Made by a program: the position numbers and the translations under genes
DNA from: a virus
Reading direction: 5' to 3' (one strand)
DNA: 42,052 bases
Virus record (IMG/VR): IMGVR_UViG_3300036835_000136
Coordinates: 1 to 42,052 of that record
Notes under the pieces: generated by a model
Told to the model about the DNA's origin: nothing
The model's database searches: none
The model's input: the letters and a program-made list of their open reading frames with translations, nothing else
Shown here: one piece after another, positions 1 through 42,052 of the stretch
Position numbering within the stretch: position 1 is the stretch's first letter
Layout: every line of letters starts with the position of its first letter

Positions 1-314
1 TGCGCGGCGATGGTTGGCTTACGCTGCGTGTGATCGATCTGGTAGCGGCTGTGCGAGTCTGGCAACACTGGCCAGTCTGAACGCAGTCCGTTGCGCACTT
101 CTTCGCGCAAGTGGTGAAGGTCAAGCGCGAGCTGCGTCGTCACACATGCCGGACACCAGCCAATGCGGCTCGTGACTTGGCCGCAGCGCGCGCAGGGGTG
201 GACGCGATAGGCGGCGCGTTCAGGCTCGCGTTTCGCGGGTGGCTGATCCTGCCACCGTGGATCACTGGCTTTCAGCGTGTCGCGTAGCCAGTCAGGCGGT
301 TGGATAGGTTCCAT
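1..314 (-). CDS. Zinc-ribbon early protein, cut by the window edge
   Basis: The frame opens with ATG at 312-314 behind a GAGGCA ribosome-binding site and runs off base 1 without a stop, giving 104 residues. A CARC...CPAC pair (two CxxC knuckles 10 residues apart) near residues 48-61 suggests a small zinc ribbon. It is the left half of a split gene: two bases remain at the edge, and joining them to base 42052 keeps the frame and yields a 140-residue protein ending at 41944. Role unknown; it sits in the early operon upstream of the Sak4-like ATPase gene, so a nucleic-acid-related role is possible but inferred only from context. Confidence 0.75.
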   Translation of the reverse strand, partial: MEPIQPPDWLRDTLKASDPRWQDQPPAKREPERAAYRVHPCARCGQVTSRIGWCPACVTTQLALDLHHLREEVRNGLRSDWPVLPDSHSRYQIDHTQRKPTIAA

Positions 315-457
315 CGGGTCTGCCTCGTTGTGTGGGTAGGCAGCCCTGGCGCACATATGGGATAATGCGCGGGAGGGCTGCGTTCGTAGCGGTTCGTGGT
401 TCTTTGGTTGCTGTCCTGAGCGCGTTTCGGTCTGGTACACCGGAATGCGCTCGTTCT

Positions 458-730
458 CTATGCGTGGTCTGAGAGACCTTCAAGCATCTTCACGGTTTGA
501 GATGCCTCCCACAGATTGAATGCTTCGCGCACCACACGCCGCAGGCGACCTTGATACACGAAGGGGATATCGCCTCTTGCCACCATTCTGTGTGCGGTTG
601 CGTAGCAGACGCCGAGCCTGGTAGCGATTTCAGCGATTGTGATCAGGTGAGTCTCGCTCTTCCACCCCACAAGCACAATTGCCTCGCGTTTGGCCCTTCT
701 GGCCTGATGTCGCGTCATGGCCTTCGTCAT
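458..730 (-). CDS. Excisionase-like helix-turn-helix DNA-binding protein
   Basis: A 90-residue basic protein. Residues about 30-75 match the short winged-helix pattern of MerR/excisionase-family proteins: TIAEIATRLGV, then a recognition helix YATAHRMVARGDIP, then a hairpin with a basic FVYQGRLRRV stretch. Proteins of this kind act as recombination directionality factors or small transcription regulators. The phage encodes a tyrosine integrase 4 kb away, so excisionase is the attractive reading, but a regulator of the early operon is equally possible. It lies among minus-strand early genes with only 14 bp to the next gene upstream. Confidence 0.7.
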   Translation of the reverse strand: MTKAMTRHQARRAKREAIVLVGWKSETHLITIAEIATRLGVCYATAHRMVARGDIPFVYQGRLRRVVREAFNLWEASQTVKMLEGLSDHA

Positions 731-744
731 GCTTCAACCTCACT

Positions 745-1002
745 CTATGCGGCGTCGTCCAAGGCGTCAGGTGTAAATGGCTCAGTCCGCACGTCTTCCT
801 GCGCGTCCGTGATCTCGCGTTGCGCGCGTGTCAGATTGCGCCAGATGTCTGCGATGAGTGGGTGAGCGCTGTCGGCCAGCCTGCTCATGTGTCGAATGGC
901 CTTCGCGAGACCATCTGCGCTGTTCGCCAATTCGTGTAGCGTCTCGTCTCGCTCATGAGCCGTACGCGCATGTACGCCTATCGTGTTCGCCTGCGTGGAC
1001 AT
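745..1002 (-). CDS. Small helical early protein of unknown function
   Basis: Starting at ATG 1002, after an AGAAAGAAG ribosome-binding site, this encodes 85 residues. It is rich in Ala, Arg, Asp and Glu and is probably helical throughout, with alternating charged and hydrophobic residues that could form a coiled coil. A longer frame reaches 1137 but its extra residues overlap the upstream gene and lack a good start. I do not recognise the family. It is the tenth gene after the early promoter. Confidence 0.6.
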   Translation of the reverse strand: MSTQANTIGVHARTAHERDETLHELANSADGLAKAIRHMSRLADSAHPLIADIWRNLTRAQREITDAQEDVRTEPFTPDALDDAA

Positions 1003-1015
1003 CGGAAGCTTCTTT

Positions 1016-1423
1016 CTACGCCACGAGGGCTGCAACAGCATGGATAGCCTGTGCGGCGTGGCGATCACAATAGCAGTGGGTCGCGTTGCGCGGGAAGCGC
1101 TCGCCAAACTCTGCGTAGCAGTCCGCACATGCCGCAACTGGCCGCGCGATCTGGCGAATGGACGTAGCGATCTGTTCTTCTGAGCGCTCGAATTGCCTCT
1201 CCCGCTGGCGCGTGTAGGCCAGCCGCCGCATGTAAGCCGTCATGGCGTAGTGCGCCCGCTCAGCGCGTTCACGTGGGTCCAGGATGCCTGCCGGATCGAC
1301 TTCGCGCTCAAACCTGCGCAGGAAGCCCGCACGTGCCCGCCCAGCAACCGCCGCGCCGCCGTACTTCGCCAGGTTGGCCGCCGCGCCCATACGGGCGATC
1401 TGGCGGCGTTGCTCTCGTTCCAT
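1016..1423 (-). CDS. Arg-rich early protein with Cys/His cluster
   Basis: A 135-residue, strongly basic protein starting at ATG 1423 after a GGCAGAAG ribosome-binding site. The first 90 residues are Arg/Glu-rich and helical. The C-terminal part holds CADCYAEFGERF followed by HCYCDRH, a Cys/His-rich segment that probably binds one zinc ion. Nothing identifies the function; the basic charge and finger suggest nucleic-acid binding. About 100 bp without a gene precede it. Confidence 0.6.
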   Translation of the reverse strand: MEREQRRQIARMGAAANLAKYGGAAVAGRARAGFLRRFEREVDPAGILDPRERAERAHYAMTAYMRRLAYTRQRERQFERSEEQIATSIRQIARPVAACADCYAEFGERFPRNATHCYCDRHAAQAIHAVAALVA

Positions 1424-1525
1424 CTTCTGCCTCTATCCTTTGCATTGCTTGCTGATTGTCGTAGATCAGCGGTTTGCCTGTCAAGTCATGCTTCTGATTC
1501 TTGGTTTGGTTTGTGGTACTTTTGG

Positions 1526-1756
1526 CTATTCTACGCGATTGCGCCTCCAATCCATCAGCCAGTGTCGCACTCTGGCGAACCACGCCGGACGCCGGTACAG
1601 TTCGGGATAGGCGAGCCGATGCCAGTAGTTGACCGTGCGGGTGATGTCGCGTTGCGCTTGCGTCTTCTCTTCCTCTGAGAGACCGTCTTTGACCTGTAGG
1701 CGGCGCATGCTGGCGAGCGTGGCGCGCGCGATCTCGCGTAGCTCTTGCTCGTTCAT
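1526..1756 (-). CDS. Small early protein of unknown function
   Basis: A 76-residue protein from ATG 1756, placed one base after the stop of the upstream membrane-protein gene. It is predicted helical, with a charged first half and a Trp/Arg-rich tail (WFARVRHWLMDWRRNR) that could sit at a membrane surface or bind nucleic acid. The longer frame to 1834 overlaps the upstream gene and is not needed. No family recognised. Confidence 0.55.
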   Translation of the reverse strand: MNEQELREIARATLASMRRLQVKDGLSEEEKTQAQRDITRTVNYWHRLAYPELYRRPAWFARVRHWLMDWRRNRVE

Positions 1757-1757
1757 G

Positions 1758-2210
1758 TCAGCGCCCCACGTCGATCCAGAAGCGGCGCCAGAGGAAGTCT
1801 TTGCGCCAGACGTTGATCCTGATGGCCAACGCAAACCACAGGACGACGAACACGATCACAAGCGCTATGGCAATCGTCGCGGCGTTGGCTACTACAGCAT
1901 CCAGCCACATCGCGCGCAGAGCCATCGCTGTGAGGTAGATCGCGATGAGCGCGCCAACGGATGCCAGGACGCACACGGCCAGGAACGTCACAACGCGCAG
2001 CGCGTAGTCGCGCACGGTGCGTAGTCGGCGTGCTCGCGTCTCGACTCTCGCGTCCTGCGCTGCGATCTCGGCATCCGCTTTCCGCATCACCGCCACGAGC
2101 TCATCCGCATCAGCCAAGCGGCGCACCTGCTCGGCTGCCTCTCGCGCCTGCTCTGCGGCGATCTGTTCAGCCACTGAGGGATAGGTCACGTTGATATCGT
2201 CGTCCGTCAC
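1758..2210 (-). CDS. Early membrane protein with coiled coil and two TM helices
   Basis: The GTG at 2208-2210 overlaps the stop of the preceding gene (GTGA), giving 150 residues. Residues about 10-65 form an Ala/Glu/Arg-rich coiled-coil candidate. Two hydrophobic segments of 20-25 residues follow (around VVTFLAVCVLASVGALIAIY and AATIAIALVIVFVVLWFALA), and then a basic C-terminus. The likely topology puts both termini in the cytoplasm. Early phage membrane proteins may act in superinfection exclusion or replication anchoring, but nothing here decides that. Confidence 0.6.
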   Translation of the reverse strand: MTDDDINVTYPSVAEQIAAEQAREAAEQVRRLADADELVAVMRKADAEIAAQDARVETRARRLRTVRDYALRVVTFLAVCVLASVGALIAIYLTAMALRAMWLDAVVANAATIAIALVIVFVVLWFALAIRINVWRKDFLWRRFWIDVGR

Positions 2211-2572
2211 TTGCTCGCCCTTTCTAGTGCCGCGCGTCCGGCGTCGGTCAGCGTGTATTCGGCGTATCCTTGGCCGCCGTATCCTTGGCCGCTTTCGTCG
2301 GCGTGATACCAACGGACGTGTTCCTCAATCCAGCCACGACGCATGATCGCCTGAAATGTGACAGACAGTACATCCTTGCGGCGGTACGGGGGAACCTCAC
2401 TATCGGAGTACACACATTCCAGATGTGGTCGCGTCGAATGCTCGGCCTGCGGGCCATAGAGCCAACCAACCAGACGCCAGCTTGTCGTTACGTCGCGGTA
2501 GGCGTGTTCCGGTGGCGCTGCCAGGAGCGCGAGTATGGTCCGTTGCGCCGGCGTGAGCTTCGTCGCGGTCAT
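2207..2572 (-). CDS. Winged-helix-like early protein
   Basis: A 121-residue protein with an AGAAAGG ribosome-binding site. It begins LTPAQRTILALLA, the start of a helix typical of winged-helix transcription factors, and ends YAEYTLTDAGRAALERA, the strand-turn-helix seen at the end of many PadR/MarR-like winged helices. The middle is Tyr/Trp-rich and unlike the standard families. A DNA-binding role is inferred from these two ends only. It overlaps both neighbours by four bases, so translation is probably coupled. Confidence 0.6.
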   Translation of the reverse strand: MTATKLTPAQRTILALLAAPPEHAYRDVTTSWRLVGWLYGPQAEHSTRPHLECVYSDSEVPPYRRKDVLSVTFQAIMRRGWIEEHVRWYHADESGQGYGGQGYAEYTLTDAGRAALERASK

Positions 2573-2718
2573 GCTCGTGTCACCTTTCTCTGACGCCGCT
2601 TCGCCCTCTTAAACTTGGGTGAACTCACGCGGAACCGCCGAATGACGCGCCGGGATTTGGTGACGCATCTCGCACAAATCGCGTCCTCTGCTTCCCTGTG
2701 GCAAAGACAACAGCGCAT
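2569..2718 (-). CDS. 49-residue zinc-knuckle basic protein
   Basis: A short gene with a strong AGGAGG site nine bases before ATG 2718. Its TGA overlaps the ATG of the next gene (ATGA). The first 18 residues contain CCLC and CARC, a minimal zinc knuckle pair. The remaining 31 residues are extremely basic, with runs such as KFKRAKRRQRK. This looks like a tiny nucleic-acid-binding protein. Support comes from the ribosome site, the stop-start overlap and the paired CxxC; no homologue is recalled. Confidence 0.6.
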   Translation of the reverse strand: MRCCLCHREAEDAICARCVTKSRRVIRRFRVSSPKFKRAKRRQRKVTRA

Positions 2719-2759
2719 CCCCTCATCCCTCCTGCGGCGTGGCCGCTGCTCGCGTCTGG

Positions 2760-3002
2760 CTATTCGCAGACATCCACGTCTTCGGGATAGTTCTCATCTA
2801 TCCGCCAGACAAACGCGCCGCCCCAATAGCCCGATTGCAACGGCACTTTCTTGCCGCCGAGCCACGCCCACGCCGTGAGGTCTTCGTAGCCTTCGTAGCC
2901 AGCCTGTTCATAGCGGTTTGGCTCGTGTTCTTTGACGCCGTGGACTACGCGTTCCACCGTTCCGCGCGTGCCGGGAAGCATGATGCACTCAGTGGTCGCC
3001 AT
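2760..3002 (-). CDS. Small early protein of unknown function
   Basis: An 80-residue acidic protein with a textbook AGGAGG site eight bases before ATG 3002. It is rich in Gly, Tyr and Trp in its second half (DLTAWAWLGGKKVPLQSGYW), suggesting a small beta-rich fold. No motif assigns a function. It lies 14 bp downstream of the next early gene and is clearly part of the same transcript. Confidence 0.6.
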   Translation of the reverse strand: MATTECIMLPGTRGTVERVVHGVKEHEPNRYEQAGYEGYEDLTAWAWLGGKKVPLQSGYWGGAFVWRIDENYPEDVDVCE

Positions 3003-3016
3003 AACTGCCTCCTGGC

Positions 3017-3355
3017 TCAGAACGGAATATCATCAGGCGTCTGCATCTCGCGGTTGCGCGCTTCGTATTCTTCCTGCCGCTGCATCATCTCGATCTCTTT
3101 TGCTTCCTCTCGCTCATCGGTGATGCGCTCTACGGCGGCCCAAGGAATGACACACGTGCCAATTGCGTTGCGGCGATGATCCCAGTCATAGCGACAGGCG
3201 TTCAGCAGAATGAGCACCGCGCCATTACTGGCCTTGCTGACCTCGCCATAGATTTGGGTAGCAGACCATTCGCTGTCATAGACCTGCACGTGAACGGTGA
3301 CACGATCACCGAACTGGTTGCGGATAATCTCGCCCGTCGTCATTGTCTCTGCCAT
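3017..3355 (-). CDS. Early protein of unknown function, possible beta-barrel
   Basis: A 112-residue protein preceded by GAGGAGA. The first 80 residues alternate hydrophobic and polar positions (VTVHVQVYDSEW, GAVLILLNACRYDWDHRR, GTCVIPWAAVERI), as in a small beta-barrel such as an Sm-like or OB domain. The C-terminal 30 residues are a charged helix ending in DDIPF. A C-terminal DDIPF tail resembles the acidic tip of single-stranded DNA-binding proteins. That resemblance is suggestive only, because the body does not match a known SSB closely. Confidence 0.55.
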   Translation of the reverse strand: MAETMTTGEIIRNQFGDRVTVHVQVYDSEWSATQIYGEVSKASNGAVLILLNACRYDWDHRRNAIGTCVIPWAAVERITDEREEAKEIEMMQRQEEYEARNREMQTPDDIPF

Positions 3356-3386
3356 CTCGTCGTCTCCTCGCCCGTGGGCTATACTG

Positions 3387-3608
3387 CTATTTGGCCTTCA
3401 ACATGTCGCGCAACTCAACCATGCGATTGAGACTGGCCAGCGCGTCCTGGTCAATCATGGCGTCGAGCCGCATCAGTGCTATCTCTCGGTTCAAACGCCG
3501 CAATTGCCGCTTCCGCAGGCAGTCGTTGCATGTCCCTGTCTCGCGTCCTGCGGCTTCCACTGCCGTAAGCCGCGTGCCGCACTTGTCACATGTCGGTTGA
3601 TTGCTCAT
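3387..3608 (-). CDS. Small zinc-ribbon protein
   Basis: Starts at ATG 3608 after GGAGGAGA and encodes 73 residues. CDKC and CNDC, spaced 19 residues apart, form a four-cysteine ribbon in the first 30 residues. A basic, leucine-patterned helix (LRKRQLRRLNREIALMRLD) and a second helix follow. The layout is like a DksA/TraR or small transcription-associated zinc-finger protein, though the diagnostic motifs of that family are not evident. A longer frame to 3734 is not needed. Confidence 0.65.
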   Translation of the reverse strand: MSNQPTCDKCGTRLTAVEAAGRETGTCNDCLRKRQLRRLNREIALMRLDAMIDQDALASLNRMVELRDMLKAK

Positions 3609-3652
3609 CGTCGTCTCTCCTCCCGCCTGTGGTGGCTCACTCGCTACGCCCC

Positions 3653-3967
3653 CTACGCCGCTGTTGGTGGCGTATCTGTCTGGCCGGTCTCTTCCCGGTG
3701 ATCTGCTTCCCACGCATTGCGCCGGGCAATCCATTTCAATGCTGCGCCCGCATGGATACAGGGCTTATGGTAGCTGCCTGCGATACAGGTGCATTCGGTC
3801 ACGTGGTCATGAACTAGCGTGACCTCGTATCGCTTTGTGCTGTCTGTCTTGCTCTGTACCTTGAGAATCACCAGCCCTTCATGGTTGCCCACGTAGAAGC
3901 GCGCGTGGGCGGCGCGCCAATTCGCCTTGTCAGCCAACTCCAGCGATTTACTCTCGTAACTGTTCAC
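3653..3967 (-). CDS. SWIM zinc-finger protein, first gene of early operon
   Basis: The chosen start is GTG 3967, eight bases after AAGGAG; frames reaching 3991 or 4012 would overlap the promoter or lack a ribosome site. The 104-residue product has C59-x-C61-x8-C70-x-H72, the SWIM finger signature, preceded by beta strands (FYVGNHEGLVILKVQSK, YEVTLVHDH). SWIM domains bind DNA or mediate protein contacts and occur in phage early proteins. Being first after the early promoter suggests an immediate-early role, such as redirecting host functions, but this is inference. Confidence 0.75.
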   Translation of the reverse strand: MNSYESKSLELADKANWRAAHARFYVGNHEGLVILKVQSKTDSTKRYEVTLVHDHVTECTCIAGSYHKPCIHAGAALKWIARRNAWEADHREETGQTDTPPTAA

Positions 3968-4010
3968 CGTTCCTGCTCCTTGCAACACCATGTCAACATC
4001 TCTACAAATC

Positions 4011-4040
4011 ATTATACGCGCAGATGCATATAAAAGTCAA
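4011..4040 (-). promoter_or_regulatory. Early leftward promoter
   Basis: On the minus strand TTGACT (4035-4040) and TATAAT (4011-4016) are separated by 18 bp, close to the sigma-70 consensus. It is positioned to transcribe the SWIM gene and the following early genes, and it lies back to back with the repressor promoter, the usual arrangement of a temperate-phage switch. Confidence 0.75.
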
Positions 4041-4058
4041 TAGTTTAGCAACGCAATC

Positions 4059-4087
4059 TTGCAAATTGGTCAAATTAGTGTTATATT
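4059..4087 (+). promoter_or_regulatory. Repressor promoter
   Basis: TTGCAA (4059-4064) and TATATT (4082-4087) with a 17-bp spacer read toward the XRE repressor gene. Only 18 bp separate its -35 from that of the divergent early promoter, so one operator could control both. Confidence 0.6.
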
Positions 4088-4119
4088 AGGGTCAGATAGT
4101 CGGCATGAAGGGGGAAACT

Positions 4120-4359
4120 ATGGGCCGAGCTGAGGGTTGGACCCTACACTACTTGCGGGCGTGGCGTCGCGCAAAGGCGCTGAGTCCGAAAGAGCTGGCG
4201 GAGAAGACGGGTATCTCGGCCAGTGCGTTGTCACGCCTAGAGCATGGGAAGACAAAAGCTGGTGTCAAAACGATTGACAGCATTTGCACAGTCCTTGGCC
4301 TCTCGCGAGAACAACTCCTCTTTGAAGACCCAAAATCGAAAGCTAGCGCCGCCGCGTAA
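4120..4359 (+). CDS. XRE-family repressor-like regulator
   Basis: A 79-residue single-domain helix-turn-helix protein. It reads like a lambda-Cro/XRE domain: LRAWRRAKALSPKELAEKTGISASALSRLEHGKTKAGVKTIDSI. The recognition helix is in ISASALSRLEHG. ATG 4120 is preferred over 4105 because AAGGGGG lies six bases before it. There is no dimerisation or protease domain, so it is not a full CI-type repressor. It faces away from the early operon across a shared promoter region and is the best candidate for the lysogeny regulator or a Cro-like switch protein. Confidence 0.85.
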   Translation: MGRAEGWTLHYLRAWRRAKALSPKELAEKTGISASALSRLEHGKTKAGVKTIDSICTVLGLSREQLLFEDPKSKASAAA

Positions 4360-4459
4360 TGACGACGCTAGCACCGCGCTTCCCGGATTGCCCCGGTGGC
4401 GCGGCCACGCCAGTTTATCAGAGTCTGTGCGTCACGCATACCACCTCCCCACTGCCCCA

Positions 4460-5434
4460 CTAGAACTTATCCCCCGGCGCGAACTGATCGTGATCCGCCA
4501 ACGCCCGTTGCTGCGCCGCCGATGCGCCATAGCGCGCCAGCATCGCGCTCGAATGCCAGCCGCCCAACTGTAACAGACTCCGCTCCTGCCCGCCGTCACG
4601 CAACCACAGATGCGCGAACTCATGCCGCATCAGATGCGGCCACGTATGCCCCAATCCCGCCTGTTCGCCACGGCCAGACACGATACGCCACAGCGACATG
4701 TAGCACATGTGGCCCCGTTGCGTGATCCACAGCCACGGCTCGTCTGCATGCTTCTGCTGAGCGCGCACACGCATGTACCGATCCAGCGCCCGCGACGTCT
4801 TCAGCCCGAACCGCACGACGCGCCGGTAGCCGCCCTTGCCGTCAGGGATTGCAACCGTGCGATGCTGCCAGTCCAGATGATCTAACTCGATTGCCAGCAG
4901 TTCCGACGCCCGCAAGCCTGTATCCAGCAGTGTGCGCAGGATCGCGTTATCGCGCCGGTCACGAAAGCTGTTGCCATCGCATGCCGCCAGCAGCGCCTTC
5001 ACTGCGTCATCTGGCAGCACCGGCGGTGGCGAGACAACGAGCTTGGGCGCCTTCAATGTCCGCATTGGCGATGCGGGAATATCGCCCTCGCGCTCAAGCC
5101 AGGTAAACCATGCATGCAGCACGAGGTAACAATGGTGAATGGTGGACGGCTTGAGTCCGCGCTCACGCTGATGCGCCAGATACGCGGCCACGTCCTGTGA
5201 GCCAATCGCGTCCAGTGTGGTCAATCTACCCTCCATCTCCAGCCACACGAAACAGGCGGCTATCATGCGGTGGCGTTTGCGCAGCGACGTGGCTTTGAGG
5301 TTCTGCATCATGCCGTCGCGTTGATAACTCAGAAGCAGTTGACGGATCGTGTTCACCGTCTGTGGAGAGAGGGACGCGGGCGATGTTTCAGAGGTCACGA
5401 TGTCAAGTGATGCTTTGCGAGCCAAGGCGAACAT
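4460..5434 (-). CDS. int: Tyrosine recombinase / integrase
   Basis: A 324-residue XerC/D-type integrase. Residues about 20-125 form the SAM-like core-binding domain and 135-310 the catalytic domain. Catalytic candidates are R175 (TGLRASEL), K200, H267-x-x-R270 (HLMRH), W293/H294 (LGGWHS) and the nucleophile Y302 (ARYGAS), so the set is complete. It would catalyse site-specific integration and excision of the phage. It is convergent with the repressor gene and followed upstream by 449 bp of non-coding DNA where attP is expected. A start at GTG 5395 is possible, since AAGGGGG lies very close to ATG 5434. Confidence 0.9.
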   Translation of the reverse strand: MFALARKASLDIVTSETSPASLSPQTVNTIRQLLLSYQRDGMMQNLKATSLRKRHRMIAACFVWLEMEGRLTTLDAIGSQDVAAYLAHQRERGLKPSTIHHCYLVLHAWFTWLEREGDIPASPMRTLKAPKLVVSPPPVLPDDAVKALLAACDGNSFRDRRDNAILRTLLDTGLRASELLAIELDHLDWQHRTVAIPDGKGGYRRVVRFGLKTSRALDRYMRVRAQQKHADEPWLWITQRGHMCYMSLWRIVSGRGEQAGLGHTWPHLMRHEFAHLWLRDGGQERSLLQLGGWHSSAMLARYGASAAQQRALADHDQFAPGDKF

Positions 5435-5554
5435 GCCCCCTTCACTATCCCAACAAATGTACAGTCAGCAAATGCATCCGGTATTGTGTAGCAACGATTC
5501 AGCGCAGAATTATTAACGGTTTGTGTAAGACTAAATGACCGCTTGCAGGGGCGA

Positions 5555-5569
5555 GATATGTATCATATC
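5555..5569. promoter_or_regulatory. Palindromic operator-like site
   Basis: GATATG-TAT-CATATC is a perfect 6-bp inverted repeat with a 3-bp centre. The half-site CATATCC recurs at 5643-5649 and ATGATATG at 5713-5720. Such a site upstream of the integrase could bind a repressor or integrase arm domains. Confidence 0.4.
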
Positions 5570-5850
5570 CTTTCCCAAAAACGGCCAGCAGACCGCTATT
5601 TTTCCGGCTTTGCGCGTTTCACTTTTTCACGGTCAGCGAGGGCATATCCTCACGAAAACCCACACACAAGAGTAACATCATCCGGTACCTTCTGGCTAGA
5701 CGGTCGCCCGGTATGATATGCTTGCCGTGTCCTGAGCGGACGAGCCGGTTGCGCAAACAACCGACCCGCCCTGACCGTAAAGCGCGCTGAGACACGCCCC
5801 ACGGCTTCCGCCAGTATACAAGATACTGGCAACCCCTAATGGACGTACCC

Positions 5851-5882
5851 AGCGCGCCTTATCCAAGAAAGGCGCGTTTTTT
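5851..5882 (+). terminator. Intrinsic terminator directly before a start codon
   Basis: CGCGCCTT and AAGGCGCG form an 8-bp stem with an 8-nt loop, followed by six T. The ATG of the next gene is at 5884. The A-rich second arm also holds its ribosome-binding site, so the hairpin could act as an attenuator. Confidence 0.65.
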
Positions 5883-5883
5883 C

Positions 5884-6162
5884 ATGTCTGACAGCATGAC
5901 ATCGGTTCCCAAGTCTGAGCTTCCCAAAGGCCCAGCGCGCGACGCCCTTGCCGCAGAAATAAAGGCCGGGCGCGCATCCGTCTACAAGCAACTCATCACT
6001 GGTCGCACGATCATCTGGCTCGATAGCGGCCCCTATGCCGAGCAGCGGCTAGAAGCCTGCCGCATGATGGGCGTCCAGCCAGAACAGCGCGTGTTCTGCG
6101 ACGAATGGCTGGCGCTGTGGCAGGCGCGGCGGAATGCTGAGCAGGAGGGAAGCGCTGCATGA
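5884..6162 (+). CDS. First gene of plus-strand island, unknown function
   Basis: A 92-residue protein from ATG 5884; an in-frame ATG at 5839 would add 15 residues translated through the terminator hairpin. The protein has a charged N-terminus, then EIKAGRASVYKQLITGRTIIWLDSGPYAEQRLEACRMMG and a Trp-rich helix. The KAGRASVYKQLITGR stretch resembles a short helix-turn element, but no family is recognised. Its stop overlaps the next start (ATGA), so the two genes are co-translated. Confidence 0.55.
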   Translation: MSDSMTSVPKSELPKGPARDALAAEIKAGRASVYKQLITGRTIIWLDSGPYAEQRLEACRMMGVQPEQRVFCDEWLALWQARRNAEQEGSAA

Positions 6163-6404
6163 GCGTCCAAGACACCCATCAGCGCTCATCGCTCGTCGCG
6201 CTGGCTGATCGCGTGCCGGAACTCTCGCCTGATGCCCGCTGCGCGCTCTTCTGCGCGGTGTGTCATGGCATCGTGAGCGACATTTTCCACACGCGCCAAG
6301 ATGACTGGTACATCAGCGGGCGCATCGCTGACCGCGACTTCTGGCTGACACCGGCGGAATGGCAACGCGACCATGCCCAATTGCTGAAAGGACAGGCCGC
6401 ATGA
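6159..6404 (+). CDS. Small protein of unknown function
   Basis: An 81-residue protein overlapping both neighbours by ATGA junctions. It contains CALFCAVCHG, a closely spaced Cys/His group, and an aromatic C-terminal half (DDWYISGRIADRDFWLTPAEW). The Cys/His group might bind metal or haem-like ligands, but a single CxxCH in a cytosolic-looking protein is not enough to call a cytochrome. The function is unknown. It is tightly coupled to the following membrane-protein gene. Confidence 0.55.
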   Translation: MSVQDTHQRSSLVALADRVPELSPDARCALFCAVCHGIVSDIFHTRQDDWYISGRIADRDFWLTPAEWQRDHAQLLKGQAA

Positions 6405-7384
6405 CCGCAGCATCAAGCGAAGGCGCGCTCAAGCAGACCAATTGGGCCGCGCGCTTCTTCTGGTTTACCTCGATGACCTTCGCCATCATCGGCGGCGGCA
6501 TGGAGGCGTACGTCTACTTCGCGTTCACCGATAAAAACCTGTGGAACTGGGTTGGCATTGCCGAGGCCGCAGCGCGCGCTATCGGAACGCAATTGGTCAT
6601 CATGACGCTGACATTAGCCGGGGTCAAGCTTTGGCAGAGTGGCGCACATGTCGTCTGGAAGGTGCTGCTCTTTGCCTTCTTCCAGGTCATTGCTTTTGGC
6701 GCCGCAACACACGGCTTTGTGCTCGTGTGGGTGGCTGCCGTCGCGTTCCGTCGAGATGATCTGCTCGGCACGGCAGATCAGGGCAGTATCGAGATCCCGC
6801 TAGTGGGTACATTCCCTCTGGCCACTCTCGTTCTTGTGCTGATCGCGGCCCTGCCCTATTACGAGACAATCCTGAGTCTTATCGGCCCGATTGTCACGAA
6901 GGAACGTCGCGCTTTGTCGCCACAAGAGATACGGGAGATGCGTGAGCGTGAGGCAGAGATGCGCAAGCTCAATGCCGAGCGACAACAGGGAATGGCAGAG
7001 ACAGCCCTGAATGTCCGCACCGGAGTAGTCGCGCTGTTTACCGGCAAGAAGGCCGAGCCGTTGCCAACGGATAGCCAAGATGGCAACTCACAGGTAGACG
7101 AGACAACTCCCCCTGACAATGTGACCTCGATTGACCGGGCAAGGGCGAACGGAAAGCGCACAGCGCTCCAGTGGACATATCGAGAGCTTCAGGAGCATGT
7201 GCGCGATACCTACCACGTGGAATTGTCGGATGAAGCCGCCAAGAAGCACGTGGTGATTGCGGCGCGTAAGGAGCAACGCCTGGAAGGGGTAGCGGGCAAT
7301 CCTTATTGGGTGAATCGCTCGCGGGCAATCAAGTATTGCCGCGAGACATTCGCCGCGCAAGCTCCGCAGGAAATGGCCGACTAA
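6401..7384 (+). CDS. Four-TM membrane protein with cytoplasmic DNA-binding-like tail
   Basis: The start is ATG 6401, overlapping the preceding TGA; an upstream frame extension to 6359 is unlikely. Of 327 residues, 1-165 contain about four hydrophobic segments (around FTSMTFAIIGG, IGTQLVIMTLTLAGV, VLLFAFFQVIAFGAATHGFVLVWVAAVAF and LATLVLVLIAALPYY). A charged coiled coil (RREIREMREREAEMRK-type, about 180-200), a Pro/Asp/Thr-rich linker and a C-terminal 70-residue domain with a WTYRELQEHVRD helix follow. The layout recalls plasmid-spread (SpdB/DUF2637-like) proteins of conjugative elements, which is a resemblance only. Confidence 0.6.
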   Translation: MTAASSEGALKQTNWAARFFWFTSMTFAIIGGGMEAYVYFAFTDKNLWNWVGIAEAAARAIGTQLVIMTLTLAGVKLWQSGAHVVWKVLLFAFFQVIAFGAATHGFVLVWVAAVAFRRDDLLGTADQGSIEIPLVGTFPLATLVLVLIAALPYYETILSLIGPIVTKERRALSPQEIREMREREAEMRKLNAERQQGMAETALNVRTGVVALFTGKKAEPLPTDSQDGNSQVDETTPPDNVTSIDRARANGKRTALQWTYRELQEHVRDTYHVELSDEAAKKHVVIAARKEQRLEGVAGNPYWVNRSRAIKYCRETFAAQAPQEMAD

Positions 7385-7441
7385 TCCTGGCCATATACGC
7401 GCCACCTGGCGGCGCTGATTCATAGGGAAGGCGGTGGAATA

Positions 7442-7469
7442 GAGCGGACCTGAGCGGACCTGAGCGGAC
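7442..7469 (+). repeat. Three direct GAGCGGAC repeats, 10-bp period
   Basis: GAGCGGAC occurs at 7442, 7452 and 7462, exactly one helical turn apart, with CT between copies. A fourth copy is at 5734. They precede the secreted-protein gene and look like tandem binding sites for a regulator. Confidence 0.5.
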
Positions 7470-7471
7470 GC

Positions 7472-7536
7472 CCGCCATGTTTGCCGCATGGCGGAACGCC
7501 CTAACCAGCCACACGCATCACCGCGTGACCGGCTGG
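7472..7536 (+). other. Structured leader upstream of secreted-protein gene
   Basis: Two consecutive hairpins are visible. CCGCCATG/CATGGCGG (7472-7494, 8 bp, 7-nt loop) is followed by CCAGCC/GGCTGG enclosing CACGC/GCGTG with an ATCACC loop (7505-7536). No T-tract follows, so they are not simple terminators. They may be regulatory RNA structure or operator DNA. Confidence 0.4.
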
Positions 7537-7588
7537 CACAAGTATAGACCACCTTCCGTTGGCATCACACAACGAAAGAAGAACACGC

Positions 7589-8089
7589 ATGAAACGTATT
7601 GCCTTGTCTCTCGCGCTTGCTCTGTCGCTCATGCTCGTTTTCGCGTCAGCGGCAGGGGCGGCGCCACACTCGGTGAAGCCGCTGTCCACGTGTAGCTCTG
7701 TCATTACTCGCGGCTATGGCACAGCCAACACGAGCGATGATGTACGGACACAAACAGGCGTTCAGGAACTGAAAAACAGCGACGGCACGACGTGCGCTCA
7801 ATATCGCACGGTGCTGCGCTGGATGCGGAACTTCCCCGATATTCCGGCCACCATTGACGAGCGCTTTGTCCAACTCGAATGGCTGCCGGGCAATAGCACA
7901 GTCGCCGGGTCTGTCTCAGACAGCATCACCGGCAATCTGTCAGCAACCAATAGCTGGCAGTATTTTTATGGCCCGTGGACGACAATCTCCTGCAACGGAC
8001 ATTTCTTAGGGATGTCCGAAGTGCATCTGACCTCGGCTGGTGGGGCGTGGATCGTCTCCTATAGCTACGGGCAATACGCCTCCTGTTGA
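7589..8089 (+). CDS. Small secreted protein
   Basis: ATG 7589 follows AAAGAAG. The 166-residue product starts with a clear Sec signal peptide (MKR, then a Leu/Ala core, then cleavage near SAAGAA). The mature part of about 140 residues has four cysteines, enough for two disulfides, many Ser/Thr/Trp residues and an extracellular beta-rich look. The family is not recognised. A secreted protein in a plus-strand island of a temperate phage fits lysogenic conversion or cell-surface modification, but no activity can be assigned. It is preceded by a 200-bp structured leader, suggesting its own control. Confidence 0.7.
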   Translation: MKRIALSLALALSLMLVFASAAGAAPHSVKPLSTCSSVITRGYGTANTSDDVRTQTGVQELKNSDGTTCAQYRTVLRWMRNFPDIPATIDERFVQLEWLPGNSTVAGSVSDSITGNLSATNSWQYFYGPWTTISCNGHFLGMSEVHLTSAGGAWIVSYSYGQYASC

Positions 8090-8095
8090 TCCAAT

Positions 8096-8120
8096 GTCGT
8101 ACAACGTCGTACAACGTCGT
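8096..8120 (+). repeat. Tandem GTCGTACAAC repeats
   Basis: Two perfect 10-bp units (8096-8105 and 8106-8115) are followed by a half unit. They begin seven bases after the stop of the secreted-protein gene and precede a 9-bp hairpin. Their 10-bp spacing matches that of the GAGCGGAC repeats, but the sequence differs. Confidence 0.5.
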
Positions 8121-8136
8121 ATTCTGTAGGCAATCA

Positions 8137-8169
8137 GCGGGCGGTTTCATCCAGCATCAGACCGCCCGC
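8137..8169 (+). terminator. GC-rich hairpin, possible terminator
   Basis: GCGGGCGGT (8137-8145) pairs with ACCGCCCGC (8161-8169), a perfect 9-bp stem with a 15-nt loop. There is no T-tract, so it may be a weak terminator or an RNA stabiliser between the secreted-protein gene and the next gene. Confidence 0.4.
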
Positions 8170-8197
8170 GTTCGATAGATCGGGAGGAGGCGCGACC

Positions 8198-8518
8198 ATG
8201 AGCGAGCCGCAAGAGAACAGTCGGTTAGATGATCTCCAGTTCCGGCGAGAGCAGATAGCAGCCCGCATGAATCGCTCGCCAGATGAAATTGACGTAGTGC
8301 CTTCGCGTAGATACCTGGAAGACACAGCGCTGCTGCTGAAGATCATCGAGCAGCAGCGCGCACAGCTGGCGGCGTTGCGCGAGGCTGCGAGTCGCGTAGA
8401 AAATGCACAGGCTACTGTGCGCGACGATGACGCCTACGACCTTTACAGCCTTGTTGACGAGGCCATTGAACCCGCCCGCGCGGCGCTGGAGCAGTCGGGA
8501 CGGGAGGCGAGCGAGTGA
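8198..8518 (+). CDS. Helical island protein of unknown function
   Basis: A 106-residue acidic protein with an excellent GGGAGGAGG site before ATG 8198. Most of it is predicted helical. Residues 45-75 (LLLKIIEQQRAQLAALREAASRVENAQATV) make a convincing coiled coil, so it probably dimerises. No enzyme motif is visible. Its TGA overlaps the GTG of the next gene, so the two are translationally coupled. Confidence 0.6.
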   Translation: MSEPQENSRLDDLQFRREQIAARMNRSPDEIDVVPSRRYLEDTALLLKIIEQQRAQLAALREAASRVENAQATVRDDDAYDLYSLVDEAIEPARAALEQSGREASE

Positions 8519-8697
8519 ACGGGATATTAGCCGCCATGCAGAAGTGTGTTGAGAACGGCGATACAGAGGCCGCACACTCTGAAGCTGACGATTTGCTTGT
8601 GGCGGCATTGCTCACCCTTGCCGAAAAATCAGGCGATCTAGAGATTGTGCGCCAGATCGTAGATGCCTATGAATCAGTAGATAAGTGGTACGCTTAG
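8515..8697 (+). CDS. Small acidic protein, unknown function
   Basis: A 60-residue protein starting with GTG at 8515 inside the GTGA junction with the preceding gene. It is acidic and helical (AAHSEADDLLVAALLTLAEKSGDLEIVRQIVDAY). The coupling to the coiled-coil gene suggests the products may interact. Nothing further can be said from sequence. Confidence 0.5.
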   Translation: MNGILAAMQKCVENGDTEAAHSEADDLLVAALLTLAEKSGDLEIVRQIVDAYESVDKWYA

Positions 8698-8710
8698 CGT
8701 TGTAGCGATA

Positions 8711-8783
8711 TTGCCACTTGCGCGATTGCTTGCTATGCCTCACAATATCCGATGTGACCACAACAACTATCGGGATTGTGAGG
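8711..8783 (+). promoter_or_regulatory. Promoter candidate with overlapping inverted repeat
   Basis: TTGCCA (8711-8716) and TATGCC (8734-8739) are 17 bp apart. CCTCACAAT (8738-8746) and ATTGTGAGG (8775-8783) form a 9-bp inverted repeat, extended by CCGAT/ATCGG inside. The right arm contains the GAGG ribosome site of the gene at 8792, so the element may be an operator or may hide the ribosome site. Confidence 0.45.
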
Positions 8784-8791
8784 CGTTTGTT

Positions 8792-9145
8792 ATGGACAGC
8801 AAGGAATTGACCGCCATTCGCAAACGCGTCCGTACGGTCGAGGCGACGCAGGACGACGCCAGGAAACTGCTGATAGAGTTAGAACGCACGCGCAGAGAAT
8901 GCCGGGAATTGCAAGCGCATAACCGCTATCTTGTTGATGAGAACAACGCAATGGCTCCTGTCATCGTCTGGATGGCGAGCCTGGATGAGACGAATATCAT
9001 GGTGGGTAGTTATGGCGATGATGGCGCTGTGACCTATATGTGTTCTTGTTGTGGACTAGAGGCTGGCGAGCCGACAACGGAAGGTCACGATGAGGAATGC
9101 GCCTGGCGCTGTGCGCGCGAAGTGTTCGCGCGCCCCGACTTCTAA
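8792..9145 (+). CDS. Coiled-coil protein with C-terminal zinc finger
   Basis: ATG 8792 is chosen because GAGG lies nine bases before it; upstream TTG and ATG codons in frame lack ribosome sites. The 117-residue product has an N-terminal coiled coil of about 55 residues (TVEATQDDARKLLIELERTRRECRELQ). A C-terminal CSCCG...EGHDEEC...C cluster near residues 88-110 could bind zinc. The function is unknown. It has its own promoter candidate and inverted repeat, so it is probably regulated separately from the genes before it. Confidence 0.55.
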   Translation: MDSKELTAIRKRVRTVEATQDDARKLLIELERTRRECRELQAHNRYLVDENNAMAPVIVWMASLDETNIMVGSYGDDGAVTYMCSCCGLEAGEPTTEGHDEECAWRCAREVFARPDF

Positions 9146-9184
9146 CTCGTGAATCGCCCACACAATCCTTAACGAAATTGCCGC

Positions 9185-9213
9185 TTGACAGCCGCTCACG
9201 ACGCTCCTATGCT
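9185..9213 (+). promoter_or_regulatory. Promoter for the last island gene
   Basis: TTGACA (9185-9190) and TATGCT (9208-9213), spaced 17 bp, are close to consensus. A CCGCT-ACACA-AGCGG inverted repeat at 9221-9235, just after the start region, could be an operator. Confidence 0.65.
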
Positions 9214-9254
9214 GCCCTCACCGCTACACAAGCGGTTAGAGAGGCAGTTGTGCT

Positions 9255-9692
9255 ATGGAAGAGGAGTATCCCGCAACAGTACCGTTGGGAATGGACGTGG
9301 CGCTCGTTCCGACCTATGCGCCAGCGACAGCCGTGCGTTGGCCCCGCACATCGGATTACCCGCGTCGCGTTGGTGGCAATCGGATTATCCGTGAGTCCAC
9401 ACCGCCACCTGGAGCGCCCATCCTGGATGATCTACTTGCGCATCGCGCCTGTGCCTTCTGCTTGGCGACACACAGCGTTGAGCCGATGCCGCATACCACG
9501 CAGCATCCTGCCATGTCGCTGCTCTGTCGCATGTGCCAGGTGCGCGTCGAGACGATCTGCGGGCTGATCGCCGCCACGATGACCGTTCAGCTACGCCGCA
9601 ACGTCAGCACCTACACGGTGATGTCGCGCTTCTTCCAGACCATTTCGCAGATCGAGCAAGAGCAACGCTCGCTGCCAACGCCGCGGTCCTAA
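9255..9692 (+). CDS. Zinc-finger island protein of unknown function
   Basis: A 145-residue protein behind GAGAGG. After a proline-rich N-terminal 55 residues come CAFC and, 26 residues later, CRMC, four cysteines placed for a treble-clef or ribbon-type zinc site. A helix with VETICGLIAATMTVQLRRNVSTY and a final acidic tail follow. It is transcribed from a near-consensus promoter and ends at a strong bidirectional terminator facing the lysis genes. The role is unknown, and the long gap between cysteine pairs allows several folds. Confidence 0.6.
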   Translation: MEEEYPATVPLGMDVALVPTYAPATAVRWPRTSDYPRRVGGNRIIRESTPPPGAPILDDLLAHRACAFCLATHSVEPMPHTTQHPAMSLLCRMCQVRVETICGLIAATMTVQLRRNVSTYTVMSRFFQTISQIEQEQRSLPTPRS

Positions 9693-9697
9693 AAAGC

Positions 9698-9728
9698 AAC
9701 GCCCCGGAAAGACGGAATCCGGGGCGTT
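9698..9728. terminator. Bidirectional intrinsic terminator
   Basis: AACGCCCCGGA (9698-9708) and TCCGGGGCGTT (9718-9728) form a perfect 11-bp stem with a 9-nt loop. It is flanked by TTTT on the right and AAAAA on the left, so it serves both strands. It sits between the convergent plus-strand island and the minus-strand late genes and ends both. Confidence 0.85.
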
Positions 9729-9748
9729 TTCGTGCCTGAGAGCCAAAT

Positions 9749-10153
9749 CTACGCGGTAGGCTTGTCGGGGGAAGGTGTAACCGCTCCATCGGTCGCCAGC
9801 ACGCTCTCCTGCGCATCTGGGCTATCTGGTGGTAGTTCCGGCTCGATCACGACATCATTTGGCACGTCGGCGAAGTGTGCGAGCTGGTCTGCGGCGCTAT
9901 CTGCCGCATCGCCGAGCGCCGTGTCACCGTGGGCCTTGAACCACTTCGAGAGCGCCATGAGCAGCGCCACACCGAATGCGCCGGCCACCGCGCCCCAGTT
10001 GGTATGGGCGAAGTCGAAGCCGTTGGTGAGTTGTGGCAGGACGATCAGGAACGAGACGAGCGCCGCCAGTAGCACGCTTTCGATTGCGCGCAGGACCGTG
10101 CGCTGCGCCGGGGTGAGCGGCATACCCGCCGATGCCTTTGCAAACAGATTCAC
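9749..10153 (-). CDS. Holin-like membrane protein
   Basis: A 134-residue protein starting with GTG inside the GTGA junction with the endolysin gene. Two hydrophobic segments (around IESVLLAALVSFLIVLPQLT and WGAVAGAFGVALLMALSKWF) are followed by a long acidic, proline-rich cytoplasmic tail. Length, two-helix layout and position directly after the lytic enzyme gene fit a phage holin, which would form the membrane lesion that releases endolysin. It is the last gene before the late terminator. Some phages place a different small membrane protein here, so the call is by context. Confidence 0.65.
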   Translation of the reverse strand: MNLFAKASAGMPLTPAQRTVLRAIESVLLAALVSFLIVLPQLTNGFDFAHTNWGAVAGAFGVALLMALSKWFKAHGDTALGDAADSAADQLAHFADVPNDVVIEPELPPDSPDAQESVLATDGAVTPSPDKPTA

Positions 10154-11100
10154 ATTGCACCCACTTTCTCGCGCTCAAGATAGCGCGCCTCATCGCCAAG
10201 CCACATCACGTACACGCCTTCACGCGCCGTCCATGCCAGCCGCATGCGGTGGAACGTCTGCACGCTGCCCGCGCCATGCGCCGTGTTCCACGCTTCCACC
10301 TGAGACACTGAGCGCTCAGGCTCAATCGGGTAGTTGTCGGCCATATGCGGGCCACTCACGAGTTCAGGATGCGCCAGCAGGTAGACCCTGAAGCCTTTCA
10401 CGACCACTTGACCGCCAGGCGCTTTCAGCGTCGTCCCGTCATCCGTCCAGCCATCCGGGAAGCCCGCCGGATGGACCAGCCCGATCTGCACCTTGGGATA
10501 GACCGCCATCACGGCATAGGGTGCGCTCTGCGCAAGGTTCGCCGCCGTGTAGTATTGGACGTTGCGCCCGTTCACCACACGCGTGCGCCGACCGTTCACA
10601 ATCGGGTTGGTGGCATTGTTGTCGCCATCGGCCATCCAGAAGCCTTCGGGCAAGTCCTTGCCCGCCTTATCGTTGTGACCGCCGGGCCAATAGCCTACGG
10701 CCAGGTTGAAATGATACTGGAGGTTGCTCGCGTCCATGCCCTGGCCAGTGATGAGATCGCGCAACACCTGGCCCTTGCTCGGCTCGATGATGACCGGCGC
10801 GCCCTCGCGCAATCTGGCGATAACCCACGCCTTCCAGCCCGACGCGCCTGAGCGCGCTGTGCGGAAGCCATCAGCCTTCGCCTGCGCTTCCAAGCCGGAC
10901 ATATTCGACACGCCACCGGCGCCCGCTCTGCCCACCTTCTCCATCTTGGTTGCGACGCTGGCTGTACTGATGTAGCTCTGTGTGTCGTAGGATTCGCCCA
11001 TGGCGAGCGCGTTAGGCCCGCATGTCGCAAATTGCCCAGCCAGTTGGAACTCGCTCTCGACGAACACGATACCGGGTAGCAACCCATTCGGAAGAAGCAT
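10150..11100 (-). CDS. Cysteine-peptidase-like protein, candidate endolysin
   Basis: ATG 11100 follows GAGGTG; the frame extension to 11118 uses TTG. The 316-residue protein begins with FQLAGQFATCGPNALAMGES, the Q...CGPxALAM active-site start of papain-like C39/CHAP-type cysteine peptidases. A later H (LQYHFNLAVGYW) and D (FWMADGDNNAT) complete a plausible Cys-His-Asp triad. The C-terminal 100 residues may bind the wall. Next to the holin it is the best endolysin candidate, cutting peptide cross-links. A capsid-associated or host-directed protease is the alternative. Confidence 0.6.
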   Translation of the reverse strand: MLLPNGLLPGIVFVESEFQLAGQFATCGPNALAMGESYDTQSYISTASVATKMEKVGRAGAGGVSNMSGLEAQAKADGFRTARSGASGWKAWVIARLREGAPVIIEPSKGQVLRDLITGQGMDASNLQYHFNLAVGYWPGGHNDKAGKDLPEGFWMADGDNNATNPIVNGRRTRVVNGRNVQYYTAANLAQSAPYAVMAVYPKVQIGLVHPAGFPDGWTDDGTTLKAPGGQVVVKGFRVYLLAHPELVSGPHMADNYPIEPERSVSQVEAWNTAHGAGSVQTFHRMRLAWTAREGVYVMWLGDEARYLEREKVGAM

Positions 11101-11114
11101 GAGAACACCTCGCT

Positions 11115-11411
11115 TCAATGCGTTGTGATGAGCCAGATAGCAATGCCCACCGCGAGACTGATCATGCCCGCCATGACCGGGCTGAGGAGGCAGCCGCCCG
11201 CCGTGAACAGCAGACTGATGATCTGCGTGGCGGATGCGATGTTGTCGCGCCAGCTATCCGGCGCCTTGCGTAGCTCGGCGATGTCGGCGGCATGGTTTGC
11301 CTGCGTGTTCTGGATGCGCTCCAGGATGATCGCGGTCGTCTGATTTTGGGCGCCCAACTCCTCCACACGGCGCGTGATATCCTGACGCCACTGCTCATCG
11401 GCAGTCGCCAT
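11115..11411 (-). CDS. Membrane-anchored lysis-cassette protein
   Basis: ATG 11411 has AAAGGAG nine bases upstream. The 98-residue protein has a charged coiled-coil N-terminal half (QDITRRVEELGAQNQTTAIILERIQNTQANHAADIAELRK) and a C-terminal hydrophobic hairpin of about 35 residues. This resembles the XhlA-type haemolysin/holin accessory proteins encoded beside endolysins, which anchor at the membrane through the C-terminus. It may be a second holin or an antiholin for the lysis cassette. Confidence 0.6.
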   Translation of the reverse strand: MATADEQWRQDITRRVEELGAQNQTTAIILERIQNTQANHAADIAELRKAPDSWRDNIASATQIISLLFTAGGCLLSPVMAGMISLAVGIAIWLITTH

Positions 11412-11471
11412 CGTCCTACTCCTTTGCCGCGCTACGCTTGTTGCCATACGCCGCCGCCTAGCTCTGGACGC

Positions 11472-12083
11472 CTATGCAAACCACTCCCACGTTGACCCGT
11501 TCCACCGCTTGATTGGGTGGCGTACCCATGCCGAGCCGTTCCACCGCTTCGGCGCGTACTTATTCCACACGCTGCCAGTCCACATCTTGATTCCGCCGCG
11601 CACATACTCCACATAGGCGCTCATCTGGCCTGATGTGCTGTTGGCGAAGGACAACGCGCTGGGACTGCCCACGTTGCCAACGCCACCGGATGGCGCGCTT
11701 GGGTGAATGGTTCCACCGCTGTTGATGAATGAGAAGTCCGCGGTATCAGCGCCGTTGCGCCAGAAGCCTATGTAGTAAGTTCCGGCCACCGCGGAGTATG
11801 GCGTGGTGAGCGCCGCGCGCTGGAACGCCTGGCCGTTGACGCCACCGGCTCCGGCTCCGGCGGTGAACTGGGCCGTCTGTGCCAGCAAGTTCCCGGAAGA
11901 GTCCCATAGACACAGGATGGTCCGGCAACCGCCACCGCCGGCTTTGCCGGACATGTAGACGTTCAAGTATTCAATCAGGCCATTCTCCGGCATGGAAAAT
12001 GCCCAACCATACTGGTTATTGCTACCGGTATTCTCTGCCCAAAAGTTGTTGCCAGACGTGGTGGTTCTTCCGGCTGTTGGCAC
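11472..12083 (-). CDS. Tail-tip or fibre protein with W-N-G C-terminal repeats
   Basis: A 203-residue protein. Residues 1-150 look like a beta-sandwich of receptor-binding type, with Gly-rich loops and hydrophobic strands (GTYYIGFWRNG). The C-terminal 45 residues repeat a short unit three times: KMWTGSVW, KRWNGSAW, KRWNGSTW. Similar W-x-G repeats end many actinophage and related minor tail proteins. It is the distal gene of the tail cluster, next to lysis, as expected for a host-recognition protein on the virion. Confidence 0.65.
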   Translation of the reverse strand: MPTAGRTTTSGNNFWAENTGSNNQYGWAFSMPENGLIEYLNVYMSGKAGGGGCRTILCLWDSSGNLLAQTAQFTAGAGAGGVNGQAFQRAALTTPYSAVAGTYYIGFWRNGADTADFSFINSGGTIHPSAPSGGVGNVGSPSALSFANSTSGQMSAYVEYVRGGIKMWTGSVWNKYAPKRWNGSAWVRHPIKRWNGSTWEWFA

Positions 12084-12095
12084 GCTATACGCTCC

Positions 12096-12581
12096 TTACA
12101 GGGCCACGGAGGTGTCAATCCAGAGGTCGCCAACAGCCGGGCTGCCTGGCGCGCTTCCTTGTGCGTCCACCTTGCCCGTCAGGCCGTTGTCAGCCAACAT
12201 GACGTTCTTGCCGCCTTGCTGTAGGCTGCCACTGGACACGTTGACCGTGCCGGTGAAGGTCGCGCCGCTCAGGTTCGCCTTCGTTGCCATCGTCGTGTTG
12301 AGCGACTCAATCGAGGTCACCGGCGCGGTGTACCAATGCGCCTTCCCGGTGATGTTCTTGATGAGCGTCAGGATGTAGTTGAGCCAGTTGGCGAAGGTGA
12401 ACGGGCCATCGCCACTCGGCAGACTCGCGCCATCTGAGCCAGTGGAAGCGTTCAGCGTGGCGTCGAGATCCACGATGCCCTGATCCATCTGGTTAAGATT
12501 TGCAGCGCTCTGCGGCGTGGCCGTGCTTGGCGCGTTCACCCATCCGGTCGGGCTGTTCACGCGCACATAGGGAATCGGCAT
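12096..12581 (-). CDS. Tail fibre-like protein
   Basis: A 161-residue protein typical of fibre genes. It has an N-terminal attachment part ending in LNQMDQGIVDLDATLNA, a central region, and a C-terminal stretch with KANLSGATFTGTVNV, the A-x-L-T-G-A-T-F-T-G-like repeat widely seen in phage side-tail fibres. It ends AQGSAPGSPAVGDLWIDTS, another common fibre motif. It probably trimerises and links receptor-binding parts to the baseplate. It lies between two other tail genes with 9-12 bp gaps. Confidence 0.7.
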   Translation of the reverse strand: MPIPYVRVNSPTGWVNAPSTATPQSAANLNQMDQGIVDLDATLNASTGSDGASLPSGDGPFTFANWLNYILTLIKNITGKAHWYTAPVTSIESLNTTMATKANLSGATFTGTVNVSSGSLQQGGKNVMLADNGLTGKVDAQGSAPGSPAVGDLWIDTSVAL

Positions 12582-12590
12582 AGTTTCTCC

Positions 12591-12971
12591 TTACTCGGTC
12601 AGGGTGAAGTCCACTTGTATGCTCTCGCTGGCCGTCTTGCTGTGCGCGTACAGCCCACGCGCCACGAGCACACCACTGCCCGCGCCTGCCCCCGCGCCTG
12701 CGCCCGCAAACCATCCCACCTCTTGTATGCCGGTTCCCACCGCATCGCCTGGCGCGAGATAGAGCGTGAAGAGACCTTGGCCTGTTCCCGGCGATGAGTC
12801 AGTGGTGAGCGCCTTACGGAATGTTTCAGCTCCCAGAGCCGTGTCACTCGCGCTTGGCGCGGTGCTCGATGTGCCAATGGCCACATACTTGATCTCTACA
12901 TCAGTGACCACGCCGCGCCGCGCGTCGCGTATCAAGTTGCGGCCCGCGTCGGTCAATGTCGCTGTTGCCAT
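12591..12971 (-). CDS. Tail fibre attachment / collar-type protein
   Basis: A 126-residue protein beginning TLTDAGRNLIRDARRG and continuing IKYVAIGTSSTAPSASDTALGAE. That is the signature of phage tail-collar or fibre N-terminal domains that dock to the baseplate (start of DUF3751-like proteins). The middle has an Ala/Gly repeat (AGAGAGAGAG), a probable flexible loop. The rest is beta-rich and ends DFTLTE. It sits directly after the hub gene and would connect fibres to the tail tip. Confidence 0.7.
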   Translation of the reverse strand: MATATLTDAGRNLIRDARRGVVTDVEIKYVAIGTSSTAPSASDTALGAETFRKALTTDSSPGTGQGLFTLYLAPGDAVGTGIQEVGWFAGAGAGAGAGSGVLVARGLYAHSKTASESIQVDFTLTE

Positions 12972-12993
12972 AGGTCAACTCCTCAGCAGGGGA

Positions 12994-14937
12994 TTAGCAC
13001 GGATAGGTAGATGTGGATGGATAGGCAGTGGCCGATGGGAACATGCAGGCGTTCACCGTCGCAACAAAGCTCGCCGAGGGCGATTTGCTGGCGGTGAAGC
13101 TCGTCGAGATCGCAACGCTTGAGCTACTGCCCAGGTTAATCTTGTCTACCGTCCCGCTGGCCTTGGCAATCAGGTTGGCAAAGAACGTCACCCAGGTCGT
13201 GTTGATTGGGCCAGCCAGCGCCTTGACCATGTACCAGAACGTCAGTCCGTCGTGCGTGATCGACACCGATTCGATCAGCATGGACTCATGCAGAATGCCG
13301 AACGCTGGTAGGTACACATCTACCAACTGCCCCTGCGCAAAGCCCGCCTGATCGGTACGGAACGTCACGCTTTTACCCAACCGCGCGTACTTCGCCAGGT
13401 AGCTTGCCGCCAGTTCAAAGCCGGCCGCAAGCGTAGACAGGTTGCTATCCGTCACCACGTCTTCGACGATGCCCGTTCCCGCACCCTCGCGCGCTTGCGT
13501 GGTCAACTGCTCGCCAACGTCATCGCTTTGAATCACGGTCGGGAACTCGCCAACGTAGGTGACTCTGAGCGTGTCTACCGTGCCGGTTGGCCCGCGCAGC
13601 TTCGTTCCGGCGCTATCCTGGAAGACTTCGTTTTTGCCCTTGTTCCAATACCAATCTTTGCCGCTGTCCACGCCGCCGATGCCAACCGTCTTGGCCACGA
13701 ACGAGCCGCCTGACAGCATGACTTCCACAGTCGGCGCTGTGGCGAGCGGGTAGGACATGGCGTAGCTCTGCGTGTTGCCATCGCCGATGCGCGTCTCAAC
13801 CTGGCTACTGGTCTGGGCCTTGCCGCCAAGGATGAATTGGCGATCCCGGTAGAGCGGGTTCGTGTGCGTGATCTGCGGATACGGCTGCTCTATGATGTCC
13901 GCCGTCACATTCGGCCCCGCCACGGTCCCCGGCGCTGCTAGCCACAGGATTTTGTTCACGTCAATCTGCCAGTAGAAACCAGCGGCCTGTGCGAGCGCGT
14001 CCAGGCACTCGCTGACCTTGGCGTAATTGCTGGTGAACTCGGTGACCGTCGGGCCAGTCTGGACGCTTGATGAGCCGCCGAGTTTCCAGACGCTCGCGAG
14101 CGCGCCTGGCTCCATCTGCAAGCCATCAATCCAGAACGTGGCCGCATGCGGCGTACTGCCGGTATCGAGTCGTATACCTATCCAGGTCTTGCCCGCCGGG
14201 ACGGTGAACGTGATCGTATAGCGCGTCCAGGTGGCGCTCAGTGTCAATGTGCTGACACCAGAGACCGCGCCGGAATCGGAATCTACGAAATAGCGCAGGA
14301 GCGCGCCAACGCTCGGCGCATCACACATGATATAGAAGCTGGCGGTATAGGTCGCGCCGACCACATAGGCGCCCGCGAGAATCTGCGCGTTGACAAACTG
14401 GAATCCGCCAGTGCCATCCATGACGAGCTTGAGCGACGCCGCGCCGTGCCAGTGTTGCGCTGTATCGCGGGTCATCGAGCCACCACCGCCGCCAAACGCC
14501 GCAAAGCCGCTTGTATCCGTCTCGACATCCGATTGATTCGCCGTGTGTAGGTTCAGGACATCGGTCACGCCTTCAGCGAAGAGGTAGTTATCAATCAGGT
14601 CGTTGGCAATGAATCCCACCGTCTGACTCGCGTAGGCCACCGCCGCGCGGCGCTTATCCGCCAGATAGTGCCAGTCTACGCAGGAGATCGCATGGTAGAG
14701 CGCAGCGTCTTGTGATGGCTGCTGCTCATCGGCTTTGTCTACGACGCCGCCAAAGACGATAGTGCCATTCTCATCTGTGACGCTGACCGGCATGCCCTGC
14801 TGATAGTGCGCGGCTCCCGTCTCATCCAGCACGGCAAAGCTGGCGGTTGAACGCTGCCCAATGGCATTCTGCGCGCTGATCGAGCCGCCCGGCACATAGA
14901 CCGCGTTCCCGGCGATGATGGCTGCGACATCGGTCAT
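12994..14937 (-). CDS. Tail-tip hub / tail-associated protein with inserted carbohydrate-binding domain
   Basis: A 647-residue protein directly after the tape measure gene (ATGA overlap). Residues 1-110 and about 310-560 resemble the hub/Tal fold of siphovirus baseplates: FIANDLIDNYL, then LAQAAGFYWQIDVNKILWLA, then TTQAREGAGTGIVEDVV. Residues about 150-290 form a separate jelly-roll (W-HGAASLKLVMDG ... YTASFYIMCDAP ... WTRYTITFTVPAGKTWIGIRL ... FWIDGLQMEPG), as in CBM4/9-like carbohydrate-binding modules. The insertion probably helps host surface recognition. No peptidase motif is apparent. Confidence 0.7.
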   Translation of the reverse strand: MTDVAAIIAGNAVYVPGGSISAQNAIGQRSTASFAVLDETGAAHYQQGMPVSVTDENGTIVFGGVVDKADEQQPSQDAALYHAISCVDWHYLADKRRAAVAYASQTVGFIANDLIDNYLFAEGVTDVLNLHTANQSDVETDTSGFAAFGGGGGSMTRDTAQHWHGAASLKLVMDGTGGFQFVNAQILAGAYVVGATYTASFYIMCDAPSVGALLRYFVDSDSGAVSGVSTLTLSATWTRYTITFTVPAGKTWIGIRLDTGSTPHAATFWIDGLQMEPGALASVWKLGGSSSVQTGPTVTEFTSNYAKVSECLDALAQAAGFYWQIDVNKILWLAAPGTVAGPNVTADIIEQPYPQITHTNPLYRDRQFILGGKAQTSSQVETRIGDGNTQSYAMSYPLATAPTVEVMLSGGSFVAKTVGIGGVDSGKDWYWNKGKNEVFQDSAGTKLRGPTGTVDTLRVTYVGEFPTVIQSDDVGEQLTTQAREGAGTGIVEDVVTDSNLSTLAAGFELAASYLAKYARLGKSVTFRTDQAGFAQGQLVDVYLPAFGILHESMLIESVSITHDGLTFWYMVKALAGPINTTWVTFFANLIAKASGTVDKINLGSSSSVAISTSFTASKSPSASFVATVNACMFPSATAYPSTSTYPC

Positions 14938-16712
14938 AGGTGGCCCCCTGTCGCGCGCCTGATCTCATCTACCATGTCGGGTAGCAGCACCTGCGCGACC
15001 CGCTGGCCCGCGATATGGATGTTGAGATAGATTGGCCGTGACGCGCTGCTGGCGCTGGTCGCTGCTGGCCTGGACACATTCGGTCTTGTGCCTGACGGGT
15101 ACACACGTGCGCCTGCTGGCAACGCGACCACTTCCGGCCCATGCTCGCCCACCATCGCCAGACCACCCGGCGCGATACCGCCCTCAGCGAAGCCTGGAAG
15201 GTGTATGCCGCTGAAGAGCGAGCCGAACGCGCCCGCCACACGGCCTGCCGCGCCGCGTATCGCGCCAATCATATTGCCAATGGCGTCACCAACCAGGCTC
15301 ACCAGTTTGCCCGGTAGCCCTCGCACCACGTCCAGAATGCTATTGATGACGCTGCCAATGGCTGAATTCGCCTGCGATTGCGCGTTGCGGATACGCGAGA
15401 TGAATCCTGAGACCATCTCGGTGACGTATGCCCACACTTTGCCCGGCAAGCTAGCGAAGAACGAGACGATACTGGCAATCATGGCGCCAATCTTTGCGTC
15501 GGCTTGATTCTTCGCGTCCTGGAAGCGCGCGATGAGGCCGAGCGCCCACTCAAGGACAGCCTTCGCGGCGTTTATGAGCGCATCGTGGATGGTCGTTCCC
15601 AGATCAGAGAAGAACTGTCCTAGCACCCGCAGACCAAGCTGGACGCCTGCCACGACGTTTGCCCACACGCCCTGCAGGAACGCTGTCACTTGCGACCAGT
15701 GCTGAACCAAGAGCGCGATACCCGCAACCAACAAGCCCACGATGGCGATGATGGCAAGTATGGGCCAGGTCGCGGCAATCGTTGCCACCGCCGCCGAGGC
15801 CATGCTCACCGCGTAGGCGGCTACCGCCGTCACGAGCACGCCGCCGATGATGATGGCCAGCGCTTTCGCCGGTGGCCCGCCGGTTTGGAAGAAGTTAATC
15901 ACGCCGATGGCGACGGTTGCGGCCTGCTGCATCGCGGGAATGAGCATATTGCCGATGCTCTTACCCACGTCCTGCCAGACGAGACTCAGCTTGCCCATCG
16001 GGCCAGCGGCGTCACCGGCGGCTTTCGCCGAGCCACCAAACTCTTTGCTTAGCTCTCCCAAGATCACTTTTTGCGCGCCCGCCACGTCGCCATGCTTCAT
16101 CAGCGTCTTGATTTGCTTCTCTTGCTGATCGGTGAGCTGCACGCCCACGCGCCGCAAGGCTGAGACGCCCTCGATGGGATCATTCAGTGCCTTGCCGAGC
16201 ATCATCGCGCTCTGCGCCGAGTCCTGACCCAGGGCTGTGCTCATATCCAGCGCGGCCTGTGTGGCGCCAGGGAACACGTCACCCTTGATATTGGTGAACG
16301 TCAGCAGCATATTGGCGGCGCTGCGCGTTACATCGTCGTCCACACCTTCGAGGTCTTGGAACTGATCGGCCATCGAGGCGATGCTCTGCGCCGTCTGGCC
16401 GGAGACGCCGTGCGTGGAGGCGAGAACCGCATTCGTCTGGGCGATACCACGGTTAGAATCCATCGCCGCCTGCATCATGTCTCCGGCGGCGTCACGAACG
16501 ATGCCAAAGCCCGTAGAGAGCAGATTCGCTACGCCTACACCCGCCGCAATGCCCGCGATGTTCTTGGTGAAGCCGAGCACGCCACCGCCAGCGCCTTCCG
16601 CGTGGCCTTTGGTGTCGTCGAGATTCTTGTGGAAGCCCTTGAGGCTCTTGTCAGCCTGAGTGGTGTCGGCAGTGACGACCGCCTGCAACTGGGCGACAGT
16701 GGTTGCTCCTGC
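14934..16712 (-). CDS. Tail tape measure protein
   Basis: ATG 16712 follows AAGGTGG; the frame runs on to 16790 but without support. In 592 residues, the N-terminus is coiled-coil and Ala-rich (TTQADKSLKGFHKNLDDTKGH). Repeated TMP-type segments follow (GKALNDPIEGVSALRRVGVQLTDQQEKQIK). Hydrophobic segments at about 300-375 and a C-terminal part with FAEGGIAPGGLAMVGEHGPEVVALP, a very common tape-measure motif, complete it. It sets tail length; at about 1.5 Angstrom per residue this predicts a tail near 90 nm. Chaperone and hub genes flank it as usual, apart from the moron upstream. Confidence 0.9.
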   Translation of the reverse strand, partial: AGATTVAQLQAVVTADTTQADKSLKGFHKNLDDTKGHAEGAGGGVLGFTKNIAGIAAGVGVANLLSTGFGIVRDAAGDMMQAAMDSNRGIAQTNAVLASTHGVSGQTAQSIASMADQFQDLEGVDDDVTRSAANMLLTFTNIKGDVFPGATQAALDMSTALGQDSAQSAMMLGKALNDPIEGVSALRRVGVQLTDQQEKQIKTLMKHGDVAGAQKVILGELSKEFGGSAKAAGDAAGPMGKLSLVWQDVGKSIGNMLIPAMQQAATVAIGVINFFQTGGPPAKALAIIIGGVLVTAVAAYAVSMASAAVATIAATWPILAIIAIVGLLVAGIALLVQHWSQVTAFLQGVWANVVAGVQLGLRVLGQFFSDLGTTIHDALINAAKAVLEWALGLIARFQDAKNQADAKIGAMIASIVSFFASLPGKVWAYVTEMVSGFISRIRNAQSQANSAIGSVINSILDVVRGLPGKLVSLVGDAIGNMIGAIRGAAGRVAGAFGSLFSGIHLPGFAEGGIAPGGLAMVGEHGPEVVALPAGARVYPSGTRPNVSRPAATSASSASRPIYLNIHIAGQRVAQVLLPDMVDEIRRATGGHL

Positions 16713-16816
16713 CATTAGTACCACCTTGCTATCAGTGGCCACATACACAGGCGCGTGTGCGTTTCTAGGAGCAAGCGCCAATACGCGCACAGCAGTTGTA
16801 TTGAAAGAGAGAGATC

Positions 16817-17473
16817 ATGGAAACAAACGAAAACCCGATTGAACCGACTCAGCCAGAGATGCCCGCACAACCGCCGACTGTCCAACAGCGTGCGCAGGAA
16901 ATGGCGCGTACTGGCTGGCAGCAATTCCAGCAGCGGACGCCCGCCTGGTCGCCAGTGAAACGCGCGCTCGTCGCCGCAAGCGCGGGCATTATCGCGGTGT
17001 GTCTGGTGTGCGCCGTCTGTGCGAGCATGGCGCAGGCCGTGACTGGTGGAAGCAAAGCTGTCGCCAACAGCGCTCAGGCGACCCATACCGCGACGGCCAC
17101 GCTCAGTCCTGCGGCGGCGTATGGCGCCATCGTGAGTCTCTATTCGACTCGCCTCAGCGCGTCCCTGTCCACGATGGGCGATGATTGCCAGAATGGCGAT
17201 GTCTCCGCCTGTCGTGACGACGCCAAGAGCATGCAGGATGACGTTCACGCCTTCCTGGATGCGCTGGACGCCACACCGGCGCCGCAGTGCCTGAAAGAAG
17301 CGGACGGCCACCTGCGCGCCGCTCTCGCCTTGTTTGATCGGGCTGCGCAACACACAATGGATGGGATCGACAACGACAACACGTCGCTCATCAGCAAGGC
17401 GACCACGGATATGACCAACGGCAGCAAGGAACTGACCAAAGCGACCGATGCGATGAAAGCCGCAACGTGCTAG
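16817..17473 (+). CDS. Moron: single-TM protein with exported domain
   Basis: A 218-residue plus-strand gene inside the minus-strand tail operon, between the chaperone and tape measure genes, with a GAAAGAGAGAG ribosome-binding site. Residues 1-50 are Pro/Gln-rich and cytoplasmic. Residues about 50-75 form one TM helix (RALVAASAGIIAVCLVCAVCASMAQAV). The rest is outside the membrane, helical, with four cysteines (DDCQNGDVSAC, QCLKEAD, final C). Orientation and isolation mark it as a moron, a gene added for the lysogen's benefit, such as superinfection exclusion or surface change. The activity is unknown. Confidence 0.65.
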   Translation: METNENPIEPTQPEMPAQPPTVQQRAQEMARTGWQQFQQRTPAWSPVKRALVAASAGIIAVCLVCAVCASMAQAVTGGSKAVANSAQATHTATATLSPAAAYGAIVSLYSTRLSASLSTMGDDCQNGDVSACRDDAKSMQDDVHAFLDALDATPAPQCLKEADGHLRAALALFDRAAQHTMDGIDNDNTSLISKATTDMTNGSKELTKATDAMKAATC

Positions 17474-17478
17474 TCTGT

Positions 17479-17724
17479 TCATGACGCCTGCTCCGGTCCT
17501 CGTGCTATCGCCGCTTTTACATCCGCGTGAATCGTTGCCCAGTCCTCCCAGATGGGCGCTCGCTTATCAAACCAGTATTCGTCGTCGGTATTAACCACGC
17601 CCATGAGCGTGATGCGATTGAACCAGTCAGGGACGCGACCACCTAGCGGCGCGAGGAACCGCGTCGAACGCTTGTGCGCGTACGCGATGAGCGCGGTGGT
17701 GATTGCGTCCCGTTCGCTTCCCCC
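17479..17724 (-). CDS. Frameshift extension of tail assembly chaperone (T part)
   Basis: This frame is open from 17844 to 17479 but lacks its own ribosome site, and it overlaps the 3' end of the upstream chaperone gene in the -1 frame. Its unique part encodes about 60 residues (AHKRSTRFLAPLGG ... NTDDEYWFDKRAPIWEDWATIHADVKAAIARG). Siphoviruses make a short chaperone and a frameshifted longer form (lambda G and GT) immediately before the tape measure gene, which matches this position. The join is probably at the run of five G at 17720-17724 in the transcript. Confidence 0.6.
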   Translation of the reverse strand, partial: GGSERDAITTALIAYAHKRSTRFLAPLGGRVPDWFNRITLMGVVNTDDEYWFDKRAPIWEDWATIHADVKAAIARGPEQAS

Positions 17725-18119
17725 ATGTGCGTCGCTTTCACCAGCGCAGCGCTCATGTCCGCAAGTAGCCCGATACCGAACCTCACCAGGCGCTCGGAAG
17801 TCAGCGGCACGCCACTTTCGCCATCCTCTTCGCGGAGATCCCACGAGCGAATTGTGTTGAGCAGGAAGTCTGTCATCACCTGAAGGTCTTGCGCCTGGCT
17901 CTTGCCGTCCTGAAGCGCGGTCGCCTTCATCAGCGCTTCCATCGTCACGCCGTCCGGGTCGTACTCGATGTTGATTGGCATGCCGCGCACGATCATGGTT
18001 GCGCTCACGCTGCCAGAGCGCAGATCAGCGAGCGTCGTCACCCGCATGACACGCAACGGTGGCGTTTCCTGCTCTTCACGTTCGCGTGCCCGTCGCACAG
18101 CCTCTGCCATGTCTGCCAT
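17643..18119 (-). CDS. Tail assembly chaperone (G-like)
   Basis: A 158-residue acidic protein located between the tail tube and tape measure genes, the standard place of the lambda gpG-type chaperone. The body (VTTLADLRSGSVSATMIVRGMPINIEYDPDGVTMEALMKA) suggests a small alpha/beta domain. The last 20 residues (PPRSSRTRTSVRRGSSRR) are low-complexity and basic, as expected when ribosomes read past the frameshift point into meaningless sequence. The frameshifted product would instead run on to 17479. It helps assemble tape measure and tube and is absent from virions in known phages. Confidence 0.7.
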   Translation of the reverse strand: MADMAEAVRRAREREEQETPPLRVMRVTTLADLRSGSVSATMIVRGMPINIEYDPDGVTMEALMKATALQDGKSQAQDLQVMTDFLLNTIRSWDLREEDGESGVPLTSERLVRFGIGLLADMSAALVKATHMGEANGTQSPPRSSRTRTSVRRGSSRR

Positions 18120-18127
18120 GATTCCCC

Positions 18128-19417
18128 CTACAGGCTCGCCAACCCGGTGACGCTGGTAATCATCAGCGCATGTCCCCAGGTCGCATCCCCGATCAGCGTG
18201 AAGTCGAAGTCACGCGCATAGACGCTATCGGCGTTCTTCCACGCATCCTTCTTCATCAGCTTGATCGCGCAATCAACCGTGTGCTCATACGGCGTCAGCG
18301 TCTGCACGATGCCAAGCGCGGGCGACGAGCCGCCGGTGAAGCTGTCGGTGTGGGTCATCACGCTGGTGTCGTTTGTGAGCAGGCCGCCAAGGAATGAGAC
18401 CGTCCAGGGCGTGCCAGGACCAGGGCCGCCGGTCACCACAACGTTGCCCACGCCGATTTTGGTCAGCGCCTCCAACGCGCTCTGCACCGCGCTGGCGATG
18501 GCGTTATAGGCGATGCTGGCCGTCGTCTGGCCCTTATAGGTGAGGGTAAAGCTTCCGCCCGTTGGCGTGCCGGTGATCGTCAGCACGTTCTGGTTGTCGA
18601 GCATGTCGCCCTTGTTCTCGATCCTGAGAAAATAGGTTCTTCCCAACATCAAAGCGGCGTCAATCGCCCGCACAACGCTGGACTCGCCAAGACTCAGTTT
18701 GCTGCTGTACTTGCCGCCTTCATTACTGAGCGCCTTTTTGTAGCTCGCCTGCGACCTATCCGCCGCCCAAAATAGCTTGAGCAGGTCTTTCAGATTCCAA
18801 CCGCCCTCAAGCACTTCCTCGGTGATCTGTGTCACGCCCAGGTTCGCGCTCGTCGAGTCCAAGTAGAAGTTCAGATGAGGCCCGCGCACAGGCTGCTCAG
18901 GAACCGTCGTAGGCGAGCCGGAGAACGTCGTGCCGCCATCCAAGATGCGCTGCGCGTAGCCTTCCACACCGTCCCACATCGCATTCGTCTCGCGGCTGTA
19001 TTTCGCACCGAGACTGGCGAAGAACGCGCCCGCCGCCTGATTTGCATAGGTGGCGTCGCCAAATTGTGTCGTGAGTGTCTTGGGTGAAATCGCGCCTGTC
19101 AGCGGCACATCGTAGACACGCTTTTTACCATTGACGCCCTGGCTGGATGACGAGACTGCGCCCAGCGCCGCCTCAATCACATAGAGCGACTCGGTAAACG
19201 ACAGCGGTCCGCCCGCCTTGATGCCCGTCCAGGCTTTATTGAGCATGGACAGTGTGTCGAAGCGATAGCCGGTCGGATTGAACTGCTGCGCGGCAATCTC
19301 GTCCGTGAACTCCATCGTCAGGGATTGCAGGCGCTTCCCCGCTGAGACAGGAGTATTCGGCGTTGACTCCTGGCCAACCTGGACGTGCTGATCTATGTAC
19401 GCCACAACACCTGGCAT
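18128..19417 (-). CDS. Major tail tube protein with inserted domain
   Basis: A 429-residue protein, larger than the usual 150-250, in the tail-tube slot. The N-terminal 275 residues and the C-terminal 60 look like a tube protein of large type. Residues about 280-365 (LTITGTPTGGSFTLTYKGQTTASIAYNA ... LEALTKIGVGNVVVTGGPGPG) form a domain repeated in many phage and bacterial surface proteins. It probably decorates the outside of the tube. ATG 19417 is used; an eight-base gap separates it from the completion-protein gene. It would polymerise around the tape measure. Confidence 0.75.
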   Translation of the reverse strand: MPGVVAYIDQHVQVGQESTPNTPVSAGKRLQSLTMEFTDEIAAQQFNPTGYRFDTLSMLNKAWTGIKAGGPLSFTESLYVIEAALGAVSSSSQGVNGKKRVYDVPLTGAISPKTLTTQFGDATYANQAAGAFFASLGAKYSRETNAMWDGVEGYAQRILDGGTTFSGSPTTVPEQPVRGPHLNFYLDSTSANLGVTQITEEVLEGGWNLKDLLKLFWAADRSQASYKKALSNEGGKYSSKLSLGESSVVRAIDAALMLGRTYFLRIENKGDMLDNQNVLTITGTPTGGSFTLTYKGQTTASIAYNAIASAVQSALEALTKIGVGNVVVTGGPGPGTPWTVSFLGGLLTNDTSVMTHTDSFTGGSSPALGIVQTLTPYEHTVDCAIKLMKKDAWKNADSVYARDFDFTLIGDATWGHALMITSVTGLASL

Positions 19418-19425
19418 GAGTCACC

Positions 19426-19833
19426 TCAAGTCTTTCTGCTGTACACGCGCCACTGGGCGCCCAAATGCGACCACACGTCCGCGCCCACCACTTCGCTGTA
19501 GGCGATGCTCATTTCCCGCACGGCGCGCATGATCGTCGCGTCGGCGGTGTTGCCGGTGGCGAGCTGCAACGCCGCATCTATCGCGTCTGCCAGCGCTACC
19601 ATCGCGTCCCACTGGCTGCGAGGCCCAACGACCTTCACCATGTAGAGGCCGTCCTGCCACAGCCGGATACCCGCTGCGCCTGCGATGTCTCGCGCGCTCA
19701 TGAGCCCGACGACGACATATGGCGTCTGCGCCTGATCTGGCGCGATATCCCGATAGACGCGACCGCTGGCCAGCGGGTTGATCGTGGCGCGTAACCAGTC
19801 GAGCACGCGGGTGGTTTCGGTGAGGGTGCTCAC
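19426..19833 (-). CDS. Tail terminator / completion protein
   Basis: GTG 19833 overlaps the stop of the preceding gene (GTGA), giving 135 residues. The longer frame to 19977 is rejected because it overlaps that gene without a ribosome site. The protein reads LDWLRATINPLASGRVYRDIAPDQAQTPYVVVGLMSA..., typical of the minor tail U / tail terminator family: a DUF3168-like start with an xPxxxVYxxxxxxxxxxPYVVV pattern. It would cap the tube and join it to the head connector. Confidence 0.75.
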   Translation of the reverse strand: MSTLTETTRVLDWLRATINPLASGRVYRDIAPDQAQTPYVVVGLMSARDIAGAAGIRLWQDGLYMVKVVGPRSQWDAMVALADAIDAALQLATGNTADATIMRAVREMSIAYSEVVGADVWSHLGAQWRVYSRKT

Positions 19834-20162
19834 AGCAAGCCCTCCAGCGCCCTGAAGGCTGATGCAAAGCCGGCGCGCGCGTGTTCTACTGCTGGCGTAA
19901 GCATCGGCTTCGCGCCCATGTGAATGGTTCCAAACTCGTTGTAGATGGTGTGTTCCACAGGATTGAACACGCGCCACGCAAGCTGGCTCTCCTGCTCGGC
20001 AGACCAGCCTGCACGCATCGCGCCAGTATCAACGCGCGAGTTCGCCTGCGCCTCAGCAACGATATCCAGCGCCGTCTTCGCGAGCACTTGTGAGACCGCC
20101 TCTGGCAACTTGGCGATGATCTCCGGCAAGCGGTCAACTTTCACGATCAGTTCGACGCCCAT
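19830..20162 (-). CDS. HK97 gp10-like tail-connector protein
   Basis: A 110-residue protein with the family pattern: an amphipathic N-terminal half (LPEIIAKLPEAVSQVLAKTALDIVAEAQANSRVDTGAMRAGW), then VFNPVEHTIYNEFGT and PMLTPAVEHAR. These match HK97 gp10 / putative tail-component proteins, whose VDTGxLR and YxxxxExGT motifs are conserved. It lies between the head-closure and tail-terminator genes, as in HK97-like phages, with TGATG and GTGA junctions on either side. Confidence 0.85.
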   Translation of the reverse strand: MGVELIVKVDRLPEIIAKLPEAVSQVLAKTALDIVAEAQANSRVDTGAMRAGWSAEQESQLAWRVFNPVEHTIYNEFGTIHMGAKPMLTPAVEHARAGFASAFRALEGLL

Positions 20163-20518
20163 CAGCGCACCTCCGCGACAATCGCCCGCGTGGCGGTGTT
20201 GTAGCTGGCTGGCTCAAGCACCGCATGGACGCGCAAGGTATCCGCGCCAATCACCACGATGTCGCCCACGCGCAGGTCCACATCCACGCCACAGGTGAGC
20301 GCCCATGACGGTACATTGCCGAGTTGCGCCGCCAGCGTCGTGAGCATTGGCCCGGTAGGCGTCCCCAAGCGACAGGCGAAGGTAGCGATGGTGGTTGGCC
20401 CGGCGATGGTTCCCCAGCCGTCATCGGTGGCGCGCTGCTGTGTGGCCGTCAGATCAAAGCTGGACGCCTGGACCGCACGACAGGCGGCGAGTTCAGCGGC
20501 GCTGAGTAACCCGGCCAT
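20162..20518 (-). CDS. Head closure / stopper protein
   Basis: A 118-residue protein. It begins with a helix (LSAAELAACRAVQASSFD), then beta-rich DGWGTIAGPTTIATFACRLG, and ends DVDLRVGDIVVIGADTLRVHAVLEPASYNTATRAIVAEV. That ending has the D-x-R-x-GD-x-hhh-GxxxYxVxxV pattern of head-closure (SPP1 gp16-like) proteins. It would plug the connector after DNA packaging. The position between adaptor and gp10-like genes agrees. Confidence 0.75.
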   Translation of the reverse strand: MAGLLSAAELAACRAVQASSFDLTATQQRATDDGWGTIAGPTTIATFACRLGTPTGPMLTTLAAQLGNVPSWALTCGVDVDLRVGDIVVIGADTLRVHAVLEPASYNTATRAIVAEVR

Positions 20519-20521
20519 CGT

Positions 20522-21100
20522 CTACCACCTTCCGCCTGACGGTCCTGCGTAGTCGTTGCGGCCAGTCGAGACCATGCGCGGTCGCGCCTTCATGCGCAGG
20601 CTGCTGGCGAGCGACCGTAGCCCTTCCGCCTGCTGTGAGCGCCGGAACGTCGCGCCGTCCGCCGTGAAGTCGTAGAGTTGCGCCAGTCCGCTTGCCCACG
20701 TCTCACACAGCGCCGCAGCCGCTAGATGTACGTCGTAGCTCTTGCCGGTGATGACCACCGGCGGATTGACCGAGCTGCTGAACGTCCAGTGGCCAGTGAG
20801 CCAGTCAGATGTCGCCGGTGTGAGCGGCGTCCAGTCGTAGCGCTGCAACACGGCGTCGGTTTCCCAATCGCCGCGCCCGTCGTCGTAGAAGTCGAGCCAG
20901 ACAGTCGGCAGTGGCGCGACCTGATACGTCGGCTCTTCGCGCAGTTCCAGGTACCGCACGTCCAGGCGATAGCGATCGAGCACTTGCTGGATTTGCGCGT
21001 CACTGAACTGCGGCGCGCTGCCAGCCGTCACCACATCGCCGCACAGGTGGCGCACGCGGTCAATCAGCGGGGCCATGCTGGCGCGAACTACTGATGTCAT
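20522..21100 (-). CDS. Head-tail adaptor protein
   Basis: A 192-residue protein with FSDAQIQQVLDRYRLDVRYLELREE near the start. The F-x-D-x-x-x-x-x-LD element and helical bundle are typical of phage head-tail connector (gp6/gp15-like) proteins. It continues into a Trp/Asp-rich middle and ends with a helix LAAAALCETWASGLAQLYDFTADGATFRRSQQAEGLRSLA, also characteristic. It binds the portal ring and receives the stopper protein. An N-x-Y-G-P-S tail ends the protein. Confidence 0.75.
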   Translation of the reverse strand: MTSVVRASMAPLIDRVRHLCGDVVTAGSAPQFSDAQIQQVLDRYRLDVRYLELREEPTYQVAPLPTVWLDFYDDGRGDWETDAVLQRYDWTPLTPATSDWLTGHWTFSSSVNPPVVITGKSYDVHLAAAALCETWASGLAQLYDFTADGATFRRSQQAEGLRSLASSLRMKARPRMVSTGRNDYAGPSGGRW

Positions 21101-21136
21101 GCGCTACCGCCTTTTTCCGCGACGACCAAATCCGCT

Positions 21137-21397
21137 TTATTTCCGGCTTACTGGCCTATTGCGCCTGATTTTGTTCGAACTACCAATTTTCGGTTCTTGT
21201 AGACCCGACGCCGGGCGCTGAGGCTCACTAGCGCCAGACGCCGGGGCCGCTTCTACAGGCTCCTGTGCAGGCTCAGGCTGCGCGGCAGGGTCTGATATCT
21301 CCTCGAAGAGGCCAGACGCCATGTGATAGGCGGTGTACTCCCAGTCATCGGGGAAGAACTGCACACCGCCGTCGCGCTTGGACTTGACCCACGGCAT
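21137..21397 (-). CDS. Small head-region protein of unknown function
   Basis: An 86-residue protein. The first 35 residues (MPWVKSKRDGGVQFFPDDWEYTAYHMASG) are folded-looking; the rest is a Pro/Ala/Glu-rich tail ending in basic residues. Small proteins of this type often lie between decoration and adaptor genes in HK97-like clusters. Role unknown. Confidence 0.55.
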   Translation of the reverse strand: MPWVKSKRDGGVQFFPDDWEYTAYHMASGLFEEISDPAAQPEPAQEPVEAAPASGASEPQRPASGLQEPKIGSSNKIRRNRPVSRK

Positions 21398-21399
21398 GA

Positions 21400-21786
21400 C
21401 TAGACATCCCGCTTGATCTTGATCGCGTACAGCGTCCCGGTGGCCGACGCCGCGAAATCAAGGTTGAGCGAGCCATCAGCCTGCGCGAACTGCGCGGCTT
21501 CGAACGGCCCAAGGAAATACTTGGTCGTCGCGGCCAGGGTGAAGGTCAGATCGCCGATGCCAGCGCGCAGAGCAGGCGGATTCGCGCCAGCCCGCACCGT
21601 CAAGAGCTTCGTCGAGGCCGTGGTGTGATCAACGTAGATGAACAGTTCATCCTTGCCTGCAAAGGCATTGGCGACGTTGTGACCGTTGGTCGGGTCAATC
21701 GCGTTGCCAGCCGGAAGCGCGGTCGGCGTGAGCGTCGCATCCTTCGCGCTGGTCAGGGTCGTAGTCGTAACGGCTGTGCGAGCCAT
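21400..21786 (-). CDS. Capsid decoration-like protein
   Basis: A 128-residue beta-rich protein directly after the major capsid gene. Its sequence (ELFIYVDHTTASTKLLTVRAGANPPALRAGIGDLTFTLAATTKYFLGPFEAAQFAQADGSLNLDF) matches a family of head-fibre/decoration-like proteins in siphoviruses, with the G-DLTFTLAATTKYFLGPFE core. It would bind the outside of the expanded capsid. An alternative is a minor head completion protein. Confidence 0.65.
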   Translation of the reverse strand: MARTAVTTTTLTSAKDATLTPTALPAGNAIDPTNGHNVANAFAGKDELFIYVDHTTASTKLLTVRAGANPPALRAGIGDLTFTLAATTKYFLGPFEAAQFAQADGSLNLDFAASATGTLYAIKIKRDV

Positions 21787-21852
21787 GTCTGTGTTCCTTC
21801 GCTAAGGCGTCCAACTCGCGCCAGACGCCCTCACAACTTCCAATTCCAGCGC

Positions 21853-22704
21853 TTAGAGCGTGCTGGTCATGACGCCCAGGCCGTCAGGCCGCGTGACCTT
21901 CGCGCCGTAGACCATCAGGCCCTTCATCGCCGTGGCGAAGCGCTTTTCGGGCTTGTACATCTCCGACTCAGTGATCTGACCGGCGTAGTTCCACGCCTCG
22001 CGTACACCGAAGAGCATCTTCCAGTTGGCAGAGACCTTCTGGACGTTGTTCGACACGTACACGTCGAAGCCCGCCGCACGTCCTACCAGCCCGTTCTGGA
22101 GCACGCTCACGTTCGCGTCTGTGCCATTGGCGACGAAACGATTGTCTTTCTGCAGGAGCGCGTAGGCGGCGGGCGTCGCCAAAAACCAGCGGCCTTGCAT
22201 TGGCGCGTTGGCCTGCGTGAGCTTGGTCCCAGCGTCCACCATGTATTCGTACATGGCCGTGCCAGCGGTGTTCGCGGTCGGCGTGAGCGGCGCGCCATCG
22301 GTGCCGAGCGCGTTTGCCGCCGCCGCCTGTGCGAAAAGCGCGAGCACGAACTGGTCAATCGTATCGGCCAGCTTGTAGCCCGCGCGGGCCAGTCCAATGT
22401 CCAGAATGCTTGACCGGTTCTGTACCTGGTCAATGCGGTCAATTTGGAAATTAAAGCTCTTCGCTTGATCGACGACCAACACCTGATCGACGGCGTTCAA
22501 CGCCTCTGGCGACGCCATATCCGTGTTCTTGGCATAGTCACTGATCGTCGGGTCGCTGACCGAGTTGATACGCACGCGGTCGCCGTATCCGGTGATTTCG
22601 CCCTCATATGCGGTATCGCATATGCTCAAGGCGACGAGCGCCTTCCTGTACGCCTCCAGGATTTGGCCAGCCCAGATTTCGGGCGTCGCATTTTCGAGTC
22701 CCAT
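21853..22704 (-). CDS. Major capsid protein
   Basis: A 283-residue protein following the scaffold gene. It opens with TPEIWAGQILEAYRKALVALSICDTAYEGEITGYGDRVRI, an N-arm plus first strand pattern of P22-coat-like HK97-fold capsid proteins. Later KSFNFQIDRIDQVQNRSSILD fits the E-loop/spine helix, and WKMLFGVREAWNYAGQITESEMYKPEKRFATAMKGLMVYGAKVTRPDGL the P-domain. It assembles the icosahedral shell on the scaffold. No protease gene is seen, and the scaffold is separate, so maturation is probably P22-like, without cleavage. Confidence 0.85.
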   Translation of the reverse strand: MGLENATPEIWAGQILEAYRKALVALSICDTAYEGEITGYGDRVRINSVSDPTISDYAKNTDMASPEALNAVDQVLVVDQAKSFNFQIDRIDQVQNRSSILDIGLARAGYKLADTIDQFVLALFAQAAAANALGTDGAPLTPTANTAGTAMYEYMVDAGTKLTQANAPMQGRWFLATPAAYALLQKDNRFVANGTDANVSVLQNGLVGRAAGFDVYVSNNVQKVSANWKMLFGVREAWNYAGQITESEMYKPEKRFATAMKGLMVYGAKVTRPDGLGVMTSTL

Positions 22705-22779
22705 ATCAAGCGCCTCTCATACTATGGCGCTCGCCCTGATTACCATAGCGCAACAGGCGCTTATTCCAGGCGAGGCCGC

Positions 22780-23430
22780 TTATTGTTTCCGGGCCGCTTC
22801 CTCAATCAACTTCCGCATCGTGCCGTCAGCCCACATTTGCGCAGACTGTTCCACGCTGAGCTTTTTGCCTGCGAGCAAGTCCGCTGCGGTGTATCCGGCG
22901 CTGCTACCACGGCCCGCATTGGTTGCGGACATCGCGGCGCGCGTGGGCTGCTGCTGAGTGGGTTCTGCCATCGCCTTGAGGTAGGGATCGCTTTTTCCAA
23001 GGTCGTCTAGCAGTTGCTTGACGTTGCTTGGCGCGCCATCTTCGCCGTATTCCAGCCGGTCGCCAATGAGCTTGGCTACGTGGGCTGGATTGTTGAAGTG
23101 CGCCGCTGCGGCTTCCAATTGGACAGCCTGGCTGGCGATCTGCGCCTTCAATGTGGCGATCTGCGCGTTTGCCGCTTCTAGCTGCTTTCCGGCCATTTCC
23201 AGTTCGCCGAGCTTGGCTAGTTCTTCTGCGGCTTTGGCATCATCAAGAGCTTTTAGCCGCGTTCGCAGGCTTTGCGCTTCGCGCTGAACCTTTTTGTGTT
23301 CCTCAAGGCTCACGGACGATGATTCATTGGGGGGCGTCGGGTCCGCCTGGGTTCCCGTCGCAATGGCCGCCTGGGCCTGGCTGTCGTTCGCCGCCTGGGC
23401 GTTCGCAGCCGCATCACCGTTCTCACCCAT
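22780..23430 (-). CDS. Scaffolding protein
   Basis: A 216-residue, Ala/Gln/Glu-rich protein directly before the capsid gene. An unstructured N-terminus leads to a coiled coil of about 85 residues (KKVQREAQSLRTRLKALDDAKAAEELAKLGELEMAGKQLEAANAQIATLKAQ), then HFNNPAHVAKLIGDRLEY, a variable linker and a basic C-terminal helix. The coil followed by a helix-turn-helix near the C-terminus is the standard phage scaffold layout. It directs capsid assembly and is lost on packaging. Confidence 0.85.
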   Translation of the reverse strand: MGENGDAAANAQAANDSQAQAAIATGTQADPTPPNESSSVSLEEHKKVQREAQSLRTRLKALDDAKAAEELAKLGELEMAGKQLEAANAQIATLKAQIASQAVQLEAAAAHFNNPAHVAKLIGDRLEYGEDGAPSNVKQLLDDLGKSDPYLKAMAEPTQQQPTRAAMSATNAGRGSSAGYTAADLLAGKKLSVEQSAQMWADGTMRKLIEEAARKQ

Positions 23431-23472
23431 TCTACCACATCCTGTCTTACATGCGCTAGTACAACTACTACA

Positions 23473-24306
23473 CTATCCCGCAAGCGCGGGGATAGACCCA
23501 ACGTCAATGCCCAATGGGCCTAAGATGTCCGCATATGAGCGGGTAAGCGGTTTTTGCGTGCATCTGCACTGCGGGTGGCTATCAAGCGTCTCATCCACAG
23601 AGAACACTTTGCCCGCCTGAGACGCACAGAACGGGCATGGGTCCGGCCCTGTGAGCCATTCCCAACCCTGTAGCACTTCTCGATTTGCCTGATAGGTAGC
23701 CGAGCTAGCGGAATTGTAAGCCCGCATGACTTCCGTGCGACTGATCCTCAGCGCTTTCCACAGCGGCCCGCTCATCGCATCCCGCACACTCTTGGCGATC
23801 TGCGCGGGTGATTGCCCGCGCGCCAAGCCCTGGAGCAGCGCCTTCCGCACGTCTAGCGCTGTCTCGCGTCCGTAGCCGCTGAACAGCTTGCCCAACGTCT
23901 CACGTGAGAGCGCCTCGAACGCCGCCAGTGGTGGATGCGTGAACGCATAGGACACGCCATCGGGCAGGCTGGCCCGCAGCAACGCCATCGCATCGTTGCC
24001 ACCATCGTGATACGCCCGCAGCATCTCGTTGTAGATGCGCTGGCTCGCCTGATCGGTGAAGCTGCCCACGCGCTTCTTGATACCCGCGAGTAGCGCTTTG
24101 TAGCGTTCCTGGCGGTAGAGCCACGATGGTGAGACCGTTTTGCCCGCCTGCCGCGCCTCGCTGATCTGGTGATTCAGGTCGTCGAGATCGGCGCGCACAG
24201 ATCGCCAGACGCTCAGGTAGTCGTCTGTGAGCGCTCGCAATGTTTGGCGATCGGCCTGTATCTGCGCGCTACGCGCTTTTCTCGCTGTCAACGTGTCAGC
24301 AGCCAT
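23473..24306 (-). CDS. MuF-like minor head protein
   Basis: A 277-residue protein starting at ATG 24306 after AAGGAT. The MuF domain lies in the second half: EVMRAYNSASSATYQANREVLQGWEWLTGPDPCPFCASQAGKVFS followed by HPQCRCT, the conserved C-P-x-C ... H-P-x-C-R-C-x metal-binding signature of phage Mu gpF / SPP1 gp7. It normally lies next to the portal gene and is injected or helps portal assembly. Here five cargo genes and two others separate it from the portal. Confidence 0.9.
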   Translation of the reverse strand: MAADTLTARKARSAQIQADRQTLRALTDDYLSVWRSVRADLDDLNHQISEARQAGKTVSPSWLYRQERYKALLAGIKKRVGSFTDQASQRIYNEMLRAYHDGGNDAMALLRASLPDGVSYAFTHPPLAAFEALSRETLGKLFSGYGRETALDVRKALLQGLARGQSPAQIAKSVRDAMSGPLWKALRISRTEVMRAYNSASSATYQANREVLQGWEWLTGPDPCPFCASQAGKVFSVDETLDSHPQCRCTQKPLTRSYADILGPLGIDVGSIPALAG

Positions 24307-24359
24307 GTTTATCCTTGTGACCCGTCAGATTTGGCTCTGGTGAACGCACAGGGGCATTC

Positions 24360-24728
24360 TCACTGTGCCGTCTTGACGTCGGCGAACACGTTCAGCACGC
24401 CGCTGGCCGCCGTGTAGTGGTTGCTCGCGCCATCCACCACCACCAAATCCCAGTAGAGCGCGAGATCGTACGCGGGCAGGCCGGTGGTATCCACCTGTGC
24501 GAGCTGCGCCGTCACGATGCCCGGCGTGCTCGACGAGCCGTTCTGGATGATCGAGCAGGTTTTCGTGAACACCGCGTCAGCGTCGGCGTCTGAGCGATCA
24601 CGCTTGGCGGTGAAGTACACGGTGGCGCCCGCAAGCGTCTGGCTGTAGCCCGCGCTGTTGGGATCGGTGATGTTGAAGGTCCATTTCATCGTGTCGCCAC
24701 GGCGCATGTCGAGGACGGTTCCCTGCAT
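24360..24728 (-). CDS. Baseplate/fibre-type beta-sandwich protein in cargo block
   Basis: A 122-residue protein with AAGGAG before ATG 24728. It reads LDMRRGDTMKWTFNITDPNSAGYSQTLAGATVYFTAKRD ... GIVTAQLAQVDTTGLPAYDLALYWDLVVVDGASNHYTAASGVLNV. The R-x-GDT-x-x-x-x-F ... hhFTAK ... Y-x-WDhxx pattern matches a domain common in phage baseplate upper proteins (BppU N-terminal-like, Ig-type). Its place among head genes is unusual and suggests a capsid- or neck-attached accessory protein. The fold call is from pattern only. Confidence 0.6.
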   Translation of the reverse strand: MQGTVLDMRRGDTMKWTFNITDPNSAGYSQTLAGATVYFTAKRDRSDADADAVFTKTCSIIQNGSSSTPGIVTAQLAQVDTTGLPAYDLALYWDLVVVDGASNHYTAASGVLNVFADVKTAQ

Positions 24729-24739
24729 ACCTCACTCCT

Positions 24740-25012
24740 TCAGCCGCGCCACTGCATGCGGCTCTGTCTGTACTGCTCGATGATCGGCAGGATGTGCGCA
24801 ACCTCATCACGATCAAGCTGCTTCATTTCCTCGCTCAGTTGCGCATATGGCGTGGCAATCTGGCGTTTCAGCGCTCGCACATAGCCAGCAGGAATAGTCA
24901 GCGCGCCATCAAAACCACCTGACCAGCACTTCGACAGGAAATAGGCCATGTAGCGCGCCCAGCCAGCGTGTTCAGCCTCGGCAAGCTGCTCGATCAGTTC
25001 TTCCTCCGTCAT
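24740..25012 (-). CDS. RyR-domain-like protein
   Basis: A 90-residue protein with AAGGAG before ATG 25012. Residues 7-80 (EQLAEAEHAGWARYMAYFLSKCW ... TIPAGYVRALKRQIATPYAQLSEEMKQLDRDEVAHILPII) follow the RyR-type domain pattern found in many phage proteins: EHxxW, a P-x-x-x-x-x-x-x-x-x-x-TPYxxLSExxKxxDR core, and a closing helix. Bacterial RyR domains are thought to bind small ligands or proteins, and their phage role is unclear. It is sandwiched between the two beta-sandwich proteins of the cargo block. Confidence 0.7.
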   Translation of the reverse strand: MTEEELIEQLAEAEHAGWARYMAYFLSKCWSGGFDGALTIPAGYVRALKRQIATPYAQLSEEMKQLDRDEVAHILPIIEQYRQSRMQWRG

Positions 25013-25015
25013 AGC

Positions 25016-26350
25016 TCACTCCTTGCTGGCGATAGGCGCATTGGCGCTGACACTGGCGGTTGGGATGCTCGATGCGACGCTACCGGCTGGCGTGTTCGGG
25101 CTGACGGTGGCGACGGGTGGCGGGTTGTTTACGATGACGCCGGTGGTTGACAGGCAGATCGTGGCCGCTGCTGAGAGCAGGATCGTGGCCTTCAGGGCCA
25201 TCGTCGCCTGTGCGCTCTTGGTGATACTGGCCTGTTTCAACGCCACACTTGCCGCCGCTGACTTCGCTAGTCCGGCTTGCAGTAAGGCGATAGACGCGCC
25301 CGCGCTCTTGCTCAGTCCCGATTGCAGCAGCGCGATACTAGCGGCTGCCGATTTGCTGAGGTTTGTCGCCCTGAGAGCAATGGTCGCAGCGGCTGAAACA
25401 CTCGTGACGCCCGCGCCCGCAAGCGCTATCGTGGCTGCCGCTGATTTCGTGAGACCAGCCGCCAGCAGTGCAATTGAAGCGCCAGCGGCCTTCGTGAGAC
25501 CCATCTGGAGCAAGGCGATACTCGCGGCGGCGCTCTTACCCTGATCTATCGCCTTCAGGGCCACACTAGCGGCTGCGGATTTGGTATTTCCTGCGCTCAG
25601 GAGGGCAATGTTCGCGGCGGCGCTCTTGCCAATGTCCGTCTGTTTCAGTGCGATGCTGGCCGCAGCCGCCTTCGTGTTATCCGCTGCTTTCAACGCGATT
25701 GTGGCGGCGGCTGATACCGACGCGCCGCCAGCGCCAGCGGGCCGCAACGCCAGCAGGAAGGCCACCTGATCGGTTGAACCGGCATTGTAGGTCTGCGTGC
25801 CGGTCGCGCCTGCGCTGGGCTGCGACTTGTCGGCGATCACCGCACCATCTGTCTGTGTGGAACGGTTCGTGTAGCCCGCCTGAAGCGTCGTGCTGTTGCC
25901 ATTCCAGTTATTTCCAGCCAGGATGAGCATGCAGCCATTTGTCACGGTCGTAATGCTCGGCAGGCTCATGCTGCTGGAGCCGTTGGCCTTGCTGTTCGTG
26001 ACATCAAATGGCGTGGTGGTATCCACGCCGGAATAGCATGCAAGGCAGGCGTCTACCCAGTTGGCGGGATTATTGTCGCTCGGCGTGAAGGTATAACTGC
26101 TTGGCTCGGAACCGCCAGCGACCTTATACGCGATGATGGAGCGCACAATATGCGTTCCGTTTTGCGTCGAAACGTCAAGCTGTGTCCAGCCACTCGGCAG
26201 TGTCCAGGTAACCGTCGCGTCATTGTCGTAGCCCAGGACCGCGAGCAGCAAGTCACCTGACACTGTGCCAGCGGGCTTGTTTAGGCTGATTGTGGTCGAG
26301 GGATTCTGGCCACCGCTGTTATTGGTTTGCGCTCTGAAGGCGATAGCCAT
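25016..26350 (-). CDS. Beta-sandwich protein with 13 fifteen-residue repeats
   Basis: A 444-residue protein. Residues 1-205 form a beta-rich adhesion-like domain common in phage tail and virion surface proteins (GTVSGDLLLAVLGYDND ... IAYKVAGGSEPSSYTF). Residues 213-407 are 13 tandem copies of a unit near SAAASIALLQxGLTK; most copies are exactly 15 residues, and two deviate by one. The last 35 residues are Pro/Val/Ser-rich. The repeat alternates small and aliphatic residues and could form a beta-solenoid or a long amphipathic helical rod. Function unknown; context suggests a virion appendage. Confidence 0.65.
   Translation of the reverse strand: MAIAFRAQTNNSGGQNPSTTISLNKPAGTVSGDLLLAVLGYDNDATVTWTLPSGWTQLDVSTQNGTHIVRSIIAYKVAGGSEPSSYTFTPSDNNPANWVDACLACYSGVDTTTPFDVTNSKANGSSSMSLPSITTVTNGCMLILAGNNWNGNSTTLQAGYTNRSTQTDGAVIADKSQPSAGATGTQTYNAGSTDQVAFLLALRPAGAGGASVSAAATIALKAADNTKAAAASIALKQTDIGKSAAANIALLSAGNTKSAAASVALKAIDQGKSAAASIALLQMGLTKAAGASIALLAAGLTKSAAATIALAGAGVTSVSAAATIALRATNLSKSAAASIALLQSGLSKSAGASIALLQAGLAKSAAASVALKQASITKSAQATMALKATILLSAAATICLSTTGVIVNNPPPVATVSPNTPAGSVASSIPTASVSANAPIASKE
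25130..25714 (-). repeat. Coding tandem repeat, 45-bp unit, 13 copies
   Basis: This stretch encodes the 15-residue repeats. Copies begin at residues 213, 228, 243, 258, 273, 288, 303, 319, 334, 349, 364, 379 and 393. The invariant part is SAAA/SAGA-S/T-I/V-AL; the following six residues vary and end in K. The DNA copies are diverged, so the array is old or selected at protein level. Confidence 0.75.
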
Positions 26351-26790
26351 TAGACGCGGCTCCGATCATCCGTCAGAATCATCGAGCCGTCATCATAGAG
26401 CGCCATGAGACACTGCTGGTTGCGTCCATTCGAACTGTTCTGCCAGCCAACGACCGTCGTGCGCGGGTCCTGCGCCACTGGGCCGTTTGGATCATGGATT
26501 TCATACGCTTGCCGCTTACGAAACAGAATCGGGCGCGCACCGTCTGGAATCATCACGAAGACTTGCTGGAGCGCGCCGTAGCGTTCGGGATACTGCGGGA
26601 TCAGCGCAAGCGTCTGTGGTGGACACGCCACGATCAGCGCAAAATTCCGGTGTTCGCCGGTTTCTTCGCAGTATTCGCTCATCGTCTCGCCATTCGCATA
26701 GACCGCCAGCCAGTGCCAGGGATCGAACATGTTGTCCTCTGGCAAGGCTGGATTTGGTCTAGCGATATGCGGATTTGTCGGGTCAAGCAT
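26350..26790 (-). CDS. Cargo-block protein of unknown function
   Basis: A 146-residue protein whose stop overlaps the start of the repeat protein (TAATG). It is Pro/Tyr/Trp-rich and beta-like, with RPILFRKRQAYEIHDPNGPVAQDPRTTVVGWQNSS in the second half and a conserved-looking DDGSMILTDDRSRV end. No family recognised. Coupled translation with the repeat protein suggests that the products work together, perhaps as parts of one surface structure. Confidence 0.55.
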   Translation of the reverse strand: MLDPTNPHIARPNPALPEDNMFDPWHWLAVYANGETMSEYCEETGEHRNFALIVACPPQTLALIPQYPERYGALQQVFVMIPDGARPILFRKRQAYEIHDPNGPVAQDPRTTVVGWQNSSNGRNQQCLMALYDDGSMILTDDRSRV

Positions 26791-26821
26791 TGGATTGCCT
26801 TATCCCTGAATATTTCGCGGC

Positions 26822-27379
26822 TCACGATTCGTCATACGTGTACGTCAGGTTCGGAAGCGCCGTGGTTGCGCCGCCGCCGCCAGCGTAGTTCGTGCCATCC
26901 ACCGCCGCGACGCATTGTGTGTACTTGCCGACCTTCGCGCCATTGGTCGCCGCACCGCCGGTCGCGTCGTAGGTGTAGTCGGATGTGCTGAGGGCCGTAT
27001 AGTTGGTGGGCGCGGCGCCGGTCGTGACCGCATCATCGGCTGGATAGTTACCCGCCGAGGTTCCCTGCGTGCCATTGTTCTGCGTGTAGGTGGACTGTCC
27101 GCCGGTGAAGGTGTGAACAGTCAAGCCAGCGGCGGCGCCGGATGCGAGCTTGAGGCGCAGGTTGCTGAGGCTGGTAGAGCCGCCGCCTGAGTTCACATAT
27201 GGCGCGAGGTAGCGCAGATACGAGAAACGGCGGTTGCTGGCAGCGGGAATGGTGATTGGGCTGGCAGTGTCGTTGTAAGCGTCGGCGCGCGAGAAGCTCA
27301 CACTACCGGTGCCTGACGTGACATCATGCGAGGTCGGACCAGCGCCATCAAAGGCTCTGATCTGCACAACAGCGGCCAT
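26822..27379 (-). CDS. Beta-rich virion-like protein
   Basis: A 185-residue protein with AAAGG before ATG 27379. It is Gly/Ser/Thr/Asn-rich with alternating hydrophobic strands and no charged helices (VQIRAFDGAGPTSHDVTSG ... RRFSYLRYLAPYVNSGGGSTSLSNLRLKLASG ... LPNLTYTYDES). The layout is typical of structural beta-sandwich proteins of phages. It is probably a virion surface or head-decoration component, inferred only from composition and context. Confidence 0.6.
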   Translation of the reverse strand: MAAVVQIRAFDGAGPTSHDVTSGTGSVSFSRADAYNDTASPITIPAASNRRFSYLRYLAPYVNSGGGSTSLSNLRLKLASGAAAGLTVHTFTGGQSTYTQNNGTQGTSAGNYPADDAVTTGAAPTNYTALSTSDYTYDATGGAATNGAKVGKYTQCVAAVDGTNYAGGGGATTALPNLTYTYDES

Positions 27380-27391
27380 GGTGTTGCCTTT

Positions 27392-28852
27392 CTACGGGAG
27401 TGGAGTAAACGTGCCGTGGCACACGCCTGACACTGGCTGATCGTTGAGAAGCACGGTGCATGGCCCGTCGTAGTTTTGTGGCGTCGGGCTTGGTGAAACA
27501 CTTGGGATGGGTGAAGGTGTGGGCGTCGCAGGGACTGGCGTGTTCGTAGGCGTCGGTTGCGGTGTATCGGTTGGGCTTGGTGGAGGCGTACCATTCTGTC
27601 CGCCTGAGCTTTGCTGGCTCACGATGCTGAAGTCGCGCGCGAAGCCCTGACCATACCAGCCACCAGTGAGGCGCAAGCGGACTTGTCGCACGCCTGGGGG
27701 GACCGGCGTCATAAAGTTGCGCCAGTTGGCCTCGTATCCCGCGAACTGCGGGTCTTGATCTGCCGTCGCCGCCTTCTGATAGGTCGCGCCGTTGTCGTAG
27801 GACACTTCGACCACCCCGCGCGCCATGAACTTCAGGAAAGCGTTCTGCGGCGCGCCTTGCGCGAATGAGACGGCGCCTCCTGGCTGGGTGACTACCTGAT
27901 GGTCAGTTGGGCGCAACAGCGTATAGGGGACAGCCGAGGAGATACCAAAGTCCGACCAGTGCCACGTGTTGGCGCTACAGAAGTTCTGATCCGCCATCGG
28001 CCCCTCACTGCATTTATCGGGGTTGTAGGCGTGTTGCGCGAACTGGACGACGCCCTGCGTGTAGTCGAGGTCACGCGCCCATGTGCCTGAAAGGATGACT
28101 TTCCCACCGCCAACAGGCGAGGATGGCGCGACGCGGAAGACATAGCTATGCTTATCAAACGTGAATTCAAACGGCGTGCGTACCGTCTTGGAGTCCTGAA
28201 TGCCGGTCTGCTCATTGAAGGTCGGCCACTCCTCTTGGAGCGTGCCGCCCGCGAAGTCGGGATAGCCTTGCTCCACCTTCCACTGCGTCAGATTATTAAA
28301 GCCACCCGACTCTAGCTGCACATAGCGACGCGGCATACCGTTGAGGTCAACTGGACTCACGTTCGACGGGACAGAGAGGAGATTAGCAAACGGCGTCACA
28401 CTGATGCTTACCCAGTCGCGCCCATCGGTACGCCAGGTAGACATGCTCCACGAGACTGTGACCGGTCCGCTTGACCAGTCGGCCATGTGATCTGGGGTCA
28501 GGACGATCTCGCCGTATCCCTCGTTAATGCTGCTCGTCATGACATGTTCATGACAGGCGAATACGGCTTGCTGCCATCCGACAGACTGATGCTGTGCGGG
28601 CGGCGCAGCGCAATCGGTCCCATGATCGGCCAGGTGCGCGTCGTTGCCTACGTCGAAGTCATCACGTGCGTGAATCTGCACATCCCAGTTGCTCGGCTGC
28701 CACATCTGCGGCGTGGCGGGCATGCCGTACTCGGCGAGGGAATCAGACCACGCGACCGGACCGGCGCTCGCAGACCGTGGAGAGAGGAACACGGACAAGG
28801 CTAGCGCTACGGTGACAACAAGTGGCGTGATGGTGAGCAATGCTCGCTTCAT
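27392..28852 (-). CDS. Large secreted protein with Pro/Thr spacer, in the late region
   Basis: ATG 28852 is chosen behind AGGAG; a TTG at 28861 is in frame. The 486-residue protein has a Sec signal peptide (cleavage near SASA-GP), then about 400 residues of Trp/Tyr-rich beta structure with paired cysteines, resembling a carbohydrate-active or lectin-like sandwich. A roughly 45-residue Pro/Thr/Ser spacer and a 22-residue C-terminus with two cysteines follow. Signal peptides are unusual in virion genes, and it has its own promoter candidate, so it is probably a lysogenic-conversion gene. No catalytic residues can be named. Confidence 0.65.
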   Translation of the reverse strand: MKRALLTITPLVVTVALALSVFLSPRSASAGPVAWSDSLAEYGMPATPQMWQPSNWDVQIHARDDFDVGNDAHLADHGTDCAAPPAQHQSVGWQQAVFACHEHVMTSSINEGYGEIVLTPDHMADWSSGPVTVSWSMSTWRTDGRDWVSISVTPFANLLSVPSNVSPVDLNGMPRRYVQLESGGFNNLTQWKVEQGYPDFAGGTLQEEWPTFNEQTGIQDSKTVRTPFEFTFDKHSYVFRVAPSSPVGGGKVILSGTWARDLDYTQGVVQFAQHAYNPDKCSEGPMADQNFCSANTWHWSDFGISSAVPYTLLRPTDHQVVTQPGGAVSFAQGAPQNAFLKFMARGVVEVSYDNGATYQKAATADQDPQFAGYEANWRNFMTPVPPGVRQVRLRLTGGWYGQGFARDFSIVSQQSSGGQNGTPPPSPTDTPQPTPTNTPVPATPTPSPIPSVSPSPTPQNYDGPCTVLLNDQPVSGVCHGTFTPLP

Positions 28853-28866
28853 GGCTGGCAATCTCC

Positions 28867-28907
28867 TGTGGATAACCCTGTGGATAAGTCCGCGTGAATG
28901 TGGATTA
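28867..28907. promoter_or_regulatory. Cluster of DnaA-box-like sites
   Basis: TGTGGATAA, the complement of the consensus DnaA box TTATCCACA, occurs at 28867-28875 and 28879-28887. A one-mismatch copy, TGTGGATTA, is at 28899-28907. They lie in the leader of the secreted-protein gene. Confidence 0.5.
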
Positions 28908-28931
28908 TGTGAACCTTTCTATTTGTCGCAA
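28904..28931 (-). promoter_or_regulatory. Promoter candidate for the secreted-protein gene
   Basis: On the minus strand TTGCGA (28926-28931) and CATAAT (28904-28909) are 16 bp apart, upstream of the secreted-protein gene and inside a 104-bp gap of the late operon. The DnaA-like boxes overlap or follow it. Confidence 0.5.
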
Positions 28932-28965
28932 CTGCGGACTTGCGAGCAGTAGACGTAATATGCAA

Positions 28966-29469
28966 TCAGCCGGTTACGCTGATCTTGTTCGGGTTTAGCT
29001 CTCTGTAGCACTGCGCGCACATCTTCGCGCCACGGTCTGATCCGCCCACGTGCTGATACACCATGTCGCCACTGTGCATCGGCTGGCCGCAGAATTCGCA
29101 GTTGCGGTCAACGGCCTGCTCGACCGGACGCCAGGGAAGTGCGTCAGCAAGCACCGGCGTCTCGCCATGCCCGACCTCGACGGCTGGTGTAGCACCAATG
29201 GCATTGAAGCCGTACAGCGAAGTCTCCAGTGCCGACTTGATCGCTGATGCCGTGTCGCTGATCGTCTGATCTGGCGCTTCTACTTCCCGCACTTCCGCCT
29301 GTGCGCTTCCAGCCGCGTATTCGTTCAGCGCGTGTATCAGCAGTTCAGCGCGATCTTCAGTCACGCAGTACGCAACCACACGGCTGTGATCGTCCAACAC
29401 AGCGAACTGGAGCGCGGGAACTGGACGCTCGGTTGTCTTCAGATGCGTTTTGTAATACGGCTCGCTCAT
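28966..29469 (-). CDS. Zinc-finger protein downstream of portal
   Basis: A 167-residue protein. The first 60 residues read like a small alpha/beta domain (ALQFAVLDDHSRVVAYCVTEDRAELLIHALNEY). The C-terminal 45 contain CEFCGQPMHSGDMVYQHVGGSDRGAKMCAQC, a four-cysteine zinc ribbon. It probably belongs with the late transcript upstream of the secreted-protein promoter. Function unknown. Confidence 0.6.
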   Translation of the reverse strand: MSEPYYKTHLKTTERPVPALQFAVLDDHSRVVAYCVTEDRAELLIHALNEYAAGSAQAEVREVEAPDQTISDTASAIKSALETSLYGFNAIGATPAVEVGHGETPVLADALPWRPVEQAVDRNCEFCGQPMHSGDMVYQHVGGSDRGAKMCAQCYRELNPNKISVTG

Positions 29470-29489
29470 CGCCTACTGCCCTCCTGCCG

Positions 29490-29726
29490 CTACCTCAACT
29501 CAGGCTCAATGGTTATGAGCAGTGCATGGCCTTGCGGTTTTTCCCATGCGCCCTCGATCTTCAGATGCCGCTTGTATGCGTCAACAAAGAATCGACGAGC
29601 CTCAACAGCATCAAACCGTTCCTTGACGACAATCACGGCGATTGGGTGCTCACACGCACAATGAGCGCGCACTTCGCAGGACTTGATGTTGACAAGAGTG
29701 ATCAAATCGCTAATTCCAACGTCCAT
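29490..29726 (-). CDS. Small protein coupled to portal gene
   Basis: A 78-residue protein whose ATG overlaps the portal stop (TGATG). It contains a hydrophobic beta segment (HPIAVIVVKERFDAVEARRFFVDAY) and ends ALLITIEPEL, suggesting a small alpha/beta fold. CEVRAHCACEH holds three cysteines close together. No function can be assigned. Confidence 0.55.
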   Translation of the reverse strand: MDVGISDLITLVNIKSCEVRAHCACEHPIAVIVVKERFDAVEARRFFVDAYKRHLKIEGAWEKPQGHALLITIEPELR

Positions 29727-31216
29727 CAGTTCCCTCCTGCCATCTGCATCGCGTTCGCTCGCGCGGCTTGCATCGCCGGGTGGTTCAGATTGCCCGCTGG
29801 CGGCTGTTGGCCATCCTGCGAGCCGTCAGCGCCAAACGGGTTCGCATTCGGATCGCCGCGATCAAAGGCTTCCATTGCCTGATTGGCGATGTCCTGTTCC
29901 GCCTTCTGCTCGTCGGCCTTGCGCAGCGCTTCCTCATCCGGGTCAAAGCCCGCACGTTGGAGCAGCGTGTACTTGCTCGCGCCGAGCGTCTCCCATGTGG
30001 CGCTAGCTTCCGCCGATTCCTTCTCATTGCGTGGCAGCAAATCATCATCTTCCGGCCACACGTTCGTGACCTCGATGCCTGCGCCGTAGCCCATGAGCTC
30101 CAGGATGTGCGCGTTGACCTCGGAGAGCAGATCGCCGTAGGTCTCGCGCTTATCGTTGGTCTTGGCCAGCAACGCCTGATACTTCAGTCGCATGGTGGCC
30201 GCTGGAATGTCGCCGCCACCAATCTCACGGCCAAACGCAATGGCGGGCACGCCGCTCATTTCGCTGATCGCGTTGCGCAGATCCTCGGCGTGCGCTCTGG
30301 CAGCGGTCAGATCCGCATGGTTATCAAGCACAACAATCTCAGCGTCGCCAGATGGGAACCACGGCATTTCATCCGGCCCGATCTCGATACTCGTCGGCTC
30401 TGCGCCTTTCCCGTAGCGCAGCGGGAAGCCAAAGAGGTACACGATCTTCTGGTTGCTCGACTCGACGAGGTTCAGCGCCACATTCGTCTCGATGATGTCT
30501 GGCGTCAGATCAGGCATGCCCCAGTATTCGCAGGTGTTGACCATGTTGGGCGCGCCGTGGATGGGCGCCCAGTCGTACTGCCACTTCTGTGGCGGCTCAT
30601 CGTCCACCCATCCCTGGTTGGGATCGCTGGCGTCATAATTTGTCTTGCGCGTCTGATTGCGTATCTGCCATTGCTCTGGCGCCCCCATCGGCTCCAGCGG
30701 GTCAATATCATCTGTGCGCTCGAACCGCTGGCGTTTGGTGATCGCGTTTCCGGCGGCGTCTTTATCCTGCCAGATCACGTTATAGGCCAGCACTTTATGG
30801 CAGTTATCGGCAGCAGTCTCGACGCTCACCTGCTGGCTGTCCAAGACGACAATCCCTGGCAACGTCTGACCGCGAAAGATTTGCCCGTCAGGGATGATCT
30901 TGATGAACGCATGACCACAAACGCCTCCATTATTCGCCAGCTCGCGCAGCCGTATGCCCTTCTTGTTCGCCTTCCACACCAGATCAAGATCGTCTTGCGC
31001 CTGTTGCCCGACGCCTTCTTCGACTTTGAAGGGCAGTGGCTTGCCGAACAGGAACGAGCGTCCGATATTGACGATGGGTCCGCAGTAGTTGACCGGCGTA
31101 TTGAAGTCAGGCCCGACGTAGCGCCCGCTCTTGTTCTTCATCCGCTCCAGGCTACGCGGAAAGTCGCCGTTGTAGGCTTTCCAGGCGTGAGACATCGCGT
31201 CGGTTGGGCTATCCAT
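29726..31216 (-). CDS. Portal protein
   Basis: ATG 31216 overlaps the stop of the previous gene by eight bases; a frame extension to 31246 starts with TTG and is not needed. The 496-residue protein follows SPP1 gp6-type portals: an N-terminal YVGPDFNTPVNYCGPIVNIGRSFLFGKPLPF, a long middle domain, the clip-stem region DLRNAISEMSGVPAIAFG and the C-terminal helix with TNDKRETYGDLLSEV. The Pro/Gln/Ala-rich tail is typical. It forms the dodecameric DNA entry ring and follows the terminase genes as expected. Confidence 0.85.
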   Translation of the reverse strand: MDSPTDAMSHAWKAYNGDFPRSLERMKNKSGRYVGPDFNTPVNYCGPIVNIGRSFLFGKPLPFKVEEGVGQQAQDDLDLVWKANKKGIRLRELANNGGVCGHAFIKIIPDGQIFRGQTLPGIVVLDSQQVSVETAADNCHKVLAYNVIWQDKDAAGNAITKRQRFERTDDIDPLEPMGAPEQWQIRNQTRKTNYDASDPNQGWVDDEPPQKWQYDWAPIHGAPNMVNTCEYWGMPDLTPDIIETNVALNLVESSNQKIVYLFGFPLRYGKGAEPTSIEIGPDEMPWFPSGDAEIVVLDNHADLTAARAHAEDLRNAISEMSGVPAIAFGREIGGGDIPAATMRLKYQALLAKTNDKRETYGDLLSEVNAHILELMGYGAGIEVTNVWPEDDDLLPRNEKESAEASATWETLGASKYTLLQRAGFDPDEEALRKADEQKAEQDIANQAMEAFDRGDPNANPFGADGSQDGQQPPAGNLNHPAMQAARANAMQMAGGN

Positions 31217-31433
31217 GCCACACCACTTTCCGCCGCATGCGGCCAACGCAGAATGCTAGCCCCGGTTGGCGGTCGCCATACTCGTTCTTGCGCCAGGGTG
31301 AGAGGTGAATCGCGTAACCGTTGAACCAACGCCCCTCTGGCGTGTGCCCGCTACACCGATCGACAATAGGTGCACCTGGCGCCTGGATCATCGTTGTAAA
31401 AACAAAGTCGAAGAGAATGATTGTGCCTCGCAT
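31209..31433 (-). CDS. Small protein between terminase and portal genes
   Basis: A 74-residue protein with GAGGTGAACC before its ATG at 31433. It is Arg/Gly/Phe-rich (RGTIILFDFVFTTMI, then GRWFNGYAIHLSPWRKNEYGDRQPGLAFCVGRMRRK), with one early hydrophobic strand. It overlaps the portal gene by eight bases, so its translation is probably coupled to portal. Function unknown. Confidence 0.6.
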   Translation of the reverse strand: MRGTIILFDFVFTTMIQAPGAPIVDRCSGHTPEGRWFNGYAIHLSPWRKNEYGDRQPGLAFCVGRMRRKVVWHG

Positions 31434-31441
31434 GGTTCACC

Positions 31442-32782
31442 TCAGAATCCTGGTATCGAGACGGTGGTGGTGCGGCGGTCAACAAGATCGAAGTGCGCGA
31501 CGACATAGCGTGTGCAGTCCTGTCCATGGTTGTTCGCGTCCACCGGCACCTCTTTGATGCCCGCCGCGTTCGTCGCCCACACGTAGCTCTCAATCTCTTC
31601 CTCTGAGCACGTCGGCAGCTTGCGACTCGCCAGATCTTGGTCGCGCTCGATCAGCGAGTCCTGCAGGAAGAAGATGCGCGGCTTCTTGTCGCCAGCCAGC
31701 CGCATGCGCCCCTTGACCGCTTGTATCCCGTTCTCGATGTCTTTGTGGGCGGCAAGCGTGCTCCAGCCGGTGACACGCGAGAAGACCGCGCGACCGTCCG
31801 CGTCTTCCGGGTCCGCGATGACGGCGCGTGGCAGTGGATCATTGGCGCTCACCGCTTTGACCTTCGCCGCATGCTCGTCTACCGTGCGTTTGGTCATGTA
31901 GAGTTCGCGGTAGCGGTAGAGCCTGCCGTCTGGGTCCATGGCCCACCACTGGATGCAGCAGGGATTCGTGAAGCCGAAGTCGATCACGATGTAGCGCGGC
32001 CACTCGCGCGGGATCTCGAAGCGCTTGATGAGGTGGACGGCGGGATCGTACTCCTCGTACACGATGCCTTCAGCCGATACCCAACGGCCCTCGACGAGCC
32101 GTTGATAGCGCACGCCGGTCAGACCAGATAGCACCGTCTCGACATACTGCTGGCCCGCTGGCGTCCACTCTTGCTTCTCACGATCCCAGTACGCCGGATT
32201 GTCTATGTGGCGACTCAGCAAGCGCGTCGTGAGACCGCTGTTCATGCGCTGATTCAGCCAGTGCGTAGGAAACGATGGGTTCACGTCCATGACCACTTGC
32301 TGATAGGGCATCACGCCGTTGCGCATGCGGCTGCGAACGGTCTCAAGGTCATCGAGATTGCATTCTGTGGCTTCGTTGATGAGCGCGATGTCGTATTCCG
32401 CCGACTTCACCTTATCTGGCTTATCCAGGCCAGTGATCACCGCCTCAGAGCCGTTTTGATACTGGAATGCTGGCGGTCGCACACGGTTGCCGCCAAAGTA
32501 TTCCACGCCATCGCCTGGTAGTTGCACCTTCGTGCGATAGGTGACAAGCGCACTGGCAGCCAGGTCAACATTGGTCTTGCGAGCAATGAGCGCTCGGGCG
32601 CCGGGATACTTGAGCAGCGCCAGGTGGATTTTGTTGAGAGCCGCAATCGTCTTGCCAGTTCCTGCTGGACCGTCCAGGCACACTTCCATGTCACGGCAGA
32701 ACATCAGATCCAACGCGCCGCCGTAGAAGACTGGGCGCACGATCTTGCGTTCTGGCGCAACAGGCATTGTGGCAGCGGTCAT
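31442..32782 (-). CDS. terL: Terminase large subunit
   Basis: A 446-residue packaging motor. The Walker A motif is GPAGTGKT at 38-45, and the Walker B-like segment is YDIALINEATE at 130-140 (Asn in place of the usual Asp, then catalytic Glu). The RNase H-like nuclease includes D268 in VIDFGFTNP and D324 in VIADPEDADG, two of the expected metal ligands. It translocates DNA into the procapsid and cuts it. It overlaps the small-subunit gene by ATGA. The sequence resembles terminases of headful or cohesive-end siphoviruses; the type cannot be told here. Confidence 0.9.
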   Translation of the reverse strand: MTAATMPVAPERKIVRPVFYGGALDLMFCRDMEVCLDGPAGTGKTIAALNKIHLALLKYPGARALIARKTNVDLAASALVTYRTKVQLPGDGVEYFGGNRVRPPAFQYQNGSEAVITGLDKPDKVKSAEYDIALINEATECNLDDLETVRSRMRNGVMPYQQVVMDVNPSFPTHWLNQRMNSGLTTRLLSRHIDNPAYWDREKQEWTPAGQQYVETVLSGLTGVRYQRLVEGRWVSAEGIVYEEYDPAVHLIKRFEIPREWPRYIVIDFGFTNPCCIQWWAMDPDGRLYRYRELYMTKRTVDEHAAKVKAVSANDPLPRAVIADPEDADGRAVFSRVTGWSTLAAHKDIENGIQAVKGRMRLAGDKKPRIFFLQDSLIERDQDLASRKLPTCSEEEIESYVWATNAAGIKEVPVDANNHGQDCTRYVVAHFDLVDRRTTTVSIPGF

Positions 32783-33249
32783 ACGGCCTCCAGCACGCCG
32801 GGCTGATACTCACGGATGATCGGCTCGACGACTGCCGCCTTGGGCACGACATCCACGCCATGCAGCTTGCGCAAGTCGCGCTCGATCTCGATCAGGCGAT
32901 CAATAGCAAAGAGGTTTGGTCGCTTGGCGCGCCGCTTATCCTTCGCGGTCTCTTCGTCGTCGTCTTCGTCGGGGTCAGGCGCATCGGGATTGCCAATGCC
33001 ACGCAACCAGATCGCCGCATGCAGCGCTTCGTAGCGAGCGGTCAGTTTCACGCGCCACTCGTCTACGTCTGCGCTGATGACGCGCTCCATCTCGCGTTGA
33101 AGGGCGTTCCATGCAGCAGCACGAGAGCCATAGCCGCACTCTTGCGCGATCTGGTCATAGTTCGTGACGCCAGAGATATAGATCTGCCAGGCTTTGTGAA
33201 CGCGAGCCGCGGCCATTGGATCGCGGCGTTGTACCTTCTGGGTTGTCAC
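32779..33249 (-). CDS. Terminase small subunit
   Basis: A 156-residue protein starting with GTG 33249 after AGGG. Residues 10-55 form an N-terminal helix-turn-helix: ARVHKAWQIYISGVTNYDQIAQECGYGSRAAAWNALQREMERVI. A helical oligomerisation part, an acidic DPDEDDDEET loop and a C-terminal helix (FAIDRLIEIERDLRKLHGVD) follow. It would recognise the packaging site and load TerL. Position, length and the DNA-binding N-terminus agree with TerS. Confidence 0.8.
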   Translation of the reverse strand: MTTQKVQRRDPMAAARVHKAWQIYISGVTNYDQIAQECGYGSRAAAWNALQREMERVISADVDEWRVKLTARYEALHAAIWLRGIGNPDAPDPDEDDDEETAKDKRRAKRPNLFAIDRLIEIERDLRKLHGVDVVPKAAVVEPIIREYQPGVLEAV

Positions 33250-33308
33250 GAGCCATCCCTACCATGAGCACAGTCCACAACAGCGCGTTGCGCGTATCCC
33301 AAAGTTTC

Positions 33309-33337
33309 ATTTTACCACAAGCGTGGCCAAAGTGGAT
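33309..33337 (-). promoter_or_regulatory. Candidate late promoter with TTATCCACT sites
   Basis: On the minus strand an extended -10 (TGG TAAAAT at 33309-33314) precedes the terminase genes. The hexamer 17 bp upstream is not sigma-70-like, so the phage sigma factor might be used. TTATCCACT, one mismatch from a DnaA box, lies at 33331-33339 and again at 33354-33362. Confidence 0.35.
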
Positions 33338-33373
33338 AATTGGCATTGGACAGAGTGGATAAGAGCGAAGGGC

Positions 33374-33405
33374 AAAGAAAAGCGCCCCACATGAGAGCAG
33401 GGCGC
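33374..33405 (-). terminator. Terminator after the nuclease gene
   Basis: Minus-strand GCGCCC and GGGCGC (33400-33405 and 33382-33387) enclose a 12-nt loop and are followed by TTTTCTTT. It ends transcription of the gene at 33426-33944 and separates it from the late operon. Confidence 0.7.
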
Positions 33406-33425
33406 AAATGTTGGGAAATTATGGA

Positions 33426-33944
33426 TTATGGCTTCTCGCCATGTTCAAATCGAGCACGTTTAGCTGCTCGCACAGCCTCTTGTCCCCTTGGTCCGAGTGT
33501 TTCACCTCCGAAAGGATCTATGTAGAAGCGATGTTCATCATGGATGTATATATCGTCAAGTAAGTAGGTTCGCTCATCAACCACATAACCATCAGACCAG
33601 AGTTGTAAGTCGCCATCTCCATCTTCCCATAGATCGTATCCTGTGTACGGGCGATCTTCTGGCATGCCATCAAGTAAGAGACAGCCATGACCACTTTGCC
33701 GCACAAGCAGCTTGCATTTCTCGATTTCCTCAGCAATAAACGTGTCTGGTTTGACTTCCGCCCACATATTGACCGTCTTTAGCCAGAAATCGGGCAGATA
33801 CCAGATGCCACCGAGATCGAACCCTTCTTTTTCATATTCCCATTCAACGCCTAGTGAGTCGAAATATACTGCCCATCGAGCCTCTAAGCGACTACGAAAA
33901 CGATAGCCTTTGTATTCGGTTTCAATCGCCTTCAACGTTGTCAT
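33426..33944 (-). CDS. PD-(D/E)XK nuclease-like protein
   Basis: A 172-residue protein with the motif set of a family widespread in phages: YKGYRFRSRLEARWAVYFDSLGVEWEYEKEGFDLGGIWYLPDFWL, then MWAEVKP. Candidate metal ligands are E21, D52, E63 and K65, the E...D...ExK arrangement. The C-terminal 90 residues are acidic, with an aspartate-rich patch around YDLWEDGDGD. It is probably an endonuclease acting on phage or host DNA. It stands alone between two strong terminators, so it has its own promoter or is read through from the replication gene. Confidence 0.75.
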   Translation of the reverse strand: MTTLKAIETEYKGYRFRSRLEARWAVYFDSLGVEWEYEKEGFDLGGIWYLPDFWLKTVNMWAEVKPDTFIAEEIEKCKLLVRQSGHGCLLLDGMPEDRPYTGYDLWEDGDGDLQLWSDGYVVDERTYLLDDIYIHDEHRFYIDPFGGETLGPRGQEAVRAAKRARFEHGEKP

Positions 33945-33962
33945 TCTTACACCCCCACATCA

Positions 33963-34109
33963 ACTGAACTGAGGCAAGCGGTAATACCCGCTTACACTTG
34001 ACCGTAACCACTGAACTTCAGTGCTGCGTGAAATCCCCCCTATAGGGGGGATTTTTCGCAGCGGTTCACTGAAGCGCTGAACTGAACTACTGAACTTCAT
34101 CGGTTCAGT
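33963..34109. repeat. ACTGAA/TTCAGT repeat cluster
   Basis: ACTGAA starts at 33963, 34010, 34068, 34081 and 34089; TTCAGT starts at 34017 and 34104. ACTGAA and TTCAGT at 34010-34022 form an inverted repeat, and an AAGCGG/CCGCTT hairpin (33974-33991) lies among them. The cluster covers the gap after the primase-helicase gene and could be iterons or operators. Confidence 0.45.
34031..34056. terminator. Strong intrinsic terminator
   Basis: AAATCCCCCC (34031-34040) and GGGGGGATTT (34045-34054) make a 10-bp stem with a TATA loop. Five T follow on the plus strand, and A-rich sequence on the other side gives T on the minus strand. It lies just after the primase-helicase stop and probably ends the early operon. 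Confidence 0.8.
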
Positions 34110-36049
34110 TCACTGTCTGATAGGTAGTATACACCGCCAACTTTCTCGACAGCGTTCCGATCTACCAGGCGATTTAGCGCTTTCGCCGTGCCGCGCTCGC
34201 CAACGCCGGTTTTGTCGTCAACGTAATCCACAATGGCAGAGAAAGAGGCGCTACCATTCGCCAGACAAGCCAGGATCGCCCGCTCCGATGGGGGCGTAGG
34301 TCTGCTCGCATCCCCTGACTTGGATGGAGCCGCTGTGGGAGCTAGAACGCAGGACGTTTGATCGTCCAGGTTTTCAAGATCAATCACCTTTAGCCGGTAA
34401 TGCGAGGTTTCAAACTCTTTGGCGTCTTTTTGTTTCTCGCATCGCACGGTGATCAGATCCTCGTCTTTGGTGACTTCGATCATGGAGTACGCCGCGCCAG
34501 GGAGACTAGAGGAACCTCTCGTGCCAGCGCCGTTCTTGGGTTTGTGGTGAACGAGCAGGACATGGCAGCCAAAGAGCTTGGCGATGATGTCAGCGTTCTG
34601 TACCGCCTTGCCCATGTCCTGCGCGCTGTTCTCGTCGCCACCAGCGAGCGACCGCGCCAGTGTGTCGATGATGACCAGCTTGGGCGGCTCTGGCAGCGCC
34701 CGTAGCGCCGCGTGCAGCAAGCCCATATCCTCGTTGGACAAGAACTGGGGAGGATCGCCCAGGAGCCACAAGTCGGACTCACCCTGCCAGCCACGTTGCT
34801 GCTTCCAGGCGCGAATGCGATTGCCCATCCCACCAATACCCTCACCTGCGACGTAGGCCACCACACCCTGCTTGACCGCGCAGCCATTCCAGTGCATCCC
34901 TGTGGCGACACAGAGCGCCCAGTCCAGCGTGAGAAACGACTTGGCGCTGCCGTACTCGCCATAGACAATCGAGAGCGTGTTCTCGACGAGGTGTCCGTCA
35001 ATCAGCCAGGAGGGCGGAGGCAAGTTCTCGACTTCCGTATCCCGCATGAAGATGAACTTGCGCAGGGGCGTCGGTTCTTCTGGCCCATCGGATTCTTGCT
35101 CAGGTTCCGCTTGTGTAGCTTTCCTGGCGACTTGAGTAACAGGCTGCGGCTGATTCCTGAGCGTTGCGGGCTGCCCTGCTGGCCGTGTGTAGATGCTGTG
35201 CAGTGTCCGCAGGGCCTCGGCGGCGCTATAGCCCACGCCAGGAACGCCATCGGCATAGGCGACCATGTAGGGTTCCGCGTCTGCGAGTGAGAGTCTGGAC
35301 GTGTCGCGCAGTTGGCGCGCGAGATACATGCCGGTCTCGTTGCGGTTGCCTTCCTGCGCTTGGTTGAGATAATGCTTCACCCAATGCGCGGCGTTCTCGC
35401 TCGACATCTCAGGCATGGGCGTGATGATCGGCGCCAGCGTTGGCGCGCTTCGTGAGCGCCTGAGAAGCTCCAGGAGCCAGTCAGGCGGCGGCGCTGGCTC
35501 TAATGTGTTCTCCCAGGCGTAACGAGCGCCTGAGACGTGCAGAGACGGCGCGGCGACGATATAGCCGCCATCGCCGCGAATGTCCAGGCCAGGCAGACCA
35601 TCCAGGTTCGTGACATTGCGATAGAGCGCCTCATCGCGTGGATGAGCGTAGAGCATATGCCATCCACCGCCGCCAGTCTTGACGCCGAGCGTTTCTGTGA
35701 GCGCGCCGTGACGGCGCATCAGCTCGCGCAAGCCATCGATGCCGCCGTTCTTGGGGTCAATGTCCAGCGTGAGCAGCCCGCTTTGCCGTCCGGTCACGAT
35801 CCCGATATTCGCATAGGGCCAGCGCCGCCAGAAGTCACGAACAACGCCAGGATCAGTCGTCGCATCCTTCAACCCATGCGGCAAGAGCTCCTTGTGCCAG
35901 CGGGGATGCTTCGCTGGCTTATCGCAGTCCGGCTTGCCACAGGAGCAACCGCCATTGACCGGCGTGTGCAGCGCGACGACAGGCCAGCCACGCGCCGCAT
36001 AGGCGAGCGCCGCGTCCAGCAGGGGCGATGACTGATGTTGTTGTGCCAT
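34097..36049 (-). CDS. Primase-polymerase/helicase replication protein
   Basis: A 650-residue three-part replication enzyme. Residues about 8-195 are a bifunctional primase-polymerase domain with D96-I-D98 (LLTLDIDPKNGG), GGGGWHMLY at 126-134 and GLDIRGDGGYIVAAPS at 154-169. Residues about 345-560 are a RepA/AAA_25-type helicase: Walker A GEYGSAKS at 364-371, Walker B LVIIDTLARS around D462, and an LLVHHKP motif. The last 70 residues form a winged helix. It probably primes and unwinds at the phage origin. The ACTGAA repeats immediately downstream might be that origin. Confidence 0.85.
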   Translation of the reverse strand: MAQQHQSSPLLDAALAYAARGWPVVALHTPVNGGCSCGKPDCDKPAKHPRWHKELLPHGLKDATTDPGVVRDFWRRWPYANIGIVTGRQSGLLTLDIDPKNGGIDGLRELMRRHGALTETLGVKTGGGGWHMLYAHPRDEALYRNVTNLDGLPGLDIRGDGGYIVAAPSLHVSGARYAWENTLEPAPPPDWLLELLRRSRSAPTLAPIITPMPEMSSENAAHWVKHYLNQAQEGNRNETGMYLARQLRDTSRLSLADAEPYMVAYADGVPGVGYSAAEALRTLHSIYTRPAGQPATLRNQPQPVTQVARKATQAEPEQESDGPEEPTPLRKFIFMRDTEVENLPPPSWLIDGHLVENTLSIVYGEYGSAKSFLTLDWALCVATGMHWNGCAVKQGVVAYVAGEGIGGMGNRIRAWKQQRGWQGESDLWLLGDPPQFLSNEDMGLLHAALRALPEPPKLVIIDTLARSLAGGDENSAQDMGKAVQNADIIAKLFGCHVLLVHHKPKNGAGTRGSSSLPGAAYSMIEVTKDEDLITVRCEKQKDAKEFETSHYRLKVIDLENLDDQTSCVLAPTAAPSKSGDASRPTPPSERAILACLANGSASFSAIVDYVDDKTGVGERGTAKALNRLVDRNAVEKVGGVYYLSDSELNR

Positions 36050-36063
36050 GTCCTCGTACCCCT

Positions 36064-36912
36064 CTATGCGACCAGCGCCAGCAGCGCGTCACGGTCTCGA
36101 CTGTGTGTGGCGGCGCGACGTAGCTTCTCTAGCGCCTTCGATTCGATCTGTCGCACACGTTCGCGCGACAAGCCTACGCGCTTCACGCCAATGAGCGGCA
36201 TCATGCGTTTGGCCGTCGCGAGCAACGTGTGTGGCTCATGCCCGCCGAGGCCATACCGCAGCGCAATCACCGCTAGCTCACGGCCAGACAGACGCGCCCG
36301 GTTAATCAGTTTGACTAGCAGTTCTTCGCGCTCTAGCCGCTCGCTATCCACCGTGGCATCCGGGTCAGGCAGATGCTGGCTCAAGTCTTCAGATTTCGCG
36401 TCGTGCGGGTCGTATGGCTCGCTCAGATACGCGATGATCGGTTCCTGCCATTGCGGCTCTTCGCCTAGCCGTTTGGCTCGTCTCGCCTTGTCCTGCACAT
36501 GCACCGGCGTGTGGATCGTGAGTCCCTGTTGTGCATCGGCGCGCAATATCCTCGCCGCGATATGCCAGGTGGCGAAGGTAGAGAATCTGTAGCCGCTCTC
36601 ACAATCGAATAACTCCACCGCGCGCATGAGACCGATTGCGCCCTCTTGGAAGGCGTCAGCCAGCGGGATAGTCCGCTCTCGCCTCAACCGCATGGCGGTC
36701 GCCATCACGAGCTTTGCATTGTGTGCCACGGCAAGTTGAAACGCCTCTGCATCACCAGCCTGAGCGCGGGCGATCAGCGCATTGTTTTCGTCCGGCTCCA
36801 GCGGCGGATAGCGCTCAAGGTCGGCGAGCAATAGGTCAATAACCGTCCGCTCGCTATCTCGCTTGGCAAGTTCCGCTGCCTGTGCAATCAGGCCGATGAG
36901 ATGATCCGTCAT
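36064..36912 (-). CDS. Phage-encoded sigma-70-family factor
   Basis: A 282-residue sigma factor. ATG 36912 is chosen; a GTG at 36915 overlaps the upstream stop. Region 2 is clear: NAKLVMATAMRLRRERTIPLADAFQEGAIGLMRAVELFDCESGYRFSTFATWHIAARIL, including core-binding 2.2 and the -10-melting helix. Region 3 follows. Region 4 is RELAVIALRYGLGG ... GLSRERVRQIESKALEKLRR, the -35-binding HTH. There is no region 1.1. It would redirect host RNA polymerase, probably to late or middle promoters, a role usual in some large phages but uncommon in 42-kb temperate ones. Confidence 0.85.
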   Translation of the reverse strand: MTDHLIGLIAQAAELAKRDSERTVIDLLLADLERYPPLEPDENNALIARAQAGDAEAFQLAVAHNAKLVMATAMRLRRERTIPLADAFQEGAIGLMRAVELFDCESGYRFSTFATWHIAARILRADAQQGLTIHTPVHVQDKARRAKRLGEEPQWQEPIIAYLSEPYDPHDAKSEDLSQHLPDPDATVDSERLEREELLVKLINRARLSGRELAVIALRYGLGGHEPHTLLATAKRMMPLIGVKRVGLSRERVRQIESKALEKLRRAATHSRDRDALLALVA

Positions 36913-36914
36913 CA

Positions 36915-37247
36915 CTAGGCTGCCTGCATGTTGTAGAGGGCGCTTACTACTGTCTGTAAGGCGTAGCCGCTGTACACTTGCCCGCTTGAGAAGCGCAATA
37001 CACGGTAGTTCATCAGGACGGCGGTGTTATATTTCACCGCGTCGTCTTCAAATCCCTTACCGGTGACGTGGCGACCGCCGGTATAGACCCCGCCTTCAAT
37101 CTCGATTATCAGACGCTCAGACACAAAGCAGAAATCATTGCGCCAGTGACGTTTGATTGACTTGGCGAAAAGATATTCACGCTTTGGATGCAAACCGAGC
37201 GCGGCCATATCTTCCGCCAATTTTTCGACTGCTGGTTTCTTGCTCAT
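36915..37247 (-). CDS. PD-(D/E)XK endonuclease of the phage DUF559-like type
   Basis: ATG 37247 opens a 110-residue protein. The sequence PKREYLFAKSIKRHWRNDFCFVSERLIIEIEGGVYTGGRHVTGKGFEDDAVKYNTAVLMNYRVLRFSSGQV matches a common small phage endonuclease: D38, E49/E51 and the GRH-x-x-GxGFExD-x-x-KYN block. It is close to Vsr/DUF559 nucleases and may resolve recombination or replication intermediates. The frame extends to 37391 through the GG arrays, giving a false Gly/Trp-periodic N-terminus, which I exclude. Its leader is array D and the sequence after it. Confidence 0.8.
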   Translation of the reverse strand: MSKKPAVEKLAEDMAALGLHPKREYLFAKSIKRHWRNDFCFVSERLIIEIEGGVYTGGRHVTGKGFEDDAVKYNTAVLMNYRVLRFSSGQVYSGYALQTVVSALYNMQAA

Positions 37248-37280
37248 ACCTGGCTGCCTTTGATAATCGAACGATAAGAA

Positions 37281-37337
37281 CCACGCCGCGCCAAACCACG
37301 CCAGTCCTGACCATGCCTTGCCTGAAAAGGCCACGCC
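37281..37337 (-). repeat. GG-pentad array D
   Basis: GG at 11 of 12 positions spaced five bases from 37281 to 37336; the exception is 37326. It ends 34 bases before the endonuclease start codon. Confidence 0.8.
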
Positions 37338-37346
37338 TCGATTGTC

Positions 37347-37377
37347 AGCCGCCTGCGGAATCACCCAACAAGCGGCT
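37347..37377 (-). ncRNA. Hairpin 3
   Basis: AGCCGC/GCGGCT stem with a less regular inner stem and a loop containing GGGTGATT, aligned with GGGTGAAA of the other hairpins. The linker 37338-37346 reads GACAATCGA. Confidence 0.6.
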
Positions 37378-37444
37378 CCCTGCCAAACCACACCAATCCG
37401 TAACCCACCCTGCCACTCCCAACCGAACCCGGCCCTGCCGAGCC
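37378..37444 (-). repeat. GG-pentad array C
   Basis: GG at 13 of 14 positions spaced five bases from 37378 to 37443; the only exception is 37403. Confidence 0.8.
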
Positions 37445-37453
37445 GCGATTGTT

Positions 37454-37484
37454 GGCGAGCGCCGGTTTCACCCGAACGCTAGCC
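37454..37484 (-). ncRNA. Hairpin 2
   Basis: GGCTAGCG pairs with CGCTCGCC (one mismatch), and an inner CGG/CCG closes a loop with GTGAAA. GGGTGAAA sits at the same place as in hairpin 1. The linker 37445-37453 reads AACAATCGC. Confidence 0.6.
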
Positions 37485-37571
37485 CCTTGCCGCACCAGGC
37501 CCGTCCTCTCCTGACCGCACAACGCCGCTCCCGGCCTGAGCACACCCAACCATGCCTTACGCCACCTAGCC
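37485..37571 (-). repeat. GG-pentad array B
   Basis: GG at 15 of 18 positions spaced five bases from 37485 to 37570; exceptions are 37520, 37540 and 37560. The intervening triplets are almost all different, so this is not simple slippage. Confidence 0.75.
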
Positions 37572-37580
37572 TTGATTGAC

Positions 37581-37610
37581 CGCTGGCTAGGCTTTCACCC
37601 CTAACCAGCG
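37581..37610 (-). ncRNA. Hairpin 1
   Basis: CGCTGG/CCAGCG, a mismatch, then TAGG/CCTA; the 8-nt loop region contains GGTGAAAG. The following linker 37572-37580 reads GTCAATCAA in the transcript. Confidence 0.6.
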
Positions 37611-37667
37611 CCTTGCCTTACCAAGCCGCAACCCGCCTAGCCGTGACTCGCGTTGCCGCACCGTGCC
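37611..37667 (-). repeat. GG-pentad array A
   Basis: Minus-strand GG (CC on the plus strand) falls at every fifth base from 37611: 9 of 12 positions match, the exceptions being 37631, 37646 and 37651. It begins about 11 bases after the stop codon of the upstream gene (37679) and ends at hairpin 1. Confidence 0.7.
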
Positions 37668-37678
37668 GCGCGAGACGA

Positions 37679-38224
37679 CTATCCCGCGCGCTTTTCGGCG
37701 CCCTCCTCCTCTGGCGGAAGCAACTCGCGCTCCCACTGGCGAAGGGAATAGCCCGGCGGACGTGGCGGACGTGGCCGCGACATCTCTATCGCCTGCCGGA
37801 TCATCCCCAACTTGCCGAGCGCCTCATGACGCCGCGTGACTTGTGCGGCGGTCAATTCATCACGGCGCGCATAGATCAGCTTGTTGGCGCCCTGGACGTT
37901 CGCCCGGCGCATCTCTCTCACTGCTTTGCGCTCCGCGACCTCCGCCGTATCCTGCTGCGCGATGACCTTGTAGCCACGCGCATGCAGACTCTCGACATGA
38001 ATCCCATGCGCGATCAGCAGTTGCGCGCGCCATGCCTCCACGCGGCGCATGCGGACGATCTGCCATGCCTGAAATTTGTCTGTCTGGCGCGGCTTACTTC
38101 CCACGCCCAGCGCAGAATCAAGCCAGGCATGGGTAAAGACATGTTCAGCTTTGGCCGTCTCAGCGGCGATCAGCGCGGCATGATTGACGATCTCTTGCTC
38201 AGTCTGTTCTATCTCGTCTGACAT
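37679..38224 (-). CDS. Conserved-looking phage protein of unknown function
   Basis: ATG 38224 follows AAGGAGGAAT; the frame to 38290 is not used. The 181-residue protein has a helical start (EIEQTEQEIVNHAALIAAETAKAEHVFTHAWLDSALGVGSKPRQTDKFQAWQIVRMRRVEAWRAQLLIAHGIHVES). A charged middle (GYKVIAQQDTAEVAERKAVREMRRA) and a Pro/Arg-rich tail follow. I recall similar proteins in other phages next to replication genes, without known function. It is paired with the gene at 38229 (four-base gap), and the two are bracketed by the GG arrays. Confidence 0.6.
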   Translation of the reverse strand: MSDEIEQTEQEIVNHAALIAAETAKAEHVFTHAWLDSALGVGSKPRQTDKFQAWQIVRMRRVEAWRAQLLIAHGIHVESLHARGYKVIAQQDTAEVAERKAVREMRRANVQGANKLIYARRDELTAAQVTRRHEALGKLGMIRQAIEMSRPRPPRPPGYSLRQWERELLPPEEEGAEKRAG

Positions 38225-38228
38225 CCGG

Positions 38229-38819
38229 CTATTCCTCCTTGCGCCCTGTGAGCGCAACGGTGAAGCGGCCATGCGTTGGGCGATAATCACCTAAGCCAAC
38301 GCGCCGTCCTGCCGTCTCCAAAATGCGGCAGATGTCTTCAGGGTCAATCAACTCGCCATCCACTGAGAGCGAGAATGACGCCGACCAGTCAAGGAAAATC
38401 GGGCGCGCCCGATTGACTGTGCGGCCCATGACGCGCGCCGGGCGAAGATCAAAGAATCGCCCGTCATCGTAAAGGCCGGTGATGTCGCGTGGTCCGTCGT
38501 AGCGAAGCGGGATACGCGACTCGTCTACCATCACTGCCTCAAGAATGGACTTGCCTTGCTTTGTCTTCTTGGCGGCGTCGCGCAGACATGCCAGCATCAT
38601 TTCAGCCGGGATGTACGGACCTGTCTTGGCGTCGTGATACATCCCTAGCTCCCATTCAATGCGAGCGATTTCGTCCAAGTCTTCTTCGCTCTTGGTTCGC
38701 TTGGCCGTGATTGCCTTGAGTTGTTTCGCCAGCGGCTCGCGCGGATTGACGCCTCGGTTAGAGTGCATCAGAAATGGCGCAGTGCCGGTAATCGTGAACT
38801 GTAATTGCTCGATTGCCAT
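38229..38819 (-). CDS. Conserved phage protein, possible RAMP-like fold
   Basis: A 196-residue protein: LQFTITGTAPFLMHSNRGVNPREPLAKQLKAI at the start, GPYIPAEMMLACLRDAAKKTKQGKS in the middle, then WSASFSLSVDGELIDPEDICRILETAGRRVGLGDYRPTHGRFTVAL at the end. The closing glycine-rich segment after a helix, with strands on both sides, recalls the glycine loop of RAMP/Cas7-type ferredoxin-like RNA-binding proteins. Similar proteins are familiar in phage genomes as hypothetical proteins. The array E leader lies directly before it and arrays A-D follow its partner gene. An RNA-binding role is inference. Confidence 0.6.
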   Translation of the reverse strand: MAIEQLQFTITGTAPFLMHSNRGVNPREPLAKQLKAITAKRTKSEEDLDEIARIEWELGMYHDAKTGPYIPAEMMLACLRDAAKKTKQGKSILEAVMVDESRIPLRYDGPRDITGLYDDGRFFDLRPARVMGRTVNRARPIFLDWSASFSLSVDGELIDPEDICRILETAGRRVGLGDYRPTHGRFTVALTGRKEE

Positions 38820-38837
38820 GTGGTTGCCTCGTGTCCT

Positions 38838-38949
38838 TTGCGTTTGAGGCCCCGCTATGCTAAAATCCCTGTGCGGGGCAATGTCTCATCTCTCTCACGG
38901 TCTCTCTCCTGCGAACGCTCGTCACACCCAATGGCGAGCGTTTCTCTTT
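38838..38949 (+). ncRNA. Candidate antisense small RNA and its promoter
   Basis: On the plus strand TTGCGT (38838-38843) and TAAAAT (38861-38866, preceded by TGC) are 17 bp apart. A hairpin AACGCTCG/CGAGCGTT (38914-38942) followed by TTTCTCTTT could terminate the transcript, giving an RNA of roughly 75 nt. It would be pyrimidine-rich and antisense to the leader of the gene at 38229. Confidence 0.35.
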
Positions 38950-38981
38950 GGTCTCGCGTTACTCGATAACTGCCTCCATTT

Positions 38982-39051
38982 CCAAGCCGTACCTAGCCAT
39001 GCCAAGCCTCTCCGCGCCCCACCCAACCTCGCCATTCCATACCGAGCCTAG
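38982..39051 (-). repeat. GG-pentad array E
   Basis: GG occurs at all 14 positions spaced five bases from 38982 to 39047. The triplets between them vary (CTC, TAT, AAT, CGA, TTG and so on). The array starts about 20 bases after the stop of the upstream gene and lies in the leader of the gene at 38229. Confidence 0.85.
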
Positions 39052-39071
39052 AGCGGTGACTGAAGCCGGTA

Positions 39072-39314
39072 TCACCCAAGCCTCAGTCGCTTCATCTCGA
39101 CTACTCGGCGTGCCGCCATCGCATCAGTCCGCTGCGCGTATGGCAGAAGAAGCGCAAAGACAAATTCGCCTCCACACTCCATCGTGCCTGCCAGCGAGTA
39201 GCGCGCGCCGGACGTGTCGTCGATGATCGCCAGCGGCGTCTCAGGTGGCGTGTTCACGTCCGGCCATAAGCCAGACTGCGACGGCGTTGCGGGTTGCGGT
39301 TGTGGTTTACGCAT
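39072..39314 (-). CDS. Small early protein of unknown function
   Basis: An 80-residue protein overlapping the preceding gene by eight bases. The N-terminal 30 residues are Pro/Gln-rich and basic. The rest (LAIIDDTSGARYSLAGTMECGGEFVFALLLPYAQRTDAMAARRVVEMKRLRLG) looks like a small alpha/beta unit. Nothing identifies it. It is the last gene before array E. Confidence 0.55.
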   Translation of the reverse strand: MRKPQPQPATPSQSGLWPDVNTPPETPLAIIDDTSGARYSLAGTMECGGEFVFALLLPYAQRTDAMAARRVVEMKRLRLG

Positions 39315-39924
39315 ATACGTAGCCTTTCAGCGGCTCGCTCGGCTTCACGCTCAGCAGCGCGTGGATGAGGTACTCGACGAGGTTGCCCGGCACGTCCACG
39401 CCAGGACCCATCCCAGCAGGCTTTGTCAGCAGCCGGTACGTCTCGCCATCGCAGATGACCAGCAGTTGGTTGTGTCGCCACGCGCCCTCAGCGCCACTGG
39501 CGATCCAGTCCTTGAGCGAGATCGCGTCACCCGGCGGCTGCGCGGTCACCTGTGGCTGTTCGACGATCTCCGTGTTTGTCGTCGGCGTGTCAGAAGCGCG
39601 ATCGTGCTTTTCACTCGTCGCCGGCGAGGGCACGATGGAGAGCGATCCAGCTTTCTTCGCGTCGTTGATTGCCTTCATGGTCATACCAGCCTCGGCGGAC
39701 ACGCGATCGCGGCTCTGTGCGCGCTTCTCATCGCCACGGCAGGCGCGGCAAACATCATCGCGGCGTGTGTGACTTGGATCCACCGTGGCGGCGAACTCGC
39801 TGATCTCGCGCGCATCGAGGGCGATCAGTGCGAAGGCGTGGGCTGCTTTCGTGTGCCCACACTTCATACAGGTGAGATAGGCCGATGGTCGGCCCTTGCC
39901 AGTCAGTGCAGGAGCTGCGCTCAT
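39307..39924 (-). CDS. Zinc-finger early protein of unknown function
   Basis: ATG 39924 overlaps the previous stop (ATGA). The 205-residue protein has CMKCGHTKAAHAF at 19-31 and CRACRGDEKRAQ at about 60, four cysteines of a zinc finger. A disordered Ser/Thr/Pro-rich middle is followed by a C-terminal domain (ISLKDWIASGAEGAWRHNQLLVICDGETYRLL). DNA binding through the finger is likely. Function unknown. Confidence 0.6.
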   Translation of the reverse strand: MSAAPALTGKGRPSAYLTCMKCGHTKAAHAFALIALDAREISEFAATVDPSHTRRDDVCRACRGDEKRAQSRDRVSAEAGMTMKAINDAKKAGSLSIVPSPATSEKHDRASDTPTTNTEIVEQPQVTAQPPGDAISLKDWIASGAEGAWRHNQLLVICDGETYRLLTKPAGMGPGVDVPGNLVEYLIHALLSVKPSEPLKGYVYA

Positions 39925-40265
39925 GCGGTTGCCTCTTCCCAAAGGCTGGGCTGCCCTGTGCAGCCCAGCCTTTCATAGTTGGCGTCGATAATCAGCCGAT
40001 GCATGCTCATGCGCCATGGCGTCGCGAGCCAGCGACCATGCCAATCGAAGAGCGTGAACATGCCGCGCGCGACCTCGTATTTGTAGCCGTTGCGCTTGCC
40101 ACCGCCGACGCTTGTAAACACGCTTCGCTTGAGTTCGTTCGCGCGTCTCCCTTGCTCAAGCAGGCGCCGGACTTCCTCTTTCGCGAACTCGTATGGACTG
40201 TCTTGCTGAAGAGCCGCCTTGTAGCGCTCATTCTGCTTCTGAGTGAATGTTCCTGCGACGGCCAT
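39921..40265 (-). CDS. Early protein of unknown function
   Basis: ATG 40265 overlaps the previous stop (TGATG). The 114-residue protein is basic and mixed alpha/beta: a Lys/Gln/Glu-rich first half (TFTQKQNERYKAALQQDSPYEFAKEEVRRLLEQGRRANELKR) is followed by beta-like GYKYEVARGMFTLFDWHGRWLATPW and a helical end. No family recognised. Confidence 0.55.
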   Translation of the reverse strand: MAVAGTFTQKQNERYKAALQQDSPYEFAKEEVRRLLEQGRRANELKRSVFTSVGGGKRNGYKYEVARGMFTLFDWHGRWLATPWRMSMHRLIIDANYERLGCTGQPSLWEEATA

Positions 40266-40507
40266 CAGCGCCCTCGCTTTCCTGAGCGCCAGTCCCGGCT
40301 CTGTGGACATGTGGCAAAGTGCGAGGTAAAGAGCGGCCAGTTCTCCGGTCCCGGCGTGTCCACACCATCGCGAAGCACGCGATAGCAGCCGTTCTCTATC
40401 ACGATGTTGCCAACAGGGGTGGGCTGCGCATCAATGGGAGCCATCTTGCCGGTGCTGGCGCTGCGCAGCATGATCACGTCGGCCCCGCACGAGCGACACT
40501 TAGGCAT
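40265..40507 (-). CDS. Zinc-ribbon early protein
   Basis: ATG 40507 overlaps the upstream gene's end by eight bases; a frame to 40657 is not needed. The 80-residue protein starts PKCRSCGADVIMLRSASTGKMAPIDAQPTPVGN. This is a common phage zinc-ribbon type with a C-x-x-C...SGK-x-x-P-x-DA pattern, and it has C and H residues later (SHFATCP). It probably binds nucleic acid or acts as a small structural protein in replication. Similar proteins are frequent in actinophage-like early regions. Confidence 0.65.
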   Translation of the reverse strand: MPKCRSCGADVIMLRSASTGKMAPIDAQPTPVGNIVIENGCYRVLRDGVDTPGPENWPLFTSHFATCPQSRDWRSGKRGR

Positions 40508-40739
40508 GGTTTGCCTGCCTCTCGCGATTCCATGCCCGCCGCCTGTGCTCGATGCGCGATGAGAGCGAATCGGCGACATCAGCGAATGCCCGCAATTGGC
40601 CAGCCAGATCACCATCGCGGCGAAGGTCGGAATCGTAGATACCCCAGGTTGCGCCAATCAGCGCTGATCGCAACTGGCGCGCATAATAAACGGCATCCTT
40701 CATCTTCTGGTTGCTGTCGTCTGGCGTTTCGTTGAACAT
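40500..40739 (-). CDS. Small helical early protein
   Basis: ATG 40739 overlaps the stop of the Sak4-like gene (TGATG). The 79-residue protein is helical and charged (NQKMKDAVYYARQLRSALIGATWGIYDSDLRRDGDLAGQLRAFADVADSLSSRIEHRRRAW). Its position after the recombination ATPase suggests an accessory role, but no motif confirms it. Confidence 0.55.
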   Translation of the reverse strand: MFNETPDDSNQKMKDAVYYARQLRSALIGATWGIYDSDLRRDGDLAGQLRAFADVADSLSSRIEHRRRAWNRERQANHA

Positions 40740-41944
40740 CAGTGGCTGCCTTTCCCGCGTGGCAACGTCTTCAGGTCCGGCGTGCGGTCTCGCGCCGCCT
40801 CTGCGTTGTCCAGCGCCTGTAGCGCATCGGCTTTGGTGAATGACTGTCCGTTGAACGTTGCGCTTAGGAAGTCCTCTAGTTCGCCAAGGTTCTTGATACC
40901 GGCGCCCGTCCAGGCTTTGTGGAACTCGGCGTCGCTGTAGGGGTCCCATTCGGCGATGATGCTGTGGTCTTCCTCGACAAACGCGATTTCCGGCTCAGGT
41001 TCTGGCGTTGGCTCTTCCGGCTTCACGATCACACCAGCCTGAAGATTTACCAGCGCCTCGCGTCGGTTGATCTTGTGGAAGTCGCCTTGCTTCACGCCGA
41101 GCCGATCAGCCATCTGCTGGCTGGTCATGCCGAGCTTTCCGCCTGCCCGCACGAACTCACCGATGCCCAGATCATCAGCGGGTGATGCGGATTGTGGCTT
41201 TGGCGCTGGTTTAGGATCTGGCGCTCGATCAAATCTCGGCTCTTCGACGACTGGTGCCTGTTTCTCGACTGTCACGCCGGTCAGCCATGTTCGCAGCGTG
41301 TCTGCGAGCTGGGAGCCAGGCTTGGCGATGACCGCGCCGGTCAATGCAGGGCAGCGCGTCTTCTCGATGGTCAGCGTGTTTTCCTGGTCCAGTTCGCCGA
41401 AGACATCGAACTCGTATTCCAGCCCGTCACGCTGGATAGGCGCGGTACCAACCTTGCGCGGCGCCGCCTTGCCCTTGTCGGTTTGCTCGACGACATATTC
41501 TGTCTTCGTTCGCATCGTGGCGATGATGTGAACACGCGAGCCGGTGATTGCTTCCAGCAGTGCGTTCTCGATGGGCTTGACTTCGCCCCACGCTTGGAAG
41601 CTGTTGCCCTTGCGCTGAACGATCTCCAGGATGCCGCCCTTGCCATTCCAGGCGTGCGTCAGGCTGTCGATCACGATGACCGCATAGCCTTCCGCCTCGG
41701 CGGCGCGAATGGCCTCGACGTATTTCGTGGGGTGGAATGTGTCCATCTCCAGCACATCAAAGTCGAAGAGATCGGCGTACTTTGATGCGCTGCCTCGCTC
41801 GGTGTCGATCACAGCGACGGGCTGACCGCCCGCGATCTCGCGTGCCAGCAGCAGCGCTGTGTATGTCTTGCCACTGCCAGCGGGTCCAGCGAGCGCCATG
41901 CGGAGCTTCGCCGATATCTTGACGGCTTTCTTGAATGCGACCAT
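40739..41944 (-). CDS. Sak4-like RecA/AAA ATPase, recombination
   Basis: A 401-residue ATPase. Walker A is GPAGSGKT at 20-27, and Walker B is AVIVIDSLTHAW with D93. The first 230 residues resemble Sak4-type phage recombinases (AAA_24: RMALAGPAGSGKTYTALLLAREI ... VIDTERGSASKYAD ... FDVLEMDTFHP). Such proteins are Rad51-like and act in phage homologous recombination with a single-strand binding protein. The C-terminus (about 235-401) is a Pro-rich linker plus a helix-turn-helix-like region and an acidic end. No separate, convincing SSB gene was found in the window. Confidence 0.8.
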   Translation of the reverse strand: MVAFKKAVKISAKLRMALAGPAGSGKTYTALLLAREIAGGQPVAVIDTERGSASKYADLFDFDVLEMDTFHPTKYVEAIRAAEAEGYAVIVIDSLTHAWNGKGGILEIVQRKGNSFQAWGEVKPIENALLEAITGSRVHIIATMRTKTEYVVEQTDKGKAAPRKVGTAPIQRDGLEYEFDVFGELDQENTLTIEKTRCPALTGAVIAKPGSQLADTLRTWLTGVTVEKQAPVVEEPRFDRAPDPKPAPKPQSASPADDLGIGEFVRAGGKLGMTSQQMADRLGVKQGDFHKINRREALVNLQAGVIVKPEEPTPEPEPEIAFVEEDHSIIAEWDPYSDAEFHKAWTGAGIKNLGELEDFLSATFNGQSFTKADALQALDNAEAARDRTPDLKTLPRGKGSH

Positions 41945-42052
41945 CAGGCTGCCTCGTATTCTTCGTCGTCCGGGTAGTACCAGAAGAGTGGCTCTTCGCG
42001 AACACCGGTTCTCACGCCATCGAAGATGAAGCCGTTCGCCTCGGCTCGCGCG
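41944..42052 (-). CDS. C-terminal fragment of the split early protein
   Basis: A 36-codon piece entering from the right edge and ending at TGA 41944-41946, which overlaps the ATG of the Sak4-like gene. It reads ARAEANGFIFDGVRTGV and then EEPLFWYYPDDEEYEAA. One base is left over at the edge, which complements the two left over at base 1. Joined to the 1-314 fragment it would complete a 140-residue zinc-ribbon protein. Confidence 0.7.
   Translation of the reverse strand, partial: ARAEANGFIFDGVRTGVREEPLFWYYPDDEEYEAA

Follow-up and report, generated by a model that had tools for sequence, protein, structure and literature searches.

What is a series of GG dinucleotides, repeated every five nucleotides and interrupted by hairpins, doing in the DNA of an uncultivated phage? 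The question is raised by positions 37,248 to 37,678 of a 42,052-nt stretch of viral DNA (IMG/VR record IMGVR_UViG_3300036835_000136; hereafter "the window"). A preliminary description, made by a blind reading of the raw sequence, reported a composite non-coding element there and recognised no named family. That last statement is now superseded. The arrays are the guide RNAs (vrRNAs) of VIPR (Viral Interference Programmable Repeat), and we are highly confident that the region holds the vrRNAs lying downstream of the genes in a complete VIPR system resembling type II, with a proposed role in Vipr-guided DNA silencing. The system itself is known; the present phage adds a complete new example, and its signature was recovered independently by the blind reading.

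The region contains four arrays, all on the minus strand: A (37611..37667, GG at 9/12 positions, 11 units), B (37485..37571, 15/18, 17 units), C (37378..37444, 13/14, 13 units) and D (37281..37337, 11/12, 11 units). The GG counts of the preliminary description proved exact for all four. It missed two protein genes and a fifth array, E (38982..39048, minus strand), which lies about 1.3 kb upstream of the A-D cluster in the sense of transcription and is perfect (14/14 GG, 13 GGYNN units). Array A is degenerate, and several GG positions are broken in both A and B. The 5-nt period is far from random expectation. The A-D stretch holds 39 GG pairs at lag 5 against 13.8±3.4 (maximum 26) in 1000 dinucleotide-preserving shuffles, and its best GG run scores 12, where none of 2000 such shuffles exceeded 7. 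The units are non-identical. The original proposal of a selected period, not one made by slippage, is supported. Stop codons are present in each of the three minus-strand frames across the A-D stretch, which is thus non-coding.

Across the 65 units of the five arrays, the first two columns are G in 61 (94%) and 60 (92%) units, the third base is a pyrimidine in 57 (88%), and the last two bases show no consensus. The unit is therefore GGYNN. The triplets between GG pairs had been called diverse, which holds for their last two bases and not for the first. A search of the A-D region against Rfam returned no matching family, and BLASTN against phages gave no match. No consensus sigma-70 promoter was found in the locus, a consensus that need not be the one used by whatever host this phage infects.

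Between array E and the A-D cluster lie the two protein genes. The first, vipr (38229..38819, minus strand), encodes a 196-aa RAMP/Cas7-like protein identified by both homology and fold. It matches the family phrog_4652 (E-value = 1.3e-51), and its residues 6-191, nearly the whole length, match one solved structure, the "SUSP1 Vipr protein" (PDB 36pp, 36pp_D; E-value = 6.9e-31). It is 35% identical to the Vipr of Escherichia phage SUSP1. An AlphaFold model (pLDDT 93, pTM 0.87) submitted to Foldseek retrieved Csm3/Cas7-type CRISPR backbone subunits as the best PDB folds (E-value about 1e-6). In the C-terminal glycine-rich segment GLGDYRPTHGRF, residues G171, G175, R180 and P181 are invariant. 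The second gene (37679..38224, minus strand; phrog_5926) starts with an ATG 4 bases past the vipr stop. Its product matches those of the genes following vipr in the Pseudomonas phages LESphi2 and Medea1 and in SUSP1 (phmmer, in-sample E-values 4e-12 to 2e-8); we named it vap1 from its position and its homology to the SUSP1 gene. The minus strand thus carries the whole locus, in the transcriptional order vrRNA E, vipr, vap1 and vrRNAs A-D. No close relative of the phage was found in the phage collection. The gene directly after array D (36915-37247, minus strand) encodes a phrog_503 protein with a weak, below cut-off, DUF559-like match; judged from its sequence it is possibly a nuclease.

A 2026 preprint (PMC13142463) introduced VIPR as a phage-encoded system built from the RAMP protein Vipr, the accessory gene vap and vrRNAs that consist of 9-16 YNNGG units. 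The published vrRNA consensus has a conserved GGY and a hypervariable NN; the NN dinucleotides pair with DNA, one target base being skipped between them, and this leads to transcriptional silencing (PMC13142463). Vipr is characterised there as a RAMP homologue with an RRM core, a glycine-rich loop and a thumb. In SUSP1, one vrRNA lies upstream and three downstream of the two genes, and an invariable structured 3' tail follows each tract (PMC13142463).

We re-derived the SUSP1 locus and found arrays of like kind at places matching those in the present phage. As in the SUSP1 type II VIPR, homologues of vipr and vap1 are adjacent in identical order, the YNNGG tracts have about 9-16 units in which GGY is conserved and NN varies freely, a single vrRNA stands upstream and the others downstream, and everything is on one strand. 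Arrays A, C, D and E fall inside the published range of unit numbers, and array B, with its 17 units, is one above it. Unlike SUSP1, which has four vrRNAs, the present phage has five. The Vipr homology, the SUSP1-like arrays and the strand-specific association of such arrays with vipr described below lead us to the identification given above. In the phage itself, this identification is based on the sequence signature, the genes, their homology, the fold, the layout and the hairpin covariation.

The 5-nt period is not a peculiarity of this phage. The preliminary description suggested searching phages for ten or more GG at 5-nt spacing; the pattern (GGNNN)9GG is found in at least 119 stretches of viral contigs, nearly all of GGYNN form, and a few G-homopolymer tracts among the matches listed are artefacts. 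In a set of 80 Vipr loci collected from IMG/VR with an alignment query, strong arrays are found on the vipr strand in 55 loci and on the opposite strand in one, while the control periods of 3, 4, 6 and 7 nt occur in 0-2 of the 80. Several of the other 25 loci contain degenerate arrays below the threshold. Related loci thus have arrays associated with the Vipr family, and no ordinary protein-coding gene in their place. In some of the Vipr loci (L151, 1646-2430; L162, 2810-3470) GC keeps the 5-nt period better than GG, with net scores of 11 to 14; on their sequence, these GC-period arrays are apparently a relaxed form of the consensus.

A compact element between the arrays distinguishes the present locus. 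The preliminary description of three similar hairpins of 30-31 nt, each followed by a nine-base linker containing CAATC, is accurate. On the minus strand, hairpin h1 (37610-37581, 30 nt, carrying GGGTGAAA) with its linker GTCAATCAA occupies 37572..37610; h2 (37484-37454, 31 nt, also with GGGTGAAA) with AACAATCGC occupies 37445..37484; and h3 (37377-37347, 31 nt, with GGGTGATT) with GACAATCGA occupies 37338..37377. A fourth copy (39088-39058, minus strand, loop GGGTGATACC), making up the element 39049..39088 with its 9-nt linker, stands directly 5' of array E at the identical 9-nt distance. The hairpins share an apex, GGGTGAWW, and are otherwise non-identical. Comparing the four copies, both sides change in 7 of the 11 base pairs, a value reached by none of 500 shuffles and lost when the partner strand is slid; this test uses four sequences, from which the structure itself was derived. 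A covariance model recovers the four copies (the one before E, which belonged to the training set, with 49.6 bits) and finds no convincing match in the 79 other Vipr loci (best E-value 0.52). The hairpin therefore appears to be lineage-specific. In SUSP1 the equivalent space is filled by a pseudoknotted tail and a second hairpin, about 70 nt in all, in contrast to the single hairpin and 9-nt linker observed here. The locus is thus a complete and divergent example of VIPR with a much shorter inter-guide element, which should help to define the essential parts of a vrRNA.

It also raises the question of the position of the handle. A, B and C each run at their 3' end directly into a hairpin, whereas no copy of the GGGTGA hairpin is found on the 3' side of D or E, in contrast to SUSP1 with its invariable 3' tail. 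On the other hand, each of B, C, D and E is preceded by a hairpin at a distance of exactly 9 nt. With four of the five arrays preceded and three followed by a hairpin, the layout suits a 5' handle no less than it suits the published 3' tail. We tentatively raise the possibility that the structured hairpin of this phage is a 5' handle and not the 3' tail described for VIPR, without giving it preference. If true, Vipr would load from the opposite end of the RNA, or VIPR would have vrRNAs of two polarities. An additional hairpin (AACGCTCG-CCATTGGGTGTGA-CGAGCGTT, loop TTGGGTG) is located at 38905-38945 on the minus strand, 40-50 nt past array E. It may be one more copy of the array hairpin, since diverged, and is terminator-like when read on the plus strand.

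How would such a locus act? Formation of the ribonucleoprotein, the xNN code and silencing are taken from the preprint's account of relatives (PMC13142463). In the present phage, the arrays would be transcribed and the RNA then split at the hairpins. The Cas7-like RAMP Vipr would polymerise along each (GGYNN)n tract, and we infer one subunit per 5-nt unit. GGY would be held against the protein, and the NN dinucleotides would read double-stranded DNA through base pairing that follows the xNN rule, in which one target base is skipped between dinucleotides. By this rule, a 13-unit tract would read 26 bases over about 38 bp. Assuming that the present copy is expressed and active, the Vipr-coated array would recognise its target, a gapped stretch of DNA, in a competing phage, satellite or prophage. 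Since the vipr-vap pair is without a nuclease, transcriptional silencing is the expected outcome, and Vap1, of DNA-binding type, may help it.

The fold of the Vipr model is that of the backbone of Class 1 CRISPR-Cas systems (Cas7/Csm3), and the two systems would share a protein that multimerises on a guide RNA and a pairing that is periodically interrupted. They differ in that here a 5-nt GGY/NN period is written in the RNA, instead of contiguous spacers read with a 6-nt period. There are no CRISPR repeats, the inter-array hairpins differ from each other, and no other cas gene family was found among the ten window proteins searched, which include the neighbours of the locus. The preprint proposes VIPR as a pre-CRISPR, phage-borne form of RNA-guided DNA recognition with a non-contiguous code (PMC13142463).

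Candidate targets were sought with exact 9-unit xNN patterns, a search that misses mismatched targets. Patterns from A, C, D and E had no match in viral contigs. Array B gave five matches in viral contigs and array E four in genome contigs. These numbers are at chance level, and none of the matches extends past the searched units save one of array E, which gains one additional unit, in locus L134. Within the window, allowing skips of 0-2 nt, no self-target rose above the background of other loci.

These searches bear on the alternative that the arrays are a decoy or regulatory RNA, binding Vipr or a TRAP-like ring or filament protein to titrate it or to autoregulate its production, with no DNA targeting. 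The exact searches yielded no target for any of the five arrays, and the broken GG positions of A and B would also suit such a role. Yet the collections searched may lack the target and an exact search passes over mismatched ones; the NN positions are without consensus, as guides predict and pure binding sites do not; and guide function is proven for relatives that carry this pair of genes (PMC13142463). We regard the decoy as improbable. TRAP, the trp RNA-binding attenuation protein, binds as a multimer to targets made up of some 11 triplets spaced by about 5 nt. The present arrays would likewise offer regularly spaced triplets to a multimeric protein. TRAP recognises (G/U)AG and is an mtrB-like protein, whereas the conserved triplet here is GGY, flanked by variable NN, and the neighbouring gene encodes a RAMP fold. 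The TRAP reading was rejected on these grounds.

The preliminary description judged that neither TRAP nor two-quartet G-quadruplexes fitted all the features, and our results agree on both. The G2N3 spacing could permit two-quartet G-quadruplexes, so that the region might be imagined as structural G-rich DNA or RNA (quadruplexes or an R-loop) with no protein partner, serving for example packaging or replication. G-quadruplexes have no need of the pyrimidine that dominates the third position, nor does this reading account for the adjacent vipr and the 55-to-1 strand bias across the 80 loci; we rejected it as extremely unlikely. Minus-strand ORFs do overlap part of the region, as would be expected of a decayed coding sequence, an origin to be considered along with a slippage repeat. 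Against both stand the stop codons present in every minus-strand frame and the differences between the units, and the period persists in more than 100 diverse viral sequences. In relatives, arrays are seen beside vipr and no intact conserved gene takes their place. The coding reading was accordingly discarded, and we give decay or slippage virtually no credence. The vrRNA reading is retained.

In actinophages and in several IMG/VR VIPR loci, a segment beside the arrays resembles a mini-tRNA, with a 5-7-bp acceptor, a connector of approximately 12 nt and a T arm that carries GTTCGANTC and is often followed by ACGC. Such segments are located at L129 (3580-3760), L131 (1650-1690, 2990-3030) and L132 (2740-2930, 4200-4400), and similar structures are also present in L046, L145, L162, L164, L165, L179, L182 and L192. 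Rfam does not call them tRNA, and the main text of the preprint contains no mention of tRNA (PMC13142463). The 98.6 kb near arrays contain 20 of these structures, compared with 16 in the 1.47 Mb lying elsewhere and 2 on the reverse strand. Their presence near the arrays suggests that the RNAs of these loci may be processed by RNase P or RNase Z.

Follow-up and report, generated by a model that had tools for sequence, protein, structure and literature searches.

Our analysis covered 42,052 nucleotides of an IMG/VR virus record (IMGVR_UViG_3300036835_000136, positions 1 to 42,052), hereafter the window. Its minus strand carries a pair of genes with tracts of five-nucleotide units on both sides, one tract upstream and four downstream of the pair, all in the same orientation (Table 1). 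In the upstream tract, which was the site noted first, GG recurs at each fifth base of the transcript strand for 14 consecutive units without a fault (plus-strand coordinates 38982-39048), as the first-pass annotation had described. From the frequency of overlapping CC in the window (0.076), approximately 9e-12 such runs would be expected per window, so that chance is indeed a negligible explanation. The longest run of GG at five-base spacing on the opposite strand was 3. A fault-tolerant scan identified four further tracts on the same strand within 37278-37667; thus, the window contains five GG pentad tracts, rather than the two arrays that had been counted in this operon.

Table 1. Features of the vipr-vap1 region of the window
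Feature	Position	Strand	Description
vrRNA U repeat tract (site first noted)	38979-39048	minus	14 GGY/NN pentads, GG in 14/14
vrRNA U tail hairpin	38914-38942	minus	GGGUG in loop, z -1.9
vipr	38229-38819	minus	196-aa RAMP protein (phrog_4652); 35% identity with SUSP1 Vipr
vap1-like accessory gene	37679-38221	minus	phrog_5926; homologue of the gene that follows vipr in SUSP1 and LESphi2
vrRNA A repeat tract	37608-37667	minus	12 pentads, 3 without GG; last pentad overlaps into hairpin
vrRNA A tail hairpin	37581-37610	minus	11 bp, z -5.2
vrRNA B repeat tract	37482-37571	minus	18 pentads, 3 without GG; last pentad overlaps into hairpin
vrRNA B tail hairpin	37454-37484	minus	z -2.7
vrRNA C repeat tract	37375-37444	minus	14 pentads, 1 without GG; last pentad overlaps into hairpin
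vrRNA C tail hairpin	37347-37377	minus	z -4.1
vrRNA D repeat tract	37278-37337	minus	12 pentads, 1 without GG

We determined the information content of each unit position from the 70 units of the five tracts. The values for positions 1 to 5 were 1.63, 1.58, 0.47, 0.07 and 0.02 bits, which corresponds to the consensus GGYNN (written GGY/NN) with positions 1 and 2 nearly fixed, position 3 mostly C or T, and positions 4 and 5 free. The third base was C or T in 59 of the 70 units and A in 10, and all 8 units without GG had C or T at this position. Thus, the triplets that had been called varied are free at their last two positions but favor a pyrimidine at the first. These regularities bear on quadruplex formation by the transcript, which the first-pass annotation had proposed to probe, and on the reading of the transcript as a purely structural G-rich RNA. 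GG runs separated by short loops could in principle stack; however, quadruplex formation requires no strict five-base period across 14 units and no pyrimidine at position 3, and it would leave the linkage to a RAMP gene described below unexplained. We consider this reading extremely improbable.

Tracts U, A, B and C are each followed by a hairpin, among them the one with a GGGTG loop that had been noticed near tract U, and no tail hairpin was recognized downstream of tract D. The stem sequences of the four hairpins differ, and GGGUG is invariant at the loop (z -1.9 to -5.2), indicating that pairing was kept despite changes on both sides of the stem. No Rfam family was matched in the window. 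An inverted repeat (CCCCGC...GCGGGG, 38850-38880) lies between the vrRNA U tail and the vipr start codon and is not followed by a T run; it might signal the end of an RNA or its processing.

The protein encoded by the first gene of the pair matched PDB entry 36pp, 'SUSP1 Vipr protein', over residues 6-191 (E 6.9e-31), and the two sequences are 35% identical over nearly their full length. We also found that the AlphaFold model of this protein (pLDDT 92.4) most closely resembled Csm3/Cas7 subunits in a structure library that predates 36pp (Foldseek E 6.7e-7), with a Z score of 12.1 and an rmsd of 3.2 over 158 residues against Csm3, at about 12% sequence identity. The product of the second gene was similar to SUSP1 vap1 (BLASTP 2e-9) and to the corresponding LESphi2 gene (5e-11). 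When the genes following other viprs were compared in a single-sequence search, 26 of 71 were similar to the window gene and 43 of 71 to SUSP1 vap1. The model of the vap1 product (pLDDT 86) had no significant PDB match, and Pfam, PADLOC and NCBIfam yielded no model for either protein. The gene after the downstream tracts (36915-37247) belongs to phrog_503, a family of unknown function, and beyond it lie genes for a sigma factor (36064-36915) and a primase-polymerase (34097-36049). These neighbors place the locus within a replication/regulation block.

VIPR was described in a preprint (PMC13142463, April-June 2026), and no further paper on the system came up in the literature collection that we searched. 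The system comprises the small RAMP protein Vipr, which has a single RRM, an accessory vap gene and vrRNAs, and it resides mainly in viruses or proviruses (PMC13142463). Each vrRNA consists of 9-16 YNNGG repeats, in which NN is hypervariable, and a structured 3′ tail that the vrRNAs of a locus have in common, and vrRNAs are expressed as RNAs of about 100 nt bound to Vipr (PMC13142463). Double-stranded DNA is read by the NN pairs in a gapped code that skips one base between pairs, and guidance of DNA binding was demonstrated for the SUSP1 vrRNAs (PMC13142463). The SUSP1 system was characterized with that of P. fulva as type II, the tail of the SUSP1 clade was predicted to be a pseudoknot, and phages use VIPR as an RNA-guided weapon against rival phages (PMC13142463). 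The window contains a RAMP Vipr, a vap gene, YNNGG tracts of 14, 12, 14 and 12 units, and tail hairpins for vrRNAs U, A, B and C; tract B, with its 18 units, exceeds the published range. Its origin in a virus record is consistent with viral or proviral carriage.

As in the SUSP1 locus (KT454805.2; PDB 36pp), the small RAMP protein is encoded in a phage genome, a vap1-type gene follows directly, the tails are structured, and GGY/NN tracts flank the gene pair, one before and three after it in SUSP1. The two loci differ in that the window has five tracts rather than four, its Vipr is just 35% identical, the third position of its units is looser and some units lack GG, and its tail is a hairpin with a variable stem and a fixed GGGUG loop instead of the predicted pseudoknot. 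Gordonia phages Trine and MakoManhole and Mycobacterium phage LittleE likewise encode Viprs (37-45% identical) with adjoining GGY/NN tracts, but a tRNA T-arm-like GGTTCGANTCC takes the place of the GGGUG hairpin in the tails of these phages.

This layout argues against a reading of tract U as a leader, as it had been annotated. In such a cis-acting autoregulatory leader the RAMP protein would coat the pentads of its own mRNA and stop translation, with no DNA target, and the position of tract U upstream of vipr on the same strand is what such a leader would show. However, only tract U precedes vipr-vap and the other four tracts follow it, as tracts also do in SUSP1, every tract has different NN letters and a tail of its own (none was recognized for D), and SUSP1 vrRNAs guide DNA binding (PMC13142463). 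An autoregulatory leader is thus very improbable, and the pentad tract is best read as part of a trans-acting RNA, not mainly as a leader element or quadruplex.

Two known systems were also considered and rejected. The window Vipr shares its fold with the RAMP subunits of class 1 CRISPR-Cas systems; however, the window has a single RAMP gene and no array of identical repeats and unique spacers, and its five-base units contrast with a contiguous spacer. The binding sites of TRAP in trp leaders are short RNA units with a period near 5 that are bound by a protein multimer, the unit being (G/U)AG. In contrast, the window consensus is GGYNN, the linked protein is a RAMP protein, and tracts are found both before and after the gene.

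We searched IMG/VR for ten consecutive GGNNN units and recovered at least 119 stretches. The matches listed were mostly diverse GGYNN tracts, often several per locus, and about 12 were simple G-rich repeats. When the genes at array loci were clustered with array translations masked, one family dominated, a protein of about 200 aa that was found at no fewer than 54 loci, always on the strand of the array and mostly directly adjacent to it; its member in the window is vipr. The simple repeats among the bare-pattern matches are what a functionless low-complexity sequence made by slippage would predict. However, the window units are diverse rather than copies of a single unit, and unrelated viruses share the pattern, next to one gene family and on a single strand. 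This linkage to strand and gene already refutes slippage, to which we assign a virtually negligible probability.

We also examined the association in the reverse direction. A search of IMG/VR with the window Vipr as a single protein gave no confirmed match, and a profile search with Vipr gave hundreds. Eighty Vipr loci were then collected by protein similarity alone, with arrays ignored. A GG array was present on the coding strand in 56 of the 80 loci, compared with 1 on the opposite strand and 1 in 400 shuffled sequences. In 23 of the remaining 24 loci we detected a relaxed G-N-Y array, with scores clearly above the shuffles and, in all 23, above the opposite strand; this profile was drawn up after inspection of locus L138 and was hence partly guided, which leaves the shuffle and strand controls unaffected. 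Thus, one or the other type of array occurs in 79 of the 80 loci, and conservation of the gene beside leaders that lack arrays, the outcome that the first-pass annotation had set against function, is not what we observed. Its claim that the arrays are functional is supported by comparative evidence, as they are recurrent and tied to vipr.

In L138 (1900-2460), as in L136, L139, L168-L178 and others, the unit is G-N-Y/NN with the second G often missing, and a long repeated tail (CTAACGACAGAATAGAG...CTATCGTTAGA) follows each tract. In a tree of 70 Viprs, L138 was the nearest relative of the window Vipr, and the two grouped as a separate deep branch inside a clade of 27 rows that includes the SUSP1, Pseudomonas and actinophage Viprs (98/98 support). 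Three loci (L029, 6311-7015; L080, 7600-9150; and L100) contain up to 41-43 unbroken GGYNN units with repeated internal blocks, compared with the published 9-16; these tracts may be the overlapping 'staggered' arrays mentioned in PMC13142463. Pseudomonas phage LESphi2 (L132) and Mycobacterium phage prophiBWHA-1 (L134), temperate phages of P. aeruginosa LESB58 and M. abscessus, respectively, carry vipr-vap loci with GGY/NN tracts whose proteins are annotated as hypothetical.

The tails varied among clades. Among the tracts of other loci we found one further GGGUG hairpin, a weak case, and none was seen in the other clades sampled. In actinophage-type loci, the vrRNA tails contain the tRNA T-arm consensus GGTTCGANTCC with an acceptor-like stem after it; this was the case for 20 of 529 tracts, compared with about 0.06 expected from base counts. 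These tails lie just after the arrays of L046, L129 (Trine), L130 (MakoManhole), L131 (LittleE), L146, L155, L156, L163, L169, L182 and L194. ARAGORN called one of them (L129, 3783-3851) a tRNA of unknown type, and there was no Rfam call. The main text of PMC13142463 makes no mention of tRNA-like tails. We tentatively suggest, as a possibility that we hold to be somewhat doubtful, that the GGGUG-loop hairpin with a free stem is a tail class absent from that main text and that vrRNA tails are exchangeable recognition or processing modules that change by clade: a hairpin here, a pseudoknot in SUSP1, and tRNA T-arm-like halves in actinophages, which might borrow host tRNA-processing enzymes.

Guide U, decoded with a one-base skip, would read TCNATNATNGANTGNGGNGCNGANTTNATNTANACNTTNAA on the strand with the sense of the RNA, and this site is absent from the window. 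When all five guides were compared with 1.5 Mb of retrieved sequence at skips of 0-3 bases, the only matches were chance ones and, at skip 3, the tracts from which the guides derive. Using eight-unit cores, we also searched IMG/VR with each of the five guides and a genome collection with guide U, and no match had flanks that extended clearly beyond chance. The best target match was that of guide A to L414, with 24 of 28 bases at a one-base skip, which was not significant among 51 matches. This weak candidate site is on the reverse strand near base 2497, with the skipped bases at the third codon positions of a long open reading frame, and nothing in the window is homologous to the L414 protein.

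Taken together, the anatomy of the sequence, the homology of the proteins, the fold of Vipr, the order of the genes, their strand linkage to the tracts, and the tail hairpins make it very probable that a phage carries here a VIPR locus of the SUSP1 kind, with one tract upstream and four downstream, and that the 38982-39048 tract is the guide part of one of its vrRNAs, which would block transcription in a rival. Counting against this reading are the absence of a target match clearly above chance for any guide, the units with A at position 3 or without GG, the length of tract B, the missing tail of tract D and the absence of the GGGUG tail from the other clades sampled. Thus, the first-pass annotation had recognized arrays that are real, recurrent, functional by comparative evidence and tied to vipr, and what did not stand is a reading of them mainly as a leader element or as a quadruplex. 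Judged by its sequence, the locus is a new, deep-branching member of the SUSP1-like VIPR systems with a tail hairpin of its own. We infer its expression and activity, and the guide function and reading rule are carried over from the SUSP1 work. In the proposed mechanism, each vrRNA would consist of 12-18 GGY/NN pentads, with a hairpin tail after four of the five tracts. By homology with SUSP1, copies of Vipr would line the vrRNA, approximately one subunit per pentad, with the protein holding GGY. The NN pairs would then read double-stranded DNA, skipping one base from each pair to the next, so that a pentad would cover three target bases and guide U about 42. Binding of the vrRNA-guided Vipr to DNA would block transcription of a gene in a rival phage or satellite.

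VIPR is a just-published form of RNA-guided DNA recognition that uses a gapped code and has been proposed to be older than CRISPR. The link between GGY/NN arrays and vipr is independently supported in both search directions, from the pattern and from the protein, and the bare DNA pattern suffices to find VIPR loci in viral metagenomes. With the window locus, which was recognized from raw sequence, this family would gain a deep-branching member that has five guides and differs in its tail.
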